A DNA stretch of 64,000 nucleotides from Sulfuricurvum sp. (GTDB lineage: Bacteria; Campylobacterota; Campylobacteria; Campylobacterales; Sulfurimonadaceae). The position numbers and the translations under genes are program-made. Under the pieces are notes generated by a model. It did no database searches and was not told where the DNA came from. It saw only the letters and a program-made list of their open reading frames with translations. This document shows positions 1 to 64,000 of the stretch, in pieces; the first letter of the stretch is position 1; each line of letters begins with the position of its first letter. The stretch is from positions 1 to 64,000 of the forward strand of contig JAUYAU010000004.1 in NCBI GenBank assembly GCA_030693335.1, given 5' to 3'.

Positions 1-53
1 CTCAAAGCTTCTATTTGGTATCGTTGTACCATGGTCAATTGGTTGTAGCTCAT
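1..53 (-). CDS. IS30-family transposase, N-terminal fragment cut by the window edge
   Basis: Reading leftward from an ATG at 53 gives MSYNQLTMVQRYQIEAL and runs off the window. This closely matches the usual start of IS30-family transposases (pattern M-x-Y-x-x-L-T-x-x-x-R-Y-Q-I), the beginning of the helix-turn-helix that binds the element's ends. A ribosome site, AAAGGGA read on the minus strand, lies just upstream at about 57-65. Only 17 residues are visible, so whether the element is intact cannot be judged. The family call rests on this short match and is fairly sure; the element's identity is not known. Confidence 0.65.
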   Translation of the reverse strand, partial: MSYNQLTMVQRYQIEAL

Positions 54-141
54 ATATGTCCCTTTATCTCTGGTCGGATAAAATCGACTCTTTGCTACAC
101 CCTTTTGATCTCCTGTTGCACTTTAAACTTGAATTGGCGCC
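54..141. mobile_element. Probable terminal region of the IS30-family element
   Basis: Between the transposase start and about 141 lies the non-coding end of the element. The stretch at 115-141 (beginning GTTGCACTTTAAACTTGAA) resembles terminal inverted repeats of IS30 relatives as I remember them. The other end and any target duplication lie outside the window, so the boundary is a guess. From about 142 to 324 I see no gene, tRNA or clear terminator, only AT-rich sequence before the DUF218 gene stop. Confidence 0.35.
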
Positions 142-324
142 ATAAAAACGAACTTTCCTTCACTTTTATCAAACGCTAAATCGGCTTAAGAATTCAATCA
201 CTCCCACTTTTTTGACAACAAACATCGCCCATCCAAAAATAAAACCACACATTCGAATTGTTAGAGAACTCATCCGTATAGCTTTATTGATACATTGCAA
301 TTCCTAATTAGCTATAGAGCTGTT

Positions 325-1071
325 TTAGAGATAGCCTTTTAATCTCCCCCACCCAAGGCCCAGATACTCATGAAAAGCAGCTTCGCAACGTCCTAGCCCC
401 TCAGCGCTAGGTAATTGCCAGAGCACGTCGTTTCCTTTTGCCTGAAAGTCTGTGGGAGCAGGAATGACTTCTATCCCCTCTTTACGAAACAGTGCCAATG
501 CACGAACCATATGGGATGCTGAGGTGACGAGAATAAGAGGTTGATTTCCGATGATTTTTTTCGCGGCGATAGCTTCTTCCTGCGTGTCTTGAGGTTTCTC
601 GAGTAAAATAATATCTTTTGGGTTCACTCCAAGAGCAATGGCCATTTGGCTGTTTTTACGGGCATTGGAGACGGGATCTCTTCCGCCATAGCCGCTAAAA
701 ATCATTTTCATATTCTCATGGGTTTTGTAGAGAGAGACACCCTCATTGAGTCGTGCCAATGAAATGAGTCCTATTTCAGAGGAGAGAGGGATATCAGGGT
801 TGCTGACATGTCCGCTCCCAAGTACATGGATGTATTTTGCAGGAGTGTTGGTAAGCTCTGCCTTGGTATAAGCGCTTTCTAGCGGTAAAAGAAGCAGTGC
901 CGAAAAGGGGGAATAGGATAAGAGGCTGATCCATAGTAAGGATGAAATCAAAAATTGTTTGGCACGCCGCTGATTTCCGCGTTGCCAAAAATAAAACCCG
1001 ATTGCGACTAAAAGAAGAAAGATGGGAAAAGGCATCAAAAAAGACGAAATGAATTTTTTGATTAAAAACAT
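325..1071 (-). CDS. DUF218 / ElyC-SanA-YdcF family membrane protein
   Basis: A 248-residue protein with two hydrophobic segments near the N-terminus (about residues 10-28 and 40-62) followed by a DUF218 domain from about residue 78 on (YIHVLGSG, FSGYGG, LVTSASHMVRAL). Members of the ElyC/SanA/YdcF group sit in the inner membrane with the domain in the periplasm; ElyC affects peptidoglycan and enterobacterial common antigen precursors in E. coli, but most relatives have no proven reaction. It starts 2 nt after the rsfS stop codon and is probably the last gene of a nadD-rsfS operon. The family is clear, the exact role is not. Confidence 0.8.
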   Translation of the reverse strand: MFLIKKFISSFLMPFPIFLLLVAIGFYFWQRGNQRRAKQFLISSLLWISLLSYSPFSALLLLPLESAYTKAELTNTPAKYIHVLGSGHVSNPDIPLSSEIGLISLARLNEGVSLYKTHENMKMIFSGYGGRDPVSNARKNSQMAIALGVNPKDIILLEKPQDTQEEAIAAKKIIGNQPLILVTSASHMVRALALFRKEGIEVIPAPTDFQAKGNDVLWQLPSAEGLGRCEAAFHEYLGLGWGRLKGYL

Positions 1072-1073
1072 AC

Positions 1074-1403
1074 TTATGCTTTATTTTTCCGTGCGGCAAT
1101 TTCTCGTAAAAAGCTTTCTAAATCGTAAATACTTCGGTATTGAGGAGTGAGGATATGAACAAGAATATCTCCCAAATCAACAGCAATCCAGTCGCCGCTC
1201 TCATCGATGGCTAAAAATTGTTCTTCCGGTTTCAGATTTTTTTTCAAATGGTCAAGCAACGCAAAAGTATGACGCTCTCCCAATGAGGTTGCAATGACAA
1301 CGTAATCCGCAAAATAATCGGTTCCTTGGAGATCAAACACTTCAATGTTTTCGGCTTTGTTCATGTCTAATACATGAGAGATTTTTTCAATTCTTGGGTT
1401 CAT
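1074..1403 (-). CDS. rsfS: Ribosomal silencing factor RsfS
   Basis: A 109-residue protein of the RsfS/Iojap family, the normal length. The family binds ribosomal protein uL14 and blocks joining of the subunits, lowering translation when nutrients are scarce. Recognisable family segments are the core around YFADYVVIATS (residues 30-40) and the later stretch with WIAVDLGDILVHI. Its start overlaps the end of nadD by 17 nt, the usual nadD-rsfS pairing, which supports both calls and suggests coupled translation. Confidence 0.93.
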   Translation of the reverse strand: MNPRIEKISHVLDMNKAENIEVFDLQGTDYFADYVVIATSLGERHTFALLDHLKKNLKPEEQFLAIDESGDWIAVDLGDILVHILTPQYRSIYDLESFLREIAARKNKA

Positions 1404-1929
1404 AATGTTCCTTGTAGTAAGTAATAATATCGTTTTCGATCGTGTGTTCGAGACCCAATGAGGTAAACTGGTCTCGAAAATGGGTTGAACTTATTGCCTC
1501 ATTGACCTCTAACGTTACCATTCCATTAGGAATAGCAATGTTGTCTCGTGTGGCCACGACAAAAATAACTTTTTGACAAAGTTTTTCATATTCATGCCAT
1601 TGCGGCAGTGATGACAGATTATCGGCTCCGATGATCAGATAGAGCTTTTCATCTGCAGGCACATAATGTTCTACAGTTTCAATCGTAGGGACACTGCGAT
1701 GCGCTTTGACTTCAAAATCGCTGATTTCAATTTTCTTATAAGGCTCAAAAATCTGCTTTAACCATTTGATACGCTGAGTTCCATCGGCACACTCAAACGA
1801 CTTAAACGGATTGCGAAAATTAGGGACAATGATAAGTTTGTCAATGTCCAAAACATCAAGGGCTTTGAGTGCAACATGCACATGACCTGCGTGTGGTGGA
1901 TCAAAACTTCCGCCATAAAGTGCTAGCAA
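1387..1929 (-). CDS. nadD: Nicotinate-nucleotide adenylyltransferase NadD
   Basis: Joins ATP and nicotinate mononucleotide to deamido-NAD in NAD synthesis. The nucleotidyltransferase signature GGSFDPPHAGH lies near residues 5-15 and the ISSTHFR motif near the C-terminus. The open frame extends upstream to 2112, but that would run into gap on the other strand. I place the start at TTG 1929, which has AAGG at a good distance and puts the signature where the family has it; length is then 180 residues. A minus-strand TATAAT lies at 1958-1963. The downstream rsfS overlaps by 17 nt. nadB, another NAD gene, is elsewhere in this window (47524). Confidence 0.9.
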   Translation of the reverse strand: MLALYGGSFDPPHAGHVHVALKALDVLDIDKLIIVPNFRNPFKSFECADGTQRIKWLKQIFEPYKKIEISDFEVKAHRSVPTIETVEHYVPADEKLYLIIGADNLSSLPQWHEYEKLCQKVIFVVATRDNIAIPNGMVTLEVNEAISSTHFRDQFTSLGLEHTIENDIITYYKEHYEPKN

Positions 1930-1957
1930 CGTTTGCCTTAACTGTATTTTAATCGAA

Positions 1958-1963
1958 ATTATA
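1958..1963 (-). promoter_or_regulatory. Probable -10 box for nadD-rsfS
   Basis: ATTATA on the plus strand reads TATAAT on the minus strand, about 29 nt ahead of the chosen nadD start. It is back to back with the gap -10 box at 1976-1981, so the two operons would fire divergently from a shared region of about 85 nt. Confidence 0.5.
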
Positions 1964-1975
1964 ACCGATTTTTGG

Positions 1976-1981
1976 TAAAAT
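1976..1981 (+). promoter_or_regulatory. Probable -10 box for the gap-pgk-tpiA-fabI run
   Basis: TAAAAT preceded by a T-rich stretch, which is how many Campylobacterota housekeeping promoters look. It sits about 34 nt before the gap ATG. No clear -35 element is needed in this group and none was assigned. Confidence 0.45.
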
Positions 1982-2014
1982 CCCCTTATTACCGTAGAAG
2001 AGGGAAATAGTTTA

Positions 2015-3031
2015 ATGGCGCTAAAAATCGCTATCAATGGATTTGGTCGGATAGGCCGTTGTGTAACAAGGCTGGTTGCCTCACGTAATGACATTGAAAT
2101 CGTAGCCATCAATGATATGGCATCGATTGAGATGATGCTGTATTTATTGCAAAATGATTCGGTTCACGGCCAGTTTGATGAGGAAGTCTCGATTGTTGAT
2201 GCCAATCACTTAAAGATAGGATCAAAAACAATTTCCATTTTTTCACAAAAAGACCCTAAAGATTTGAATTTTGGAGCTTGCGGTGCGGATGTGGTGTTTG
2301 AGTGCAGCGGTTTATTTCTGAGTGCAGACTCTACGCGGCACCATCTTGAAAAAGGGGTGAAAAAAGTCATTATTTCGGCTCCTAAACAAGACGAAACAAC
2401 CCCAACCTTTGTCTTGGGTGTGAATCATCATCTGTATGCCGGAGAAGCAATCATCTCCAATGCATCGTGTACGACCAACTGTTTGGGACCCATCGCCAAA
2501 ATTATCGATGAAGCCTACGGGATAGAAAAAGGGTTGATGACCACGATTCATGCTTATACTAACGGTCAGGCGATTATCGATTCGGCGCACGGTACGGACA
2601 TGCGCCGTTCACGTGCGGCGGCTGAAAACATGATTCCGACCACCACGGGCGCGGCAAAAGCCATTTCGCTTGTTTTACCCTCATTGGAAGGGAAGCTGCA
2701 CGGCCAGAGTGTCCGTGTCCCGACACCGGATGTATCGATGGTGGATTTGAACGTATTGGTGTCAAAAAATGTTACCAAAGAAGAGATCGTTGCGCGTTTC
2801 AAACAACATGCGATAGGCGATATGAGCGGGATATTGGAAGTGGATGAGCGCTATCGGGTATCCCAAGATTTTGTAGGATCCAGTTACAGTGCTATCATTG
2901 CTGCTGATTTGGTACAGGTTATTGATGGTAATTTGGTTAAAATCATGGCATGGTATGACAACGAATGGGGTTACTCAAATCGCCTGATCGAAATGGCACT
3001 TTTTATTACGAATTATGAGGAGCAAAAATGA
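2015..3031 (+). CDS. gap: Glyceraldehyde-3-phosphate dehydrogenase, type I
   Basis: A 338-residue enzyme converting glyceraldehyde 3-phosphate and 1,3-bisphosphoglycerate; in an autotroph it mainly works in the gluconeogenic direction. The NAD(P)-binding start INGFGRIGR is at residues 7-15, the catalytic Cys152 is in ASCTTNC and the assisting His179 in TTIHAYT. The C-terminal [11 protein letters not shown] signature is also present. The stop codon overlaps the pgk start by 4 nt, and tpiA follows, so three consecutive triose-phosphate enzymes are made from one run of genes. A probable -10 box lies at 1976. Confidence 0.97.
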
Positions 3032-4221
3032 AACTACTAAGCATTAAAGAGTGTGATCTACACAATAAAAAAGTATTTATTCGATGCGATTTTAACGTTC
3101 CTATGGATGAATTTGGCAATATAACTGATGATCGCCGTATTCGTTCGGCACTTTCGAGTATCAAATACTGTCTCGATCAAGAGTGTGCAATTATTTTAGG
3201 ATCCCATTTTGGCCGTCCAAAAGCAGGGGTATTTAGCGAAGAAGATTCACTTTCTCCTGTAGTACTTCGTCTTCAACAGTTGTTAAAAATGGATGTTAAA
3301 CTGGCAAAAGACGTTATCGGAGAAGATGCCAAGAAAATGGCGCAAGAGCTCAAATCAGGGGAAATATTGGTTCTTGAGAATTTGCGTTTTGAAAAGGGTG
3401 AAACGAAGAATGACCCTGAGTTTAGTGCTGCCCTGGCTGCGCTTGCTGAAATTTACATCAATGATGCATTTGGGGTTAGCCACCGTGCACACGCATCCGT
3501 TGAAGGGATTACACAGCATTTTGATCGTGAGCATAAAGCAGCGGGTTTTTTACTGCTCAAAGAGATCGAGTTTTTCGATACGCTTTTGGAAAATCCGGCA
3601 CGACCGTTTGCAGCGATTGTCGGAGGAAGCAAAGTGTCGGGCAAGCTTGAAGCATTAGTTAACCTTTTACCTCGTGTCGATAAAATCTTGATCGGTGGTG
3701 GTATGGCATTTACCTTTCTCAAAGCGATGGGATACGATGTCGGAAAATCGCTGGTAGAAGATGATCTGATTGAGGAAGCGGCCAATATTATGCAAGAGGC
3801 CAAGCGCTTGGGGGTCAAGTTTTATTTGCCGGTAGATGTGGTAACAGCGGATGCCTTTAGTGCGGATGCAAACAGTCACACGGTAAGCGCACAAGAGATT
3901 CCTGCAGATTGGATGGGATTGGATATTGGTCTTGCTAGCGTTGAGCTGTACCGAGAGGTACTTGAGGACGTCAAAACCATTTTATGGAATGGCCCGATGG
4001 GTGTTTATGAAATGGAGCGTTTTGCCAAAGGTTCGAATAAAATAGCCCATTTTCTTGCCGATTCTCATGCGACCACCGTTGTGGGTGGTGGGGATACGGC
4101 AGATTTGGTTCAGCGTATCGGACTTGATGAAGAGATGACGTTTATTTCCACCGGCGGCGGAGCTTCTCTGGAACTGTTAGAAGGCAAAGTCCTTCCCGGC
4201 GTTAAACCTTTGTATAAATAA
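3028..4221 (+). CDS. pgk: Phosphoglycerate kinase
   Basis: A 397-residue cytosolic kinase moving phosphate between 1,3-bisphosphoglycerate and ADP. The N-terminal substrate-binding motif IRCDFNVP (residues 18-25) and the basic HFGRPK segment are present, as are the C-terminal nucleotide-binding motifs NGPMGVYE and the glycine-rich GGGDTADL and STGGGASLE. Length is normal. Its ATG overlaps the last codons of gap by 4 nt and tpiA starts 9 nt after its stop, so the three enzymes are probably translated together. Confidence 0.97.
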
Positions 4222-4230
4222 GGAGAAACC

Positions 4231-4941
4231 ATGATTTTATGTGCCAATTTTAAAGCCAATAAAACGCGTCAAGAAACACAAGCGTATATGGCAGTCGTAG
4301 AATCATTTGTCTCTGCAAATGAGATCGATGAAGCAGTGATCGTGTTTCCCCCTTTTACGGCATTGGAACATATTTCACGCAACGTTCTTATTGGAGTACA
4401 AAATGCGTATCCTGCACAAAATGGTGCCTATACGGGAGAAATCACTTTAGAACAGCTTGAAGAATTTGGGATTAAAACCATTTTGATCGGGCACAGCGAA
4501 CGCCGTCATGTTCTGGGTGAAATGCAAGAGCAGATTGCCGCAAAATTTCGTTTTTTTGCGGAAAAAGGATTTGCGATTATCTATTGTGTGGGCGAACCTA
4601 TCGAGATTAGAGAGCAGGGTAATGAAGCGTTGATGCATTATATCGATGCCCAATTTGAAGGAATTGATGTTAACTATGCCGATTTAATCGTTGCGTATGA
4701 GCCGGTGTGGGCGATTGGAACAGGACTGACACCGACAACGGATCAGATTGTTGACATGCATACGGCATTGCGCTCTAAGACTCACGCACCGCTTCTGTAT
4801 GGCGGAAGTGTAAAAGTGGACAATGCACGCAGTATTATGGAGCTTCAAAATGTGGATGGTGTATTAGTGGGTTCAGCATCACTGAGCGCTAATGACTTTT
4901 GTGAAATGATCGCTCTTGCGGCAGAATTAAAACAACAATAA
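4231..4941 (+). CDS. tpiA: Triosephosphate isomerase
   Basis: Interconverts dihydroxyacetone phosphate and glyceraldehyde 3-phosphate. At 236 residues it is slightly shorter than the 250 typical of other bacteria, which is usual in Campylobacterota. The catalytic His88 is in IGHSERR, the catalytic Glu157 in AYEPVWAIGTG, and the phosphate-gripping loop GGSVK near the C-terminus is intact. Residues Asn6 and Lys8 (CANFKAN) fill the N-terminal active-site positions. A strong AAGGAG site precedes the ATG. It follows pgk by 9 nt and precedes fabI by 11 nt. Confidence 0.95.
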   Translation: MILCANFKANKTRQETQAYMAVVESFVSANEIDEAVIVFPPFTALEHISRNVLIGVQNAYPAQNGAYTGEITLEQLEEFGIKTILIGHSERRHVLGEMQEQIAAKFRFFAEKGFAIIYCVGEPIEIREQGNEALMHYIDAQFEGIDVNYADLIVAYEPVWAIGTGLTPTTDQIVDMHTALRSKTHAPLLYGGSVKVDNARSIMELQNVDGVLVGSASLSANDFCEMIALAAELKQQ

Positions 4942-4952
4942 AGGTATTATGA

Positions 4953-5777
<825 letters not shown>

Positions 5778-5783
5778 ATTCTC

Positions 5784-6188
5784 TTATTTCCCAATAACGG
5801 GCAGAGCATTTAGCGTATCAATGTGCGAGGCCTCTTTAGGCTTTCCTTCTTTTATCTTCGCCTCATTCTCATGATACACTTTCCATTTATCGGCAAAACT
5901 TTGCAATGTAAACGGCTTTTCATCTTCAGTCTTTGAAGCCGTAGAAGCTACCATTACGCTTTTAGTCGCATCATCCTTGGCTTGTGTTGTTTTAGGCGTT
6001 GTGAGCGGTGTCCACTCCTCTTTGAACCATGCATCCAACGAACGCTGCATCGCTCCCCCCTCAGAAGCAGCGGCTGTATTTGGAGAAACAGCTTGCAATG
6101 ATGGATTCTGTGATGGGGGAACGGTTGCATTGGTAGCACAACCTGAAAGTATGGAAGCAGCAATAATAATAGATAATGAGAGACGCAT
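5784..6188 (-). CDS. Small predicted lipoprotein of unknown function
   Basis: A 134-residue protein with a lipoprotein signal: a hydrophobic stretch after MRLS and a lipobox LSGC ending at Cys17. The mature part is rich in Ala, Thr, Ser and Lys, looks poorly structured up to about residue 90, and ends with a more ordered stretch (SFADKWKVYHENEAK). I recognise no domain. It is transcribed toward fabI, with only 6 nt between their stops, and away from the porin genes. Likely attached to the inner or outer membrane; no function is proposed. Confidence 0.65.
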   Translation of the reverse strand: MRLSLSIIIAASILSGCATNATVPPSQNPSLQAVSPNTAAASEGGAMQRSLDAWFKEEWTPLTTPKTTQAKDDATKSVMVASTASKTEDEKPFTLQSFADKWKVYHENEAKIKEGKPKEASHIDTLNALPVIGK

Positions 6189-6446
6189 AAAAAAGGATCC
6201 TTTTTTCTAAAGAGTTAAGACTAATATGAACTATATCATAGATAAGTCAAAATTTCATATAATAGTTAATTAGAAGATTATCACATAAATATCAAATTAC
6301 GTAATATAGGGGATTCCTGAAAAGAATGATAAGTAAAAGATAATAGTATTATTACAGCATTCTTTAAGAATTGGAGCGTTACAATGGTTTTCGACGAAAC
6401 AAAATCAGGGTTAAATCCCAAGTCAAGCTTAGTTTAAGGAGAATAA

Positions 6447-7733
6447 ATGAAATTAGTTAAAATGAGTCTTGCAACAGCTGTGTTGCTAGGTGCGAGCGCA
6501 TTCGCGATCGACAATGTAAAAGTAAACGGTGACGCAAAACTTTACTATACAACAGATGATAAAGGGACTGCAAATCTTTTTGAAAGTGGCGCTCTTGGTG
6601 AAGGTGGACCTCGTGTTGATTCAGGTGGAGCCGCTGCTGATACAGCACTTCGTTTAGGTGTAACTGGTGATTTACTCAAAGGTGTTTCTTTCGGTGTAAC
6701 AGGTTACGCTGTTAGTGCATTGGGGCTAGAAAAGAATCTTGTTGGAAACACATGGACGGGTGCACATGGACGTTCTAGTGGTACTGCCGTAGATGATCGA
6801 GCATGGATCGGTGAAGCATGGTTGGCAACAACGGTAGGTAAAACAACGGCAAAAGTGGGTCGTATGGAGCTCGATACCCCATTGGTTTATTCTGAAAAAT
6901 GGTCCATTGTTCCTAATACATTTGGAGCTGGTGTGTTGATCAACCAAGATCTTCCGGATACCACATTGGTTGCAGCATGGGTTGGTCAAGGAAACGGCCT
7001 TAATGTCGCTGGAGCTAATAGTTTAGGCGGTATTGATAACAATTCATCAGGCGTTGGTATTGATGGGTATATGGGTGCAGGTGCAAGCTTTGGTACATTC
7101 ATAAATTCTGGTGCTTATGCTGCAGGGGCTATCAATAACTCATTTAAACCACTCGTTGCGCAAGCATGGTATTATAATGTATCATCAATTGCAGATGCTT
7201 TCTGGTTGCAAGCAGATTGGGATTGCCAATTGGTTAAAGGTGTAAAAGTTGGTGCGCAATATTCTAAGATGGATACAAAAGGCCTTCTAGCAACACACGA
7301 TGATTCATCTGCGTATGCATTCAAACTTGGTTATGAAGGAATTGAAAACCTAAAAGTTTCTGCTGCTTATTCAAAAGCAGATGAGAAAGGGACATTGAAA
7401 ATTGCAAACGTTGCAACCAATAACCTAGAAACTGCTGAGTCGAAATTGTATACAGAAACTTTCTGGAATCGTGGATGGGTAGGCCGAGCAGATGCACAAT
7501 CATGGAATGTAAAAGCAAGTTACGATGTAAAAGACGTTGCTAAGTTCTGTGCATCGTATACCAATATTGATGTTGATAAGACTAATAATGAATTAGATGA
7601 AATCGCACTTTCGGCTTCTAAATCATTCGGACCGTTAGATGGAAGACTTGCGTATATCAGTACTTCTTCTACTGAACGTAATAGTGGAAGACATTACAAT
7701 ACACTACAAGCATACCTAACTCTTAACTTCTAA
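6447..7733 (+). CDS. Major outer-membrane porin, epsilonproteobacterial type (paralog 1)
   Basis: A 428-residue porin with a cleavable signal peptide (MKLVKMSLATAVLLGASAFA, then IDNVKVNG) and a C-terminus ending in an aromatic residue (LTLNF), the outer-membrane insertion signal. Alternating short amphipathic strands fit a beta barrel that lets small solutes through the outer membrane. Its neighbour at 7976 shares the signal peptide, the strand containing VGRMELDTP / LGRQKLDTP, and the ending. A strong TAAGGAG precedes the ATG. The 258 nt upstream hold a possible TATAAT at 6258-6263 and a possible 17-codon leader frame at 6384-6437. Confidence 0.88.
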   Translation: MKLVKMSLATAVLLGASAFAIDNVKVNGDAKLYYTTDDKGTANLFESGALGEGGPRVDSGGAAADTALRLGVTGDLLKGVSFGVTGYAVSALGLEKNLVGNTWTGAHGRSSGTAVDDRAWIGEAWLATTVGKTTAKVGRMELDTPLVYSEKWSIVPNTFGAGVLINQDLPDTTLVAAWVGQGNGLNVAGANSLGGIDNNSSGVGIDGYMGAGASFGTFINSGAYAAGAINNSFKPLVAQAWYYNVSSIADAFWLQADWDCQLVKGVKVGAQYSKMDTKGLLATHDDSSAYAFKLGYEGIENLKVSAAYSKADEKGTLKIANVATNNLETAESKLYTETFWNRGWVGRADAQSWNVKASYDVKDVAKFCASYTNIDVDKTNNELDEIALSASKSFGPLDGRLAYISTSSTERNSGRHYNTLQAYLTLNF

Positions 7734-7754
7734 GAGTTTCTCCTCTTTTCTCGT

Positions 7755-7800
7755 CATTCCATGTTACGGCATGGAATGGCTCTTACTTCCTCCTTTTTTT
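7755..7800 (+). terminator. Hairpin and T-run after porin 1
   Basis: A perfect 9-bp stem, CATTCCATG (7755-7763) and CATGGAATG (7770-7778) with a 6-nt loop, starts 22 nt after the stop. The T-run comes 14 nt later (7793-7800), so this may act as an attenuating or mRNA-stabilising hairpin rather than a strict intrinsic terminator. Confidence 0.5.
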
Positions 7801-7975
7801 GTAATGAATTACTTTGATTTTTTTCTACACATATTCTCTCGTATGCTTATTTTTTCTCTATAAATTAATAAAGGCATTAAACTGATTAAAAAATAGGCAG
7901 TTATGTGCATTCATTATCTTTTTGGAGTGATAAACTTATTCCAGACATTAAGTCAATAGAGCTTGAGGAGATAAA

Positions 7976-9196
7976 ATGAAATTAGTTAAAATGAGTATAG
8001 CGGCGATGTTGGTTTTACAAGCATCATCTTTTGCTATCGAAAATGTTGAGTTTTCAGGTGCTGGTAAATTTTTCTATGCAACAGTAGATGGTGATGGTAC
8101 CAGTCATTGGTTTGATAAAGAGAGTGCTTATTCACAATTTGGTCTTGATTTGGCTGTAAGTGCTGATTTGGGAGCAGGGTTTAAAGGAAATGCGTCATTA
8201 ACAGGATTAGCGACAGCGGGAATGAAGGGTGATGTTGCAGATTCGCCTTGGGCAACTTTAACGACAGGAAACCAGTTGTGGTTAAGTGAATTATCCATTG
8301 CAAAAAATGTTACCGAAAAGACATCAGTGAAATTAGGACGACAAAAACTTGATACACCGTTTATTTTCACTGAAGTATGGAATCTTGGGGTAAATACTTT
8401 TGATGCTGTTTTGATTGAAAACACAGATATCAGCGATACAACATTGGTTGGTGCGTATATAGACAGAGGAAATGGATTAGACGGATTTGATTCTGTTAAT
8501 AATGCAATTCGTCCATCAGGAAAACTAAAAGATCCATTTGAAAAATTCATGAATAACAATGGTGCTTATACGGTAGGTGCGATTAACAAATCATTACCAG
8601 ACACACAATTACAAGCGTGGTATTATCACATTGATGATACGGCAAAAGCGTATTGGCTAGAAATGGATTCAGAATACAAGGGGGTGATATTTGGATTACA
8701 AGCTGCAGGGCTTGATATGGATGAAGCAGTGGATTCTTCCAAAACTTCTCGTGGATATGCTGCAAAGATTGGATATGTCGGTGTAGATCATCTAACACTA
8801 ACTGCTGCTGTATCACAAACGTCAAAAGATGGTTCAGCTGATTATCGATTAGCGAATTTGGCCACATCAAATGGTACTGGCAATTTCGGTGAACAAACTA
8901 AGCTTTATACTGAAGCATGGTGGAACTTTGGTTTTGTCGGTAAGCCTGGAACGACTGCCTACAATGCCACTATGCTTTATACAATTCCTGATGTGGTTGA
9001 TTTTGGATTGTTTTATACCGCCAGTGATCAAACAACTAAGGATGGTGATGATGACATGAATGAAATCACGGGAACTGTGGCTGAACATTTTGGTCCATTG
9101 GATGCGAGTGTGGCTTATATCTATGCAAAAAATAGAGCATTTAACGAAAATCAGTGGTACAGTACGGTTCAAGTTTATTTGACTTACCACTTTTAG
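7976..9196 (+). CDS. Outer-membrane porin, epsilonproteobacterial type (paralog 2)
   Basis: A 406-residue paralog of the preceding porin, with signal peptide MKLVKMSIAAMLVLQASSFA and mature start IENVEFSG, and a C-terminus ending in LTYHF, the expected outer-membrane signal with terminal Phe. Shared segments include KLGRQKLDTPFIFTEVWN and the WYYHIDDTAKAYWLEMD type strand seen in paralog 1 as WYYNVSSIADAFWLQAD. A GAGGAG site precedes the ATG. The 242 nt between the porins contain the hairpin at 7755 and AT-rich sequence. The pair probably arose by tandem duplication and may be used under different conditions. Confidence 0.87.
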   Translation: MKLVKMSIAAMLVLQASSFAIENVEFSGAGKFFYATVDGDGTSHWFDKESAYSQFGLDLAVSADLGAGFKGNASLTGLATAGMKGDVADSPWATLTTGNQLWLSELSIAKNVTEKTSVKLGRQKLDTPFIFTEVWNLGVNTFDAVLIENTDISDTTLVGAYIDRGNGLDGFDSVNNAIRPSGKLKDPFEKFMNNNGAYTVGAINKSLPDTQLQAWYYHIDDTAKAYWLEMDSEYKGVIFGLQAAGLDMDEAVDSSKTSRGYAAKIGYVGVDHLTLTAAVSQTSKDGSADYRLANLATSNGTGNFGEQTKLYTEAWWNFGFVGKPGTTAYNATMLYTIPDVVDFGLFYTASDQTTKDGDDDMNEITGTVAEHFGPLDASVAYIYAKNRAFNENQWYSTVQVYLTYHF

Positions 9197-9335
9197 TCCT
9201 TTGCTAAGGCTTGTACCTGTTTTTGTTTCGTCGCTCTTACTTGTATAAGACTTAAAATTGCTCTTTCTTTGGCAGGGGAGAGAAGTTTAGAACAATTGCC
9301 AAAATTTACATCAATTTAGATTTTAGGAGAGTAAC

Positions 9336-9590
9336 ATGGGTAAAATAGGATTAACAATCATTTTGGTTGCAATGGGTTTATATGCATCTGTACCAAATGG
9401 ACATAAGAACGAGAGTCATCATGTGGAAAAGCATGACAGTCATCAGGTGATGAAAGAAAAACAAAAAAAGTTGCAACTTAAACATGAGCGAACAAAGCGT
9501 CCGGTTCATAAAAAACATGCTAAGAAAGTGCATGATGATCATACTGAAAAAATGGTTGAGATTCATGGTGAAAGTCCCAACGGCCATTGA
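9336..9590 (+). CDS. Tiny exported histidine- and lysine-rich protein (paralog A)
   Basis: An 84-residue protein with a signal peptide (MGKIGLTIILVAMGLYAS) and a highly basic mature part with about 15 histidines (for example KNESHHVEKHDSHQ, HVKK-type runs, DDHTEK). The charge and histidines could bind metal or nucleic acid or polyanions, but this is only a suggestion. It is paralogous to the gene at 9895: both have the same start, and both share ERTKRPV-x-K-x-HA-x-KV. AGGAG lies before the ATG. No known domain is recognised. A small CCCTC/GAGGG hairpin follows at 9604-9617. Confidence 0.7.
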   Translation: MGKIGLTIILVAMGLYASVPNGHKNESHHVEKHDSHQVMKEKQKKLQLKHERTKRPVHKKHAKKVHDDHTEKMVEIHGESPNGH

Positions 9591-9603
9591 AATTAATTAA
9601 GTT

Positions 9604-9617
9604 CCCTCATTCGAGGG
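9604..9617 (+). terminator. Short hairpin after the first small exported gene
   Basis: CCCTC, loop ATTC, GAGGG, 14 nt after the stop. There is no T-run directly behind it. A matching hairpin (CCCT, CAT, AGGG at 10139-10149) lies in the same place after paralog B, so the duplication included the 3' flank. The rest of 9618-9894 is AT-rich and I see no gene in it. Confidence 0.35.
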
Positions 9618-9894
9618 GATAGCCTGCCTACATTCTTCCTCCCGCAATTACATCTATTATAAATCACATATAAGACACAGATTAAGCTATAAATATGCCA
9701 ATATTCCCATTTTATCGAATATTTTAGGATAGATTCGTCTCTTATTTTTTATTTTCTGAAATTTTCATACCATAATTTTACGTATTTGCATCTATTTTTA
9801 TGATTAACTTTTAATCATTTTTACTTTTTGTTTACTTTTTTTCTTTAAACTGTTAAAATAAATTTTGAAAAACTGGTTACCAAGGAGTAATATT

Positions 9895-10125
9895 ATGATT
9901 AAGATAGGATTGGCAATCATTTTGGCTACGATGAGTTTATATGCATCCACACCGAATGTTGAACAAAAAGCGAACTTGCAAGAAACCGTTGAAATACAAA
10001 AAAGATTGTATGAGCGATATGAACGTACAAAGCGTCCGGTTGAAAAAGCACATGCACTAAAAGTATATAAAGATTTTACTGCAAATGCCAAAGAAGCTTA
10101 CGGTGAAAGTATTAAGAGTATTTGA
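9895..10125 (+). CDS. Tiny exported basic protein (paralog B)
   Basis: A 76-residue protein beginning MIKIGLAIILATMSLYAS, a signal peptide nearly the same as that of the gene at 9336. The start is set at ATG 9895, which has CAAGGAG 8 nt upstream; an earlier TTG at 9865 would add ten residues ahead of the signal and lacks such a site. The mature part is basic and helical in character (ETVEIQKRLYERYERTKRPVEKAHALKVYKDF) but lacks the many histidines of paralog A. It would be secreted to the periplasm or beyond. Function unknown. Confidence 0.7.
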   Translation: MIKIGLAIILATMSLYASTPNVEQKANLQETVEIQKRLYERYERTKRPVEKAHALKVYKDFTANAKEAYGESIKSI

Positions 10126-10170
10126 AATAAATTATCCTCCCTCATAGGGGGAAATCTTCTCCCTGCTTTC

Positions 10171-10199
10171 TTGACTCCCATAATACCTTCGGTTATAAT
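10171..10199 (+). promoter_or_regulatory. Consensus-like promoter directly in front of the permease gene
   Basis: TTGACT (10171-10176) and TATAAT (10194-10199) are 17 nt apart, the textbook spacing for a housekeeping sigma factor. The permease ATG begins at 10206, only 6 nt after the -10 box, so transcription would start at or within a base or two of the start codon. Confidence 0.65.
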
Positions 10200-10205
10200 C
10201 GTTAA

Positions 10206-11159
10206 ATGAAATATTTACTTCGCTCTCTCTCATATACCCTCTTAATGCTGTTATTTATTTCACTCCTCTCTTTTGGTGCAATCCATATGGCTCCTAACAG
10301 TTTTATGGGGGGTGAGTTAAATCCCAACATGACCCCAGAGGCAATTGCTCAACTCAAAGCGATTTATGGTTTAGATAAACCGTTGTGGAAGCAGTACTTT
10401 GATTGGGTTCTCAACCTGTCACAGCTAAACTTTGGAATTTCCTTTGTCAGTGGTCAACAAGTCAGCGAGGCAGTTGCTGATCGTCTTCCTGTGACGCTGT
10501 GGATGAATATTATTGCCCTTTTTATTACTTTTGCCCTTTCTCTTTGGATGGGGATAAAAGCGGCTATGAAATATGAGAAGAAAACGGATCATTTGATCAC
10601 ACAAATTTCATTGTTGAGTTTTGCGATGCCTTCTTACTATTTGGCATTGGTGCTGATGATGGTACTGAGTGTCACGTTGGGATGGTTTCCTATCGCAGGA
10701 TTACACTCTCTTGAGCCGCCGCAAGGGTTGGGCTATTATTTAGATATGGCGTGGCATTTGGTGTTGCCTATTGGGGTGATGGTGTTTGTAGGAGTTGGGA
10801 GTTTGGTGTTATACATACGCTCACTGACTCTCGAAATCCTTAAAAGCGATTATGTCTATTTTGCACGTGCACGGGGAATTGATGAAAAAAAACTGATCCG
10901 TTATTTTATCCTCCCCAATCTTTTGCCACCAATCGTCACGATCTTAGGACTTTCTCTTCCAGGTTTAATCGGCGGATCGGTGATACTGGAATCTATTTTT
11001 GGGATTGAGGGGATGGGACAGCTTTTTTACATGAGTGCTATGAGTCGGGATTATCCGGTAATTATGGGAATTTTGATGATGAGTGCGTTTTTAACGCTGA
11101 TTGGTAATCAGATTGCCGATGCGGTGTTATTGAAGTTAAATCCGTTTGTTAAAAGGTAG
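10206..11159 (+). CDS. ABC transporter permease, DppB/OppB type, standing alone
   Basis: A 317-residue inner-membrane permease with about six membrane segments. It has the family's N-terminal segment ending in the periplasmic HMAPN, and the cytoplasmic EAA loop around residues 220-240 (YFARARGIDEKKLIRYFILPNLLPPI) that contacts the ATPase. Such subunits normally pair with a DppC permease, two ATPases and a binding protein for peptides or nickel, but no partner genes are adjacent. It starts 6 nt after a -10 box, with no ribosome site, so the message may be leaderless. The substrate cannot be told. Confidence 0.88.
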   Translation: MKYLLRSLSYTLLMLLFISLLSFGAIHMAPNSFMGGELNPNMTPEAIAQLKAIYGLDKPLWKQYFDWVLNLSQLNFGISFVSGQQVSEAVADRLPVTLWMNIIALFITFALSLWMGIKAAMKYEKKTDHLITQISLLSFAMPSYYLALVLMMVLSVTLGWFPIAGLHSLEPPQGLGYYLDMAWHLVLPIGVMVFVGVGSLVLYIRSLTLEILKSDYVYFARARGIDEKKLIRYFILPNLLPPIVTILGLSLPGLIGGSVILESIFGIEGMGQLFYMSAMSRDYPVIMGILMMSAFLTLIGNQIADAVLLKLNPFVKR

Positions 11160-11165
11160 TGTAGT

Positions 11166-11194
11166 TTTCTTTTCTTTCCCGCAAAGAAAAGAAA
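11166..11194. terminator. Perfect 12-bp hairpin, probable bidirectional terminator
   Basis: TTTCTTTTCTTT (11166-11177), loop CCCGC, AAAGAAAAGAAA (11183-11194). It directly follows the permease gene. Purine/pyrimidine bias gives weak pairing but T-rich and A-rich arms on the two strands. Part of the composite repeat that fills 11160-11416. Confidence 0.5.
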
Positions 11195-11206
11195 CAAAAG
11201 AAGCTC

Positions 11207-11280
11207 GTCTCTCAATCAAACCGCTAACGCATCACTTCGCACGTCTGTGGTGAGCGTTGCTATTTGGATGATTGAGAGAC
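11207..11280. repeat. Long imperfect inverted repeat
   Basis: GTCTCTCAATCA at 11207-11218 is perfectly complementary to TGATTGAGAGAC at 11269-11280, and pairing continues inward imperfectly (CTAACGC with GCGTTG, ATCAC with GTGAG) to a loop of roughly a dozen bases. This gives a stem of about 30 positions between the permease and nusA genes. It could be a structured RNA, a miniature non-autonomous element or a transcription barrier. Confidence 0.5.
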
Positions 11281-11313
11281 CAATGATTAATAATGCCACC
11301 ACGACACACCAAA

Positions 11314-11409
11314 AGCCCGATCGCTGGCAGTCGTGCCAAAGCGTATCGGAAGCGTCTTGTTGTGGGGGCGATTTTCTTTTGATACTTTTCTTATGAAAAA
11401 GAAAAGTAT
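11314..11409 (+). repeat. Interspersed repeat, copy 1, with terminal hairpin
   Basis: A segment (11314-11381) that aligns without gaps to 33436-33503; over the last 50 positions 41 are the same. Both copies are followed at once by a TTCTT/AAGAA-rich hairpin (here 11382-11409, 11-bp stem, 6-nt loop) and both lie between converging genes. Read in one frame both copies give RAKAYR[K/Q]R then AIFF, and most differences fall at third codon positions, so the repeat may descend from coding sequence. Confidence 0.6.
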
Positions 11410-11416
11410 GTATCCA

Positions 11417-12538
11417 TTAATTCCCAAAAAGTGCTTCGAGAGAACCGATACCGTCTTTTTTCTCTTCAGTACCTGCAGCCGATTCGCCTTGCTCTTTGAG
11501 TTCTATGGTATAGCCTGTAAGCATGGATGCTAGACGGATATTGATTCCGCTTTTGCCGATTGCTTTTGATTTTTGATCACTAGGAAGAGTAATAATGGCT
11601 TTTTTCTCTTCACCTTCGCCATCAACGATGACAACGGAACTGATAATTGCAGGACTCATTGCTCGTGAGATAAAGAGTTCAGGAGAGGCGCTGTATTCGA
11701 TACAGTCAATATTCTCACCGCACAGCTCTTCGCTGACGGCATTGATACGTACACCGCGTACGCCAACCGTGGCGCCGATAGGGTCAATTTGCGGTCGGAT
11801 CGTGTAGAGGGCGATTTTTGCACGCTCTCCGGGGATACGGGCAGATTTTTCGATGATAACGATACCGTCTTTGATCTCAGGAACTTCGAGGGCGAGCAGC
11901 TCTTCGAGAAATTTGGGAGAAGTACGTGAAAGCTCCATGGAAATACCCGTATTTTTATCCACTTGAACACGGCGGACGATGGCACTTACGACATCGCCCA
12001 CTTTGAATTTTTCTCCCTTAATACGGTTTTTCATTGGCAATAAGGCACGAATTTCATCGATCTCTATGGTGGTATTTTGATCATTGTCTACACGGGTAAC
12101 ACGGCCAGATACGATTTGGTTGATTTTGCTTTTGTATTTGTCGTAGAGGTCATTTTCAACAAGACGCTGTATGTGAAATTCAATTTCACGGTGCAAAGTT
12201 GCAAAGGCACTTCGGCCATAGGTTTCAATATCATGTTCCATCTGAAGTTGATCACCGATTTCAGCCTCGTCATCGATCTCACGCGCTTCAGTAATGCTCA
12301 TGTAGGCACCTGCCTGCTCTCCTTGAAGTTCGGGAGCATCATCTGCAATAACGGTAATGACTTGACGTAATTTAACCCCTTTGGTCTCATCATCAATATC
12401 TGCTTCAAAAGCAAAAGTCGGATTGATAATACGTTTGGCGGTTTGGATAAAAGAGGTTTTAATAGCCTCTTTTACACTCTCTTGGCTGAGCCCTTTTTCG
12501 CTGGCTATTGAATCAATAATGTCTAAAATATTTTCCAT
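11417..12538 (-). CDS. nusA: Transcription termination/antitermination factor NusA
   Basis: A 373-residue RNA polymerase-binding elongation factor. Domains in order: N-terminal polymerase-binding part (about 1-125), S1 (about 130-200, SGRVTRVDNDQNTTIEI), KH1 and KH2 (about 225-350, with the linking GVRGVRINAVSEEL and AIGKSGINIRLAS). The C-terminal acidic repeats of E. coli NusA are missing, as usual in Campylobacterota, and a short tail replaces them. It is divergent from the HP0268-miaB operon, the same arrangement as in Campylobacter. Its 3' end faces the hairpin repeat. Confidence 0.96.
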   Translation of the reverse strand: MENILDIIDSIASEKGLSQESVKEAIKTSFIQTAKRIINPTFAFEADIDDETKGVKLRQVITVIADDAPELQGEQAGAYMSITEAREIDDEAEIGDQLQMEHDIETYGRSAFATLHREIEFHIQRLVENDLYDKYKSKINQIVSGRVTRVDNDQNTTIEIDEIRALLPMKNRIKGEKFKVGDVVSAIVRRVQVDKNTGISMELSRTSPKFLEELLALEVPEIKDGIVIIEKSARIPGERAKIALYTIRPQIDPIGATVGVRGVRINAVSEELCGENIDCIEYSASPELFISRAMSPAIISSVVIVDGEGEEKKAIITLPSDQKSKAIGKSGINIRLASMLTGYTIELKEQGESAAGTEEKKDGIGSLEALFGN

Positions 12539-12656
12539 GGAAATGTCCTAATTTGGGTGTATCATAAAAAAATAATGGGTAATGTGGGAAGCTTTTTTAT
12601 GAAGAAAATGAATTATACAACAGATACACTTAATGGGATATTTATTGAAACACCGA

Positions 12657-12662
12657 TATAAT
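12657..12662 (+). promoter_or_regulatory. Probable -10 box of the HP0268-miaB operon
   Basis: TATAAT 43 nt before the ATG at 12705, in the 166-nt gap between the divergent nusA and HP0268-like genes. Confidence 0.5.
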
Positions 12663-12704
12663 CCCCTATTAATCAAGAACTCAAATAACCCAAGGGGTAG
12701 ACAC

Positions 12705-12947
12705 ATGGAACTTAAAGTAGCACGCAACGATACTGATGCTAAACCGAAAAAAATCGACCTTAAAAAAATGACAGAGATGATTGAGAAAAGTAACTCAGTC
12801 ATTTTTTATTTTGACCGTGAAAATTCACATAAAGATCTTTTAGCATTGCAAGATCATTTTGAGGGAATCGGCAAAAGCTTTTACATGCGTGAAGTACGTT
12901 TTGGTCTTTCTGCAAACGAATATATGTATGAGGTTCACATTTTATAA
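12705..12947 (+). CDS. HP0268-family small nuclease-like protein
   Basis: An 80-residue protein the same size as Helicobacter pylori HP0268, a small alpha/beta protein reported to have nicking endonuclease and RNase activity. Start at ATG 12705 with AAGGGG about 8 nt upstream; a longer frame upstream lacks a site. It lies directly ahead of miaB with a 1-nt overlap, as HP0268 lies ahead of HP0269 (miaB), and this neighbourhood is much of the basis for the call. Residues such as [11 protein letters not shown] (about 33-43) are the conserved core. Whether the activity matters to the tRNA-modifying neighbour is not known. Confidence 0.8.
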
Positions 12948-14248
12948 TGTCTAAAAAGCTTTTTATCGAGACTCTGGGATGCGCGATGAATGTTCGCGAC
13001 TCAGAGCACATGATTGCCGAACTCAACGCCAGTGAGGGGTATGAACTGACAACGGATGCGCATGAAGCGGACCTGATTATGATCAATACCTGTTCGGTTC
13101 GTGAAAAACCGGTACACAAGCTCTTTTCTGAATTGGGTGTTTTTAACCGACTCAAAAAAGAGGGTGCTAAAATCGGTGTTTGCGGATGTACGGCATCGCA
13201 TTTGGGTAAAGAGATTATTAAAAAGGCACCCTTTGTTAATTTTGTATTGGGTGCGCGTAATGTCTCGAAAATTGCGGATATTATCCACAAAGACAAAGCG
13301 GTAGAGATAGACATCGATTACGATGAATCCCAATTTGCTTTCAAAGACTTTCGCTCCAGCGGATATAAGGCCTACATCAATATCTCGATAGGATGCGACA
13401 AACAGTGTACGTTTTGTATTGTCCCAAAGACACGTGGAGATGAGATCTCTATTCCCTCAAATCTGATCGTAGCGGAAGCTGCAAAAGCTGCTCAAAACGG
13501 TGCAAAAGAGATCTTTTTACTGGGTCAAAACGTCAACAATTATGGCCGCCGTTTTTCAGGTGACCATGAAAAAGTGAATTTCACGGAGCTTTTGCGTCGT
13601 GTCAGTGCGGTTGAAGGTGTTGAGCGTATACGATTTACGTCACCGCATCCGTTACACATGGACGATGAATTCATCGAAGAGTTTGCCAAAAATCCAAAAA
13701 TCTGTAAATCGATGCACATGCCTTTGCAAAGCGGTTCGACTGAGATTCTCAAAGCAATGAAGCGCGGCTATAGTAAAGAGTGGTTTCTCAACCGTGTTGA
13801 GAAGCTGCGAGCGATGGTTCCGAATGTCAGTATCAGCACCGATATTATCGTAGCATTTCCGGGTGAAACGGATGAAGATTTTGAACACACAATGGACGTG
13901 GTACGAAAGGTGCGTTTTGAGCAGCTATTTAGTTTTAAATATTCGCCTCGACCACTAACTGAAGCGGAAGCATTTACGAACGTTGTTGATTCAGAAGTGG
14001 GATCCGAGCGTTTAAATACTCTTCAATCGTATCACGACTCTATATTGGATGACCTCAAGGCAGTTAATCTTGGAAAAGTCGTAGAGGTTTATTTCGAAGA
14101 GCTTCGAAATGATGGGTTTGTGGCAGGACGCAGTGGCAACAACATCATGATCAAAGTCAAGGGAAGCGAAGAGTGGCTGGGGAAAATAGCCAAAGTGAAA
14201 ATCACGGAGGTTTCCCGTATGGTTCAATACGGAGAAATCGTTGCGTAA
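12947..14248 (+). CDS. miaB: tRNA-2-methylthio-N6-dimethylallyladenosine synthase MiaB
   Basis: A radical-SAM methylthiotransferase that adds the 2-methylthio group at tRNA position 37. N-terminal cluster ligands Cys12, Cys49 and Cys81 bind the auxiliary iron-sulfur cluster, and the radical-SAM cluster ligands are Cys150, Cys154 and Cys157 (GCDKQCTFC). A C-terminal TRAM domain covers about residues 370-430. Length (433) is normal. MiaB rather than RimO is favoured by the N-terminal [13 protein letters not shown] and by the HP0268 neighbour; the RimO gene is separately present at 23212. It overlaps its neighbours by 1 and 8 nt. Confidence 0.95.
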
Positions 14249-14867
14249 GCGTTTTCTACGCGCACTTGCTCTTAATGTTGTTCCATTCATTGGGGCATTT
14301 CTTATCCGAATCATTTATTTAACTTCACGAAAACATTTTCATATGCCGCTAGTGATTCCGCAAGAACCGGTCATATTCGCCTTTTGGCACGGCGATTTAT
14401 TGATGCAGCCCTATTTGTATTACCAATTTCGTAAAATTCCCAAAGCAAAAGTACTCATTAGTGATCATTTTGACGGTCAGATCATTGCCCGTATCATGAC
14501 TTTTTTTCGCTTGGGAACGATTCACGGTTCAACAACCCGAGGCGGTGCAAAAGTTTTAATTCAAGGGTTGAAATCACTCTCGGATGGCTATGACATCGGA
14601 ATCACTCCTGATGGTCCTAAAGGACCTCGCTATACGGTGAGTGACGGAGTTGTCGTGATGGCTCAAAAACGGCAGGCCAAAGTGATCGTTTACAGTTGTG
14701 CCCCCTCATCGTATTGGCAGCTTGGAAGCTGGGACCGTTTTGTAATTCCAAAGCCGTTTGGCGTTTTAAACTTCTATGCATCAGAGCCCATTGATTTGGA
14801 AGGAGTGCAGATGGATGAAGCAAAAGAACGTTTGCATAAAGCGCTCATGCTTCATGCTTTGTCATGA
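14241..14867 (+). CDS. DUF374 / lysophospholipid acyltransferase-like protein
   Basis: A 208-residue protein with one N-terminal membrane segment (about residues 8-28) and the DUF374 core: FWHGDLLM near residue 50 holds a His-containing site, ISDHFDG at about 74-80, GSTTRGGAK at about 95-103 and TPDGPKGPR at about 126-134. The family resembles lipid A/phospholipid acyltransferases, but the acceptor is unproven. It starts at TTG 14241, with GGAG 7 nt upstream, overlapping the miaB stop by 8 nt, and its own stop overlaps the recombinase start by 4 nt. Probably a cytoplasmic-face inner-membrane enzyme for envelope lipids. Confidence 0.8.
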
Positions 14868-15709
14868 TTGAGTTACACACTCAAAAAGAAGAGTTTCTTA
14901 AATATTGTGAGGAGTTCAGAGGATATTCTCCTTTGACTGTTTTTAGTTATGAAGAGTCCATCACGGAGATGATTAAACACGCTGATATCGAGTATTCAGG
15001 GGAAGAAATACATATAAATTTGATTCCGCTTAGGATGAAAATTGTTTCTCTGAAAGCCAAAACAATCGCGCGTAAATTAAGTGCGATACGCAGTTTCGTT
15101 AAATACCTTCGCCGTGATGGGACGGTTATTCATCTGAGGGCAGATGAGAGTATTAAAATTCCTAAAACACTGCCAAAGCCTGTATCGCATGAACATATTA
15201 TAGAAGCACTCTCACATGCCCCTATGATGGAGCATTTAGCTATTTTGATGCTTTATACGATGGGATTAAGGATCAGCGAACTCGCAATGTTACGTACAGC
15301 AAACGTGGGAGAACGATGGTGCAGGGTTATGGGAAAAGGGTCTAAAGAACGTGATGTACCTGTTTTAAAGGACGTTTATGTGGCAATACAACACTATAAA
15401 GTTCAAAAAGGCGAAGGGGAGTTTCTCTTTGAGGCAAACGGAGAAAAATTAAGCGAAAATAGTCTAAGATACTCTATTATGAAGGTTTTTAAAGAGGTTG
15501 GATTGCATGTGACTCCTCACCAGCTTCGACATGCATACGCGACGGAATTATTAAATAATAATGCCCGAATTGCCGATGTTAGTGAATTGCTCGGTCATTC
15601 AAGTATGGCAACAACACAGATTTATACCAAGTTGGGAAATGCGTTGAAAATGGATAATTACCTCAAATCGCACCCTTTATGTCACAAAACAGAGGATAAA
15701 GAGTGCTAG
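14864..15709 (+). CDS. Tyrosine recombinase, XerC/XerD-like
   Basis: A 281-residue site-specific recombinase. An N-terminal SAM-like core-binding domain spans about 1-95 and the catalytic domain follows with all expected residues: Arg136 (GLRISEL), Lys158 (GKGSKER), His219 and Arg222 (HQLRHAYA), His245 (LGHSS) and nucleophile Tyr254 (QIYTKL). The setting, in the middle of a housekeeping operon with 4-7 nt overlaps, argues for a resident Xer role (chromosome dimer resolution) rather than a phage or integron integrase. Campylobacter and Helicobacter use a single XerH of somewhat greater length; whether this is its counterpart needs comparison. Confidence 0.88.
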   Translation: MIELHTQKEEFLKYCEEFRGYSPLTVFSYEESITEMIKHADIEYSGEEIHINLIPLRMKIVSLKAKTIARKLSAIRSFVKYLRRDGTVIHLRADESIKIPKTLPKPVSHEHIIEALSHAPMMEHLAILMLYTMGLRISELAMLRTANVGERWCRVMGKGSKERDVPVLKDVYVAIQHYKVQKGEGEFLFEANGEKLSENSLRYSIMKVFKEVGLHVTPHQLRHAYATELLNNNARIADVSELLGHSSMATTQIYTKLGNALKMDNYLKSHPLCHKTEDKEC

Positions 15710-16737
15710 AGCGGCTGTTCCAAAAAATATTTGTTTCCATTGTTCCGGTTGTTGATGGGCATGAAGTGCTGACCGTTGTTCTTAAAAAGAAAAAAGTTTT
15801 GTACAAAGAGCAGCGCCATTTTGAAGGAAGCGAACCTTCACGTGCCATGAACCGGTACATTCAAGAAACTGTCGATGCTTCTCCTCTTTATTACATCAGT
15901 ACTATCAATACTCAGGCTCATCAAGGCGCGCATGCAGGCTGCATGAATAACAAAAAAACGCAGCACAGCGATGATACTCGTGTAAGCGAAGTTTGCCGGA
16001 ACAAGAAGTGGACACTTTATGCTTCTTTTGATGATTTGCATTCTTTAACCTATGAATATCAGACGGTAGGACTCGATTTTATTTTTTCTCCCTTTTCCAT
16101 TCTCGAATATTCTTTTGCAGATAAAATAAAAGAGACATTTGCTCTTTATGCATTTTCGATGCCGGGCCTTTTCACAGTTGCGATTTTTGATAAGGGCACG
16201 CTTGAATATGCCCATTATTATACGGATGAGAAGACTTCCGATATGGAGGATACATCAGAGACTATGGATGTTGATTTTAACTCCAATATAGTTGAAGAAG
16301 AGGATAGGGACGGACTGATAAATCTGGATGATATTGAGGGGCTTGAGGATCTTGATATTATTGATGATTTGGATTCGCTTAGCGATATTGATGATCTGAA
16401 TGAACTTGAAGAAGTTCATGAGTTTAGTGAAGATATGCCTACGAATGAAGAGAAACGTTTGTCGCGGGAACATATGATGATTAAAGAAGAAATGGATAGC
16501 TCTGCAGAGGATTATCAGCACTTTAGTTACATCCAAAAAACCTTGCATCAGTTTTACGGTATGCCCCAGTGCGGTAACCGTTTTGTGGAAACAGTGTGTA
16601 TTGTAGACTCCAAAGGTGCAAGTGAAGAGTTGAAGCGTTATTTGGAAGAAGAGCTCTTTTTAAATGTTTTGGTTCGTAAGGTAGATGTTCTTGAAACCAT
16701 AAATGCACTTGCAATGGAAGAAGAGGCGGGGCTTTGA
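15703..16737 (+). CDS. PilM-like assembly protein with acidic linker (unrecognised)
   Basis: A 344-residue protein starting at GTG 15703, overlapping the recombinase gene by 7 nt. No family is recognised with certainty. Residues 1-170 begin with FVSIVPVVDGHEVLTVV, suggestive of the actin-like fold start of PilM/GspL proteins. Residues about 205-275 are extremely acidic (for example LDDIEGLEDLDIIDDLDSLSD), probably a flexible linker, followed by a C-terminal domain. The two following genes look like PilN and PilO, the normal partners of PilM, which is the main support. It may correspond to the transformation or type II-like Cts apparatus of Campylobacter. Confidence 0.5.
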   Translation: MLERLFQKIFVSIVPVVDGHEVLTVVLKKKKVLYKEQRHFEGSEPSRAMNRYIQETVDASPLYYISTINTQAHQGAHAGCMNNKKTQHSDDTRVSEVCRNKKWTLYASFDDLHSLTYEYQTVGLDFIFSPFSILEYSFADKIKETFALYAFSMPGLFTVAIFDKGTLEYAHYYTDEKTSDMEDTSETMDVDFNSNIVEEEDRDGLINLDDIEGLEDLDIIDDLDSLSDIDDLNELEEVHEFSEDMPTNEEKRLSREHMMIKEEMDSSAEDYQHFSYIQKTLHQFYGMPQCGNRFVETVCIVDSKGASEELKRYLEEELFLNVLVRKVDVLETINALAMEEEAGL

Positions 16738-17261
16738 AATACAGTTTAATTACCCCTCGGCGTAAAAAAGTCATTAGCGGTGAGATTCAGCTTGCACTTT
16801 TTTTCTTTATGGTGAGCATTGCGATGGTTGTAGGGACCTATCTTTTTTTGAGTTATAAGACCTATGAGTTTAAATCACAGCATGCAAGTATAGGAAAAAG
16901 AATAGAGAACCTTAATGAGAAGACGTATATTTTAGAAAAGAATATTGAAGACATTGAGGCAGCGATTCGTCTGGATGAGGGTATTACGACGAATAACATC
17001 GTGATGAAAGAGAGCATTCGCAATCTTTTTGATCTTGTGCCCGATAAAATCACATTGACTCGTGCAGAGCTTGGAGCTAAATCTCTGGTGCTTTCAGGCA
17101 TTACTCCCAGCAAAGAAACCTATGAATCTTTATTGCAAGCACCGCTAAGGTCTATCTTTCATCAAACCTATACGAGCTATTATCCAGCCAAAAACGGTTG
17201 GTATAACTTTACATCAACAAATTATTTGGATGATGAAACTGCGGCAGAGGTGATTGAATGA
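16734..17261 (+). CDS. PilN-like inner-membrane assembly protein
   Basis: A 175-residue protein with a short cytoplasmic start, one membrane segment at about 18-42 (LALFFFMVSIAMVVGTYLFL), a heptad-like coiled-coil stretch (about 45-85), then a small periplasmic domain with the fold-typical DKITLTRAELGAKSLVLSG segment seen in PilN/GspL-type proteins. Starts at TTG 16734 in a 4-nt overlap with the preceding stop; the next gene again overlaps by 4 nt. The role would be bridging the cytosolic ring and outer-membrane secretin of a type IV pilus or competence machine. Assigned by topology and context more than by sequence. Confidence 0.6.
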   Translation: MKYSLITPRRKKVISGEIQLALFFFMVSIAMVVGTYLFLSYKTYEFKSQHASIGKRIENLNEKTYILEKNIEDIEAAIRLDEGITTNNIVMKESIRNLFDLVPDKITLTRAELGAKSLVLSGITPSKETYESLLQAPLRSIFHQTYTSYYPAKNGWYNFTSTNYLDDETAAEVIE

Positions 17262-17779
17262 GCAAGCGTCAGAATTACCGGACTTTGTTTTTAGTTCTTG
17301 TATCTTTATTCTTATTTATAGGTATTGTCGTATTTTCAGTTCTTTTCTTGATTCCAAAGGGTAAAGAGTATCGTACATTACGGCTGGAAAGTAAAAAAGA
17401 GCAACAGATAATTGGCAGAGTCCAGGGACAATATGACAGAGTGAATAAAAAGCTCGAGAAATTGAAAAGTGACAATGCCCATACCATTACAGCATTTAAA
17501 ACAGCATTCGATCCGAAAAAATTTACAAAAAACAATCATGAAGATTTTGAAGATCTGTATTTAACGGAGATTGAAATGCTAGACCATAATGGTTCATTTA
17601 AGATCTATGAAGTCAATGCCACAACGAAGATAACATCACCGCAGGTCTTTTATCAATTTCTTGAGAAAATAAATAAAAGTGACTGGATTATAGGGGTTAA
17701 TTTTCCTATCTATTTTGAGCGTGAGGGAGATAGAATTAAATCATCCTTTACGATGAAAGTTCATCGCAGCACTATTTAA
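17258..17779 (+). CDS. PilO-like inner-membrane assembly protein
   Basis: A 173-residue protein with a membrane segment near the N-terminus (about 10-32), a coiled-coil stretch (about 38-75) and a compact periplasmic domain ending in a strand (SSFTMKVHRSTI). The plan is that of PilO/GspM proteins, and it follows a PilN-like gene with a 4-nt overlap. It is the last gene of the seven-gene run starting at 12705. Its stop overlaps the end of proC on the other strand by 8 nt. Confidence 0.58.
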   Translation: MSKRQNYRTLFLVLVSLFLFIGIVVFSVLFLIPKGKEYRTLRLESKKEQQIIGRVQGQYDRVNKKLEKLKSDNAHTITAFKTAFDPKKFTKNNHEDFEDLYLTEIEMLDHNGSFKIYEVNATTKITSPQVFYQFLEKINKSDWIIGVNFPIYFEREGDRIKSSFTMKVHRSTI

Positions 17780-18536
17780 AACTTTTTGCTTTTTCGTAGG
17801 CCAAGTGAATAGCTTCCATACATCCGTTACGGACGCCATATTTTTCCAATGCTCCGTAACCTGCAGCGGTTGTTCCCCCTGGACTCATCACGCTGTCTTT
17901 GAGCAAAGCTGGATGGGTTGTTTGTATAAGTGTTCCAAACCCTTCAAAAAGTCCTCGCATGAGGGTCATGGCATCGTCCCTCTTGAGACCCTCTCGTACT
18001 GCTCCATCGCATAGGGATTCTGCTATTAGAGCTAGATACGCAGGACCGCTTCCCGCAAGAGCGGTTGCAATATCAAGCTCTTTTTCACTCCCAAGCCATA
18101 AGGTCTTACCGATCGAACCAAACAGTTCAATTGCTTCATCTTGCAAGGAGGTATCACCGACCAGTGCCGTCATAGAAAGACCAATTTCTGCAGCAAGATT
18201 TGGCATTGCACGCACATAGCTTACAGCACTGATTGCATGCAATGAAGATAACGGTGTTCCTGCCAGTACCGAATAAAGGGCCTTTGCCCGGCCTCTCAAA
18301 CGGGTAGAAATTTCAGGAAGATTGTAAGGCTTGACACATACGATGAGAGTCTTTCCTTCACACGTAGAGTCTTCATAAAGTGTTTTTTGAACATTGCTTC
18401 CCAATGCAGTTTCAAACTGATCTAAAGCCTCTTGCGTACGTCCTATGATTTCAAGGGCATAGGTCTCTTTTATCCCTTTGGCAATCGAGAGAGCCATTTT
18501 TCCATTGCCAATAAAGGTAATAAGGGGCTTATTCAT
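17772..18536 (-). CDS. proC: Pyrroline-5-carboxylate reductase
   Basis: Last step of proline synthesis. The 254-residue form starts at ATG 18536 (MNKPLITFIGNGKMALSI), putting the NAD(P)-binding FIGNGKMA right at the N-terminus as usual; a frame reaching 18599 exists but would extend into fliW. The C-terminal proC signature is clear: LAGSGPAYL at about 160-168 and SPGGTTAAGYGALE at about 222-235. It overlaps the fliW stop by 8 nt. The fliW-proC pair is also found in Campylobacter. Confidence 0.93.
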   Translation of the reverse strand: MNKPLITFIGNGKMALSIAKGIKETYALEIIGRTQEALDQFETALGSNVQKTLYEDSTCEGKTLIVCVKPYNLPEISTRLRGRAKALYSVLAGTPLSSLHAISAVSYVRAMPNLAAEIGLSMTALVGDTSLQDEAIELFGSIGKTLWLGSEKELDIATALAGSGPAYLALIAESLCDGAVREGLKRDDAMTLMRGLFEGFGTLIQTTHPALLKDSVMSPGGTTAAGYGALEKYGVRNGCMEAIHLAYEKAKSFK

Positions 18537-18918
18537 CGCCTTGGCCTTTGAGATAGTTGCGGATTGGTTCTGCAATTGAAAAATCAGGACGGTTATCAAT
18601 GATAATTTGAGCCATTGTTTGATTGTCTGTGTTAAAAATCAAGGGAGCAACAAAGTTAATGGTTGAATCTTCAATGGAACTGCTTAAAATAACAATGTTA
18701 AAAATAAGCAAATTAGTAGTTTCATCAATTTGCATCGCAGCTTGGAGAGATGTCGGGATATCAAACGAGTATTCGCGTAAAGCATAGGGATTGATAAGCG
18801 TAAAAGAAGGACCTCCATCCATTGTTTCAAGACGCATAAAAATATCATCAATTTTTTTAAGCTCCATGTGAGTCACAGACTCGAAACCAAGTATCGGAAG
18901 TTGTAAAGTAAACTGCAT
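18529..18918 (-). CDS. fliW: Flagellar assembly factor FliW
   Basis: A 129-residue protein of the FliW family. FliW binds the translation regulator CsrA and frees flagellin mRNA, while newly made flagellin competes for FliW. Family segments visible are the early LPILGFESVTHMELKKID and the later YALREYSFDIP and LLIFNIVIL stretches. The neighbour proC overlaps by 8 nt. No csrA or flagellin gene lies in this window, so the partner genes must be elsewhere. Indicates a flagellated organism. Confidence 0.88.
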   Translation of the reverse strand: MQFTLQLPILGFESVTHMELKKIDDIFMRLETMDGGPSFTLINPYALREYSFDIPTSLQAAMQIDETTNLLIFNIVILSSSIEDSTINFVAPLIFNTDNQTMAQIIIDNRPDFSIAEPIRNYLKGQGDE

Positions 18919-19042
18919 AATAGCCTCACAAAGTTAAGGATTGTCCACGATTTTAACACATGATCTATAAAAAAAGTCACATAGTGGGAATATTCACTCT
19001 ATATCCAGTGTAAATAGCTACTTTATATTAATTTCTTTTTGG

Positions 19043-19048
19043 TAAAAT
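19043..19048 (+). promoter_or_regulatory. Possible -10 box for bamD-lon
   Basis: TAAAAT preceded by a T-rich run, 35 nt ahead of the bamD ATG, in the 164-nt divergent gap with fliW. Confidence 0.4.
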
Positions 19049-19082
19049 GGTTTTAACTTAAACAGAAAATGGACAGTATAAA

Positions 19083-19802
19083 ATGATGATTCGAATCGTA
19101 ATGATGGCAGCAATGACTGTACTCTTTTTGGGCGGATGTGCCAAAGATGTTGATGAATACAACAAGTCTGCTGATTATTGGTACGAAAAAATGATTACGG
19201 CCATATCCGATGGCAATTTGGAGAGGGCAGACAGTGCTTACAGCTCATTGCAAAGTGAACACATCGCTTCTCCTTTGTTGAATGAAGCAACCTTGATCAT
19301 GGCGCAAGCACATATGGCGTATGAAGAGTATTTGCTCTCAGAACATTTTTTAGATGAGTACAATCGTCGTTATGCAACTAGCGCAGGAAAAGAGTACGCT
19401 GAATTTTTGAAAATAAAGTCGAAATTTTTAGCCCTTCCTCACCCTGGACGAGACCAAGGGCTGATCGATGAGACGTTAAAAGGGGCAAATCTTTTTAAAA
19501 TGAATTATCCTTATTCAATTTACACACCGTTAGTTACTACGATGGAGACGCAGTTGCACTTGGCAAAGTCAACACTCAATGAGCAAATTGCAGGATTGTA
19601 CGATCGATTGGGAAAACCAAAAGGTGCAGAGGTTTATCGAAACAGTGCTCCTGCAACATGGATCAATGCATCAGAGGTTCAAGCGGCTCAAGTACCGTGG
19701 TATCGGGAAATTTTTGAGGGGGATGGAACCAGCAGTTGGTACGAATTTATGATTCCAAAAACACGAAATGTTGTCTCTATGGACGATAACGAAACAAAAT
19801 AA
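19083..19802 (+). CDS. bamD: Outer-membrane protein assembly factor BamD
   Basis: A 239-residue lipoprotein with lipobox LGGC ending at Cys19 and tetratricopeptide-like helices from about residue 27 on (SADYWYEKMI, LERADSAYSSLQ, EYLLSEHFLDEYNRRY). BamD is an essential outer-membrane lipoprotein that carries outer-membrane barrel precursors, such as the two porins in this window, to BamA. The starting pattern DEYNKSADYWYEKM matches BamD of other Campylobacterota. It lies 23 nt ahead of lon, an arrangement also known in Campylobacter with fliW and proC close by. Confidence 0.85.
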   Translation: MMIRIVMMAAMTVLFLGGCAKDVDEYNKSADYWYEKMITAISDGNLERADSAYSSLQSEHIASPLLNEATLIMAQAHMAYEEYLLSEHFLDEYNRRYATSAGKEYAEFLKIKSKFLALPHPGRDQGLIDETLKGANLFKMNYPYSIYTPLVTTMETQLHLAKSTLNEQIAGLYDRLGKPKGAEVYRNSAPATWINASEVQAAQVPWYREIFEGDGTSSWYEFMIPKTRNVVSMDDNETK

Positions 19803-19825
19803 ACATTTTTTCAAGGATTTAGTCA

Positions 19826-22249
19826 ATGCAACTTAGCAATTACAGCCCGTTTCCAACCGTTTTGCCGGTTATTGCGGAGGATGATCTTTTTTTATATCCT
19901 TTTATGATTTCTCCGCTTTTTTTGAATGATGAAAAAAACATAGCCGCTGCAACGGAAGCAATCGAAAACAACTCTTTAGTAATCGTATGCCCGGTTAAGC
20001 CCGATCACGAAGGTCAACGTGACGGTTCGTCGGTTTATGATGCAGGGGTTATTGGCTCTATTATGCGCAAAGTCGTCCTTCCTGATGGACGTATTAAAAT
20101 TTTATTTCAAGGTCTTGCGCGAGGACATATCATAGAATTTAGCAATGATAATCCACTACGTGCGCATGTTGATATCATTGCTTCTGAAAGTGTCAGTAAT
20201 CTGAAGATGGATGCAATCCTCGAAATATTGCGCGAAAAGGTACGTGCCCTATCGCAGGTAAGCAACTATTTTCCGGCAGATTTACTGCGTACGATTGAAG
20301 AAAATCATGAGTATAACCGTATTATTGATCTGATTTGCAGTTCGATTAAGCTTAAAAAAGAGAGTGCCTATGCGCTCTTTATCGAAAGTGATCCGGAAAA
20401 GCGTTTTTTAATGCTGATTGATGAACTCATTGAAGAGACGGAAGCGGCACGATTACAAAAAGACATTCGCTCCAAGGTGCATACCCGTATTGAAAAAGTG
20501 AACAAAGAATATTTTTTGAAAGAGCAGCTCAAGCAAATACAAAAAGAGCTTGGTACCGATACGCATCGTGATGAAGAGATCGAAGAGTTCCGTAAAAAGC
20601 TCGAGAGCAAAAAATCAAAGATGCATGAAGATGCCTACAAAGAGATCAATAAGCAGTTAGAACGTTTTGCCCGTATGCATCCGGACAGTGCAGATGCAGG
20701 GATGATACAAACCTATTTGGAATGGGTATTGGATATTCCCTATGGCGAAGAGGCCAAAAAAGCGCTCCATGTACATGAGGTAGAAACACAGCTCAACAAA
20801 GATCACTTTTCTCTTCGTAAACCAAAAGAGCGTATTTTGGAATATTTCTCAGTTAAAGAACTTTTAGAGCTTCGAGGGATGGGAGATAAAGAGGGGCGCG
20901 GAGCAATTTTGTGTTTTGTGGGTCCTCCGGGCGTAGGTAAGACGTCATTGGCCAATTCTATTGCGGTGGCACTCAAGCGTCCGTTGATTCGAGTAGCATT
21001 GGGCGGGTTGGAAGATGTCAATGAACTGCGAGGACATCGCCGTACCTATGTGGGGGCAATGCCTGGACGTATTGTTCAAGGATTGATTGAAGCTAAAAAA
21101 ATGAATCCGGTTATCGTGTTGGATGAAATTGATAAAGTAGCCAAATCCAATCGCGGTGATCCAACGGCGGTATTGCTTGAAATTTTGGATCCAGAACAAA
21201 ACAGTCACTTTAGAGATTATTACCTCAACTTCAATCTCGATCTTAGTCGTGCAATTTTTATTGCAACGGCAAATGATGCAGGGCAGATTCCAGGACCTTT
21301 GCGTGATCGTATGGAGTTTATACCGGTTAGTTCGTATACGCCGCAAGAGAAATTTCAGATCGCAAAACAGTATTTGATTCCTCAGGAGCTTAAAAAGCAC
21401 GGTCTTAAATCTTCGGAGCTTTCTGTTTCGAAAACGGCCTTGGCTGAAGTCATAGAAAAGCATACACGCGAGGCAGGAGTACGAAATCTTCGTCGCCGTA
21501 TTGCAGACATTGTTCGTAAAAGTGCTAAACGGATTTTAGAGAATCCCAATGCGGAGAAAATTAACGTAAGTATTAAAAATATCAAGGACTTTTTGGAAAA
21601 AACAGTCTTTGAGATTGAAAAGACCGATCATATTGATCGTGTCGGGGTTGTAAATGGTCTTGCGTGGACGGCAGTCGGAGGCGATGTGCTCAAGATCGAA
21701 GCGATTCGTATCAATGGAAAAGGGATGCTGCAGCTCACCGGAAGTTTGGGTGAGGTGATGAAAGAGTCTGCTCGTATTGCCCTCTCGGTAGTTAAAACCC
21801 TCATTGACAGCGGTAAGATCACCGTAGACCACTCGGTTATCCCTCTAAGTCCTACTGAACGTGAGGGTAATGTTACTGTCGATGCCAGCGAAGTGTATAA
21901 GCGCTTTGATCTGCACATTCACGTCCCTGATGGGGCTACACCCAAAGATGGACCAAGTGCAGGAATCGCGATGTGTACGGTAATCGCTTCAATTCTTGCA
22001 AATAAAAAAGTTCGTGCCGATATCGCCATGACGGGTGAAGTATCACTCAGCGGTAATGTTCTTCCAATTGGCGGACTTAAAGAAAAACTCATTGCGGCTC
22101 ATCGTGCAGGAATGGTACTGGCCCTTATCCCTCAGAAAAACTTTGATAGAGACTTGAGCGATATTCCTGATGAAGTGAAAAATGCGTTGGAAATAGTGGG
22201 TGTTAGTCGTATTGAAGAGGTGTTAGATCGTCTTTTAATCGAAGTATAG
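19826..22249 (+). CDS. lon: ATP-dependent protease Lon
   Basis: An 807-residue AAA+ serine protease that degrades misfolded and short-lived regulatory proteins. Order: N-terminal substrate domain (about 8-205), helical region, AAA+ domain with Walker [10 protein letters not shown] (about 367-375) and Walker [10 protein letters not shown], then the protease domain with the Ser711-Lys754 dyad (DGPSAG and LKEKLIAA). The 43-residue spacing of the dyad equals that of E. coli Lon. The 3' end overlaps tilS on the other strand by 47 nt. Confidence 0.97.
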
Positions 22250-23219
22250 CCTCGTAGGCTTGGGGATGTGTGGCGAGATAGCCACGCATTTTCGGTTCAA
22301 TTTTTGCATGTCTGCACACTTCTTTGAACTTCTTATCCATTCCGTCTTTTGGTATATATGGAACAATAAACGTATATTTTTCTTCGATCGAGACACAGTA
22401 TATTCTACCTACGATTAGCGATTTCCCCTGCTTTAAAAGTTCTTTTTCATTACCTCGCATAACATGCCCCAGCGACTTCAAAATATGATCCACGGCAACA
22501 ATAAGCGAATGAGTGTTTTTCGGATTAGGAAAGTAATAAAGTCCGTCTACGCATTGAATACTAACATCTTCAATAAGTGCTGCATTGTCCTCTTCGAGAT
22601 AGCGAAAACTGCGCTTTATAGCGTCACGATACTCTCTCATCAAAGGGGTACTGAAGCGTTGTCTAAAGAGGTTGCGCGTATAACGTTCATCTATATTGCT
22701 TTCATCGATAAAATGATGTAAGTTGTGTTGGGCTAAATACGCTTCGATACTTTCTCTATCATGCTCAAGCAGGGGGCGTATAAGTGTCATCCCCTCTCTG
22801 TGATCAATGGAACGAATACCCAATAGCTCAGGTAATCCTGAACCACGGCAAAACTGCATAAGCAGCCATTCTAGGCGGTCGTTGAGCTGATGGGCGGTGA
22901 GAACATAGGTATAGTGGTATTTTTCCATGAGATATTTTAAGAAGCTATAGCGTTCCTCTCTGGCACGGTGCTCAAAATTCCCCCCCTTAAGTGGGCAAGA
23001 ATGAGTATAACAGCAAAGGTTGTGTTTTAGTGCGAGTTCTTCTGCATTTTGGGCTTCTTGATCACTTGAGAGTCTGGTGTGATAGTTGACATGGGCAATA
23101 TCAAAAGTAATATTATTAGAAATCAGCAGATGAAAAAGAGCGGTCGAATCCACTCCTCCTGAAAAGGCGAGGAGAACTTTTCCCTCTTTGAGAAGGTCTA
23201 GATGTAAAAGATTAAGCAT
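22203..23219 (-). CDS. tilS: tRNA(Ile)-lysidine synthase TilS
   Basis: Changes the wobble C34 of tRNA-Ile(CAU) to lysidine so it reads AUA; essential. The PP-loop ATP motif SGGVDSTALFH is at about residues 20-30, and the family segment LTAHQLNDRLEWLLMQFCRG is at about 108-127. At 338 residues it is shorter than the E. coli enzyme, lacking part of its C-terminal domains, as in relatives. Tail-to-tail overlap with lon is 47 nt; its start overlaps the end of rimO by 8 nt. Confidence 0.93.
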   Translation of the reverse strand: MLNLLHLDLLKEGKVLLAFSGGVDSTALFHLLISNNITFDIAHVNYHTRLSSDQEAQNAEELALKHNLCCYTHSCPLKGGNFEHRAREERYSFLKYLMEKYHYTYVLTAHQLNDRLEWLLMQFCRGSGLPELLGIRSIDHREGMTLIRPLLEHDRESIEAYLAQHNLHHFIDESNIDERYTRNLFRQRFSTPLMREYRDAIKRSFRYLEEDNAALIEDVSIQCVDGLYYFPNPKNTHSLIVAVDHILKSLGHVMRGNEKELLKQGKSLIVGRIYCVSIEEKYTFIVPYIPKDGMDKKFKEVCRHAKIEPKMRGYLATHPQAYEAILRLKDDLTPLQYD

Positions 23220-24528
23220 CGCCTGTGATTGTGGCCAATGGGTGCTTGTCAGTAACTTCGGTTATACGGGCACGGTATATTTTTCCATACGAAAGTTCTT
23301 CGTCGATTTCGCGATCGTTGACGTAAACTTCACCGTCTACATCCGGTGCCCAAAGAAGGGCACGTGCGCTTAGGAGAAATTCATGTTCATCACTTTCGCC
23401 ATCGATGATAAGAGAGATTTCGCTGCCGATGAGTTTATTCAAACTCTCCACTTCGACTTTGGAAGCGACTTTTCCAAGTTTTTTTGCACGTTCATTGATC
23501 GTTTTGCCAGGGATTTTTTCTGCCATTGTGTAGGCGCTGGTCCCTTCTTCATCAGAGTAGCTAAACACGTTCATGCGGTCAAAGCCAAAAGAGCCTGCAA
23601 ATTCTGCCATCTCATCAAACATCGCCTGCGTTTCGCCAGGATGCCCAACAATGAAACTGGTACGGACAAAAGAGTTCGGCAATGCACGCATGGCATTGAG
23701 CAGTTCTACCGTTTTGTCTTTTCCAAACCCGCGCTTCATGATGCGCAGCATCTCGTCATTGATGTGCTGGATCGGCATGTCAAAATAGTTGTGAAATATT
23801 TTAGAGTCACCAATGGTTTTGATCAGTTTCAGGGTCGTGGTGGAGGGGTAAAGGTACAAAATACGGGCACTCTTTACTCCCTCGATGAGTTCAATACGTT
23901 TGATGAGGTGGATAAGCCCCTCATTGACATTTTGGTCGCGCAAATAAGAGCTTGAATCTTGGGAAATAAAGGTGAAGTCGTAATACCCTTTGGCCACAAG
24001 TCCTTCAACTTCTTTTGCGATGCTGTCGAGATTACGGGAATTTAGTTTGCCTTTGAATGAGGGAATCGCGCAAAAACTGCATTGTTGATTGCACCCCTCG
24101 GAGAGTTTGATGTAGGCATGGTACGTCGAACCTGTTACGACACGCTCGGCACCGTCGATGAGGTAGACCTCAGGGGTAAAACGGCTTTGTTTGAGGGCTA
24201 ACAGCTCATCGATTTTATCGTAATCACCGACACCGGTAAAAATGTCCACCTCGGTGAGTTCTTTGGCCAAATCATCCTGATAGCGTTCACTGAGACATCC
24301 TGCCATGACTAGGACAGAGTCTTTTTTGCGTCCCGCATTGAGGTTAAATACGGTATTGAGCGACTCTTGTTTGGCTGCATCGATGAATCCGCAGGTGTTG
24401 ACGATGATGACATCGGCTTCAGTGCTCGCGTCCGTCATTTCATACTCTTGGAGTCGCCCCAGCATGACCTCGGTATCAACGAGATTTTTGGTGCAACCCA
24501 ATGAAACGATGTGAAGTTTTTTAAACAT
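23212..24528 (-). CDS. rimO: Ribosomal protein uS12 methylthiotransferase RimO
   Basis: A 438-residue radical-SAM enzyme that methylthiolates the conserved aspartate of ribosomal protein S12. The start HIVSLGCTKNLVDTEVMLG is the RimO signature, with further N-terminal ligands in NTCG and AGCLS; the radical-SAM ligands lie in EGCNQQCSFC (about residues 146-155). A TRAM domain ends the protein. Distinguished from miaB at 12947 by these N-terminal segments. It overlaps tilS by 8 nt and is likely transcribed with it. Confidence 0.95.
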   Translation of the reverse strand: MFKKLHIVSLGCTKNLVDTEVMLGRLQEYEMTDASTEADVIIVNTCGFIDAAKQESLNTVFNLNAGRKKDSVLVMAGCLSERYQDDLAKELTEVDIFTGVGDYDKIDELLALKQSRFTPEVYLIDGAERVVTGSTYHAYIKLSEGCNQQCSFCAIPSFKGKLNSRNLDSIAKEVEGLVAKGYYDFTFISQDSSSYLRDQNVNEGLIHLIKRIELIEGVKSARILYLYPSTTTLKLIKTIGDSKIFHNYFDMPIQHINDEMLRIMKRGFGKDKTVELLNAMRALPNSFVRTSFIVGHPGETQAMFDEMAEFAGSFGFDRMNVFSYSDEEGTSAYTMAEKIPGKTINERAKKLGKVASKVEVESLNKLIGSEISLIIDGESDEHEFLLSARALLWAPDVDGEVYVNDREIDEELSYGKIYRARITEVTDKHPLATITGDA

Positions 24529-24591
24529 TTAGCAACCCTTGGATATTATTAACGGTATTATAGCCAATCATTTTTTGGCTACACTTTCATT

Positions 24592-25161
24592 ATGAAATAT
24601 CTAATACTCTTTTTAGCTTTGCTTCCAGCGATGGTGATGGGGACATATCTTCTCTATGGATCGGGATTTGTCTGGTTTGATGATGTGGTACGGTGGGCAG
24701 AGCATGCTTTCTCCCTTTATCTCCCTGTTTCACGTAATAAACTCTATTTCCTCTCTAAGTTTTCTGCCCTTAGTGCGCTGTGGCTATTGGTGATCGCTTT
24801 TTGGGTTCAGCCACTGCGTACGTATTTGCGATTTGATTTGGTGGAGTTTAAAAAGCTTCTCGGTGGTTTTGCGGTTGGGTATGGTGTGCTTCATCTGCTC
24901 TTTTTTCTTGCAGCCCACCAGTTTAAAATCGCTTATATCGGAACGCTGTTTGTCCAACATTTATTTTTATCGGTTGGATTGGGTGCAATGTTGATACTTT
25001 CGATAGCACCGCAGGTCAAAGCGTGGTATAAACTCCTCTATATTGGAGTGGTTTTGGTGATTATTCATCTTTTATTGGGATATAAAACATTGGATAATAC
25101 GCATATTTTGGCAATTTCATTGTTGAGTTTAGGTTTAGCTTTGAGGTTAGTAAAACGGTAA
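24592..25161 (+). CDS. Polytopic membrane protein, possibly MsrQ/ferric-reductase-like
   Basis: A 189-residue protein with about six membrane segments. Histidines inside segments (YGVLHLLFF, FVQHLFLSV and IIHLLLGYK) and an arginine-containing loop suggest a heme-binding ferric reductase-like fold of the MsrQ type, which passes electrons from quinol to periplasmic methionine sulfoxide reductase. No msrP gene lies adjacent, so this is a suggestion. The stop codon and the next ATG abut directly, so it is coupled to the flavoprotein at 25162. 63 nt separate it from divergent rimO. Confidence 0.55.
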   Translation: MKYLILFLALLPAMVMGTYLLYGSGFVWFDDVVRWAEHAFSLYLPVSRNKLYFLSKFSALSALWLLVIAFWVQPLRTYLRFDLVEFKKLLGGFAVGYGVLHLLFFLAAHQFKIAYIGTLFVQHLFLSVGLGAMLILSIAPQVKAWYKLLYIGVVLVIIHLLLGYKTLDNTHILAISLLSLGLALRLVKR

Positions 25162-26322
25162 ATGAAACATTTTGACGTCATTATTTTAGGTGCAGGTGCC
25201 AGCGGGCTGATGTGTGCGGCACAGTTACGTGAAAAAAGCACGCTTAAAATCGCCATTATCGATGGCAATATGAAACCTGCATTGAAGCTCAAAGCCTCAG
25301 GCGGTGGGAAATGCAATCTGACGAATGTAGAAGTGGATGCAAGCCATTTTTTGGGAGAAAAAACGTTGGTGTCCCATGCGCTAAAGTTTTTTTCAAAAGA
25401 GGCACTTTTAAAATATTTTCATGATGGCGGATTACGCCCCGTCATTCGTAAAGAACGGTACTATTTTTGTCCGAAAAGCTCTGATGAAGTTATCTCTATT
25501 TTGATGGGAAAATCGAGAGGGTGCGAGATGCTGATGGGGCATAAAATTGTGAGTGTTGAGGGAAATCTACCCTTTATCATCACAACAGACAAAGCAAAAT
25601 TCAGTGCATCAAACGTAGTCGTAGCAACTGGTGGGGCGAGCTACAAGGAGCTGGGGGCCAGTGACATCGGACTGAAAATCGCACAAAGCTATGGGCATAA
25701 AGTTATCCCTTTTGCCCCCGCATTGGTAGGATTGACGTTACAGCCCAAAGAGTTTTGGATGAAGGAACTTAGCGGGGTGAGTTTACCTGCACACATCAGT
25801 GTGGCGGGTAAAACATTGGATGAAGATTTATTGTTTGCTCATAAAGGGATCAGTGGTCCCGTGGTTCTTTCTACATCGTTGTATTGGCACCGAGGGGAGA
25901 TCGTGATCAATTTTTGCCCGAATTTCGATTTAGCACTGCTAAAAAATGAGAAGAAATTACTCAGTACTGCACTGCCGCTACCAAAACGATTTAGCAAAGC
26001 CTTTTTAGAGACGATTGCTCTTGAAGATAAACCCTGCAATCGATTAAATGCAGATGAACGTGAAAAACTTTCTCTCATACAAAACTATAAAATGGCACCC
26101 TCAGGCACCTTTGGACTCAGCAAAGCCGAAGTATGCCGTGGCGGTGTTGCGTGTGAAGAGCTAGAGGTGAGTACCATGCAAAGCATTAAAACCAAAGGGC
26201 TCCATTTTATCGGGGAAACCGTAGATGTTACAGGTGAGCTTGGCGGTTATAATTTTCAATGGGCGTTTAGTTCTGCAGTGGTATGTGCAATCAATATTTT
26301 TAATAATAGTTCTAGAAAATGA
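25162..26322 (+). CDS. HI0933/YhiN-family flavoprotein
   Basis: A 386-residue FAD-dependent protein. The dinucleotide-binding motif ILGAGASGLMCA is at residues 8-19, followed by the family hallmark LKASGGGKCNLTN (about 43-55), and near the C-terminus the flavin-closing GETVDVTGELGGYNFQWA. The family is widespread, related to BaiN, with no agreed reaction in most bacteria. It begins immediately after the stop of the membrane protein gene, suggesting that electrons or a substrate may be shared. FAD binding is sure, the substrate unknown. Confidence 0.85.
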   Translation: MKHFDVIILGAGASGLMCAAQLREKSTLKIAIIDGNMKPALKLKASGGGKCNLTNVEVDASHFLGEKTLVSHALKFFSKEALLKYFHDGGLRPVIRKERYYFCPKSSDEVISILMGKSRGCEMLMGHKIVSVEGNLPFIITTDKAKFSASNVVVATGGASYKELGASDIGLKIAQSYGHKVIPFAPALVGLTLQPKEFWMKELSGVSLPAHISVAGKTLDEDLLFAHKGISGPVVLSTSLYWHRGEIVINFCPNFDLALLKNEKKLLSTALPLPKRFSKAFLETIALEDKPCNRLNADEREKLSLIQNYKMAPSGTFGLSKAEVCRGGVACEELEVSTMQSIKTKGLHFIGETVDVTGELGGYNFQWAFSSAVVCAINIFNNSSRK

Positions 26323-26328
26323 TATAAT
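26323..26328 (+). promoter_or_regulatory. Probable -10 box for the NDH-2-like gene
   Basis: TATAAT directly after the stop of the preceding gene and 32 nt before the ATG at 26361, so the oxidoreductase can be transcribed by itself. Confidence 0.5.
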
Positions 26329-26360
26329 CTTTTTCAATAGCCTTTCGCAAAGGGATAAAG

Positions 26361-27590
26361 ATGGAACGTAAGCGTGTTGTGATAGTGGGTGGGGGTTATG
26401 CAGGTGTGCAGGCTCTAAAGATCCTGGCTGCTTCGGGCGAGTGTGATGTTGTTCTGATTGATCAGCATCCGTATCATTATTTGCAGACAGAAGCATACGA
26501 ACTTATTGCCAATGAATGCTCAATGACACGCGTAATGATTGATTTGGTCGCACTGTGTTTGAGCTACGGTGACAATGTGACCTATATCAAAGACACCATA
26601 CGAGAAGTGGACTATGAAGCCAAACATATTATAGGCAATACTTCAGGCCACTCCTATGATTATTTATTACTGTGTACGGGTAGCCGTACGGCGTACAATG
26701 GAGGAACACAAGGGCTTCGTGAACATTCACACGGGGTGAAAACGCTTCAGAGTGCGCTTTCATTTAAGCAGCAATTTGAACAACGACTTTACTCCAGACT
26801 TGAGAGTGAGGGGGGATGGTGTTCTGAGCCTTTTAATATTGTTATCGGTGGTGGAGGACTCAGCGGTGTCGAAATAGCCGCAGAAATGGCTCATTACATT
26901 CGTATTTTTCACAGAGATAATACGTTGACATGTGACAACATCCATATTTTCTTAATCATTCCTCATGAGACGGTTTTGGAAGGGATGGAAGAGTATTTGA
27001 TCAAACACGCGACCAAACGGCTGATTCAGCTGGGGGTCAATATTATTAATCACTCACGTATCACTTCTGTTGAAGAACACGCACTGGTCCTTAATGAAAC
27101 TGAAGCAGTTTGTTTCGATTTTATGATTTTTACAGGGGGAATTGTTGCGTCTACACTGACGGCGGGGATGAAGGTTGCAAAAAATAAAAAGTCACAGCTC
27201 ATCGTAGATGAATACATGCGAGTTGGGGAGTGCGAGGGTGTCTTTGCAGCAGGTGATATCGCACAGCTTCATGATCCAGAGGGAAAAATGGTTCCTCCAA
27301 CGGCGCAAGGAGCGGAAGCCAGTGGAATAAGTGCCGCTGTAAATATTCTCGCACTTATTCAAGGTAAACCGATGGTACGTTCCAATATTCGCCTCAAAGG
27401 GATGATGATCGCTTTGGGCGGGGGCTATGCGAGTATTTCACTGCTGGGATGGATACGTTTTAGCGGTTTGATCGGATATACGATTAAGGGAATTATTATG
27501 CGTGGATACCGTTATCTTCTTCATCGCCAATGCGCAAAAGGGCTGAAGCGCATGCCACAAAACAAACGTAAATGTCGAATCGGATTTTAA
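26361..27590 (+). CDS. NAD(P)/FAD-dependent oxidoreductase, NDH-2-like
   Basis: A 409-residue two-dinucleotide-binding-domain flavoprotein. FAD motif VIVGGGYAGVQALK (residues 7-20), NAD motif VIGGGGLSGVEIAAEM (about 161-176) and the closing FAD motif GVFAAGDIAQ (about 292-301). The C-terminal 60 residues hold hydrophobic and basic stretches fit for membrane attachment. This pattern fits a type II NADH:quinone oxidoreductase; the lack of the paired redox cysteines argues against a sulfide:quinone oxidoreductase. An HMM or structural comparison could separate the two. Confidence 0.75.
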   Translation: MERKRVVIVGGGYAGVQALKILAASGECDVVLIDQHPYHYLQTEAYELIANECSMTRVMIDLVALCLSYGDNVTYIKDTIREVDYEAKHIIGNTSGHSYDYLLLCTGSRTAYNGGTQGLREHSHGVKTLQSALSFKQQFEQRLYSRLESEGGWCSEPFNIVIGGGGLSGVEIAAEMAHYIRIFHRDNTLTCDNIHIFLIIPHETVLEGMEEYLIKHATKRLIQLGVNIINHSRITSVEEHALVLNETEAVCFDFMIFTGGIVASTLTAGMKVAKNKKSQLIVDEYMRVGECEGVFAAGDIAQLHDPEGKMVPPTAQGAEASGISAAVNILALIQGKPMVRSNIRLKGMMIALGGGYASISLLGWIRFSGLIGYTIKGIIMRGYRYLLHRQCAKGLKRMPQNKRKCRIGF

Positions 27591-27635
27591 TCTAATGACA
27601 AGTACAATACGACATTAAACACATAGGAGCTTTTT

Positions 27636-28433
27636 ATGATATTGATGGCGGGTCCATGTGTAATTGAGAGTGAAGAAAATCTTTTCAGAATTGCGAAAGA
27701 GCTAGAACGCTATCACAGTGATACGCGGTTTGATTTTTATTTCAAATCGAGCTTTGATAAGGCAAACCGTACCTCATTGGAAAGCTACCGCGGACCGGGA
27801 TTGGAAGAGGGATTGCGATTGCTGCAAAAAGTGAAAGATGATTTTGGCTACAAAATCGTCACCGATGTTCATGAAAGCTATCAGGTTCCTATAGTAGCTG
27901 AGGTTGTGGATATGATTCAAATCCCCGCTTTTTTATGCCGTCAAACCGATTTGCTTGTGGCTGCGGGGAAAACCGATAAAATTGTCAATATTAAAAAAGG
28001 GCAGTTTATGACGCCCAGTGATATGCAGTATTCGGTCATGAAAGTGCTCAAAACACGTGGATGTGATGAACTAAGCTATGAGGCTTCAAAAAAACACGGT
28101 GTTTTTCTTTGTGAGAGAGGATCGAGTTTCGGATACGGCAATCTCGTAGTGGATATGCGCTCATTGCACATTATGCGCCAATTTGCTCCTGTTATCTTTG
28201 ATGCGACTCATTCGGTGCAAATGCCAGGAATCGGCGGCGGTAAAACAGGGGGAGACAGCTCGATGGTTCCCCATCTGGCACGTGCAGCTGCAGCAGTAGG
28301 AGTTGACGGATTTTTCTTTGAAACCCATTTTGACCCGACGTGTGCTTTGAGCGATGGCCCAAATATGCTAACATTAGAGCAATTGAATGCGCTCACCCAA
28401 ACATTATTAAAACTTGATGCAATAAAAGGATAG
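27636..28433 (+). CDS. kdsA: 3-deoxy-8-phosphooctulonate synthase KdsA
   Basis: Condenses phosphoenolpyruvate and arabinose 5-phosphate to Kdo-8-phosphate for the inner core of lipopolysaccharide. 265 residues, starting [12 protein letters not shown] after AGGAGC. Typical segments: [13 protein letters not shown] (about 35-47), DVHE (about 78-81), [12 protein letters not shown] (about 96-107) and the [15 protein letters not shown] loop. A Cys in AGPC is compatible with the metal-dependent subclass. First of a kdsA-ribH-nusB-mqnC run. Confidence 0.96.
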
Positions 28434-28437
28434 GAAT

Positions 28438-28908
28438 ATGAAACTGATCGAAGGAAACTTGCGCGTTCGTGCTGGGAAAAAAGTAGCGATTGTAAGCACA
28501 CGATGGAACCATTTTATCGTGGACAGACTTGTTGAAGGGGCAAAAGATGCCTTCGCACGACACGGTGGTAATGATGATGATTTAACGCACGTATTGGCTC
28601 CAGGTGCATTTGAACTGCCAATGGTGATTGACCAACTTTTAAACAGCGGAAAATACGATGCTGTCTGTGCATTGGGTGCGGTTATCCGCGGTTCGACTCC
28701 TCATTTTGATTACGTTTCAGCCGAAGCTACCAAGGGAATCGCAACCGTGAGTCTGAAGCATAAAAAACCGGTATCGTTTGGTCTGCTAACCACGGATACG
28801 ATTGAGCAAGCCATTGAGCGTGCAGGGACAAAAGCAGGTAATAAAGGTTTTGAAGCGATGACGGTTGTGATCGAATTACTGGATCTTTATGAAGCGATGG
28901 AGGCATAA
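28438..28908 (+). CDS. ribH: 6,7-dimethyl-8-ribityllumazine synthase
   Basis: Penultimate enzyme of riboflavin synthesis, forming large capsids of the 156-residue subunit. Family marks: [16 protein letters not shown] near residues 20-35, [10 protein letters not shown] (about 55-64), and [16 protein letters not shown] (about 80-95), which holds the substrate-binding His. Starts 4 nt after kdsA and overlaps nusB by 1 nt. No FMN riboswitch is visible ahead of it. Confidence 0.96.
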
Positions 28909-29306
28909 TGGCAACACGACATCAAGCTCGTATGGCCGTTGTAAGTTTGCTGTATGCCTATGATTTGGGAAATCAAAGTATTCTTGATTTCAGTGATGAA
29001 ATCTTAGAAGAAAAAAAGATCCGCAACAAACAGCGCGATTTTGCCCTTGATTTGTTCAAAGGGGTCGTTGAACATTTGACTCCCGTGGATGAAGCGATTG
29101 AAAAACATCTCAAAGACTGGGATTTTGAGCGGTTAGGTTCCATCGAGCGTGCGACATTGCGTTTGGGTGCGTATGAAATCATGTTTGGAGAACTTGATTC
29201 TGCCGTTATTATCAACGAAGCCATTGAAGTGACCAAAGCATTCGGCAGTGAACAATCACCTAAATTTATCAACGGTGTTTTAGATGCCATTGCAAAAGAC
29301 AAATAG
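28908..29306 (+). CDS. nusB: Transcription antitermination factor NusB
   Basis: A 132-residue all-helical RNA-binding factor that with NusE/S10 and NusA supports rRNA antitermination. Starts with the arginine-rich RNA-binding helix [17 protein letters not shown], and carries the later family segment RLGSIERATLRLGAYEI and the closing FINGVLDAIAK. Its ATG overlaps the ribH stop by 1 nt; the ribH-nusB pairing is common in bacteria. nusA is at 11417. Confidence 0.95.
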   Translation: MATRHQARMAVVSLLYAYDLGNQSILDFSDEILEEKKIRNKQRDFALDLFKGVVEHLTPVDEAIEKHLKDWDFERLGSIERATLRLGAYEIMFGELDSAVIINEAIEVTKAFGSEQSPKFINGVLDAIAKDK

Positions 29307-29313
29307 AGACCCG

Positions 29314-30360
29314 ATGCGACTCACGAAAGAACAGGCATTAGATCTTATTCGCAATGGTGATCTCAAAGAACTGGGGAAAATGGCAACTGCACGCAAGCGT
29401 GAACTTCATCCTCAAGGGATCACGACATTTGTCGTGGATCGCAACATCAATTATACCAATGTCTGTTGGGTCGATTGCAAGTTTTGTGCATTTTACCGTT
29501 CTCCTAAATCGGACGAAGCATATGTCCTAACATTCGAAGAGATCGACCAAAAAATCGATGAGCTTTTGGAAATCGGCGGAACCCAGATTTTGTTCCAAGG
29601 CGGAGTTCACCCGAAGCTCAAGATAGAGTGGTATGAAGATCTCGTGGAACACATTCATACCAAATATCCGACGATTACGATTCACGGCTTTTCTTCGATT
29701 GAATTGGATTACATCGCCAAAGTGTCTAAAATAACGATACAAGAATGTCTCTCCCGTCTTCATGCCAAAGGGCTTGCTTCCATTCCCGGCGCGGGTGCAG
29801 AGATACTCAGCGACCGTGTCCGAGATATTATTGCCCCTAAAAAAATTGACAGTGAGGTATGGCTGGAAGTTCACCGCGAAGCGCACAAGCTGGGTATTAT
29901 GTCAACGGCTACGATGATGTACGGTACGGTTGAAACCGATGAAGAGATCGTCGAACATTGGAATCTTATTCGAGATTTACAAGATGAGACGGGCGGTTTT
30001 CGCGCATTTATCATGTGGTCGTTTCAAGGGATGAACACACAGCTCATGGAAGAACATCCTGAGATTGAAAAACAATCGTCAAACCGCTACTTGCGTCTTT
30101 TGGCAGTGTCACGTCTGTTTTTGGATAATTTTAAAAATATTCAAAGTTCATGGGTGACACAAGGGCCGTATGTAGGTCAAATGGCACTGTTGTACGGTGC
30201 CAATGATTTGGGCTCGACGATGATGGAAGAAAACGTAGTTCGCAGTGCAGGAGCAGGTTTTCGCATGGCAAAAGAGGAGATGATCCGTCTGATCCATGAC
30301 ATAGGAGAAACACCTGCAATTCGTAACACCGCATATGAGACGTTAGAGAAATTTGCGTGA
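29314..30360 (+). CDS. mqnC: Cyclic dehypoxanthine futalosine synthase MqnC
   Basis: A radical-SAM enzyme of the futalosine pathway to menaquinone, the respiratory quinone of this group. Starting at ATG 29314 (348 residues) the cluster ligands are Cys51, Cys55 and Cys58 (CWVDCKFC), followed by FQGGVHP at about 96-102. An upstream ATG at 29284 lies inside nusB and would add ten residues that do not look like the family. The start lies 7 nt after the nusB stop. Its stop overlaps the GTG of the next gene by 4 nt. Confidence 0.94.
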   Translation: MRLTKEQALDLIRNGDLKELGKMATARKRELHPQGITTFVVDRNINYTNVCWVDCKFCAFYRSPKSDEAYVLTFEEIDQKIDELLEIGGTQILFQGGVHPKLKIEWYEDLVEHIHTKYPTITIHGFSSIELDYIAKVSKITIQECLSRLHAKGLASIPGAGAEILSDRVRDIIAPKKIDSEVWLEVHREAHKLGIMSTATMMYGTVETDEEIVEHWNLIRDLQDETGGFRAFIMWSFQGMNTQLMEEHPEIEKQSSNRYLRLLAVSRLFLDNFKNIQSSWVTQGPYVGQMALLYGANDLGSTMMEENVVRSAGAGFRMAKEEMIRLIHDIGETPAIRNTAYETLEKFA

Positions 30361-31643
30361 GATACTTTTTAGTAACAATATTATTTTTAGGGCAGACACT
30401 TATGGCAAGTACTTTGGAATACATAGAAGTCAAAGGGGTTAAAATCCCGTTCATCCACGAAGAGGACAAGCGCCTTCCGATCGTATCGATGCAGTTGGTT
30501 TTTACAGGAAGCGGCAGTATCGATGAGGGGAAAAGTGCAGGATTGGCACGTGTTAGTGCAAAAATGATGAATGAGGGTACGCTCAAACGCGGAGCCGTCA
30601 GTTTTGCGGATGCACTCGATGCACGAGCGATTCAGCTCAGTACCAATGTCGGTAATGAGTCGCTTGTTATCGAGCTAGGTACGCTCAAAGAAGAGTTTGA
30701 CACAGGCCTTTCCCTGATGGCAGAACTGCTCAAAGAACCTAATCTCACAGAAGAAACACTGGGAAAAGTTAAAACCAGAGCGCTCAGTGACATCGCGCGT
30801 AAAGAAGCTGATTTTGATACGGTAGCCTCCGATGAACTAAAAGCGATTCTTTTTGAGGGAACCCCAATAGCTACTCCTAACATCGGTACGAAAGAATCAA
30901 TCGCTGCATTAAAGCTGGAGGAAGTCAAAAGCTTTTTGTTAGAACATCGTGTTTTATCCAATGCCATTATCGTCATTGGCGGTGACATTGATGCTCAAGC
31001 TGCCAAAGCAAAAGTGATGCACCTGCTCAGTGATTTCAGTGTAGGGGCAAAGACAAAAGAACGTTATTATGAGCCACGCAAAACACCGAAAGAATCGATT
31101 CTAAAACGCTCAAGTACCGAGCAGGCTTATTTGTATTTCGGATCTCCTTTTGCGATGCGTGAGGGTGATCCTGAGTTTTATAAATCTCGTGTGGCCATGT
31201 TTATTTTAGGTTCGAGCGGATTTGGAAGCCGTATGATGGAAGAGATCCGCGTTAAACGTGGTTTGGCGTATTCTGCGTATTCACGTTTGAGTGTTGCTAA
31301 AACCCATACCTATTTCAGCGGGTATCTGCAAACCAAACTTGAATCTCAAGCGGAAGCCAAAAAAACCGTTGCCGAAGTGATCGATACTTTTGTCACGAGC
31401 GGTGTAACCCAAGCAGAACTGGATCAAGCCCGCAAGTTTATGTTAGGTTCAGAACCGCTTCGTGTGGAAACGCTTTCACAGCGCCTTGGACGTACTTTTA
31501 GTGAATACTATGGGGGTAAACCATTGGGTCATTCGCTCACAGAGCTCAAACAAATCGGCGAGTTGTCATTGGATGATTTGAACGACTTTATAAAGCGCCA
31601 TGGTGAAATCCGCGATCTCAGCTACGCAATTGTCACTAAGTAA
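30357..31643 (+). CDS. M16 peptidase-like protein lacking the zinc motif
   Basis: A 428-residue exported protein (signal peptide about 1-17, MRYFLVTILFLGQTLMAS) with the two-lobed M16 fold. Where active members have HxxEH, this one has GLARVSAKMMNEG, so the zinc-binding and catalytic residues are missing. The second lobe retains the conserved MEEIRVKRGLAYSAYS segment. M16B enzymes often work as an active and an inactive subunit; the active partner is not next to it. Role in periplasmic peptide turnover is likely but indirect. Starts at GTG 30357. Its 3' end overlaps recG by 44 nt. Confidence 0.82.
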   Translation: MRYFLVTILFLGQTLMASTLEYIEVKGVKIPFIHEEDKRLPIVSMQLVFTGSGSIDEGKSAGLARVSAKMMNEGTLKRGAVSFADALDARAIQLSTNVGNESLVIELGTLKEEFDTGLSLMAELLKEPNLTEETLGKVKTRALSDIARKEADFDTVASDELKAILFEGTPIATPNIGTKESIAALKLEEVKSFLLEHRVLSNAIIVIGGDIDAQAAKAKVMHLLSDFSVGAKTKERYYEPRKTPKESILKRSSTEQAYLYFGSPFAMREGDPEFYKSRVAMFILGSSGFGSRMMEEIRVKRGLAYSAYSRLSVAKTHTYFSGYLQTKLESQAEAKKTVAEVIDTFVTSGVTQAELDQARKFMLGSEPLRVETLSQRLGRTFSEYYGGKPLGHSLTELKQIGELSLDDLNDFIKRHGEIRDLSYAIVTK

Positions 31644-33411
31644 CGAGGAAACAGCCAAATTTCGCACATTGGGTGTGAGCAGTGTTACAGCACTGAGTGT
31701 CCTTGCTCCCTCCAGTTTTGAAGACCGCCGTCTCAGCCATGAGCTAACACATAATGTCACTTGTGTTATTGATGCGACCATTGAGCATGTCGTACGAACC
31801 CCCAAAACTCTCAAAATCACCTTTTTTGCTCACAATTTGGACATAACACTCGAAGGGGTAATATTCTCTCCTAAACCTTATATGGTGCATCAGTTTCCAA
31901 AAGCTGCACGTGGCTTTTTTAGCGGCAAAGCAGTATTGGAACAGGGACGTTGGCAGATGATGCAACCTGTAAAGATTACAGGAATTGGTACCATCGTTCC
32001 TATGTATAAAACACCCTTACGTGTCGATGTTATGCGTCGTTTGGTAGATAAAACACTTACCGTTGAGGCGTTAGGCGCTGAGGGACTTCCACAAACAATA
32101 GCACAAACGCTGTATGAAATTCATTTCCCAAAACAGCCTAAACCGCTCAATGAAGAACAGATCCATGCTCTTAAATTTGCCGAATTGTATGATTATATGG
32201 GACGTCTTCGTCATAAACGACGATTTCATGCAACGCAATACCGATCCGGTGGTGATGTTGCACAATGGATGAAAACCCTCCCCTTTGACCTTACACGCGA
32301 TCAGAAGAATGCGATTAGTGACATAGCCAATGATCTTCGCTCACCCAATGCCGCGCGTCGTATGATCGTAGGGGATGTCGGGTCAGGGAAAACGATGGTG
32401 ATCTTTGCCTCGGTCATTTTAATGCAGCCGCATCGTTGTCTGTTGATGGCACCTACGACGATTTTAGCCAATCAGCTGTATGAAGAAGCACAGAAGTATT
32501 TGCCGCATCTTAAAACGGTATTGGTCACCAGTGCAACGAAAAAAGGCTCTTTGGAAGAGTATGATTTTATCATCGGTACTCATGCGGTTTTGCATCGACC
32601 GATGCCTCGATGTGCTTTAGTTATGGTGGATGAACAGCACCGATTTGGTACCGCACAGCGCCATGCCCTCACAAAACTTACGGATAATGACACACCGCCC
32701 CATTTTTTGCAGTTTTCGGCTACACCGATACCACGAACGCTTGCTATGATCGAATCGGCACATATCGATGTCAGTTTGATCGTCCAAACACCGTTTGTTA
32801 AAAACATTGCGACTAAAGTAATCCATAAAAACGATTTTACAGCCTTGTTGGAACACATACGGACCGAGATTGATCAAAACCATCAAGTCTTGATCGTGTA
32901 TCCGCTGGTTGAACAAAGCGAAAGCATCAACTACCAAAGCATCGAAGAAGCACGCAGTTATTGGGAAGGTAAATTTGAAAATGTCTACGTCACACACGGC
33001 AAAGACAAAGAAAAAGAGCAGGTTCTGATTGATTTTAGAGAATCGGGTTCCATACTGTTAGCTACAACAGTCGTAGAGGTTGGTATTTCGCTTCCGCGTC
33101 TTTCAACAGTGGTGATCGTGGGGGCAGAGCGATTGGGACTCTCAACGCTTCATCAACTGCGCGGACGTGTCAGCCGTACGGGATTGCAGGGATATTGTTA
33201 TTTATATACCAACACAACAGGGAAAAATGAGCGGTTGGAATCGTTTGGCAGTTGCACGAGCGGGTTTGAAATTGCGGCACTGGATTTAAAATTTCGTAAA
33301 AGCGGTGATCTGTTAGAGGGGAAACTCCAAAGCGGGAATAAGTTTCGATGGGTAGATATGGGAGAAGATGAAAAAATCGTGAGAGAAGTAAAAGCATGTT
33401 TGAAAATATAA
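31600..33411 (+). CDS. recG: ATP-dependent DNA helicase RecG
   Basis: A 603-residue superfamily 2 helicase that remodels stalled forks and branched DNA. An N-terminal wedge/OB region of about 220 residues precedes the helicase lobes: Walker A VGDVGSGKTMV at about 258-268, DEQH motif in VMVDEQHRFG at about 343-352, and the QLRGRVSRTG motif near 525. It is shorter than E. coli RecG (693) at the N-terminus, as usual in this group. The ATG at 31600 gives a 44-nt overlap with the M16 gene; a slightly later start is possible. Followed by repeat copy 2 and its hairpin. Confidence 0.94.
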   Translation: MVKSAISATQLSLSNEETAKFRTLGVSSVTALSVLAPSSFEDRRLSHELTHNVTCVIDATIEHVVRTPKTLKITFFAHNLDITLEGVIFSPKPYMVHQFPKAARGFFSGKAVLEQGRWQMMQPVKITGIGTIVPMYKTPLRVDVMRRLVDKTLTVEALGAEGLPQTIAQTLYEIHFPKQPKPLNEEQIHALKFAELYDYMGRLRHKRRFHATQYRSGGDVAQWMKTLPFDLTRDQKNAISDIANDLRSPNAARRMIVGDVGSGKTMVIFASVILMQPHRCLLMAPTTILANQLYEEAQKYLPHLKTVLVTSATKKGSLEEYDFIIGTHAVLHRPMPRCALVMVDEQHRFGTAQRHALTKLTDNDTPPHFLQFSATPIPRTLAMIESAHIDVSLIVQTPFVKNIATKVIHKNDFTALLEHIRTEIDQNHQVLIVYPLVEQSESINYQSIEEARSYWEGKFENVYVTHGKDKEKEQVLIDFRESGSILLATTVVEVGISLPRLSTVVIVGAERLGLSTLHQLRGRVSRTGLQGYCYLYTNTTGKNERLESFGSCTSGFEIAALDLKFRKSGDLLEGKLQSGNKFRWVDMGEDEKIVREVKACLKI

Positions 33412-33435
33412 ATTAGGCCTCAAAAACAGACCATG

Positions 33436-33530
33436 AGCAAGGTCGCCCGCATACGTGCGAAGGCGTACCGTCAGCGATTTGTTTTGGAGGCGATTTTCTT
33501 TTGGTTCTTTTCTTTAGAAAAAGAAAAGAA
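33436..33530 (+). repeat. Interspersed repeat, copy 2, with terminal hairpin
   Basis: 33436-33503 aligns with 11314-11381 without gaps, and the hairpin TTCTTTTCTTT (33505-33515), loop AGAA, AAAGAAAAGAA (33520-33530) follows in the same place as in copy 1. It lies between the converging recG and hpf genes and probably ends transcription from both sides. A frame runs through it, but I do not regard it as a working gene. Confidence 0.6.
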
Positions 33531-33540
33531 AGAGAAGCTT

Positions 33541-34077
33541 TTAATACAGTCCAAACTTTCCGTCATTGCGTTTGTACATGACACGCATTTTCCCCTCAAT
33601 GTCCATAAAGACTTCAAAAACTTTGGTGCTCTCTTTGAGTTTTTCGATAATCTCTCCAACTTCTTGAGGTTTGTATAAAATCAGTTCTGTCGGGACGATT
33701 TCATCTTCCATCCCCTCGCTCATAGCGTGTAGATCTACAGGAACGGCAGCAGCGGCTTTGGCTTCATTGATACCGACATGGCGATGGTCACTTTCTCTTT
33801 CGTGAAGACGGCGAAGTGCTTTTTGGGCGCGATCAACGGCAATATCGATTGCCGCGTATAAATCGTCATCACGCTGGCTGATCACAATTGTGTTTTTACC
33901 GGCGATATTGATGGTAAACTCTATAGTTACCCCTTTTTTACGTTCATTCATGGAAGCTACGGCACTGACGCTGATAAGGTCGAGATGAAATTTTTCGAGT
34001 GTTTCAATAGAACGCATTAAATGTTCTTTATTGGCATCGCTTAATTCGATATGACGTCCGACGAGAGAGATATTCAT
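33541..34077 (-). CDS. hpf: Ribosome hibernation promoting factor, long form
   Basis: A 178-residue protein with an S30AE domain at about 1-100 (MNISLVGRHIELSD, DLISVSAVASM, TIEFTINIAGKN) and a C-terminal dimerisation domain at about 118-178 (IVPTELILYKPQEVGEI, VMYKRNDGKFGLY). The long form joins two 70S ribosomes into an inactive 100S dimer in stationary phase. Start chosen at ATG 34077, which has AAGGTGGA just upstream; the frame opens further to 34134 but adds residues foreign to the family. Minus-strand TATAAT at 34114. Confidence 0.93.
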   Translation of the reverse strand: MNISLVGRHIELSDANKEHLMRSIETLEKFHLDLISVSAVASMNERKKGVTIEFTINIAGKNTIVISQRDDDLYAAIDIAVDRAQKALRRLHERESDHRHVGINEAKAAAAVPVDLHAMSEGMEDEIVPTELILYKPQEVGEIIEKLKESTKVFEVFMDIEGKMRVMYKRNDGKFGLY

Positions 34078-34113
34078 GGATTCCACCTTATGGTAAAGTT
34101 GTAAGAAGAGTTG

Positions 34114-34119
34114 ATTATA
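34114..34119 (-). promoter_or_regulatory. Probable -10 box for hpf
   Basis: ATTATA on the plus strand is TATAAT on the minus strand, 37 nt ahead of the hpf start. The remaining 34120-34294 is AT-rich with no gene seen. Confidence 0.5.
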
Positions 34120-34294
34120 ACATACAAATAACAAACGTCAAGAGAGAGGTAAAAATAAATGAGATACAATAAAAATAAATACTGATCTTAATTTCTTTTT
34201 AATAATGTTAGGAATAAACTCATAGTAGTTGTGCTCATTCTCATTTAGCATTGGTTGAGTAGGGCTTTAAAAAAGAGTCTTTTGGTCGATAGTG

Positions 34295-34300
34295 TATAAT
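34295..34300 (+). promoter_or_regulatory. Probable -10 box of the toxin-antitoxin genes
   Basis: TATAAT 78 nt ahead of the antitoxin ATG. The leader of about 70 nt between has room for an operator, as expected if the antitoxin represses its own operon; no clear palindrome was assigned. Confidence 0.45.
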
Positions 34301-34377
34301 TAGTGAATATTGGGTTTACGCATACATGCTACCGAGCCCAAATTGTGTAGTGCCCTAAAAATCCTTAGGAGGATGTG

Positions 34378-34635
34378 ATGAAAACGTTAACACTCAAAAT
34401 AGAAGATTCAGCAGTGGATAAGGTGATGTGGTTTTTGGAGCATCTCAAAGATGTTGTAACGATTGATACCGCACACGTCCATAAACACACAGATGAGTTT
34501 GATTTAAATGATGATCCTTTGGCGCAGGAACTCAAAAAGCGTATCCAAGAGATCGATGATGGAACAGTAGAATTGATACCTCATGCAGAGGTAATGCGCA
34601 AAGTTTATGCGAAATGGGAACAAAAATGTACGTAA
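34378..34635 (+). CDS. Type II antitoxin, RelB/ParD-like
   Basis: An 85-residue acidic-to-neutral protein directly ahead of a ParE-type toxin gene. N-terminal MKTLTLKIEDSAVDKVMWFLEHL is a likely DNA-binding/dimerising part, and the C-terminal half (DDPLAQELKKRIQEIDDGTVELIPHAEVMRK) is the sort that wraps around a RelE/ParE toxin. Start set at ATG 34378, with TAGGAGG 5 nt upstream; a GTG 3 nt earlier is also in frame. The toxin start lies inside its last codons. The antitoxin probably represses the pair. Family placement is by context and pattern. Confidence 0.75.
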   Translation: MKTLTLKIEDSAVDKVMWFLEHLKDVVTIDTAHVHKHTDEFDLNDDPLAQELKKRIQEIDDGTVELIPHAEVMRKVYAKWEQKCT

Positions 34636-34910
34636 ATACATCTTATCGATACGAAATCGAGTTAAATAATATACTTGATTTTATTGGTGAGAATAATCCG
34701 AGAAATGCTTTAAATTTTGCAAGAAAGTTAGAAGCTAAAATCAATGATTTACCTCATTTTCCCTACAAATGCCGACAATCTCAAAAGTCCATGGATACAA
34801 ATATCAGAGAGCTGATATTTGAGGGGTATATTATCCCTTATCGTGTGGATACTCTCAAAGAGAATATAGTGATACTCGGTATTTTTAGCGAAAATGAGTG
34901 GAAATTATGA
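34626..34910 (+). CDS. Type II toxin of the RelE/ParE superfamily
   Basis: A 94-residue protein starting MYVNTSYRYEIELNNILDFI, the typical ParE/RelE opening, with the basic core KCRQSQ near residues 47-52 and the closing strands IRELIFEGYIIPYRVD and ENIVILGIFSENEW. ParE toxins act on DNA gyrase and RelE on ribosome-bound mRNA; which applies is unknown. ATG 34626 overlaps the antitoxin stop by 10 nt; an in-frame ATG at 34614 is an alternative. It ends 31 nt ahead of the large surface-protein gene. Confidence 0.78.
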   Translation: MYVNTSYRYEIELNNILDFIGENNPRNALNFARKLEAKINDLPHFPYKCRQSQKSMDTNIRELIFEGYIIPYRVDTLKENIVILGIFSENEWKL

Positions 34911-34941
34911 TGTGTATTAAATTAATCCCTAGGAGGATGAA

Positions 34942-37773
34942 ATGAATTTTAATAAACTTTTTTTACGATGGATAGCAGTTTTTGGAGTAGCAGTAATGTT
35001 TGCTGTGCCGGGATGGGGGGATGTATATACTGATACAACTAATGCTTTCCCTTCGTGTACTACAGATACAAATAATATTAAGGTAATCGACTTAAATTCT
35101 TCTGCCGGGTATTCTGCACATACGTTGACGGGTATAGTGGATGAAAATAATGCCCCTATAGATGTGTTTATATTAAAAATTACAGAAGACCTAAATATTA
35201 GCTATACGATGTCAAATACCGGTAACGATGACCTTAAAGTAGATGCGAATAATACGTGTAATGCTGCATCTGCAACTACTCTCTTGCCCTCTGCGGTGAG
35301 GACGGGTACGATTAATATAACAGCATCACAAGCAAGCCCATATTATTTATATCTGTATCTTGAAAGTATAGAAAAGAATCAAGATACTACGTATACTATT
35401 CAGATCGGTATTCTTTCAGGGGGAGGAGTAGTTGTTCCAGTTGGCACAACCGCGGATTTCAATGTTGTTTACGCCACAAATGCGAATGGCGCTTTAAGCT
35501 CAGGCTACAACTATAATCTCCCTACAGCAATAGCATCAAGAGCGGATGATTACAAAGTGATTGCTTTAAATACGGGTACAGATATTTTAAAAGATATGAA
35601 TACAACGGTGGCAGTTGAGTTGGTGGACGCGAGTTCAGGTATTTGTTCCACACATACTCCTATATCGAATGTAAAAACATGGATTCCTTTTAATAAACTC
35701 CCTACAGCTAATTTTAGTGCAGCGGACATAATCAAGGGTGTGATATTGGATGATCCTCAAGCTGCAGTAAAGTTTTATCAAAAAGCGGGCAAAAATGTAA
35801 AATTCAGGGTCAGTTACCCCAATGATGGGAGTGGTGGTGCAATCGTGATGCAGGAAACTGTACCCGGAAAATTCCATCTTATAAATTTCCCATCGTATGC
35901 AGGCGATACATGTGTTTATCCTGTGACTGCTACTACGTATAACCCGGCAAATGGAAATATTCAGGGAGAAAGCACCTATACCCAAGTCCCACAGGCATGT
36001 GGTAATGCTGGAAATTCTGGAGCATCTGCGCTCACGCAACACGAAGTGAATGTGTGTTTGGAGTGTATCTATGGAACCAGCGTCAATTATGTATGTTCAA
36101 AAGACAACTTTGCGATTAGGCCGGAAGCATTTCATGTAAAATTGAGTGACCAAAACCAAACGAATGGTGTCACAAAACAACTGATGAGCAATAATATTTC
36201 GGGTGCAGTTGCTCTGAATCTTGCCAGTGGATACCAGTATTACGCAGAGGTCAATGCTACCAATCATTTTAATAATATTGCTACGTCTGGATACACTACT
36301 ACAGAAGGGTTGGACTCGATATGGACGCCGGGAGGTACAGTTGTAACGGGGTGTAATGACGATACAAATAAGTCATCTGTTTTAAATTTTGTCAATGGAT
36401 TAGTAGAAGCAAATCTTTCAGTCGACCAGGTAGGTAAATACAGCCTCAACATTACAGATGACCAATGGACTAGTGTAGATAGTGATGTGTCTACTATGAC
36501 GCATCATACGTCACCATTTTTCTTATCAGGTACTGATTGTATTCCTAATTCTGCTGTCACCAGTGCTCTTGGTAGCTACAATGGATGTAACATAAGCAGT
36601 AATCATGTCAACAATAATGCGGGTATAACCTATGTAGATATCGGCGTTGAGTATAGACCGTATGATTTTAATCTGACATCGATTCAGATGTCAAGAGGAC
36701 AAAATTTTGCCGGTACCATTATGGGTCAAAACACGTGGACCTATATGAACAGTGTGAATCTGAATGAAAATATGAGTGTCCGCTATTTTGGTCCGATTCG
36801 ACCAGAAGGAAAGACGGGTACTCTTTTGAGCAACTATGTCAATGATTGTTACGCACAGCCGGTCAATATAGATCTCAATCTTACATTTCCAGCCATTGTA
36901 TTGCCGAATTGGAGCTATCGTTTACAAGAAGTAAATGCAACAACCGTTTGGAGAGATACGAATGGAACTTTTGCATTACCGGCATCGAATGTTTTATTCC
37001 CTTTAGTAACGATTCCTCAAACGAGCTTTTTAAAGAATCAAAATGGTTTGTCCGATATGAATTTGTCCCTTAATTTTGATAGAAATGAAACAGTAACGGT
37101 GAATCCAATTACAGTTGGCTTGCAAAATTTTCAAGTCAAGTGTCAAATTTCGGGTAATTGTAGCTCGCGAGCCGATTTTTCGACTGCCCATTTACCCGAC
37201 ACTAATGTGACAACTGATAACAACACGAGATTTTTGTACGGTCGTATTATCCCTCGCGATGTTCGTACATTTGGATCAGGTGCATTTTCAGCCAGTGCAT
37301 GGTACGAGGTATTTAATACTCCTGCCATTGGTACAACGACATTGCCGATAAGTAAAAATGACACTGCGTGGTCTACGAATACATTGCACAGTGATGCAAA
37401 CGATGGGGATGGAAATGTAACTGTGGTGATAACGGGGGCAAATCCTGCAAATGCTGCTGCTGTCAGTGGTGTGGAAACGTATACGTTTGGGGCTGGTTAT
37501 GCTTTGGGCGGATATAAAGCGCATATATTAACGAATCCATGGTTATGGTATGGAACTTCTGCATTGCCGTATCTTGATCCAAATGGACCAGCTCAGGCTG
37601 GTGCAGATAATCTTGATTGTCTAACCCATCCGTGTTTTAATATTAATGTGGTTCCCGCAATTGGTGCAACAGGAAGTGCCAAAGATACCAATGAAGCAAA
37701 TAAAGACAGTAAGCGATCTACAGGAGGGGGAGAATGGCACAGTACGACAGATTATTCTCCGGCGATTCGATGA
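34942..37773 (+). CDS. Large exported surface protein, MshQ/DUF6701-like, with pseudopilin operon
   Basis: A 943-residue protein with a signal peptide (about 1-26) and no further membrane segment. It is rich in Thr, Asn and Ser with scattered cysteines, and looks built of beta domains. DNFAIRPEAF at 388-397 is a motif I associate with DUF6701/MshQ-type proteins encoded with type IV pseudopilins; the C-terminal NPWLWYG (about 865-871) and a later HPCFNI segment recur in large Campylobacterota surface proteins. CCTAGGAGG precedes the ATG. The three pseudopilin genes follow with overlaps, so it is likely displayed at, or secreted with, a pilus-like fibre. An adhesin role is inferred. Confidence 0.6.
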   Translation: MNFNKLFLRWIAVFGVAVMFAVPGWGDVYTDTTNAFPSCTTDTNNIKVIDLNSSAGYSAHTLTGIVDENNAPIDVFILKITEDLNISYTMSNTGNDDLKVDANNTCNAASATTLLPSAVRTGTINITASQASPYYLYLYLESIEKNQDTTYTIQIGILSGGGVVVPVGTTADFNVVYATNANGALSSGYNYNLPTAIASRADDYKVIALNTGTDILKDMNTTVAVELVDASSGICSTHTPISNVKTWIPFNKLPTANFSAADIIKGVILDDPQAAVKFYQKAGKNVKFRVSYPNDGSGGAIVMQETVPGKFHLINFPSYAGDTCVYPVTATTYNPANGNIQGESTYTQVPQACGNAGNSGASALTQHEVNVCLECIYGTSVNYVCSKDNFAIRPEAFHVKLSDQNQTNGVTKQLMSNNISGAVALNLASGYQYYAEVNATNHFNNIATSGYTTTEGLDSIWTPGGTVVTGCNDDTNKSSVLNFVNGLVEANLSVDQVGKYSLNITDDQWTSVDSDVSTMTHHTSPFFLSGTDCIPNSAVTSALGSYNGCNISSNHVNNNAGITYVDIGVEYRPYDFNLTSIQMSRGQNFAGTIMGQNTWTYMNSVNLNENMSVRYFGPIRPEGKTGTLLSNYVNDCYAQPVNIDLNLTFPAIVLPNWSYRLQEVNATTVWRDTNGTFALPASNVLFPLVTIPQTSFLKNQNGLSDMNLSLNFDRNETVTVNPITVGLQNFQVKCQISGNCSSRADFSTAHLPDTNVTTDNNTRFLYGRIIPRDVRTFGSGAFSASAWYEVFNTPAIGTTTLPISKNDTAWSTNTLHSDANDGDGNVTVVITGANPANAAAVSGVETYTFGAGYALGGYKAHILTNPWLWYGTSALPYLDPNGPAQAGADNLDCLTHPCFNINVVPAIGATGSAKDTNEANKDSKRSTGGGEWHSTTDYSPAIR

Positions 37774-38441
37774 TGAAAATTAATACGATGCGTTCTGCGA
37801 TGGCTATGATTGAACTTATTTTTGCCATCGTTATTATTGCCATTAGTGTTATTACTATCCCGACAATGATTACGGTTGCAGATAAAGCGGCAAAACAGAT
37901 CACGGTTGATGATGATGTTATGTCACGTCTTGCAGGATGGACGATTGATAAGTTTCAAGCACGATGGGATCAAAACTATGAAGCCTCTGGAAGTGGTCCT
38001 CTTATAATAGCAGGTGACATTGATATACCTTGTAGCCGTGGTTCGGGAACAGTTTGGTACCGTGATAATAATGATTCAATGATTCAATGCGATGTTGCTG
38101 GAAATTCTCCATCGGTAATTCTTAATCCAGGCGATGGGAATCTTACCAAAGGAATTGAACAGCTTAATGGCGGGAGTGAACCTATAACCATTACTCCTGC
38201 CGGCGGTACTGCATATAATGTTACTGCGACGTATCAAGTGCGTTATGTGACTTCAGCATTAACCAGTACAGTTGGAAATACGGCAACAGCAAACTGGGTA
38301 CTTGGTTCATCAACCAATATGGCTCCTGATGGTTCACTGAATACTCCGACACACTTAAAGCGTGTTGTCACTCGTTTTCAAAATGCAGCTTTGGGTGTTG
38401 ATACGACACTTACTTTTTTCAAATCAAACAAAGGCAACTAA
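37734..38441 (+). CDS. Pseudopilin / type IV prepilin-like protein 1
   Basis: A protein of 235 residues (or 223 if starting at ATG 37770). It has a class III signal: SAMAMIELIFAIVII, with Glu at position +5 of the mature protein, Met at +1 and Ala at -1, followed by a long hydrophobic helix. Ala before the cut is common in Campylobacterota. The ATG at 37734 has a very strong AGGAGGGGGAGA and overlaps the large gene by 40 nt; the ATG at 37770 sits in an ATGA overlap with its stop. The globular part (GTVWYRDNNDS and so on) fits no family I know. Confidence 0.72.
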   Translation: MAQYDRLFSGDSMMKINTMRSAMAMIELIFAIVIIAISVITIPTMITVADKAAKQITVDDDVMSRLAGWTIDKFQARWDQNYEASGSGPLIIAGDIDIPCSRGSGTVWYRDNNDSMIQCDVAGNSPSVILNPGDGNLTKGIEQLNGGSEPITITPAGGTAYNVTATYQVRYVTSALTSTVGNTATANWVLGSSTNMAPDGSLNTPTHLKRVVTRFQNAALGVDTTLTFFKSNKGN

Positions 38442-39380
38442 ATGAAGAACATGCAATTTAGAAATGCCTTTTCCATGATAGAGCTTCTCTTTGTTATTGT
38501 TATTATGGGAATCGTTGGGGGGATAGCCCTCGAAACAATTCGTCAATATTATGAAAATATCTATCGAACCCAAGAATACACGAAACGAGTCTCTCAAGCG
38601 GACCACATTTTGGATCAAGTAAGTAAGTATTTTGAAAATGCAATTAGCAGTTCCATTGTAAATTTGGATCGTGGAACAAATACGGGTTGTTATGGTCCAC
38701 CAATAGATGGAGATACCAATGATTATACGATAGCTTTCGTAGCACCAGATCAAGATACTTTACGAGTAGTAGGAACTCCTGGTTGGAGTGAAGATACGCT
38801 TTTAATGCCCAATAATGAGCTTAATGCGTCGGATGCCAATTATGCTGTGGCTAATACTGTTATTACGGCATTAGGGTCAACGCTTAGAAATTCTGCTATT
38901 TATGATCATGAAAGTGCTAACATAGGAGCTTGTGCTCGTTTTAATTGGGATGATGCAGGAGCTGCTGGTGGATACCCAGGGTTTCATAAGCTTGATGTTG
39001 CTGCGAATCCTATCAGTTCCACGACAATACGCTTGAATGCTGATAATTTGGCCAATGATGGAAAACGAAAGTATCTTTTGCGAACAGGATATGCGTTTAG
39101 AGTACAAGACAATGGTAATTTCACGATGTACAGTAATTTCCGTCCATGGGCAAATCAACGGTATACGGCTGCGACTAAAATTAATGTCTTAGGCGAAAAA
39201 GTTGCTCACTTTTATGCGGATTATGACGCGACTGATTTTATGGCCAATGACAATTTGAATGATCGTGGTTTAGTGTGGAGATTAAAAGTATGTATGCAAG
39301 GACTAGATGCAGATCTGAATGATTCTATTGCAGAAACTCAGACAATCTGTCGTGAAAGGAGAGTGCATGTACGCTACTAA
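38442..39380 (+). CDS. Pseudopilin / type IV prepilin-like protein 2
   Basis: A 312-residue protein starting MKNMQFRNAFSMIELLFVIVIMG: prepilin cut expected between Ala9 and Phe10, Glu14 at +5, and a long hydrophobic helix, then a large globular part. Longer than major pilins, so more like a minor pseudopilin (PilW/GspJ size class). Starts directly after the stop of the preceding gene. No recognised family for the globular part. The next gene starts within its last codons. Confidence 0.72.
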   Translation: MKNMQFRNAFSMIELLFVIVIMGIVGGIALETIRQYYENIYRTQEYTKRVSQADHILDQVSKYFENAISSSIVNLDRGTNTGCYGPPIDGDTNDYTIAFVAPDQDTLRVVGTPGWSEDTLLMPNNELNASDANYAVANTVITALGSTLRNSAIYDHESANIGACARFNWDDAGAAGGYPGFHKLDVAANPISSTTIRLNADNLANDGKRKYLLRTGYAFRVQDNGNFTMYSNFRPWANQRYTAATKINVLGEKVAHFYADYDATDFMANDNLNDRGLVWRLKVCMQGLDADLNDSIAETQTICRERRVHVRY

Positions 39381-39822
39381 ACGATCTGGTTTTGCGATGA
39401 TAATGGCAATCTTTGTCGTTGTATTGATTGCTATGGGCGGTGTTTTACTAATGCGTGGCGGTGCACAAGAGAGCAAAGCTGTGGGAGATAATTATTTACG
39501 GGCGCAAGCGCAGTTATTGGCAAAAAGTGCTACGGAATATGCAGTTATGCGTGCACAAGGTTTTAATACAGGCGGAGGGAATTGTCTTAATCAGCTTGAC
39601 ATTGCCGTAAATGACGCGAGTGGCGGAAACATGTTTAATATAAATGTTTCGATGCAATATTCATTTCGTGGGAACTCACCATGTGGAGCTGCAGGGACTC
39701 CCGGTGTACTTGCAACTAATACGAATAAAGAGACAACGATGCTGATGGATGTTACGGTTACGGATAATAATATATCTACTGAACCGATTCGTGTTCATGA
39801 ACGAAGCTGGCAAGTTTTATAA
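39367..39822 (+). CDS. PilX/GspK-like minor pseudopilin
   Basis: A 151-residue protein starting at ATG 39367 (AAAGGAGAG just upstream) with MYATKRSGFAMIMAIFVVVLI. Gly8 before Phe9 is the classic prepilin cut site, but position +5 is Met instead of Glu, as in GspK/PilX-type tip subunits. The following ALLMRGGAQESKAVGDNYLRAQAQLLAKSA-like helix (residues about 28-55, with QAQLLAKSATEYA) is the PilX hallmark. It overlaps the previous gene by 14 nt and ends the operon, before a bidirectional terminator. Confidence 0.75.
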   Translation: MYATKRSGFAMIMAIFVVVLIAMGGVLLMRGGAQESKAVGDNYLRAQAQLLAKSATEYAVMRAQGFNTGGGNCLNQLDIAVNDASGGNMFNINVSMQYSFRGNSPCGAAGTPGVLATNTNKETTMLMDVTVTDNNISTEPIRVHERSWQVL

Positions 39823-39841
39823 TAAAATTAAGAGTAGAAAA

Positions 39842-39864
39842 TTTTCCTGTTGTTTACAGGAAAA
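39842..39864. terminator. Bidirectional terminator between pseudopilin and signalling operons
   Basis: TTTTCCTGT (39842-39850), loop TGTTT, ACAGGAAAA (39856-39864), a 9-bp perfect stem flanked by A-rich and T-rich tracts, between the converging PilX-like gene and the response regulator gene. Confidence 0.65.
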
Positions 39865-39873
39865 AAGAAGAAT

Positions 39874-40251
39874 TTAGATAGTCAGTTGAGCAATTTTAGC
39901 AACAACGTCTTTTTCGCGCACAGGTTTCATAAGAAAACCATTGGCACCGCACTCTAGTGCTTCAGTCTTTTTAGTTTCATCGGTAGTAAGAATGATAACG
40001 GGAAGCTGACGGAGGGATTCGTCGGCTCGAATGACTTTAAGCATTTCAATACCCCCCATAACAGGCATAATGATATCGAGCAGGATAATGTCAATGTCAT
40101 CCTGCGCTTTTAGAATACCTATAGCATCAGCTCCATTTTTGGCTTCGACAACTTGGTACACATTCGGGGCTTTCATGAGCATCGTTTTGAGTAGCTTTAA
40201 ATTGATAAAATCATCATCAACTGCGAGTACTTTTAGTTTGTTATCAACCAT
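39874..40251 (-). CDS. Single-domain response regulator, CheY-like
   Basis: A 125-residue receiver domain with the acidic pocket VDDD (Asp12-14), the phosphate-accepting Asp59 in LLDIIMPVMGG, the Thr in ILTTDE and the Lys in FLMKPV. No output domain. It starts 14 nt after the stop of the hybrid kinase gene on the same strand, so it is probably phosphorylated through that kinase or the Hpt protein and acts by protein contact, as CheY does. Confidence 0.9.
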   Translation of the reverse strand: MVDNKLKVLAVDDDFINLKLLKTMLMKAPNVYQVVEAKNGADAIGILKAQDDIDIILLDIIMPVMGGIEMLKVIRADESLRQLPVIILTTDETKKTEALECGANGFLMKPVREKDVVAKIAQLTI

Positions 40252-40265
40252 TTATAATTCCTAAT

Positions 40266-43200
40266 TTAGATAAATTTTTCAAATACAAGACGCAATAGAT
40301 CTTTATTGACGATGTTTTTGATCATCTCATGCACGTACATAGCATCATTTTCGTCTTCTTTAACATTGGGATCAATCAGCATTACCAATGAAATGTCGCT
40401 GTTTTTAGCACGAATTGTATTATACAGTTCTTTGAGGTCGAGTTCTTTTAATGTTTTATCGAACAATGCAACCTTATAGCGTTTACTAGCAATATTTTCC
40501 CGTAATGCAGCTACAGAATCAACACACTCGTAAGTGTATCCCAAATCGTCAAGTATACGACTAAAGAGTTTCGTCTCAAGGGAATTTTGTTTGGCCAGCA
40601 AGACGTCTGCATCATAGGCTGAACTTTTTACTTCAGGCAGTAATTCAATAATATTCGGGATCTCTGGTTCGACCTCATTAACTGCTGCTTCATCTAAAGC
40701 TTCATTGTCATTGATAGTATCAGTAGTCTGTGGAACGGTTTCACTTGCAAGATGTTCTGCTGTTTTTGGTACAACATTGATCTCTACAATTTTATGAGAA
40801 AGGAAATTGTTGAGCAATGAAATGATTTCACTTCTCACCAGCGGTTTCGTTGTATACTCATCCATACCTGCGGCCAAGAAACGTTCACGGTCACCTTTAA
40901 GGGCATTTGCCGTCAAGGCAATAATCGGTATGTGATGCTGATCGTAATCGGCTTCATAATCAAGAATCTCTTGTGTTGCTTCAATACCATCCAGTACAGG
41001 CATCTGGATATCCATAAAGATCAGATCATATTGGTTATTTTTACGTTTTTCAAAGGCTTCCAAGCCATTATTGGCAAGGGTGACTTGCAGTCCAATGTCT
41101 TCGAGTGTGCGACGAATAAGTTTTTGGTTGATGATGTTGTCTTCTGCTACAAGAACAGATGCTTCAAAACGTGAGTTCTTTTCATCGAATTTTTTACGAC
41201 GCGATGATTTTTGTTTTCGATTATTGAATGCTTCTATGTCATATGTTTCTAATACGGTACGAATTTTACTGCTGTTGACCGGCTCATAAAGGACTTTGAA
41301 AATATCCAGACCCATAGAGTCGATTTTTTTCATGTAGTACGATTTTGTAATAAGGACCAATTGCTCTTGAGTTGCTGAAAATTGTACTAAATCAACATCA
41401 TTTGTGTAATCGTTATCGACAAATAAAAGGTCATAATTGACTTGACGTTCAAGGAGTTTAAGCTCTTCGACATCATGGAATGTGGTATAACTGACACCAA
41501 AATAATCCAGATATTCTTTAAGATAGGTGGATTGTGTTTTCTTCTTGCTTCTGCTTTCGTGGATAACGGCATTAATATTTGAAAAAGAACCTTTGACCGG
41601 GTCATTTAGAGTCTCGATTTCTTCAAACGAGAGGGTAAAGAAGAACATGGTTCCATCACCTGGAATACTTTCAAGATCGAGTTGTCCTCCCATAAGTTCG
41701 ACAAAACGACTTGAAATGGTAAGTCCAAGACCTGTTCCGCCATATTTACGAGTAATGGAGGTATCTGCTTGAGAAAAGGCTTCAAAAATACGAGATTTTT
41801 GCTCACTTGTTACCCCGATACCGCTGTCTTTTACCTGAAAGCGTACGCGTGCACGATTTGGCTCGTCACTCTCGATTCGGCGTACATCAACATTGACGCT
41901 TCCGCCTGCATTGGTGAATTTAACGGCATTACTGAGAAGATTAATAATGACTTCTTTGATCTTGGTCGGATCTCCTTTGAGAGGGCGCTCAAGGCTAGGA
42001 TCAATGAAGCATCCAAGGTCAATGTGTTTTTCAGAAGCACGTACGGCATAAACATCCACGGCACTTTCAAACTCTTCAAGCGGATTAAAGGCGATGTCTT
42101 CGATTTCAAGTTTGTTACTCTCAATTTTTGAAAGGTCAAGAATATTATTGATGATCTCAAGAAGGTTTTCCGAACTTTTTTCGATGATATCAATAAATTC
42201 ACGCTGTTCATCATGCAGTTCGGTATCTTTGAGAAGTTCGGTAAATCCGACAATACCATTGAGTGGGGTACGGATCTCATGAGACATATTGGCCAAAAAC
42301 ATGGACTTGGCTTCACTGGCCTCTTGCGCAGATTGCTTATCACCCATGGTTTGCTCAATGATACGCTCAAGAAGAGCATAGGCTTGGGCTGTACCATCGG
42401 CAGTATCAAGGTTGATTGATTTACTGAGTTCATCGGCTTCGTTATCGTGTGTATCTTCGGCAACACGCTTGAGTACGGACTCAAGATTTTTGATGTTTTT
42501 CGCGATTTCATTGGAAAGCAACATTCCCAAAATACCAATCAAGATAGAGACGATCCATACGGTAATGGCAGTGATAAGAAACTGGATTGCTTGCGATTTA
42601 ACTACAGAAGCTCTGTTGTCCATCGAATCCAGGATGAGTTTCTCACCCTCATTGAGTGCACTAACTTTTTCAGAAATCATTGCAAACCAAATACCGGATT
42701 GCGTATCGTAGTTTCCTTTTGCACTCGAACGTAAAATACTGCCTCTTTCTGTTGTAATATCTTGCAATAACTCTGTATTGTCTTCGGACAGAAGGATGGC
42801 TTTTAGCGTTGTTTGCAACCCTTTGTCTGTTACAGCTTCTAAGTTTAGAGCATCTGCATTACCGATTAAGGTGATCCATTTTTCTAGCTCTTCATCCTCC
42901 AAAGCGTTCCCGCGCGATAGCAAATAGGTTAAATAGTCACGCTCTAAGCTGGTATATTCATTGGCTCGTACCAATGAGAGATAATTGTTTGCCATGGATG
43001 CCACTTTATCATCCAGCAATACGGTTGAAAGAGAAGAGAGCTCTTGAATCAGGGCTTCTTGGGGTTTGCCATAAACGTCATTAAAAATTTCTTCGAAATC
43101 AGCTGATTTGTTGTCTACTGAAGGACGTGCCTGATGGCGTGATTTTTCTAATTCGGTGATAATACCTATAATTTTAGGGGAATGATTGTGGGCAACAAAT

Positions 43201-43478
43201 TTCTTGATTGTACCATCAACGATGGCACGCTGCGCATGCAACGATTTTAAAGTGGCTGCAGAAGCATTCCCGAGATACATCACCGTCATACCACGCTCAC
43301 GCGCAATATCATTGATCATGTAGTTGAGCTGCTTATTGCTCTCTAGTCTGGCTTGGAGCGTCTGAGCTGCTTGGAAGCTTACATAGGATGTGTACACGTA
43401 ATAACTGGCAAGTGAGAATAAGATCAATATCGGGAAGAGACTGATCAGGCGGAGTCGATTTTTAAGTCCTAAATGCAT
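40266..43478 (-). CDS. Hybrid sensor histidine kinase with NIT sensor
   Basis: A 1070-residue membrane kinase. Two membrane segments (about 8-30 and 297-322) enclose a periplasmic NIT domain (nitrate/nitrite-type sensor; conserved [13 protein letters not shown] at about 58-70). Then a HAMP-like linker, HisKA with His400 ([11 protein letters not shown]), an ATPase domain ([24 protein letters not shown]), a degenerate receiver-like segment (about 635-760), a true receiver with Asp823 ([11 protein letters not shown]), and a C-terminal receiver-like segment (about 965-1070, LFDKTL). The signal is not known. Overlaps no gene; 12 nt separate it from the Hpt gene. Confidence 0.9.
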
Positions 43479-43490
43479 AATGAATTCCTC

Positions 43491-45065
43491 TTAGAGTTGA
43501 TCAAGATAGTTAATAAGGCGTCCAGAAGCTTTTTTGGCTTCTTGGGCATCATTGGTACTGGATAAAATAGCGAGTTCATCCGAAATTTCGCTAAGGCGCA
43601 AATTATCGCTAATGCCTTTGAGTTTAGCCGCACTGCTCTTCCATGTTTGAGTGTCAAATGCTTTGATAGCTTGTATGATGGTTGTGCTCATAGCTAATGC
43701 ATCGGCTTTATAGTCATGGAGTAATTCTTCCATAAAGGCCGGTTCCATACCAAGTGCACCTGCAACTGCTTTGAGATCGTATTGCAGCGGAGCTGTAACC
43801 GTTTCTTCAGTTGAAACCTCTTGCGGAAGATCCTCTTCCAGTGTGAAAAATTCCTTTTTAAAAGGAGTTTCTTCTTCTTTTAAATCAGAGGATGGGTCAT
43901 CTGCTAAGTCAATTTCATCGAGATGGACCAAAAGTGGTTCATCCTCGTTTTGTTTAAGAGAAAATGCATAAATATCATCTGTTGGTTCAGGGACTATTTT
44001 TTCAATAGGCTGAGGGGCTGCTTTGTTCTGGGAAGGCAAGCTTTGAGTTTCTAAGACTTCTTTTCCCTCCAATTTTGCGATAATACTGTAATAGTATTTG
44101 AGATTGCTCTGGATTTCAACAGGGTCATCAGAGCTGTTGATAATCGTGAGTGCTTCAAGAGCGTTTTCAATGCGTAAATTGGCGGCTACCCCTTTGAGTT
44201 TATGAGAAAGAATGTGCAATTTGTTAATGTCATTTTTTGCGGTTGCTTCATAAAGCTCATCTTTGAATTCATGGGATTGTTGGATAAAGTCACCGATAAA
44301 CTCTTCAATCAAGTCAACAGGAAGGCCAAGTTCATTGGCGGCAATGTTCGGATCGTAAATGTAAGAACGCTCAATTTTGTGATGAGAAAGATACTCTTTC
44401 TCATCGGCAGAGTATTGTGTACTTTCCAGTATCGAAGGTTGAGCGGCTTTCGCAGGGATAGGAGTCGGTTCAGCTACCGGAATCGTAATATCTTCCTCTT
44501 TTTTCTCTAAAGATGGCTCCAATTCTTCGGTACTCAACGGAGCTGTGAGTGAAGCATACAGATCATCCGTTTTATCGAGTGAAGTAGGCTGTGTTTTTGG
44601 AATATCAAAGATGCTTGGTTCGCTTAACTGTGTTGCGGAGAGATGTGTATAATCTGGCAGCGGTGCCGACTGGACACTTTTTGGGATAGGTTCGCTCGGC
44701 GCTTTTGAAGCTATGACTTGCGGTTTGACTTCCTCACCGCTGATACTTTTGATCTGAGACATTTCGATACTGTAGCCACTTGCGGAGGGTTCAGTGCATA
44801 AATGAAAAGGGCTTACGCTTAGGCGGCAGCTGAAGGTCCGTCCGTTTCCATGCACGATAGCACTGGAAGCATCTGAATCGGCATGGAGAAGAAAATCAAT
44901 CCATCCGAAGTTTTTAAAGTTATGTATGTAGCCCGGCTCATTGGCAAAAAGATCAGCCACATCGGAGCAAACGTTTAATAGCTCTTCTAATGAAGCATAA
45001 TTGAGAAGATGTAAACCCTCATCGTCTATACCTATGAATTCTTGTTTATTGTTATAGAGTAACAC
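43491..45065 (-). CDS. Hpt-domain protein with a second, degenerate Hpt-like domain
   Basis: A 524-residue cytosolic protein. N-terminal about 100 residues look PAS-like; a long Pro/Ser/Glu-rich stretch (about 110-225) follows. The first Hpt domain has the phosphorylatable His288 in LSHKLKG. A second acidic linker leads to a C-terminal Hpt-like domain with the same flank (KLKG-ISDNLRL) but Ala480 where the His should be, so it probably binds without being phosphorylated. It sits between the PAS gene and the hybrid kinase and should act as the phosphorelay shuttle. Confidence 0.82.
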   Translation of the reverse strand: MLLYNNKQEFIGIDDEGLHLLNYASLEELLNVCSDVADLFANEPGYIHNFKNFGWIDFLLHADSDASSAIVHGNGRTFSCRLSVSPFHLCTEPSASGYSIEMSQIKSISGEEVKPQVIASKAPSEPIPKSVQSAPLPDYTHLSATQLSEPSIFDIPKTQPTSLDKTDDLYASLTAPLSTEELEPSLEKKEEDITIPVAEPTPIPAKAAQPSILESTQYSADEKEYLSHHKIERSYIYDPNIAANELGLPVDLIEEFIGDFIQQSHEFKDELYEATAKNDINKLHILSHKLKGVAANLRIENALEALTIINSSDDPVEIQSNLKYYYSIIAKLEGKEVLETQSLPSQNKAAPQPIEKIVPEPTDDIYAFSLKQNEDEPLLVHLDEIDLADDPSSDLKEEETPFKKEFFTLEEDLPQEVSTEETVTAPLQYDLKAVAGALGMEPAFMEELLHDYKADALAMSTTIIQAIKAFDTQTWKSSAAKLKGISDNLRLSEISDELAILSSTNDAQEAKKASGRLINYLDQL

Positions 45066-45077
45066 ATTTTCTCCCTT

Positions 45078-45491
45078 TTAGCTTTCTTTTGCAATCATTT
45101 CTTGATAGAGAAGTGCAGTTTCTTCGATGTTCTTACGTGAAGCCGGTTTGCGAGCAGCCATGTACCCTTTTAATGTGCCATTATCATCATACATAGGAGA
45201 GACTTCGGTATCAACCCAATAATATTTTCCGTCTTTACGGAGGTTTTTAACCAATCCATGCCAAATGGTACCGGATAAAATGGTTTTCCATAATTGGGCG
45301 AATGCTGCTTTTGGCATATCAGGATGCCGAATAATATTGTGAGGTTTTCCGACGAGCTCATCGACACTGTATCCAGAAATTTCGCAAAAACGTCGATTGG
45401 CAAAAGTAATAATACCATTTAAATCGGTTTCGCTGACAATGGCGCGCCCTTCAAAAAAATATTCTTCATCGATTGGATTGGGTCTATCCAT
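45078..45491 (-). CDS. PAS-domain protein, Aer-like
   Basis: A 137-residue protein that is almost entirely one PAS domain: ITFANRRFCEISGYSVDELVGKPHNIIRHPDMP (residues about 29-61), then WHGLVKNLRKDGKYYWVDTEVSP. These segments are those of Aer-type redox-sensing PAS domains, which bind FAD, but ligand binding is not shown here. No membrane segment or output domain, so it would signal through its neighbours. First gene of the four-gene minus-strand signalling operon, 12 nt ahead of the Hpt gene. Confidence 0.85.
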   Translation of the reverse strand: MDRPNPIDEEYFFEGRAIVSETDLNGIITFANRRFCEISGYSVDELVGKPHNIIRHPDMPKAAFAQLWKTILSGTIWHGLVKNLRKDGKYYWVDTEVSPMYDDNGTLKGYMAARKPASRKNIEETALLYQEMIAKES

Positions 45492-45557
45492 AAATACTCC
45501 TTATTAACTGGCACTGTAAATACAAGTCTAAGAATATGGCATAAACTCTATAAAAGA

Positions 45558-47366
45558 TTACTTAGATTTTAGTGAATTATAATAATTATGAACATTTTTA
45601 GCCCCATATGTTCCAATTAGCTCTTGCAATGTTGGTAATTCGGCTTTTGCAATGGCTTCAAAAGTTCCATAGTAGGTTAACAATTTTTGAACCTTACCTG
45701 GGGTAATGCCGGGAATGGTTAAAAGGTTTGAGGTTTTGTCTTCTTTGAGTTTGCTTTTTTTGTGAAAAGTGATGGCACATCGATGGGCTTCATCTCTTAA
45801 CAGTTGAATAAATTGGAGCCGTTTATCACTGGGGTCAAGGCGTAAAACCCCTTGATTGCTATGCAGAATATCTCGGGCGGAACCTTTTGCTCTGTGAGTT
45901 TTGGCATCAATTTTTTCTTTGCTGATACCGATAACATCGATTTGTGTATCATTGGAGTGGAGCATTTCCACAGCAAGAGAACGCAGTGTTTCGCCTCCAT
46001 CAATGACCCATAGATCGGGAGGAGGATTATTCTGAAAACCTTTGATTCGGCGCTTAAGCATCTCGCGCATTTGGGAATATTCGTCTTTATGCTCCAAATG
46101 ATAGGTACGGTACCCCTTTTTATCAAAACTACCCTCACTGTAGGCGATCATAGCTCCCACAGTTGCCTGACCTCCAATATGAGAGTTGTCAAAAGCTTCA
46201 ATACGCTCAGGGACAGTTTCGAGACCAAACAGTTGGGCGATTTGTTCGAGTAAAACACTTTTGTCACTGCGAGGAGAGCGTAGAAGTTCAAGGGCATTGG
46301 TGTAGGCAAGTGCTACGAGTTCTTTTTTGATCCCCTGTTTTGGGACGTGAAGGGATGCTTTTTTTTCAAACAGTTGGGAAAGGTGCTGCGATACCCAATC
46401 CAGCGATTCAAAAGGTTCGTGGATGAGGATGGGAACAATAATAGGGGGCTTTTCAGTACCATAGTAGTTGATCAGCGCCCGCTCGTAGGCTTCATCAAGG
46501 GTTGAGAGGTTGTTGGCGGTAAAAAAGTCATGACTACTTGAGGCGATTTTTCCATCACGGATAAACAAGCGGACAACACAGCCTCGGATCTCATCGGTGG
46601 CGATGGCAAAAATGTCATAGGCCTCGGTTGAGGCAAGGTCGATTTGGGAGTGTTCGGTACTGCGGCCTATGCGTTCGAGTCTATCGCGCAAGGCTTTTGC
46701 TTCTTCAAAGCGCAGTTCTTCAGCATAAAACTCCATCTTGGTACGAATTTTTGGGATGAGGAGCTCTTTGTTTTGAATCCAGCTTGCGGCGGTATCTACC
46801 ATACTTTTGTAATGAGCTTGATCAACAGAAAATTCACAGGGCCCCAGGCATTGGTTCATCTGATAATACAGACACGCTTTTTTCCCCTTGAGGCAGCTTT
46901 TCTTCTGAACCAAAGGAAGCAGTTCGTAAAGAGAATCGAGAATGTCCCGTGCTCCTGTTGAAAAGGGGCCAAAATAGCGTATCGCTTTGCCTTTGATAAT
47001 TTTTCGCGTTATGTCAAAGCGCGGGTACTCCTCATCAAGGTTGACATAGATATAGGGGTAGGTTTTATCATCGCGCAGCAAAATATTGTATTTGGGTTTG
47101 AGCTGTTTGATGAGGGAATTTTCCAAGATGAGGGCATCGTGTTCATTTTCAACTACCATGTAATGCAAAGAAGCCGTTTCGTTGAGCATTTTTTGGATAC
47201 GCAACGATAAGGCAGATTTGGGGGAGAGCTGCGGCGTGAGATTGAAATAGCTTTTGACCCGCTTGGAGAGGTTTTTGGCTTTTCCTATATAGAGAATTCG
47301 CCCTTTGGCATCGAGATATTGGTAGATACCGGCACAATGAGGGAGGGAGCGTATTGTTTCAATCAT
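45558..47366 (-). CDS. uvrC: UvrABC nuclease subunit C
   Basis: A 602-residue dual-incision nuclease of nucleotide excision repair. Order: GIY-YIG domain at about 12-90 (GIYQYLDAKGRILYIGKAKNLSKR), Cys-containing middle part, UVR domain at about 200-235 for UvrB, the RNase H-like endonuclease with EAFDNSHIGG at about 383-392 and VIDGGE, and a C-terminal helix-hairpin-helix (LLTIPGITPGKVQKLL). Length is normal. It is divergent from the LptM-like gene. No SOS-type operator was recognised. Confidence 0.96.
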   Translation of the reverse strand: MIETIRSLPHCAGIYQYLDAKGRILYIGKAKNLSKRVKSYFNLTPQLSPKSALSLRIQKMLNETASLHYMVVENEHDALILENSLIKQLKPKYNILLRDDKTYPYIYVNLDEEYPRFDITRKIIKGKAIRYFGPFSTGARDILDSLYELLPLVQKKSCLKGKKACLYYQMNQCLGPCEFSVDQAHYKSMVDTAASWIQNKELLIPKIRTKMEFYAEELRFEEAKALRDRLERIGRSTEHSQIDLASTEAYDIFAIATDEIRGCVVRLFIRDGKIASSSHDFFTANNLSTLDEAYERALINYYGTEKPPIIVPILIHEPFESLDWVSQHLSQLFEKKASLHVPKQGIKKELVALAYTNALELLRSPRSDKSVLLEQIAQLFGLETVPERIEAFDNSHIGGQATVGAMIAYSEGSFDKKGYRTYHLEHKDEYSQMREMLKRRIKGFQNNPPPDLWVIDGGETLRSLAVEMLHSNDTQIDVIGISKEKIDAKTHRAKGSARDILHSNQGVLRLDPSDKRLQFIQLLRDEAHRCAITFHKKSKLKEDKTSNLLTIPGITPGKVQKLLTYYGTFEAIAKAELPTLQELIGTYGAKNVHNYYNSLKSK

Positions 47367-47438
47367 AATGGTTACTTAATCAATAATTTATGGTAGCTAT
47401 TATACCATCCCTATTGAAAACATGGCACAGGGAAAAAG

Positions 47439-47567
47439 ATGACAAAATTATTGGAAATGGCGTTCATAAGTGCCGTATTGATGCTGAGCTTGAACGGATG
47501 CGGTTATAAAGCACCACCATTTTATGAAAAACCAGCTTCAGATAAAGGGTCAAACGTTGCGTTATGA
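47439..47567 (+). CDS. 42-residue LptM/YifL-like lipoprotein
   Basis: A small gene, ATG 47439 to TGA 47565-47567, after GGGAAAAAG. It encodes a hydrophobic signal followed by the lipobox LNGC (Cys21) and then GYKAPPFYEKP. The LptM/YifL family has the same plan, Cys-Gly-x-Lys followed by Pro and Tyr/Pro residues, and helps LptD mature in the outer membrane of E. coli. A match this short is suggestive only. Its last 44 nt overlap nadB in another frame, so translation may be coupled to nadB. Confidence 0.6.
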   Translation: MTKLLEMAFISAVLMLSLNGCGYKAPPFYEKPASDKGSNVAL

Positions 47568-49011
47568 TGTTGTCATTATCGGGTCAGGGATAGCAGGTTT
47601 GTATGCCGCGATCAATCTCCCTAAATCGCTCAAAGTATTATTGATCAATAAATCTCACCCATGGGAATGCAATACCTATTATGCTCAAGGCGGTGTAACT
47701 ACGGCATACGATGATGCAGATATTGATTTGCATATCAAAGATACGCTTGAGGCAGGCTCAGGCATGTGTGATGCCAATGCAGTACGCCAAATGAGTGAGA
47801 GTTCGCAAGAAATTATCAAGGATTTGATTGCACGAGGCTTTGTGTTTGATACGGACGTCGCGGGAAATCTCCTTTACACGAAAGAAGCAGCACATTCCCG
47901 TAATCGTATTTTGCATGCAGGCGGAGATGCTACGGGGCGTTATTTGCATCTCTTTTTACTGCAGCAAAATCCTCATCCGATGCTCTCGGATGCGACTGTC
48001 GTTGATTTACTGATACGAGATGGTGTCTGTTGCGGTGTCGAAGTCGTGAGCGAAGGAAAACGGCGTTTGATTGAAGCTAAAGATGTGATTATCGCCAGCG
48101 GCGGTGTCGGATCTCTGTATGAATACCATACAAATGCCCATACGATCAGCGCCGATATTCATGGAATTTGTTTGGAAAAGGGAATTCCCCTTGAGAATAT
48201 GGAAATGATGCAGTTTCACCCTACTGTTTTTGTGAGTAACAGCGGAGCACGCAAGCAGCTTCTCTCAGAAGCATTGAGGGGCGAGGGGGCATGGATTGTC
48301 GATGACAATGGGTATCGTTTTTTATTTGAGTATGACGAACGCGGAGAGATGGCCCCGCGTGACATTGTCAGCCGTGCAATTTTTGATTACAAACAGCGAA
48401 CTTCCAGTCAAGTATATCTTTCCTGTGAGCATTTTGAAAAAGAGTATTTTAAAAGTCGCTTTCCTAACATTTATAAAGCATTATGGAACTTTGGCTATCA
48501 CTTACCTGAGGATAGAGTTCCGATCTCTCCTGCATTTCACTACTCCGTCGGGGGTATCAAAAGTGATTTAGAGGGAAGCGTCCCTGGAGTAAAAGGACTG
48601 TATGTTATAGGAGAAGCCGCGTGTACGGGTGTGCACGGTGCAAACCGTCTGGCAAGTAATTCGCTGCTTGAGGGGCTTGTGTTTGCAGTCAAAGTAGCGA
48701 ATAAAATTGAGAAAGCTCCGATGAGGGGATGTGAGGGATCCTTTACAATAGGGGATGCTGCACTTGAATTGGCCGGAGATAAAGAGAAAAAAGACCTGCT
48801 GCGTAAAATTATGTGGGAAAAAGTCTCTATTGTACGAACAACTGAGGGTTTAAAAAGTGCTTTGGAAGCGGTTGAAAAAATGTTAAGAGAGCCTGTCGGT
48901 CGACTACTGCTTTTGCGTCTTTTAAGCGCAAAATGCATTATCGAATCGGCGCTGAAACGGACCGAATCCATAGGAGTGCATTATATTGTTCAAGAAGGAA
49001 TTAAAAGATGA
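47524..49011 (+). CDS. nadB: L-aspartate oxidase NadB
   Basis: Oxidises L-aspartate to iminoaspartate, first step of de novo NAD synthesis. FAD-binding YDVVIIGSGIAGLYAA at about residues 14-29, then the NTYYAQGG loop, the HSRNRILHAGGDATGR segment and the C-terminal HGANRLASNSLLEGLVF. 495 residues from ATG 47524. A later TTG at 47557 has AAAGGG 7 nt upstream and would start right at RYDVVIIG, so it may be the real start. It overlaps the LptM-like gene and, at the 3' end, nhaD by 4 nt. Confidence 0.93.
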   Translation: MKNQLQIKGQTLRYDVVIIGSGIAGLYAAINLPKSLKVLLINKSHPWECNTYYAQGGVTTAYDDADIDLHIKDTLEAGSGMCDANAVRQMSESSQEIIKDLIARGFVFDTDVAGNLLYTKEAAHSRNRILHAGGDATGRYLHLFLLQQNPHPMLSDATVVDLLIRDGVCCGVEVVSEGKRRLIEAKDVIIASGGVGSLYEYHTNAHTISADIHGICLEKGIPLENMEMMQFHPTVFVSNSGARKQLLSEALRGEGAWIVDDNGYRFLFEYDERGEMAPRDIVSRAIFDYKQRTSSQVYLSCEHFEKEYFKSRFPNIYKALWNFGYHLPEDRVPISPAFHYSVGGIKSDLEGSVPGVKGLYVIGEAACTGVHGANRLASNSLLEGLVFAVKVANKIEKAPMRGCEGSFTIGDAALELAGDKEKKDLLRKIMWEKVSIVRTTEGLKSALEAVEKMLREPVGRLLLLRLLSAKCIIESALKRTESIGVHYIVQEGIKR

Positions 49012-50336
49012 CCGCCCAAACCAGTGAAGCCGTTGCGATGAATTTTGTAGGTCATCCATTTGGATGGCTTTTACTGGCTATCTTTGTCATTGGATACTAC
49101 TTTATCGCTACCGAAGAAAATTATCATATCGACAAAGCCAAACCGGCCCTTTTTGTGGGGACGTTCATGTTTGTCTTGATTGGATTGTTTTACGCTGCTG
49201 AAGGTTTAAACTTCACCCCCTTTGAACATGCAATAGACCATTTGATATTGGAAATAGCGGAAATATTCTTCTTCCTTTTTGTTGCTATGACCTATATTGA
49301 AGCACTGATCGAGAGAGGTGTTTTTAATGCACTTAAAGCCAAGCTGATTGCCAAGGGCTACAGTTATCGCGAGCTATTTTGGATTACGGGAACGTTGGCA
49401 TTTTTTATCTCTCCTGTTGCGGACAATCTTACCACGGCATTGATCCTCTCAACCGTACTGCTGACCATTGAAACAAAAAATAAAGCGTTTTTGGTTCCCA
49501 GCGCTATCAATGTCGTCGTTGCGGCCAATGCGGGAGGGGCATGGAGTCCGTTTGGAGACATTACAACCTTGATGGCATGGAGTGCTGGAAAAGGGAATTT
49601 TACCGACTTTTTATATCTTTTTCCCGCATCATTTTTGGGATGGATCGTCACCGCGTATCTGTTGAGCCGGTATGTCCCTGATCTCGATCCTCTTAAGGAG
49701 GGTGATCCCGCCGCAGCTGAAAAAATAGAAATTCTCAAAGGCGGCAAAATGATTGTTGCTTTTGGTGCTTTGACGATTGCGTTGGCAGTTATTGGCAAAC
49801 AGGTGATGCATTTACCTCCGATGTGGGGGATGTTGTTTGGTCTTTCTCTTTTGCAGCTGTACATGTATTTTCTCAAAAAAAACCACAAACAAGATGTGAG
49901 TATCTTTTTGGCAATGAGCAAAATTGAAAACAATACGCTTCTCTTTTTCTTCGGTATTTTAGCAGCTGTTGGTGCATTGCATTTTGTGGGCTTTTTAGAG
50001 TATGCGGCACAATTGTATGCAATATTCAGTCCGACGGTTGTTAACATCTCAATAGGGTTTTTATCAGCGATTGTGGACAATGTTCCGGTGATGTCTGCTG
50101 TTCTAAAAGCGAATCCTTCGATTGATCATGCACAGTGGATGCTCGTTACTATGACAGCAGGAATCGGCGGATCATTGATCAGTTTTGGAAGTGCTGCAGG
50201 AGTAGGCGTAATGGGAAAAATGGCCGGTATTTATACCTTTTCTTCCCACATCAAGCTCGCATGGACTGTATTGATTGGGTATATCATCTCTTTGGCGGTA
50301 TGGTATATTCAATTCATCGTATTAGGGTTTTATTAA
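49008..50336 (+). CDS. nhaD: Na+/H+ antiporter NhaD
   Basis: A 442-residue inner-membrane protein with about 12 membrane segments, of the NhaD/ion-transporter superfamily. Family marks include FISPVADNLTTALILS (about 138-153), AANAGGAWSPFGDITTLMAW (about 172-191) and the mirrored SAIVDNVPVMSAV with SFGSAAGVGVMG in the second half. It exports sodium in exchange for protons, mostly at alkaline pH. ATG 49008 overlaps the nadB stop by 4 nt. Na+/H+ exchange in a marine or brackish cell would fit the adjacent transporters. Confidence 0.9.
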   Translation: MTAQTSEAVAMNFVGHPFGWLLLAIFVIGYYFIATEENYHIDKAKPALFVGTFMFVLIGLFYAAEGLNFTPFEHAIDHLILEIAEIFFFLFVAMTYIEALIERGVFNALKAKLIAKGYSYRELFWITGTLAFFISPVADNLTTALILSTVLLTIETKNKAFLVPSAINVVVAANAGGAWSPFGDITTLMAWSAGKGNFTDFLYLFPASFLGWIVTAYLLSRYVPDLDPLKEGDPAAAEKIEILKGGKMIVAFGALTIALAVIGKQVMHLPPMWGMLFGLSLLQLYMYFLKKNHKQDVSIFLAMSKIENNTLLFFFGILAAVGALHFVGFLEYAAQLYAIFSPTVVNISIGFLSAIVDNVPVMSAVLKANPSIDHAQWMLVTMTAGIGGSLISFGSAAGVGVMGKMAGIYTFSSHIKLAWTVLIGYIISLAVWYIQFIVLGFY

Positions 50337-50361
50337 ACTTTTTGTGTAAAGCATCCATATC

Positions 50362-51999
50362 TTAAGCGTATAAATCGCTTTTTTGATTCATACTTTTATA
50401 CAAAGCTTTTGAAAAGTTACGGGTAATATGGGTAATGTTCATAAAAACAACCGTCATCTGTTTGGAAATTTTATAATTAGTGATCATGTCGTTTAATATC
50501 TCGATGCTATTTTTATAACTGTTATCGAGTTTTGTAAAAAGTGCTTCTAATTTTCCGCTTGCCTCCGCATCGCCGTTGAGCCAGTCGGTGTAGTGCATAC
50601 AAAGTGCCAAAATCTGATAGCGCAGTTCATGAAGAAATGCCTCCATTTCTCGCGCATCAGATTCATTCAACATCTCAATATCATGCAAAATATCGCGAAT
50701 GTGTTTCGATGCAGCGATCAGTTGGGTTGCCATTAAAAGGGTTTGATCGAAATCTTTACGGATTTCAGGAAGATCAATACGTATGGAGAGGGCGGTGGCG
50801 TAATCAAGGATTTCCCCTTGCAGATGCTGCAGTTCATGATAGCGCTCAAGGGGTGAGGGAAGAAGGGGCTGTTTGTATGTTTCGAGAATTTTGGAAATGG
50901 AACCATGATGTTTTAATCCTTCTTCAGGCGGGACATGAATCGCTGCAACGGCAAAAGAGCATACTTTGTGCCCCAGATGTATCACCTCTTTTCTCAAAGC
51001 TTCATGTTCTAATGCCGGAAGGGTGTGGGAAACATTGTGAATATAGAGCGTCATAACAGGCTTGATAACATGGAACTTTGTTTGGAGCCATCGGGTTAAT
51101 GCTGGAATTAATGGAAACCAAATAATGACTCCTAAAATATTAAAAATGGTGTGAAAAAGAGCCAGTGCTTCAACACTCTGATTGAGTCCTACATAGCTTA
51201 GAGACCATGTCATTGGCGTAAGGAGGACGAAAGCGACGACTCCGGTAAATACGTTGAATAAGATATGTGCTACTGCGGTACGCTTTTTATCGCTGGATCC
51301 TCCAATCGCACCGATAATAGCGGTGGCAGTCGTACCCACATTGGCTCCAATCACAAATACCGCCGCATGTTCAAATCCTAAGATGCCAATGAATAGTGCA
51401 CTCTGGGCAATAGCGATCGAAGCGGCACTGCTTTGGATAATCGCTGTAAGCACCATCCCAGCAAGGAGAAAAACAAGTACATTTTGTTCACGTAAAGCGA
51501 CGATATCGATGATTTCTGCGAGAGAGGAGAAACTCTCTTTTAGCCCTCCAATCCCTAAAAAAATGAGACCAAAACCGGTAATCCCGCCGAAGATATGACG
51601 AATTTTCCCCTCACCGAATAAGACACTTCCGATTCCGCCAAAGCCGATCATAAGAAAAGAGATAAGTTGAATATCAAATTTAAAACCGATCAGAGCAATC
51701 ACCCATCCCGCAGCAGTCGATCCGATGTTGGAGCCGAAGATGACCCCGATGGAGCTTTGTAAACTCATAAGCCCCGCACCGGTGAGGGAGAGTACCATCA
51801 ATGTAACCACCGAAGAGCTCTGAAGCAATGCAGTCGCCGTAGCTCCGGTAAAAACGGCTTTGGCATCACTATTGGTAGAAATTTTAACCCATTTCTTAAA
51901 AGAGGCACCGGCCGCTTTTTTAAGAGAGTCTTCGAGATAAATCATCCCGAACATAAAAAGTCCTAGGGAGGCAAACGCTTCAATCATAGCAGATGACAT
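50362..51999 (-). CDS. Na+/phosphate cotransporter family protein with PhoU-like tail
   Basis: A 545-residue protein with about eight or nine membrane segments. Two inverted repeats carry the QSSS-type motifs GATATALLQSSSVVTLMVL (about 52-70) and AIIQSSAASIAIAQ (about 186-199), the sodium and phosphate site in this family. Residues about 345-545 form a cytosolic PhoU-like helical domain. It probably takes up phosphate with sodium, or in some relatives acts in export. Last gene of the minus-strand transport operon; 25 nt separate its stop from nhaD's. Confidence 0.88.
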   Translation of the reverse strand: MSSAMIEAFASLGLFMFGMIYLEDSLKKAAGASFKKWVKISTNSDAKAVFTGATATALLQSSSVVTLMVLSLTGAGLMSLQSSIGVIFGSNIGSTAAGWVIALIGFKFDIQLISFLMIGFGGIGSVLFGEGKIRHIFGGITGFGLIFLGIGGLKESFSSLAEIIDIVALREQNVLVFLLAGMVLTAIIQSSAASIAIAQSALFIGILGFEHAAVFVIGANVGTTATAIIGAIGGSSDKKRTAVAHILFNVFTGVVAFVLLTPMTWSLSYVGLNQSVEALALFHTIFNILGVIIWFPLIPALTRWLQTKFHVIKPVMTLYIHNVSHTLPALEHEALRKEVIHLGHKVCSFAVAAIHVPPEEGLKHHGSISKILETYKQPLLPSPLERYHELQHLQGEILDYATALSIRIDLPEIRKDFDQTLLMATQLIAASKHIRDILHDIEMLNESDAREMEAFLHELRYQILALCMHYTDWLNGDAEASGKLEALFTKLDNSYKNSIEILNDMITNYKISKQMTVVFMNITHITRNFSKALYKSMNQKSDLYA

Positions 52000-52008
52000 A
52001 AAATCTCC

Positions 52009-54522
52009 TTAGCCCCTTTTTGCATATTCCACCCATTTGTATCCCTCTTCTAGGGCAAATATGGTAAACAATGCAACTGCGACATAGCCCATCATCTGTG
52101 CATCCGGCGATACGACATGGAACCATTCGGGAAGAACAAACAGGGCTACACTTTGTAAAACGATTCCCAGTGAGATCCCTCCCCATAGCCATGGATTGAT
52201 GGTTACGCTGCGACGGATATTTTTCAAAAACGGTTCAGATTCTTTTTGGATCAACAGCGCATTAATCCATTGTGCAGCAACAACAGTGGTAAAAGTGATG
52301 GTAACCACCTCATCATAAGAATAATCAGTTTTCAACAGGTAGGCGAACATAATCATCGTTACGGATGCAATAGAAAAAGCGAACCATACCAAACGAAGCA
52401 ACATGGGACGATCAAAAAATTGTTTATTGATTAATCGAACTTTTTGTTTCATAACATCCCCCTCTTCAGAACACATTGGAAAGGTTTTGTCGCATGTCCC
52501 GTCGGTAACAACATTGATCCATATAATTTGAGTAGGATGAAGGGGCAAAGGAAATCCCAGTAATATTGCCATGCTTATCAGCATAATTTGTGATAAATTG
52601 GTCGATAGGAGATATAAAACCACTTTCCTAAGATTGTTTGCAATCACTCTTCCTTGGCGGATTGCGTCAATGATAACACTCAAATTGTTATCGACGAGTA
52701 CCATTTTAGAGGAGGCTTTGGCCGCTTCTGTACCATTACCCATGGCTATTCCCAAATCAGCCGCTTTGAGAGCAGGGACATCATTGACTCCATCTCCTGT
52801 GACGGCCACGATTTCACCTTGTTTTTGGAGGAGCTTAACGACACGGTATTTGTTCTCAGGCATGGCACGTGCGATGACGGAGGTATGTTTGAGCTGTAGT
52901 TGAAGCTCTTCATCATTGAGTGCATCGATCTCTTGACCGGTGAGTATTTTTTCACCTTTGCGATCCAATCCCACTTCTGCGGCAATGACACCTGCTGTGA
53001 TGGGATTGTCTCCGGTAATCATGATAATTCGTATTCCGGCTTGTTTGGCCAGTGCGATGGCTTCGGCGGCATCGGCTTTTGGACGATCGGCAAAAGCGAT
53101 CAGACCGACAATAAGTACCGGTGCCTTCTCGGGTACCTCCCAATGGTGATCACTCACCCCAAATGCCAAAACGCGCAGACCTATTGATGCCATCTGATCA
53201 TGACTTTCTTGGAGTTGTTGTAACTGCGAGGCACTGTTTGTTGAGAGTGCGAGAAGGGTTTCGTAGGCACCTTTGATGTAAAGCTTTTGGGTATCATCGA
53301 TTTGATTGACCGTTGCCATCATCCGTGTGGTTGGGTCAAAAGGGTGATCGAAAATCCGTTTATAAGATTGTTGGGTGGAGGCAAAATCATCACCAAGCCA
53401 TTTGGCTAGTGCCACATCGATACTGTCCCCTTTTGCGTCATGGGTGTCATTGCACAAAGCGGCACATCGATAGAGCTCCTCTTTGTCCAAGGCAAAAGTC
53501 TCTTTGACTGATAAAACCCCTTCTGTTACGGTTCCTGTTTTATCCGTGGCAATGAGGGTTGCGCTTCCCAGTGATTCGACTGAGGGGAGGTGGCGAACCA
53601 AAACTTTGTGTTTGCTCAGGCGAGATGCGCCGATTGCCAAAATGAGGGTAATGACAATAGGTAGCCCCTCTGGAACCGATGAAACAAGTTGGGCAATTAA
53701 AAACGAGACCATCTCTTCAATACTGCGACCTTGTAAAATAGAGATAATGCCCAAAAGTGTTAATATGGCTACAATGGCGATTAGAAGCTGCTTGGAAAAA
53801 CGTTGCATTAATTTCGTCAATGGAGAGTCGGGTGATCGTTGTTGTGCCGCTTCAGCGATTTTGGCAATGACGGTGGAAGAGCCAGTAGCGCAGACGAGTG
53901 CCAACGTTTTTCCTCGTAAAATCGAAGAACCTGAGAAAAGAGAATTGTGCCGTTCATACAGCGGGGTATCTTCAGATACCAATGTTTCGGCACTTTTTTC
54001 ACGAGAAAGCGATTCACCGGTGAGTACTGCTTCATCTACTTCGAGGGCATACGATTCGATCAAACGTAAATCAGCGGGGACAAGATCTCCCTCACCCAGC
54101 AGGACAATATCACCGGGAACTAAATTGTGAGATGGTAAAGTTGTCTGGATACCATTACGCAAAACTCGAACATGATTTTCGGTTAAACGTTGCAATGCCC
54201 GGATAGAGGTTTCGGCTTTGAGTTCTTGATAAAAGCCCAATAAAGAGTTGATGATCAAAATGGCGGCAATAATAATGGCGTCTTTGGTGTGACCCATCGA
54301 TAAACTGATGAGGGCCGCAACAATCAAAATGAATACAATAGGACTTATAAACTGCCCCACAAAGATTGAGAGCTTGGAACGTTCTTCAGATGTAAGGGAA
54401 TTTGGACCGAATTTTTCAAGGCGCCGGTCGGCTTCATTGGCATCCAAGCCCTCACGAGAGGTTTTTAAACCATCGTAAAGATGGTCGATCGTTTTTGCCC
54501 ATGGCGTTGTTATGATTTGCAT
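52009..54522 (-). CDS. P-type cation-transporting ATPase, P2 type
   Basis: An 837-residue pump. N-terminal cation-ATPase domain (about 5-70), actuator with TGES (about 168-171), PEGLP in membrane segment 4 (about 288-292), phosphorylated Asp327 in DKTGT, the MITGDNP loop and GDGVNDVPALKAADLGIAMG hinge. Membrane segment 6 has NVVTDGTCDKTFPM where Ca2+ pumps have NLVTDGLPA, so the ion is uncertain (Na+, Ca2+, K+ or H+). Fewer segments follow than in eukaryotic pumps but the number is close to normal. It follows the universal stress protein gene by 13 nt. Confidence 0.88.
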   Translation of the reverse strand: MQIITTPWAKTIDHLYDGLKTSREGLDANEADRRLEKFGPNSLTSEERSKLSIFVGQFISPIVFILIVAALISLSMGHTKDAIIIAAILIINSLLGFYQELKAETSIRALQRLTENHVRVLRNGIQTTLPSHNLVPGDIVLLGEGDLVPADLRLIESYALEVDEAVLTGESLSREKSAETLVSEDTPLYERHNSLFSGSSILRGKTLALVCATGSSTVIAKIAEAAQQRSPDSPLTKLMQRFSKQLLIAIVAILTLLGIISILQGRSIEEMVSFLIAQLVSSVPEGLPIVITLILAIGASRLSKHKVLVRHLPSVESLGSATLIATDKTGTVTEGVLSVKETFALDKEELYRCAALCNDTHDAKGDSIDVALAKWLGDDFASTQQSYKRIFDHPFDPTTRMMATVNQIDDTQKLYIKGAYETLLALSTNSASQLQQLQESHDQMASIGLRVLAFGVSDHHWEVPEKAPVLIVGLIAFADRPKADAAEAIALAKQAGIRIIMITGDNPITAGVIAAEVGLDRKGEKILTGQEIDALNDEELQLQLKHTSVIARAMPENKYRVVKLLQKQGEIVAVTGDGVNDVPALKAADLGIAMGNGTEAAKASSKMVLVDNNLSVIIDAIRQGRVIANNLRKVVLYLLSTNLSQIMLISMAILLGFPLPLHPTQIIWINVVTDGTCDKTFPMCSEEGDVMKQKVRLINKQFFDRPMLLRLVWFAFSIASVTMIMFAYLLKTDYSYDEVVTITFTTVVAAQWINALLIQKESEPFLKNIRRSVTINPWLWGGISLGIVLQSVALFVLPEWFHVVSPDAQMMGYVAVALFTIFALEEGYKWVEYAKRG

Positions 54523-54535
54523 TCGGTGATTGTCC

Positions 54536-55363
54536 TCAAAATTTAAATATCAAGACGTCATGATGTGATTCTTCCAAAAGATCGAGTGCAAAAAAGCTAA
54601 AATCTCCACTGGTATGAATGCTTACCATATTGATTTTCAGAGAATTTGATACTTCTAAAAAGAGTTGAGGGCTTAGTGGCCCTTTTTGAGTAATCATTTG
54701 TGCTTTTTCTTTAGTAAGATCAAGGGTAGAAGTAAAAGCTTGAGTAGAAATTTCATGATTCTTACGAATTTGCATTTGATAGTTCATGATATCTGAACCA
54801 TTAAATCCGTAAAAACTCAATCGTCCTTCAAAAGGAACATCAAAAAAACTGAGCATTAGAATTTTTGCTTCAGGAAATAGCTCAGCTGTGTTATGGATGG
54901 TCATTTTTGAATTCTCGGAAAGATCGGTAGGGATTAAAATTTTCTGTGGATTTAAGGGTTCATCGTTTTTGATTACCAATATTGGAAGAGTAGAGTTTCG
55001 GATGATATTTTTGGTGGTCGAGCCTACCAAAAAATCTTTGAATAGATAATTTTCACCGCTGCTTCCAATGATAAGGAGCGTAGCGTCGATGCGTTGTGCC
55101 GTTTCAAAAATTTGGCTGACAATATTGCCTTGAAGACAATGAAAGTTATTTTTTTGAAGGGTTGAAAAAGTATTTGACAAAGCATTCCAGCTGTGCTCTC
55201 GAATGGCTTCTATTTCTTGCTTAACTGTGTACCATGGGGCATCTATAATGTGGACAATATGCAGGTCTGCCTGATGTGATTGGGCTATCTCGAGGGCTTT
55301 ACGCACCACTGTCATACCGGTTTTTGAAAAATCGGTAGCGACTAAAAAAGTTGGGTGTTTCAT
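54536..55363 (-). CDS. Universal stress protein, two-domain
   Basis: A 275-residue protein with two Usp-type domains. The first (about 1-140) has the ATP-binding motif with G-x-x-G spacing, IGSSGENYLFKDFLVGSTTKNI; the second (about 145-275) starts KILIPTDLSENSK but lacks the Gly-rich motif and may not bind nucleotide. Usp proteins often sit beside transporters and tune them, and here it lies between an antiporter and a P-type ATPase, 3 and 13 nt away. A regulatory role toward those is a reasonable guess. Confidence 0.85.
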   Translation of the reverse strand: MKHPTFLVATDFSKTGMTVVRKALEIAQSHQADLHIVHIIDAPWYTVKQEIEAIREHSWNALSNTFSTLQKNNFHCLQGNIVSQIFETAQRIDATLLIIGSSGENYLFKDFLVGSTTKNIIRNSTLPILVIKNDEPLNPQKILIPTDLSENSKMTIHNTAELFPEAKILMLSFFDVPFEGRLSFYGFNGSDIMNYQMQIRKNHEISTQAFTSTLDLTKEKAQMITQKGPLSPQLFLEVSNSLKINMVSIHTSGDFSFFALDLLEESHHDVLIFKF

Positions 55364-55366
55364 GGT

Positions 55367-57001
55367 TTATCCTTGTGTAAGTTTGTCAACCGCTTCATTG
55401 GCCGCGTCACGGTAGGGGATTAATATTTCATCGGCTCCATGACGTTTGAGATCTTCATATTCGCCTTCACAATGGCACGATACGGCAATTTTTCCTTTGT
55501 ACCCGGTCTCTTTGAGTGTTTTTATTACCAAAAGGGAGAGGTTTAAATCTCGTACGGTACAAACAATCCACTTGATATGTTCAAAATCGAGGTGAGAAAT
55601 AAAATCCGGGTTTTCAATGTCACCGTATTGCACATGAAAAGGGTAACTTGTGGATGGGTGAATCAAATCGGGATTAAAATCGAGGCCAACGACATTTTTT
55701 CCTTTTTTGTGCAGCCCATTGGCGATTAACATTCCAAATCTTCCCAAACCAAAAATAATTGTATCTGGATGCAGGGCATCGGGAGTGTCGTTTAAAGCAA
55801 TTTCACGATAGGGAACGGCGCGTTCTAGAAAGTTTAGATAAGGAGAGAGAATTTCATAGATACGGTGAGAATATAAAATCATATAGGTGGATGCGGAGAT
55901 GGTGATTAATCCGACCAATGTAACAAGTCCCACTTCTTCATGGGAAAGATGACCTAAAGTGTAACCCAATGCGACAAAAATCAGTGAAAATTCGCTGATC
56001 TGAGCAACGGTAAATCCTGCAAGCAAACTGGTTCTCTTGCGATATCCCATGTATCCCATGATTGCCATGACGATTAGCGGATTGCCCACGAGGATAAAGA
56101 GTGAAAAAATAAGGGCGGGAACGATTTGTCCCCCCAGCAATCCCAGCTCAAGGCTTGCTCCTAAATTGATGAAGAAAAAGAGGAGCAAAAAATCCCGTAA
56201 TCCGACAAGACGTGCTGCAATTAGGTCTCGAAACGGGGTCGAGGCGATGGTAATACCGGCTAAAAATGCCCCAACTTCTTGACTGAATCCAAGCCATTTT
56301 CCGACCGAAGCACCTAACACAGCCCATGCTATGGCAAATAGTATGAGCATTTCCGGTGATTTGGCAATCCATTGAAGCAAAGGAGGCACCACGTATTTCA
56401 TTAAAATCGCAACGCCAATGAGCATTGCGATTCCTTTGCCTACTATTTCTAAAATTTGTGTTCCCAAGGTTAGGTCGTTGCCATTTTGCCCTCCCATAGC
56501 GGCAAGAACAATCATCGCTAAAATTACAGCAATGTCTTGTACAATCAAAAATCCGATAGCGATTTTGCCGTGCAGGGTATCGAGCTCTCGTTTATCGGAA
56601 AGAAGCTTGACGATGATAATGGTGCTTGAGAATGTCAGTGCCACGGCGATGTAGACGGATGGGATAATATCAAATCCAAGAGCAAGTGAAATAAAGAAAC
56701 CAAAAACAGATGTGAAAATAACCTGTCCCATTCCCGTAGCCAAAGCGACGAGCCCCATATTTTTGATAATATGGATGTCAAGTTTAAGTCCTACGACAAA
56801 CAACAGTATAGCGATTCCGATATGAGCCAGAAGATCGAGTTTGTCCCCGCTGTGAACAATGTCTAAAACAGAGGGGCCGACGATGATTCCAACCGCAATA
56901 AACGAAACAATCAGCGGCTGGCGAAGCTGCAAACCTAAAAAGCCGATGAGTGCCGATATTCCTAAGAGTAAACTAAATTCGAAAAAAGCGCTTTCCATCA
57001 T
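55367..57001 (-). CDS. CPA2 monovalent cation/proton antiporter with RCK domain
   Basis: A 544-residue membrane protein with about 12 segments (about 1-390) and a C-terminal RCK/TrkA-N domain (about 410-540) starting IIFGLGRFGMLIANG, which binds NAD(H) or a similar regulator. KefB/KefC-type architecture; potassium/proton exchange is most likely, sodium possible. It is 54 nt downstream of nhaA and 3 nt ahead of the usp gene. A second CPA2 protein, different in sequence, is at 58477 on the other strand. Confidence 0.88.
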   Translation of the reverse strand: MMESAFFEFSLLLGISALIGFLGLQLRQPLIVSFIAVGIIVGPSVLDIVHSGDKLDLLAHIGIAILLFVVGLKLDIHIIKNMGLVALATGMGQVIFTSVFGFFISLALGFDIIPSVYIAVALTFSSTIIIVKLLSDKRELDTLHGKIAIGFLIVQDIAVILAMIVLAAMGGQNGNDLTLGTQILEIVGKGIAMLIGVAILMKYVVPPLLQWIAKSPEMLILFAIAWAVLGASVGKWLGFSQEVGAFLAGITIASTPFRDLIAARLVGLRDFLLLFFFINLGASLELGLLGGQIVPALIFSLFILVGNPLIVMAIMGYMGYRKRTSLLAGFTVAQISEFSLIFVALGYTLGHLSHEEVGLVTLVGLITISASTYMILYSHRIYEILSPYLNFLERAVPYREIALNDTPDALHPDTIIFGLGRFGMLIANGLHKKGKNVVGLDFNPDLIHPSTSYPFHVQYGDIENPDFISHLDFEHIKWIVCTVRDLNLSLLVIKTLKETGYKGKIAVSCHCEGEYEDLKRHGADEILIPYRDAANEAVDKLTQG

Positions 57002-57055
57002 TAAGAACCTTTAGCTGTGTTATTAGAAGAATCATATCTAAAAAGAGTGAATGCG

Positions 57056-58384
57056 TTATCGATCTGCATTGGCCTCTACTTCTTGTTTACCCGTAAAGTA
57101 ACGTAAAACGCTGTAGCCTGCAATTCCTGATATCACGGAAGCGACAAAAATGGCTCCTTTGGCACTCTCTTTGAGCATCGGATCCTCAAAGGCCAAGACA
57201 GAGATAAAAATGGACATCGTAAATCCGATACCGGCGAGCAAACCTACTCCTGCTACTTGTGCAAACGTAAACTCAATTTTAACCATTCCCAGCCAATGGG
57301 CCAGATAACTAAAGGCAATAATCCCCAAGGGTTTTCCCACAATAAGTCCCAGCATAATCCCTATTGATGCGGGCGATGAAAAAGCGGAAAGATCAAAAAT
57401 AAACCCTGCATTGAACAAGGCAAATAAGGGTAAAACATAAAAAATATTCCACGGATGAAAATAAAGTTCCAGTTTTTGGAGCATGGACATGGAGGCATAG
57501 CTGGTTTCGGAAATTGCATGCAGAGTTTTTGTTTTTATCTGAGCATCGCTGCTGTCGATTAATTCGTTGATTTTGCCTTTGAGTTGTTGGATCCATGTGA
57601 AAAGTTCTTGTTTGGATAAATCGGGAGTGCTAGGAGCCATAAGTCCCAAAAGAACTCCAAGAAGCGTAGAGTGAATTCCAGATGCCAAAAGAAAAGACCA
57701 GCTTAAAGCGGCAACCAGAAAAAATACCAAGAGATGACGCACCCCTATTCGATACAGTAGTACCATGATTATCAACATGGCAATGGCAAAAAAGAGAGCA
57801 ATCGGATCGAATCCATGAGAATAAAACAGGGCAATAATGACTATGGCACCAATATCATCCGCTACTGCCAAGGTAAGCAAAAAAACTTTGAGCTTGACAG
57901 GGATTCGATCGGACAAAAGTGCCATGATACCTACCGCAAAGGCGATATCGGTGGCTGCCGGGATTGCCCATCCACTGCGTGATGCATCGTCGCTTGCGAG
58001 TAAAAAAAGAAGAGCGGGGATAACCATTCCGCCAATGGCTGCAACAATCGGCAAAGTCGCCTCTTTGGGATTACGAAGTTCGCCCTCAACAAATTCTCGT
58101 TTGAGCTCAAGACCGATGATAAAAAAGAAAATACACATGATAGCGTCATTGACAATATGCAGCAGTGTTGTTTCAAATCCAAAAGTGCCGATGGACACAC
58201 TCATAGTGAGATGAAGCATCTCAAAATAGCTTGAACTAAATGGAGAGTTGGCCCATACGAGAGCGATGAGGGCAAACAGGAGTAAAACAAATCCGCTTGC
58301 CGCTTCCAAATGTAAAAAGCTTTCAAGTTGACGTGAAAGTCCAGATATAGGAGTTGTTGATTGAGTGGATGATTCGATATTCAA
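57056..58384 (-). CDS. nhaA: Na+/H+ antiporter NhaA
   Basis: A 442-residue inner-membrane antiporter (E. coli NhaA is 388). The paired aspartates of the ion site are in LAVADDIGAIVII (about 171-183), and the early GLELKREFVEGEL and late GIGFTMSIFI segments are typical. The extra length is in a middle loop with QLKGKINELIDSSDAQIK (about 265-290), as seen in other environmental NhaA proteins. First gene of the minus-strand transport operon. 92 nt separate it from the divergent CPA2 gene at 58477. Confidence 0.93.
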   Translation of the reverse strand: MNIESSTQSTTPISGLSRQLESFLHLEAASGFVLLLFALIALVWANSPFSSSYFEMLHLTMSVSIGTFGFETTLLHIVNDAIMCIFFFIIGLELKREFVEGELRNPKEATLPIVAAIGGMVIPALLFLLASDDASRSGWAIPAATDIAFAVGIMALLSDRIPVKLKVFLLTLAVADDIGAIVIIALFYSHGFDPIALFFAIAMLIIMVLLYRIGVRHLLVFFLVAALSWSFLLASGIHSTLLGVLLGLMAPSTPDLSKQELFTWIQQLKGKINELIDSSDAQIKTKTLHAISETSYASMSMLQKLELYFHPWNIFYVLPLFALFNAGFIFDLSAFSSPASIGIMLGLIVGKPLGIIAFSYLAHWLGMVKIEFTFAQVAGVGLLAGIGFTMSIFISVLAFEDPMLKESAKGAIFVASVISGIAGYSVLRYFTGKQEVEANADR

Positions 58385-58476
58385 ATTTTCTCCTGTTAAA
58401 AAAATGTTTTTAGTACATAAAGAGCATTATACTGAAGGATATTAAACGAACGTGTTGATATACTTACGATACTCAA

Positions 58477-60081
58477 TTGTTAGGAAGCTTAATGTTAGCG
58501 ATTATTGTATCTGCACTTTTTTTATCCCTCGCTATTAATGTGATGATTAAAAAATTCCAACTTCCAACTATTATAGGTTATATTTTAACGGGTACGGCTA
58601 TTACCTACGGATTTGATCTGCATCAAGCGGTTCATAATCATGAGCTCAAAGAAGTTGCCGAGTTTGGGATTGTTTTTCTGATGTTTACCATCGGATTGGA
58701 ATTTTCTCTGGAACATCTGAGGAGAATGAAAAAAGAGGTTTTTATAACCGGGACACTGCAAATTCTACTTACAGTATCAGTCGTTTATGTATTTGCTTTT
58801 TATGTATTGGATATTGAGCAAAACAGCTCTTTTATAATCTCCCTTGTTGTAGCGCTCTCCTCTACGGCCATCGTCCTCAAAACACTCAATGAGAGCGGTG
58901 AAATTAATCGAAGACATGGTCAACGCTCACTTGGGATTTTGATCATGCAAGACATTGCTGTCATTCCTATTTTGTTGGTTATCGGTTTCATGAGCACCAG
59001 TGAGAGCAATATTTCTCATGTACTGTTGGAGATGCTGGGGAGTGCTATTGTTTTATTGACCCTTTTGTGGGTGAGCGGAAAATATTTATTGGAGCCGTTT
59101 TTTACCCAAATTCTCAAGACAAATTCGGATGAATTGTTTGTCGGAACCATTTTATTTTTAGCTATTGGAGCTTCGTATTTGGCGAATGTTTTAGGATTTT
59201 CGTATTCTTTGGGTGCGTTTATTGCAGGAATGTTGATTGCGGAAACAAGGTACAAATATCAAGCCGAAGCAGATTTGATACCGTTTAGAGATTTGTTGCT
59301 GGGTATCTTTTTTATCACCGTAGGGATGCAAATCGATGTGTCGGTCATCGTTGCTAATATGGATACGATTCTTCTGCTTCTTGTTGGGGTTATGATATTA
59401 AAATTTGTCATCATATTTGGCTTACTAAAGATCAATGAAGGCAAACGAGTCAGCTTGAAAACAGCATTGAGTTTGGTACAAATCGGTGAATTTTCATTGG
59501 CTATTTTAGAACTTGCCAGAACCAATGGTCTTATGGAAAAGTCTTATGGACAAATTATGATTGTGACGATTGTTTTGTCGATGATTTTGACCCCTTTTAT
59601 TTTGAAACATTTGACATTCTTAACCGATCTTTTTTTTAAAACCGAAAAAGATTTTGAAGAAAAATTTAATGCAGATGTTTTAAAAAACCACATCGTCATT
59701 TTAGGATTTGGCGAATTTGGCCAAAATGTTGCGAAAATACTCAAAGAAAAAGGTGAATTTTATTTGGCGATTGAAAATAATGTGAATACTTTTCGCACAA
59801 TAGAACAAATGGGGGAACCTGTTATCTTTGGAAATGCATTAAAAAAAGAGATCCTTAGAAAAGCGAACATAACATCGGCAAAATATATTATTGTGGCGAT
59901 TGATAATCCTAAAAAGCTGTATCATGTATGCCAATGCGTACAAGAATTTGTGGAGAGTTCTAAAATCATCGTAAAAATCCACAGCCAAGACGAAAAAAAT
60001 CTTATTGCAGAACTTGGAATTACCAATATTATAATTGAGAATGAGATTTCAAGCCATGCGGCAGCTGAAATGATTTTATAA
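58477..60081 (+). CDS. CPA2 K+/H+ antiporter-like protein with RCK domain
   Basis: A 534-residue protein with about 12 membrane segments and a C-terminal TrkA-N/RCK domain beginning HIVILGFGEFGQNVAKIL (about 407-424). The membrane part has the ALSSTAIVLKTL and FSYSLGAFIAGMLIAET segments of KefB-type proteins. It is divergent from nhaA. The RCK domain holds the Gly-x-Gly-x-x-Gly dinucleotide site, so transport should respond to a nucleotide. The protein has few similar stretches to the CPA2 protein at 55367, so it is not a recent copy. The exact start is not settled. Confidence 0.87.
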   Translation: MLGSLMLAIIVSALFLSLAINVMIKKFQLPTIIGYILTGTAITYGFDLHQAVHNHELKEVAEFGIVFLMFTIGLEFSLEHLRRMKKEVFITGTLQILLTVSVVYVFAFYVLDIEQNSSFIISLVVALSSTAIVLKTLNESGEINRRHGQRSLGILIMQDIAVIPILLVIGFMSTSESNISHVLLEMLGSAIVLLTLLWVSGKYLLEPFFTQILKTNSDELFVGTILFLAIGASYLANVLGFSYSLGAFIAGMLIAETRYKYQAEADLIPFRDLLLGIFFITVGMQIDVSVIVANMDTILLLLVGVMILKFVIIFGLLKINEGKRVSLKTALSLVQIGEFSLAILELARTNGLMEKSYGQIMIVTIVLSMILTPFILKHLTFLTDLFFKTEKDFEEKFNADVLKNHIVILGFGEFGQNVAKILKEKGEFYLAIENNVNTFRTIEQMGEPVIFGNALKKEILRKANITSAKYIIVAIDNPKKLYHVCQCVQEFVESSKIIVKIHSQDEKNLIAELGITNIIIENEISSHAAAEMIL

Positions 60082-60190
60082 TATGAGTTAACAAAAGCTA
60101 TATCCAAAATTAAACTACGATGAGGTATGATTTCATTCATATAAAGGATTTTTATCCCTCTTCATAATATCTTCATCCAAAGGCTCACCC

Positions 60191-61735
60191 GTGAAAGAAG
60201 TCAGTATTATCGTCCTTGATTTCGGCTCTCAGTACACTCAGTTGATTGCACGCCGTTTACGCGAAGAAAAAATTTACTGTGAAGTCTTGCCATACCACAC
60301 GAAGTTAGCGGCGATAGCTGCAAAAAGTCCTAAAGGGATCATCTTGAGCGGCGGTCCTTCATCGGTTTATAATAAAGATGCCTATGAAGTAGATCAGGGT
60401 GTTTATACAATGGGAATTCCTGTTTTGGGAATTTGTTACGGTATGCAGCGTATTGCGGCAGATTTCGGGGGATCGGTGATTCGCAGCGATCATCATGAAT
60501 ACGGCAAAGCGGAACTTTCCATCGATCAAACAAAAAAATCTCCCCTCTTTGATAATTGTGAAGATGAGCGTATTGTGTGGATGAGCCATTCCGATAAAGT
60601 CGATGTTCTGCCTGCGGGATTTGCTCCTATTGCAACTTCTGCAAACTCTCCGTATGCAGCAATTGCCGATGAAACGCGCCGTATTTATGCGATGCAGTAC
60701 CATCCTGAGGTCAACCACTCCGAAGAGGGGTATTTGATGCTGCGCAATTTCGCCCGTAAAATTTGCGGTATCACTGAAAAATGGGATATGGGACATTTTC
60801 TCAAAGAGCAAATTGTCAAAATCCGTGCGCAAGTAGGGGAGGGCAAAGTTCTTTGTGCTCTCAGCGGCGGCGTTGATTCATCGGTGGTTGCGGCATTGCT
60901 GTATGAAGCAATCGGCAAACAGCTGATCCCTGTATTTGTGGATAACGGGCTTTTACGCAAAGGTGAGCGCGAATCGGTCGAAAATATTTTCAAAGTGCAT
61001 CTTCAAGTGCCTCTTGTGGTTGCGGATGCTGCGGAAAATTTCCTGGGTAAACTTGCGGGTGTGACCGATCCTGAGGAGAAACGTAAGATCATTGGGCATA
61101 CGTTCATCGAAGTATTTGAACAAGAAGCTAAAAAGCATGACGGTATCAAATTTTTGGCGCAGGGGACACTCTATCCGGACGTTATCGAATCAGTATCCGT
61201 TAACGGGCCTTCGGTTACTATCAAAAGCCATCACAATGTCGGAGGATTACCCGACTGGATGGATTTTGAACTGATTGAACCGTTGCGGGATTTGTTTAAA
61301 GATGAAGTGCGTAAGCTTGGGCTTGAATTGGGTCTTCCTGATTATTTGGTCAATCGCCACCCTTTCCCTGGACCTGGATTAGGGATTCGCATCATGGGTG
61401 AAGTGAACAAGCCTGATTTGTACATTCTGCGTGAAGCCGATGCTATTTTGCTCGATGAACTCAAAGCCAGCGGCTATTACGCAAAAACATGGCAAGCATT
61501 TGCGGTGCTTCTCAATGTTAAATCGGTCGGAGTTATGGGTGATAACCGTACGTATGACAATACCGTGTGTGTCCGTGTGGTTGAAGCCGTCGATGGTATG
61601 ACCGCAACATTTGCCCATTTGCCGCACACATTGCTAGAGCGCATCAGCCGTCGTATTATTAACGAAGTAAACGGGATTAACCGCGTCGTTTATGACATCA
61701 GTTCCAAGCCTCCTGCAACAATCGAGTGGGAATAG
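60191..61735 (+). CDS. guaA: GMP synthase (glutamine-hydrolysing)
   Basis: Converts XMP to GMP with glutamine as nitrogen donor. 514 residues from GTG 60191. Class I amidotransferase domain about 1-195 with Cys in GICYGMQR and His/Glu in [12 protein letters not shown]-pyrophosphatase P-loop [11 protein letters not shown] at about 222-232; C-terminal dimerisation domain with [14 protein letters not shown]. An ATP-pyrophosphatase family segment [10 protein letters not shown] is also there. Overlaps the hemD reading frame by at most 10 nt. Confidence 0.96.
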
Positions 61736-61746
61736 GGCGTCGCTTT

Positions 61747-62388
61747 TTGCGCCCCATCTATCTGATCTCTAAAACTCCATCCCCTGAGATGATGGATGTT
61801 GTTCACATCCCTATCCTTTCCATCCATTTTTTTACTCCTGAGATTGATTTTAACCTTTATACAGGGATAATTATTACTTCCAAACAAGCAGCCCAAGCCC
61901 TTAAACAGTATTCGCCAAATTGGGATAAACTTGAGGTCATTTGTGTAGGCGAAGCAACCGCTGCAACGGTGAGAAAACTGGGTGCTTATCATATAAAAAT
62001 TGCTGACGGTTATGGGATGAGTATTGTGGAAGCACTCTTGCCGCATGGCGGAAAATGGCTTTATTTGCGGCCTAAAATGATTGCTTCCTCATGGCCATCG
62101 CGTGCACGAGAGTTGGGGATAACCGTGGATGAGGTTATTATTTACGAAACAAGCTGCAACGACGATATGCAAAAAATCGATATAGCAAAAAACGGAGTGC
62201 TCATTTTCACATCGCCATCTGGCATAGAATGTTTTTGCAAGAGAGCCGCTATATTGCCAACTCATGATGTTGTTGTGATTGGTAAAACAACCCAAAAAGC
62301 ACTTCCTCGTGACATAAAATCGACAATCAGCGCACAAACCAGCGTCCTTTTCTGCATTGAAAAAGCGCGTGAAATAGCGGCTGGGTAA
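61747..62388 (+). CDS. hemD: Uroporphyrinogen-III synthase HemD
   Basis: Closes hydroxymethylbilane to uroporphyrinogen III in heme and siroheme synthesis. HemD proteins are poorly conserved; here the two-lobed plan is visible, with TGIIITSKQAAQAL at about 39-52, VICVGEATAATVRKLG at about 66-81 and the second lobe LIFTSPSGIECF and VVVIGKTTQKAL. The start at TTG 61747 (LRPIYLIS) fits relatives, with AGGG 9 nt upstream; a GTG at 61726 would overlap guaA by 10 nt. 213 residues. Confidence 0.78.
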   Translation: MRPIYLISKTPSPEMMDVVHIPILSIHFFTPEIDFNLYTGIIITSKQAAQALKQYSPNWDKLEVICVGEATAATVRKLGAYHIKIADGYGMSIVEALLPHGGKWLYLRPKMIASSWPSRARELGITVDEVIIYETSCNDDMQKIDIAKNGVLIFTSPSGIECFCKRAAILPTHDVVVIGKTTQKALPRDIKSTISAQTSVLFCIEKAREIAAG

Positions 62389-62420
62389 AATTTTATTATT
62401 CCTATTAAGCTTTTTGAGGT

Positions 62421-62426
62421 TATAAT
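62421..62426 (+). promoter_or_regulatory. -10 box of the probable 6S RNA
   Basis: TATAAT in the gap between hemD and purD, 6-10 nt ahead of the first base of the structured transcript. Confidence 0.6.
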
Positions 62427-62431
62427 TATCT

Positions 62432-62626
62432 TTACCTGGGCGTAGCGAGTAATCGCATTTGAGGGTTCTACATATACACTTAGTGGTATCGGTAGTCACC
62501 TTGGTGTGTCGGTGGTCTCGTTTGAGTGCGCAAGTGCGAGAGATTGCCGCCGGAGGGGTGCTCGATCTGCTTAATTACGCTTTGAGAACCAAAGCTACTG
62601 CGAAAACGCCCGCCTGGGCCTTTACC
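62432..62626 (+). ncRNA. ssrS: Probable 6S RNA
   Basis: A structured, non-coding stretch of about 195 nt between hemD and purD. Its ends pair (GGGCGT near the 5' end with ACGCCC at the 3' end), and internal complementary segments (GTCTCG with CGAGAG; CGGTGG with CCGCCGG) suggest a single long rod with bulges, as in 6S RNA, which mimics an open promoter and binds the housekeeping RNA polymerase. It has its own TATAAT and a T-run at 62627-62631 after the 3' stem. 6S RNA next to purD is, as I recall, known in Helicobacter and Campylobacter. Any long reading frame through it is judged accidental. Confidence 0.65.
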
Positions 62627-62689
62627 TTTTTAAAATGTCGATTTCTTGGTATTTTAAAAGGGTATTATTTTTATTCAAACGGGGTGTGT

Positions 62690-63958
62690 ATGCGTGTAAT
62701 GATAATCGGCAGCGGTGGGCGTGAGTTTTCTATCGGAAGAGTATTAACGCAAGACAGTGCGGTTGAAAAGGTCTATTTTGCTCCGGGTAATGGGGCGACT
62801 CCAATGCTGGGTGAAAACGTTGCTATCAAAGACTATAACGAGTTGGCACAATTTGCACTCGACAATGCGATCGATTTGACGATTGTTGGACCAGAAGGCC
62901 CATTGACGGATGGCGTTGTGGATATTTTCAAAGCCAAAGGATTGGTAATTTTTGGTCCCAGTCGTGCCGCAGCACAGCTAGAGGGTTCAAAAGTGTACAT
63001 GAAAAACTTTTTGGCCAAATACGGTATTCCTACGGCACGCTATATTGAAACAGGTCACATTGAAAGGGCCTTTAAGTTTATCGATAGCCTGCCGTTACCG
63101 ATTGTAGTAAAAGCCGATGGATTGTGTGCAGGTAAAGGGGTTATTATTGCTCTAACTTACGATGAAGCAAAAATAGCGGTATCTGAAATGCTCAGCGGAA
63201 AATCATTTGGAGATGCCGGAAAACGTGTGGTTGTCGAAGAATTTTTGGACGGATACGAGCTCTCCATGTTTGCTTTGTGTGATGGAAAAGATTTTATCTT
63301 ACTGCCTGCGGCACAAGACCACAAGCGTCTTTTAGACGGTGATGAGGGACCCAATACCGGCGGTATGGGAGCCTATGCTCCAACACCGCTTGTGGATGAT
63401 GTGATTTATGAAAAAGTCAAAGAGCGTATTGTTCGTCCGACACTCAAGGGGATGCAAGAGGAAGGCGCACCGTTTGAAGGGGTTCTCTTTATTGGTATTA
63501 TGATCGTAAACGGCGAGCCGATTACACTGGAATTCAACGTCCGTTTTGGAGACCCTGAGTGTGAAATTTTGATGCCGTTGCTTAAAACGCCGGCAAGCGA
63601 ACTGTTTTACAAAGCTGCAACCAAACAGCTTGACACCCTTAACATTGAATTTCATAATAAATACGCAGTTGGCGTTGTGATGGCGAGCAAAAATTATCCG
63701 TATGATAACTCTGTCCCTGCTGAGATTGTAGTAGATGATATTCATCATGATGAGATTGCACAAAATACTCACATAGCCTATGCGGGAGTGAGTACGGAAG
63801 ATGGCAAACTTTACGCTAACGGCGGACGTGTTCTCGTATGTGTCGGTGTAGGTGACAGCATCAAAAGTGCACGGGATCGTGCCTATATGCTCTGCGGTCA
63901 AGTTCATTTTGCCGGTAAAAAACTGCGTACCGATATAGCCTACCAAGCACTTCGCTAA
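62690..63958 (+). CDS. purD: Phosphoribosylamine-glycine ligase PurD
   Basis: Second step of purine synthesis. 422 residues from ATG 62690 with GGGGTG upstream; the open frame extends to 62459 but that part is the 6S RNA region. N-terminal [16 protein letters not shown]-grasp domain with PTARYIETG and [13 protein letters not shown] (about 145-157), metal-binding [12 protein letters not shown] (about 283-294) and the C-terminal [15 protein letters not shown]. Its stop overlaps the next ATG by 1 nt. Confidence 0.95.
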
Positions 63959-64000
63959 TGAATGAACAGCTCGATGACGTATTGGATCGTGAACATCTAA
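63958..64000 (+). CDS. Gene start cut by the window edge
   Basis: An ATG in the purD stop (TAATG) opens a frame [14 protein letters not shown] with no stop before the end of the window. It is coupled to purD by a 1-nt overlap, which is the reason to believe in it. RDD-family membrane proteins in this group can begin in a similar way and lie next to purD, but 14 residues do not allow a firm call. Confidence 0.55.
   Translation, partial: MNEQLDDVLDREHL

Follow-up and report, generated by a model that had tools for sequence, protein, structure and literature searches.

A Sulfuricurvum operon for the probable tip complex of an MSHA-type pilus bearing a mosaic adhesin

The products of the pilin operon found in the window (the whole stretch of 64,000 nt of Sulfuricurvum sp. 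DNA that was analysed) most likely form the tip complex of a pilus of MSHA type (T4eP) carrying a modular adhesin. It is best read as a divergent MSHA-type pilus tip with a recombining adhesin, the adhesive role of which we infer. Related sulfur-oxidising bacteria have most likely exchanged the outer part of this adhesin repeatedly, in many cases beside different toxin-antitoxin (TA) pairs. The reading draws on gene content and order, homology, the J-type fold of one minor pilin, linkage to MSHA genes in relatives and the mosaic pattern of the adhesin, all observed here, and docking, location at the tip, adhesion and retraction are proposed by analogy.

The features of the locus are listed in Table 1. 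The four genes claimed by the original prediction within 34378-39822 were present at that place, with their starts corrected. For PP3, the list of open reading frames gave a start at 39319, and the conserved ATG with its own Shine-Dalgarno sequence lies at 39367, giving a product of 151 aa. Each pair of neighbouring genes in the module abuts or overlaps. The inverted repeat behind the module, taken earlier for the ending hairpin of the unit, has a T-tail on the minus strand only, and therefore looks more like the terminator of the convergent response regulator gene. The large protein had been called giant; at 943 aa it is the shortest complete member of its family seen (the others range from 1140 to 2706 aa). 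It was correctly noted that no ATPase, secretin or peptidase gene lies near the unit, such genes being located elsewhere in the genome.

Table 1. Features of the pilin operon and its surroundings in the window.
Feature	Position	Strand	Remarks
Conserved leader	34260..34374	+	promoter-like block ending GGTCGATAGT, then TGCTACCGAGCCC...AGGAGGATG (Shine-Dalgarno)
Candidate antitoxin, 85 aa	ATG 34378, stop 34635	+	Unstab_antitox match below threshold
ParE-type toxin, 98 aa	34614..34910	+	PF05016
MshQ-like (divergent DUF6701) tip adhesin candidate, 943 aa	34942..37773	+	Sec-type signal, homologs
PP1 minor pilin, probable I-type	37734 (or 37770)..38441	+	MRSA^MAMIELIF
PP2 minor pilin, J-type (from model)	38442..39380	+	RNA^FSMIELLF, TIGR02532, structure model
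PP3 minor pilin, K-type (predicted)	39367..39822	+	RSG^FAMIMAIF, no Glu+5
Inverted repeat between convergent genes, 9-bp stem	39842..39864	.	terminator-like, minus strand
Response regulator and hybrid histidine kinase	39874-43478	convergent to operon	neighbours of pilin genes

The large protein is composed of a signal peptide, an N-terminal module of ~150 aa, a linker domain of ~190 aa and a DUF6701-like region of ~590 aa, and a search of genome contigs matched it to Sulfuricurvum MAGs with identities of up to 81%. A match to DUF6701 (PF20419), the domain present in the MSHA-pilus protein MshQ, had been expected from Pfam or HHpred. Pfam did not return it for the window protein at E<=1 nor for the 34-member family alignment at E<=0.05, but profile comparison did: the profile of the C-terminal ~590 residues aligned with that of eleven other Campylobacterota DUF6701 proteins over 448 columns (hhalign probability 100, E=1.2e-64). 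Moreover, the homolog in G092 (G092:C1:498603-500216) is matched by the window protein (E=2.6e-41) and itself matches PF20419 above the cut-off (E=4.6e-15). Since homology to DUF6701 was found and the Pfam cut-off was not reached, the large protein is named MshQ-like, as a divergent relative, and its C-terminal ~590 residues are, judging from these alignments, a divergent DUF6701 domain. In the structure model, beta domains follow one another in a chain, with pLDDT mostly between 80 and 95 across residues 170-870. Searching solved structures with the alignment of the large protein returned no hit, and Foldseek and VIA-align on the model gave generic Ig-like matches (Z up to 7.6) and no specific solved relative; because these matches are generic, no function was deduced from the fold.

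The three small genes downstream carry prepilin signals. The sites are RSA^MAMIE in PP1 and RNA^FSMIE in PP2, both with Ala at -1, and RSG^FAMIM in PP3, which has Gly at -1 and lacks Glu at +5. The single signal without Glu+5 had thus been rightly recognized, but Ala at -1 had been assigned to one signal instead of two. In PP1, Glu+5 of the prepilin N-terminus is invariant in 33 sequences, and this motif, together with gene order, indicates that PP1 is probably the I-type subunit. PP2 matches TIGR02532 (20.7 bits, cut-off 16.3), and its AlphaFold model (pLDDT 86.9) has an N-terminal helix at 12-65. The nine best structural matches of this model were all minor pilins or pseudopilins, including TTHA1219, EpsJ and XcpW (Z 8.1-9.9), and the first unrelated row appeared at Z 5.0. 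With a modelled pilin helix and GspJ-type globular fold, PP2 is assigned to the J-type minor pilins (GspJ/PilW/MshO class). The PP3 pattern of a prepilin signal lacking Glu+5 also occurs in relatives and is conserved in a 36-sequence family; its match to GspK is weak. A tip-capping subunit without Glu+5 has been described (PMC10191384), and motif and gene order identify PP3 as a predicted K-type capping minor pilin. Pfam searches with the PP2 and PP3 family alignments gave N_methyl and chance-level matches, and nothing more.

In Vibrio cholerae, the MSHA tip genes are arranged as mshD-mshO-mshP-mshQ. As in that tip, a large DUF6701 protein is accompanied here by a J-type minor pilin and one without Glu+5, and MshL, MshM, MshN, MshE and MshG machinery is encoded in this genome. 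Unlike in Vibrio, where it comes last, the large gene is first here; the module is unlinked from the machinery, the DUF6701 region is too divergent for Pfam, and the N-terminal modules, which are Ig, cadherin or DUF11-like in relatives, are exchanged between strains. The MSH model is itself a multi-locus one (PMC6668835), in which linkage between tip and machinery is not a required feature. MshQ is regarded as the putative adhesin of the MSHA pilus, and in V. cholerae its loss lowers surface MSHA, while retraction proceeds without it (PMC7096442); elsewhere its function is listed as unknown (PMC9815625). According to a 2023 review, the MSHA pilus occurs in only a few Proteobacteria (PMC10191384). 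Among the 100 related genomes, which belong to one Campylobacterota order, MshL was above its cut-off in 74. Literature searches on DUF6701 and on Sulfuricurvum/Sulfurimonas pili found nothing direct.

Four secretins are encoded in the genome of the window, together with three GspE/PilB-type filament ATPases, two PilT proteins and one prepilin peptidase (A24). An MSHA-type locus (C11:63-70k) contains an ordered set of genes, namely those for MshL (269.9 bits, cut-off 250.2), an MshM-like AAA protein, an MshN-like (TPR-like) protein, the MshE ATPase and the MshG platform protein. This machinery and the module are on different contigs and show no linkage here. In G115, G027, G291 and G092 (loci L106, L112, L118 and L119), a DUF6701 gene, accompanied by prepilins that belong to the module's families, stands directly beside homologs of this genome's MshL, MshM, MshN or MshE. 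It is this gene order in four relatives, rather than co-occurrence, that connects the module with MSHA. A strong MshL match was found in 53 of the 56 genomes with the module (the other three being fragmentary hits or genomes) versus 37 of the 44 without it, a difference that was not significant (p=0.10). As MshL is nearly universal, co-occurrence serves to exclude rivals instead of proving the link. A pilin pair is encoded on C5, and one of the two shares 70% identity across 56 aa with a prepilin inside the G055 module, which makes these two pilins the best candidates for major pilins. Apart from these systems, a small contig of the same genome (C4) bears a short secretin of 438 aa between two unknown proteins, 327 and 423 aa long (L049:7191-10789), a set reminiscent of that for filamentous-phage assembly.

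The GspJ fold of PP2, and a PP3 that lacks Glu+5 as a K subunit does, recall GspI-GspJ-GspK of type II secretion systems. PP1-3 might thus be accessory I-J-K pseudopilins of the T2SS with GspD, GspE, GspF and GspG that this genome holds, and the large protein its cargo. A similar DUF6701-pilin module indeed adjoins GspD/GspE homologs of a T2SS locus in G301 (L117), the only such case seen. However, the T2SS of the window genome is a separate locus (C14:192-202k) equipped with its own pseudopilins (C14:192-194k), an ortholog of its GspE is missing from 24 of the 56 genomes with the module, and the relatives of the large protein are DUF6701 proteins sitting with MSHA genes. The T2SS explanation is therefore considered unlikely, and the secretion tip with cargo suggested at the outset was not upheld.

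The module could also be the tip set of a third, divergent type IV filament locus (L044, C14:287-296k), although we regard this as very improbable. That locus is located on the same contig, its secretin resembles MshL, and it is enriched in genomes with the module (12/56 vs 2/44, p=0.02 uncorrected). The locus, present in only 14 of 101 genomes (window genome included), is nevertheless missing, like its ATPase, from 44 of the 56 module genomes; it has four N_methyl pilins of its own (at least four prepilins), and the weak enrichment is explained by patchy spread within the genus. Least credible is a PilC/PilY1-type tip adhesin of a classical T4aP. The same logic is proposed to apply there, with minor pilins that bear a large, modular adhesin which is not itself a pilin (PMC10191384), but no sequence relation was found. 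Neither the window protein nor the 34-member family has a PilC/PilY1 domain among its Pfam matches, and the secretins of this genome all stay below the PilQ cut-off, while one reaches that of MshL. In the model of the large protein, beta/Ig-like domains are visible, with no specific fold match.

Taken together, the hhalign match to DUF6701, the gene order and the J fold support the earlier proposal of an MSHA-type minor-pilin/tip set, here accompanied by a large DUF6701/MshQ-like protein. Adhesin-like Ig, cadherin, Calx-beta, CshA and DUF11 repeats in relatives were also counted in favour of the MSHA-type tip; the missing Pfam hit, the unlinked MSHA locus, orphan DUF6701 genes and the neighbourhood in G301 were counted against it, as were the non-significant co-occurrence with MshL, the assignment of PP1 and PP3 by motif and order, and the V. 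cholerae results on MshQ. In such a tip, the large protein would be exported by Sec, and PP1, PP2 and PP3 would be cut, as I, J and K minor pilins, by the single prepilin peptidase of the genome. The minor pilins would form an initiation complex and so start assembly in an MSHA machine (MshL-M-N-E-G) whose genes lie elsewhere, with PP3, lacking Glu+5, capping the filament. The large protein would dock to them through its conserved C-terminal end and be carried out at the tip as MshE pushes it through MshL. Its outward N-terminal and middle modules could then contact surfaces or neighbouring cells, and PilT would retract the pilus and pull the cell in. Recombination would replace the outward modules, whereas the docking end would keep its fit to the pilins.

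Relatives of the large gene were detected in 56 of 100 related genomes, some from other families of the order. Within the genus, 36 of 40 genomes have it, the G039 copy being a 41-residue remnant. We inspected 41 loci, namely the window and 40 relatives. In 38 of them, beyond what chance would give, the large gene is followed by the same pilin families, which agrees with the predicted conserved order around a variable protein part, here that of the adhesin. The three exceptions are G032 (57% complete), G092 and the second G007 copy (pilins upstream). Separation of the large gene from the pilins, named beforehand as evidence against the prediction, was confined to this minority and to some DUF6701-type orphans without adjacent pilins in other families (L053, L088, L104, L105, L107 and L115). 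Across the genus, the module occupies a fixed site, with recG and hpf (opposite strand) on one side and the convergent response regulator and hybrid histidine kinase genes on the other. The fixed site and the shared order show that the operon is core rather than recent cargo. The idea of recently gained or exchangeable cargo is consequently not supported for the whole unit; exchangeability holds for the N-terminal/middle part of the adhesin and for the TA pair. The convergent neighbours, a single-domain response regulator and a hybrid histidine kinase of 1070 aa, occur in nearly all genomes of the genus and might regulate the operon.

A new finding, made by comparing sequences, is that the adhesin is a mosaic, in which the last ~190 residues track the pilins and the middle and N-terminus are exchanged independently. 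The C-terminal ~590 residues have a near-constant length across copies, and the part before residue 160 extends from 159 residues in the window to about 1180 in complete copies; the repeats found in relatives occur in varying combinations. In 18 genomes, identity of the last ~190 aa followed that of the pilins with a Spearman rho of 0.53, and for residues 350-739 the value was 0.00; the genome pairs are non-independent, so that the p value of the correlation should not be taken at face value. Between the window and G030, identity is 78% for the pilins, 77% for the end and 23% for the middle. With G033 the values are 69%, 85% and 83%, respectively, and the N-termini are clearly dissimilar. An AGLYWQG/GAWxLVVVY domain present in many relatives is missing from the window protein. 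Minor pilins are fixed and outer modules swapped in this divergent MshQ family, so that its last ~190 residues probably serve for docking and the other part probably faces outside, a split through which domain swaps could probe the function of MshQ.

The large gene is normally preceded directly by a leader, for which an alignment was obtained across about 20 genomes within the genus. Its TTTAAAA...GGTCGATA block and the following TGCTACCGAGCCC...AGGAGGATG are strongly conserved, and a matrix trained on the leaders of relatives scored 26.3 at the window leader, the next best score in the scanned own sequence being 12.3. In the window, the leader with its Shine-Dalgarno sequence now precedes the antitoxin candidate, which occupies the position of the large gene in TA-free relatives, and the large gene has a near copy, CCCTAGGAGGATGAA, in front of it. 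Given this arrangement, the TA pair is probably transcribed from the adhesin's own leader. The toxin matches PF05016 (E=3.1e-10, 40.9 bits, cut-off 23), and the antitoxin candidate matches Unstab_antitox with 20.3 bits, below the cut-off of 23.3.

The leader is possibly a sigma-28-type promoter with a 5' UTR element. Its block ends in G[T/C]CGATA, FliA (sigma-28) is present, and a CGATAT box lies upstream of 2/3 flagellin-type genes. As a FliA promoter it is a weak lead, since the genome-wide pattern count equals the control (19 vs 19) and the leader matrix misses flagellin promoters. A riboswitch was unsupported, as Rfam gave no match to the leader and no consensus RNA fold was found for it.

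Unrelated toxin-antitoxin pairs recur at the 5' side of the adhesin gene, which is a new observation. The gap from hpf to the large gene measures 128-311 nt in 18 genomes and is expanded in the window (ParE-type), G033 (MNT/HepT and YafQ), G005 (YafQ) and G029 (MNT/HEPN). An MNT/HEPN pair lies just 5' of the adhesin gene in G012, and DUF2442, MNT/HEPN and YafQ precede the second adhesin gene in G007. Except in G007, no such insertion was found at the recG-hpf and pilin-regulator junctions. In total, pairs of the ParE-type, YafQ, MNT/HEPN and MNT/HepT kinds stand beside the adhesin operon in 7 of the 41 loci, mostly in the gap between leader and adhesin gene (window 34135-34941; L051, L069, L076, L082, L087 and L063). 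Tentatively, the adhesin may be a recombining surface antigen, the N-terminal/middle cassettes of which are swapped while the last ~190 residues remain fitted to the pilins; the TA pairs would ride along and might stabilise alleles by addiction. That different TA pairs repeatedly stand directly in front of a pilus adhesin gene raises the question whether other surface-antigen loci show the same pattern.

Large adhesin genes also occur in tandem, as two or three copies, in L074 (G043), L080 (G048), L087 (G007), L105 (G124) and L116 (G354). These loci have a single pilin set or no pilin genes, an arrangement that would fit alternative adhesins sharing one tip complex.
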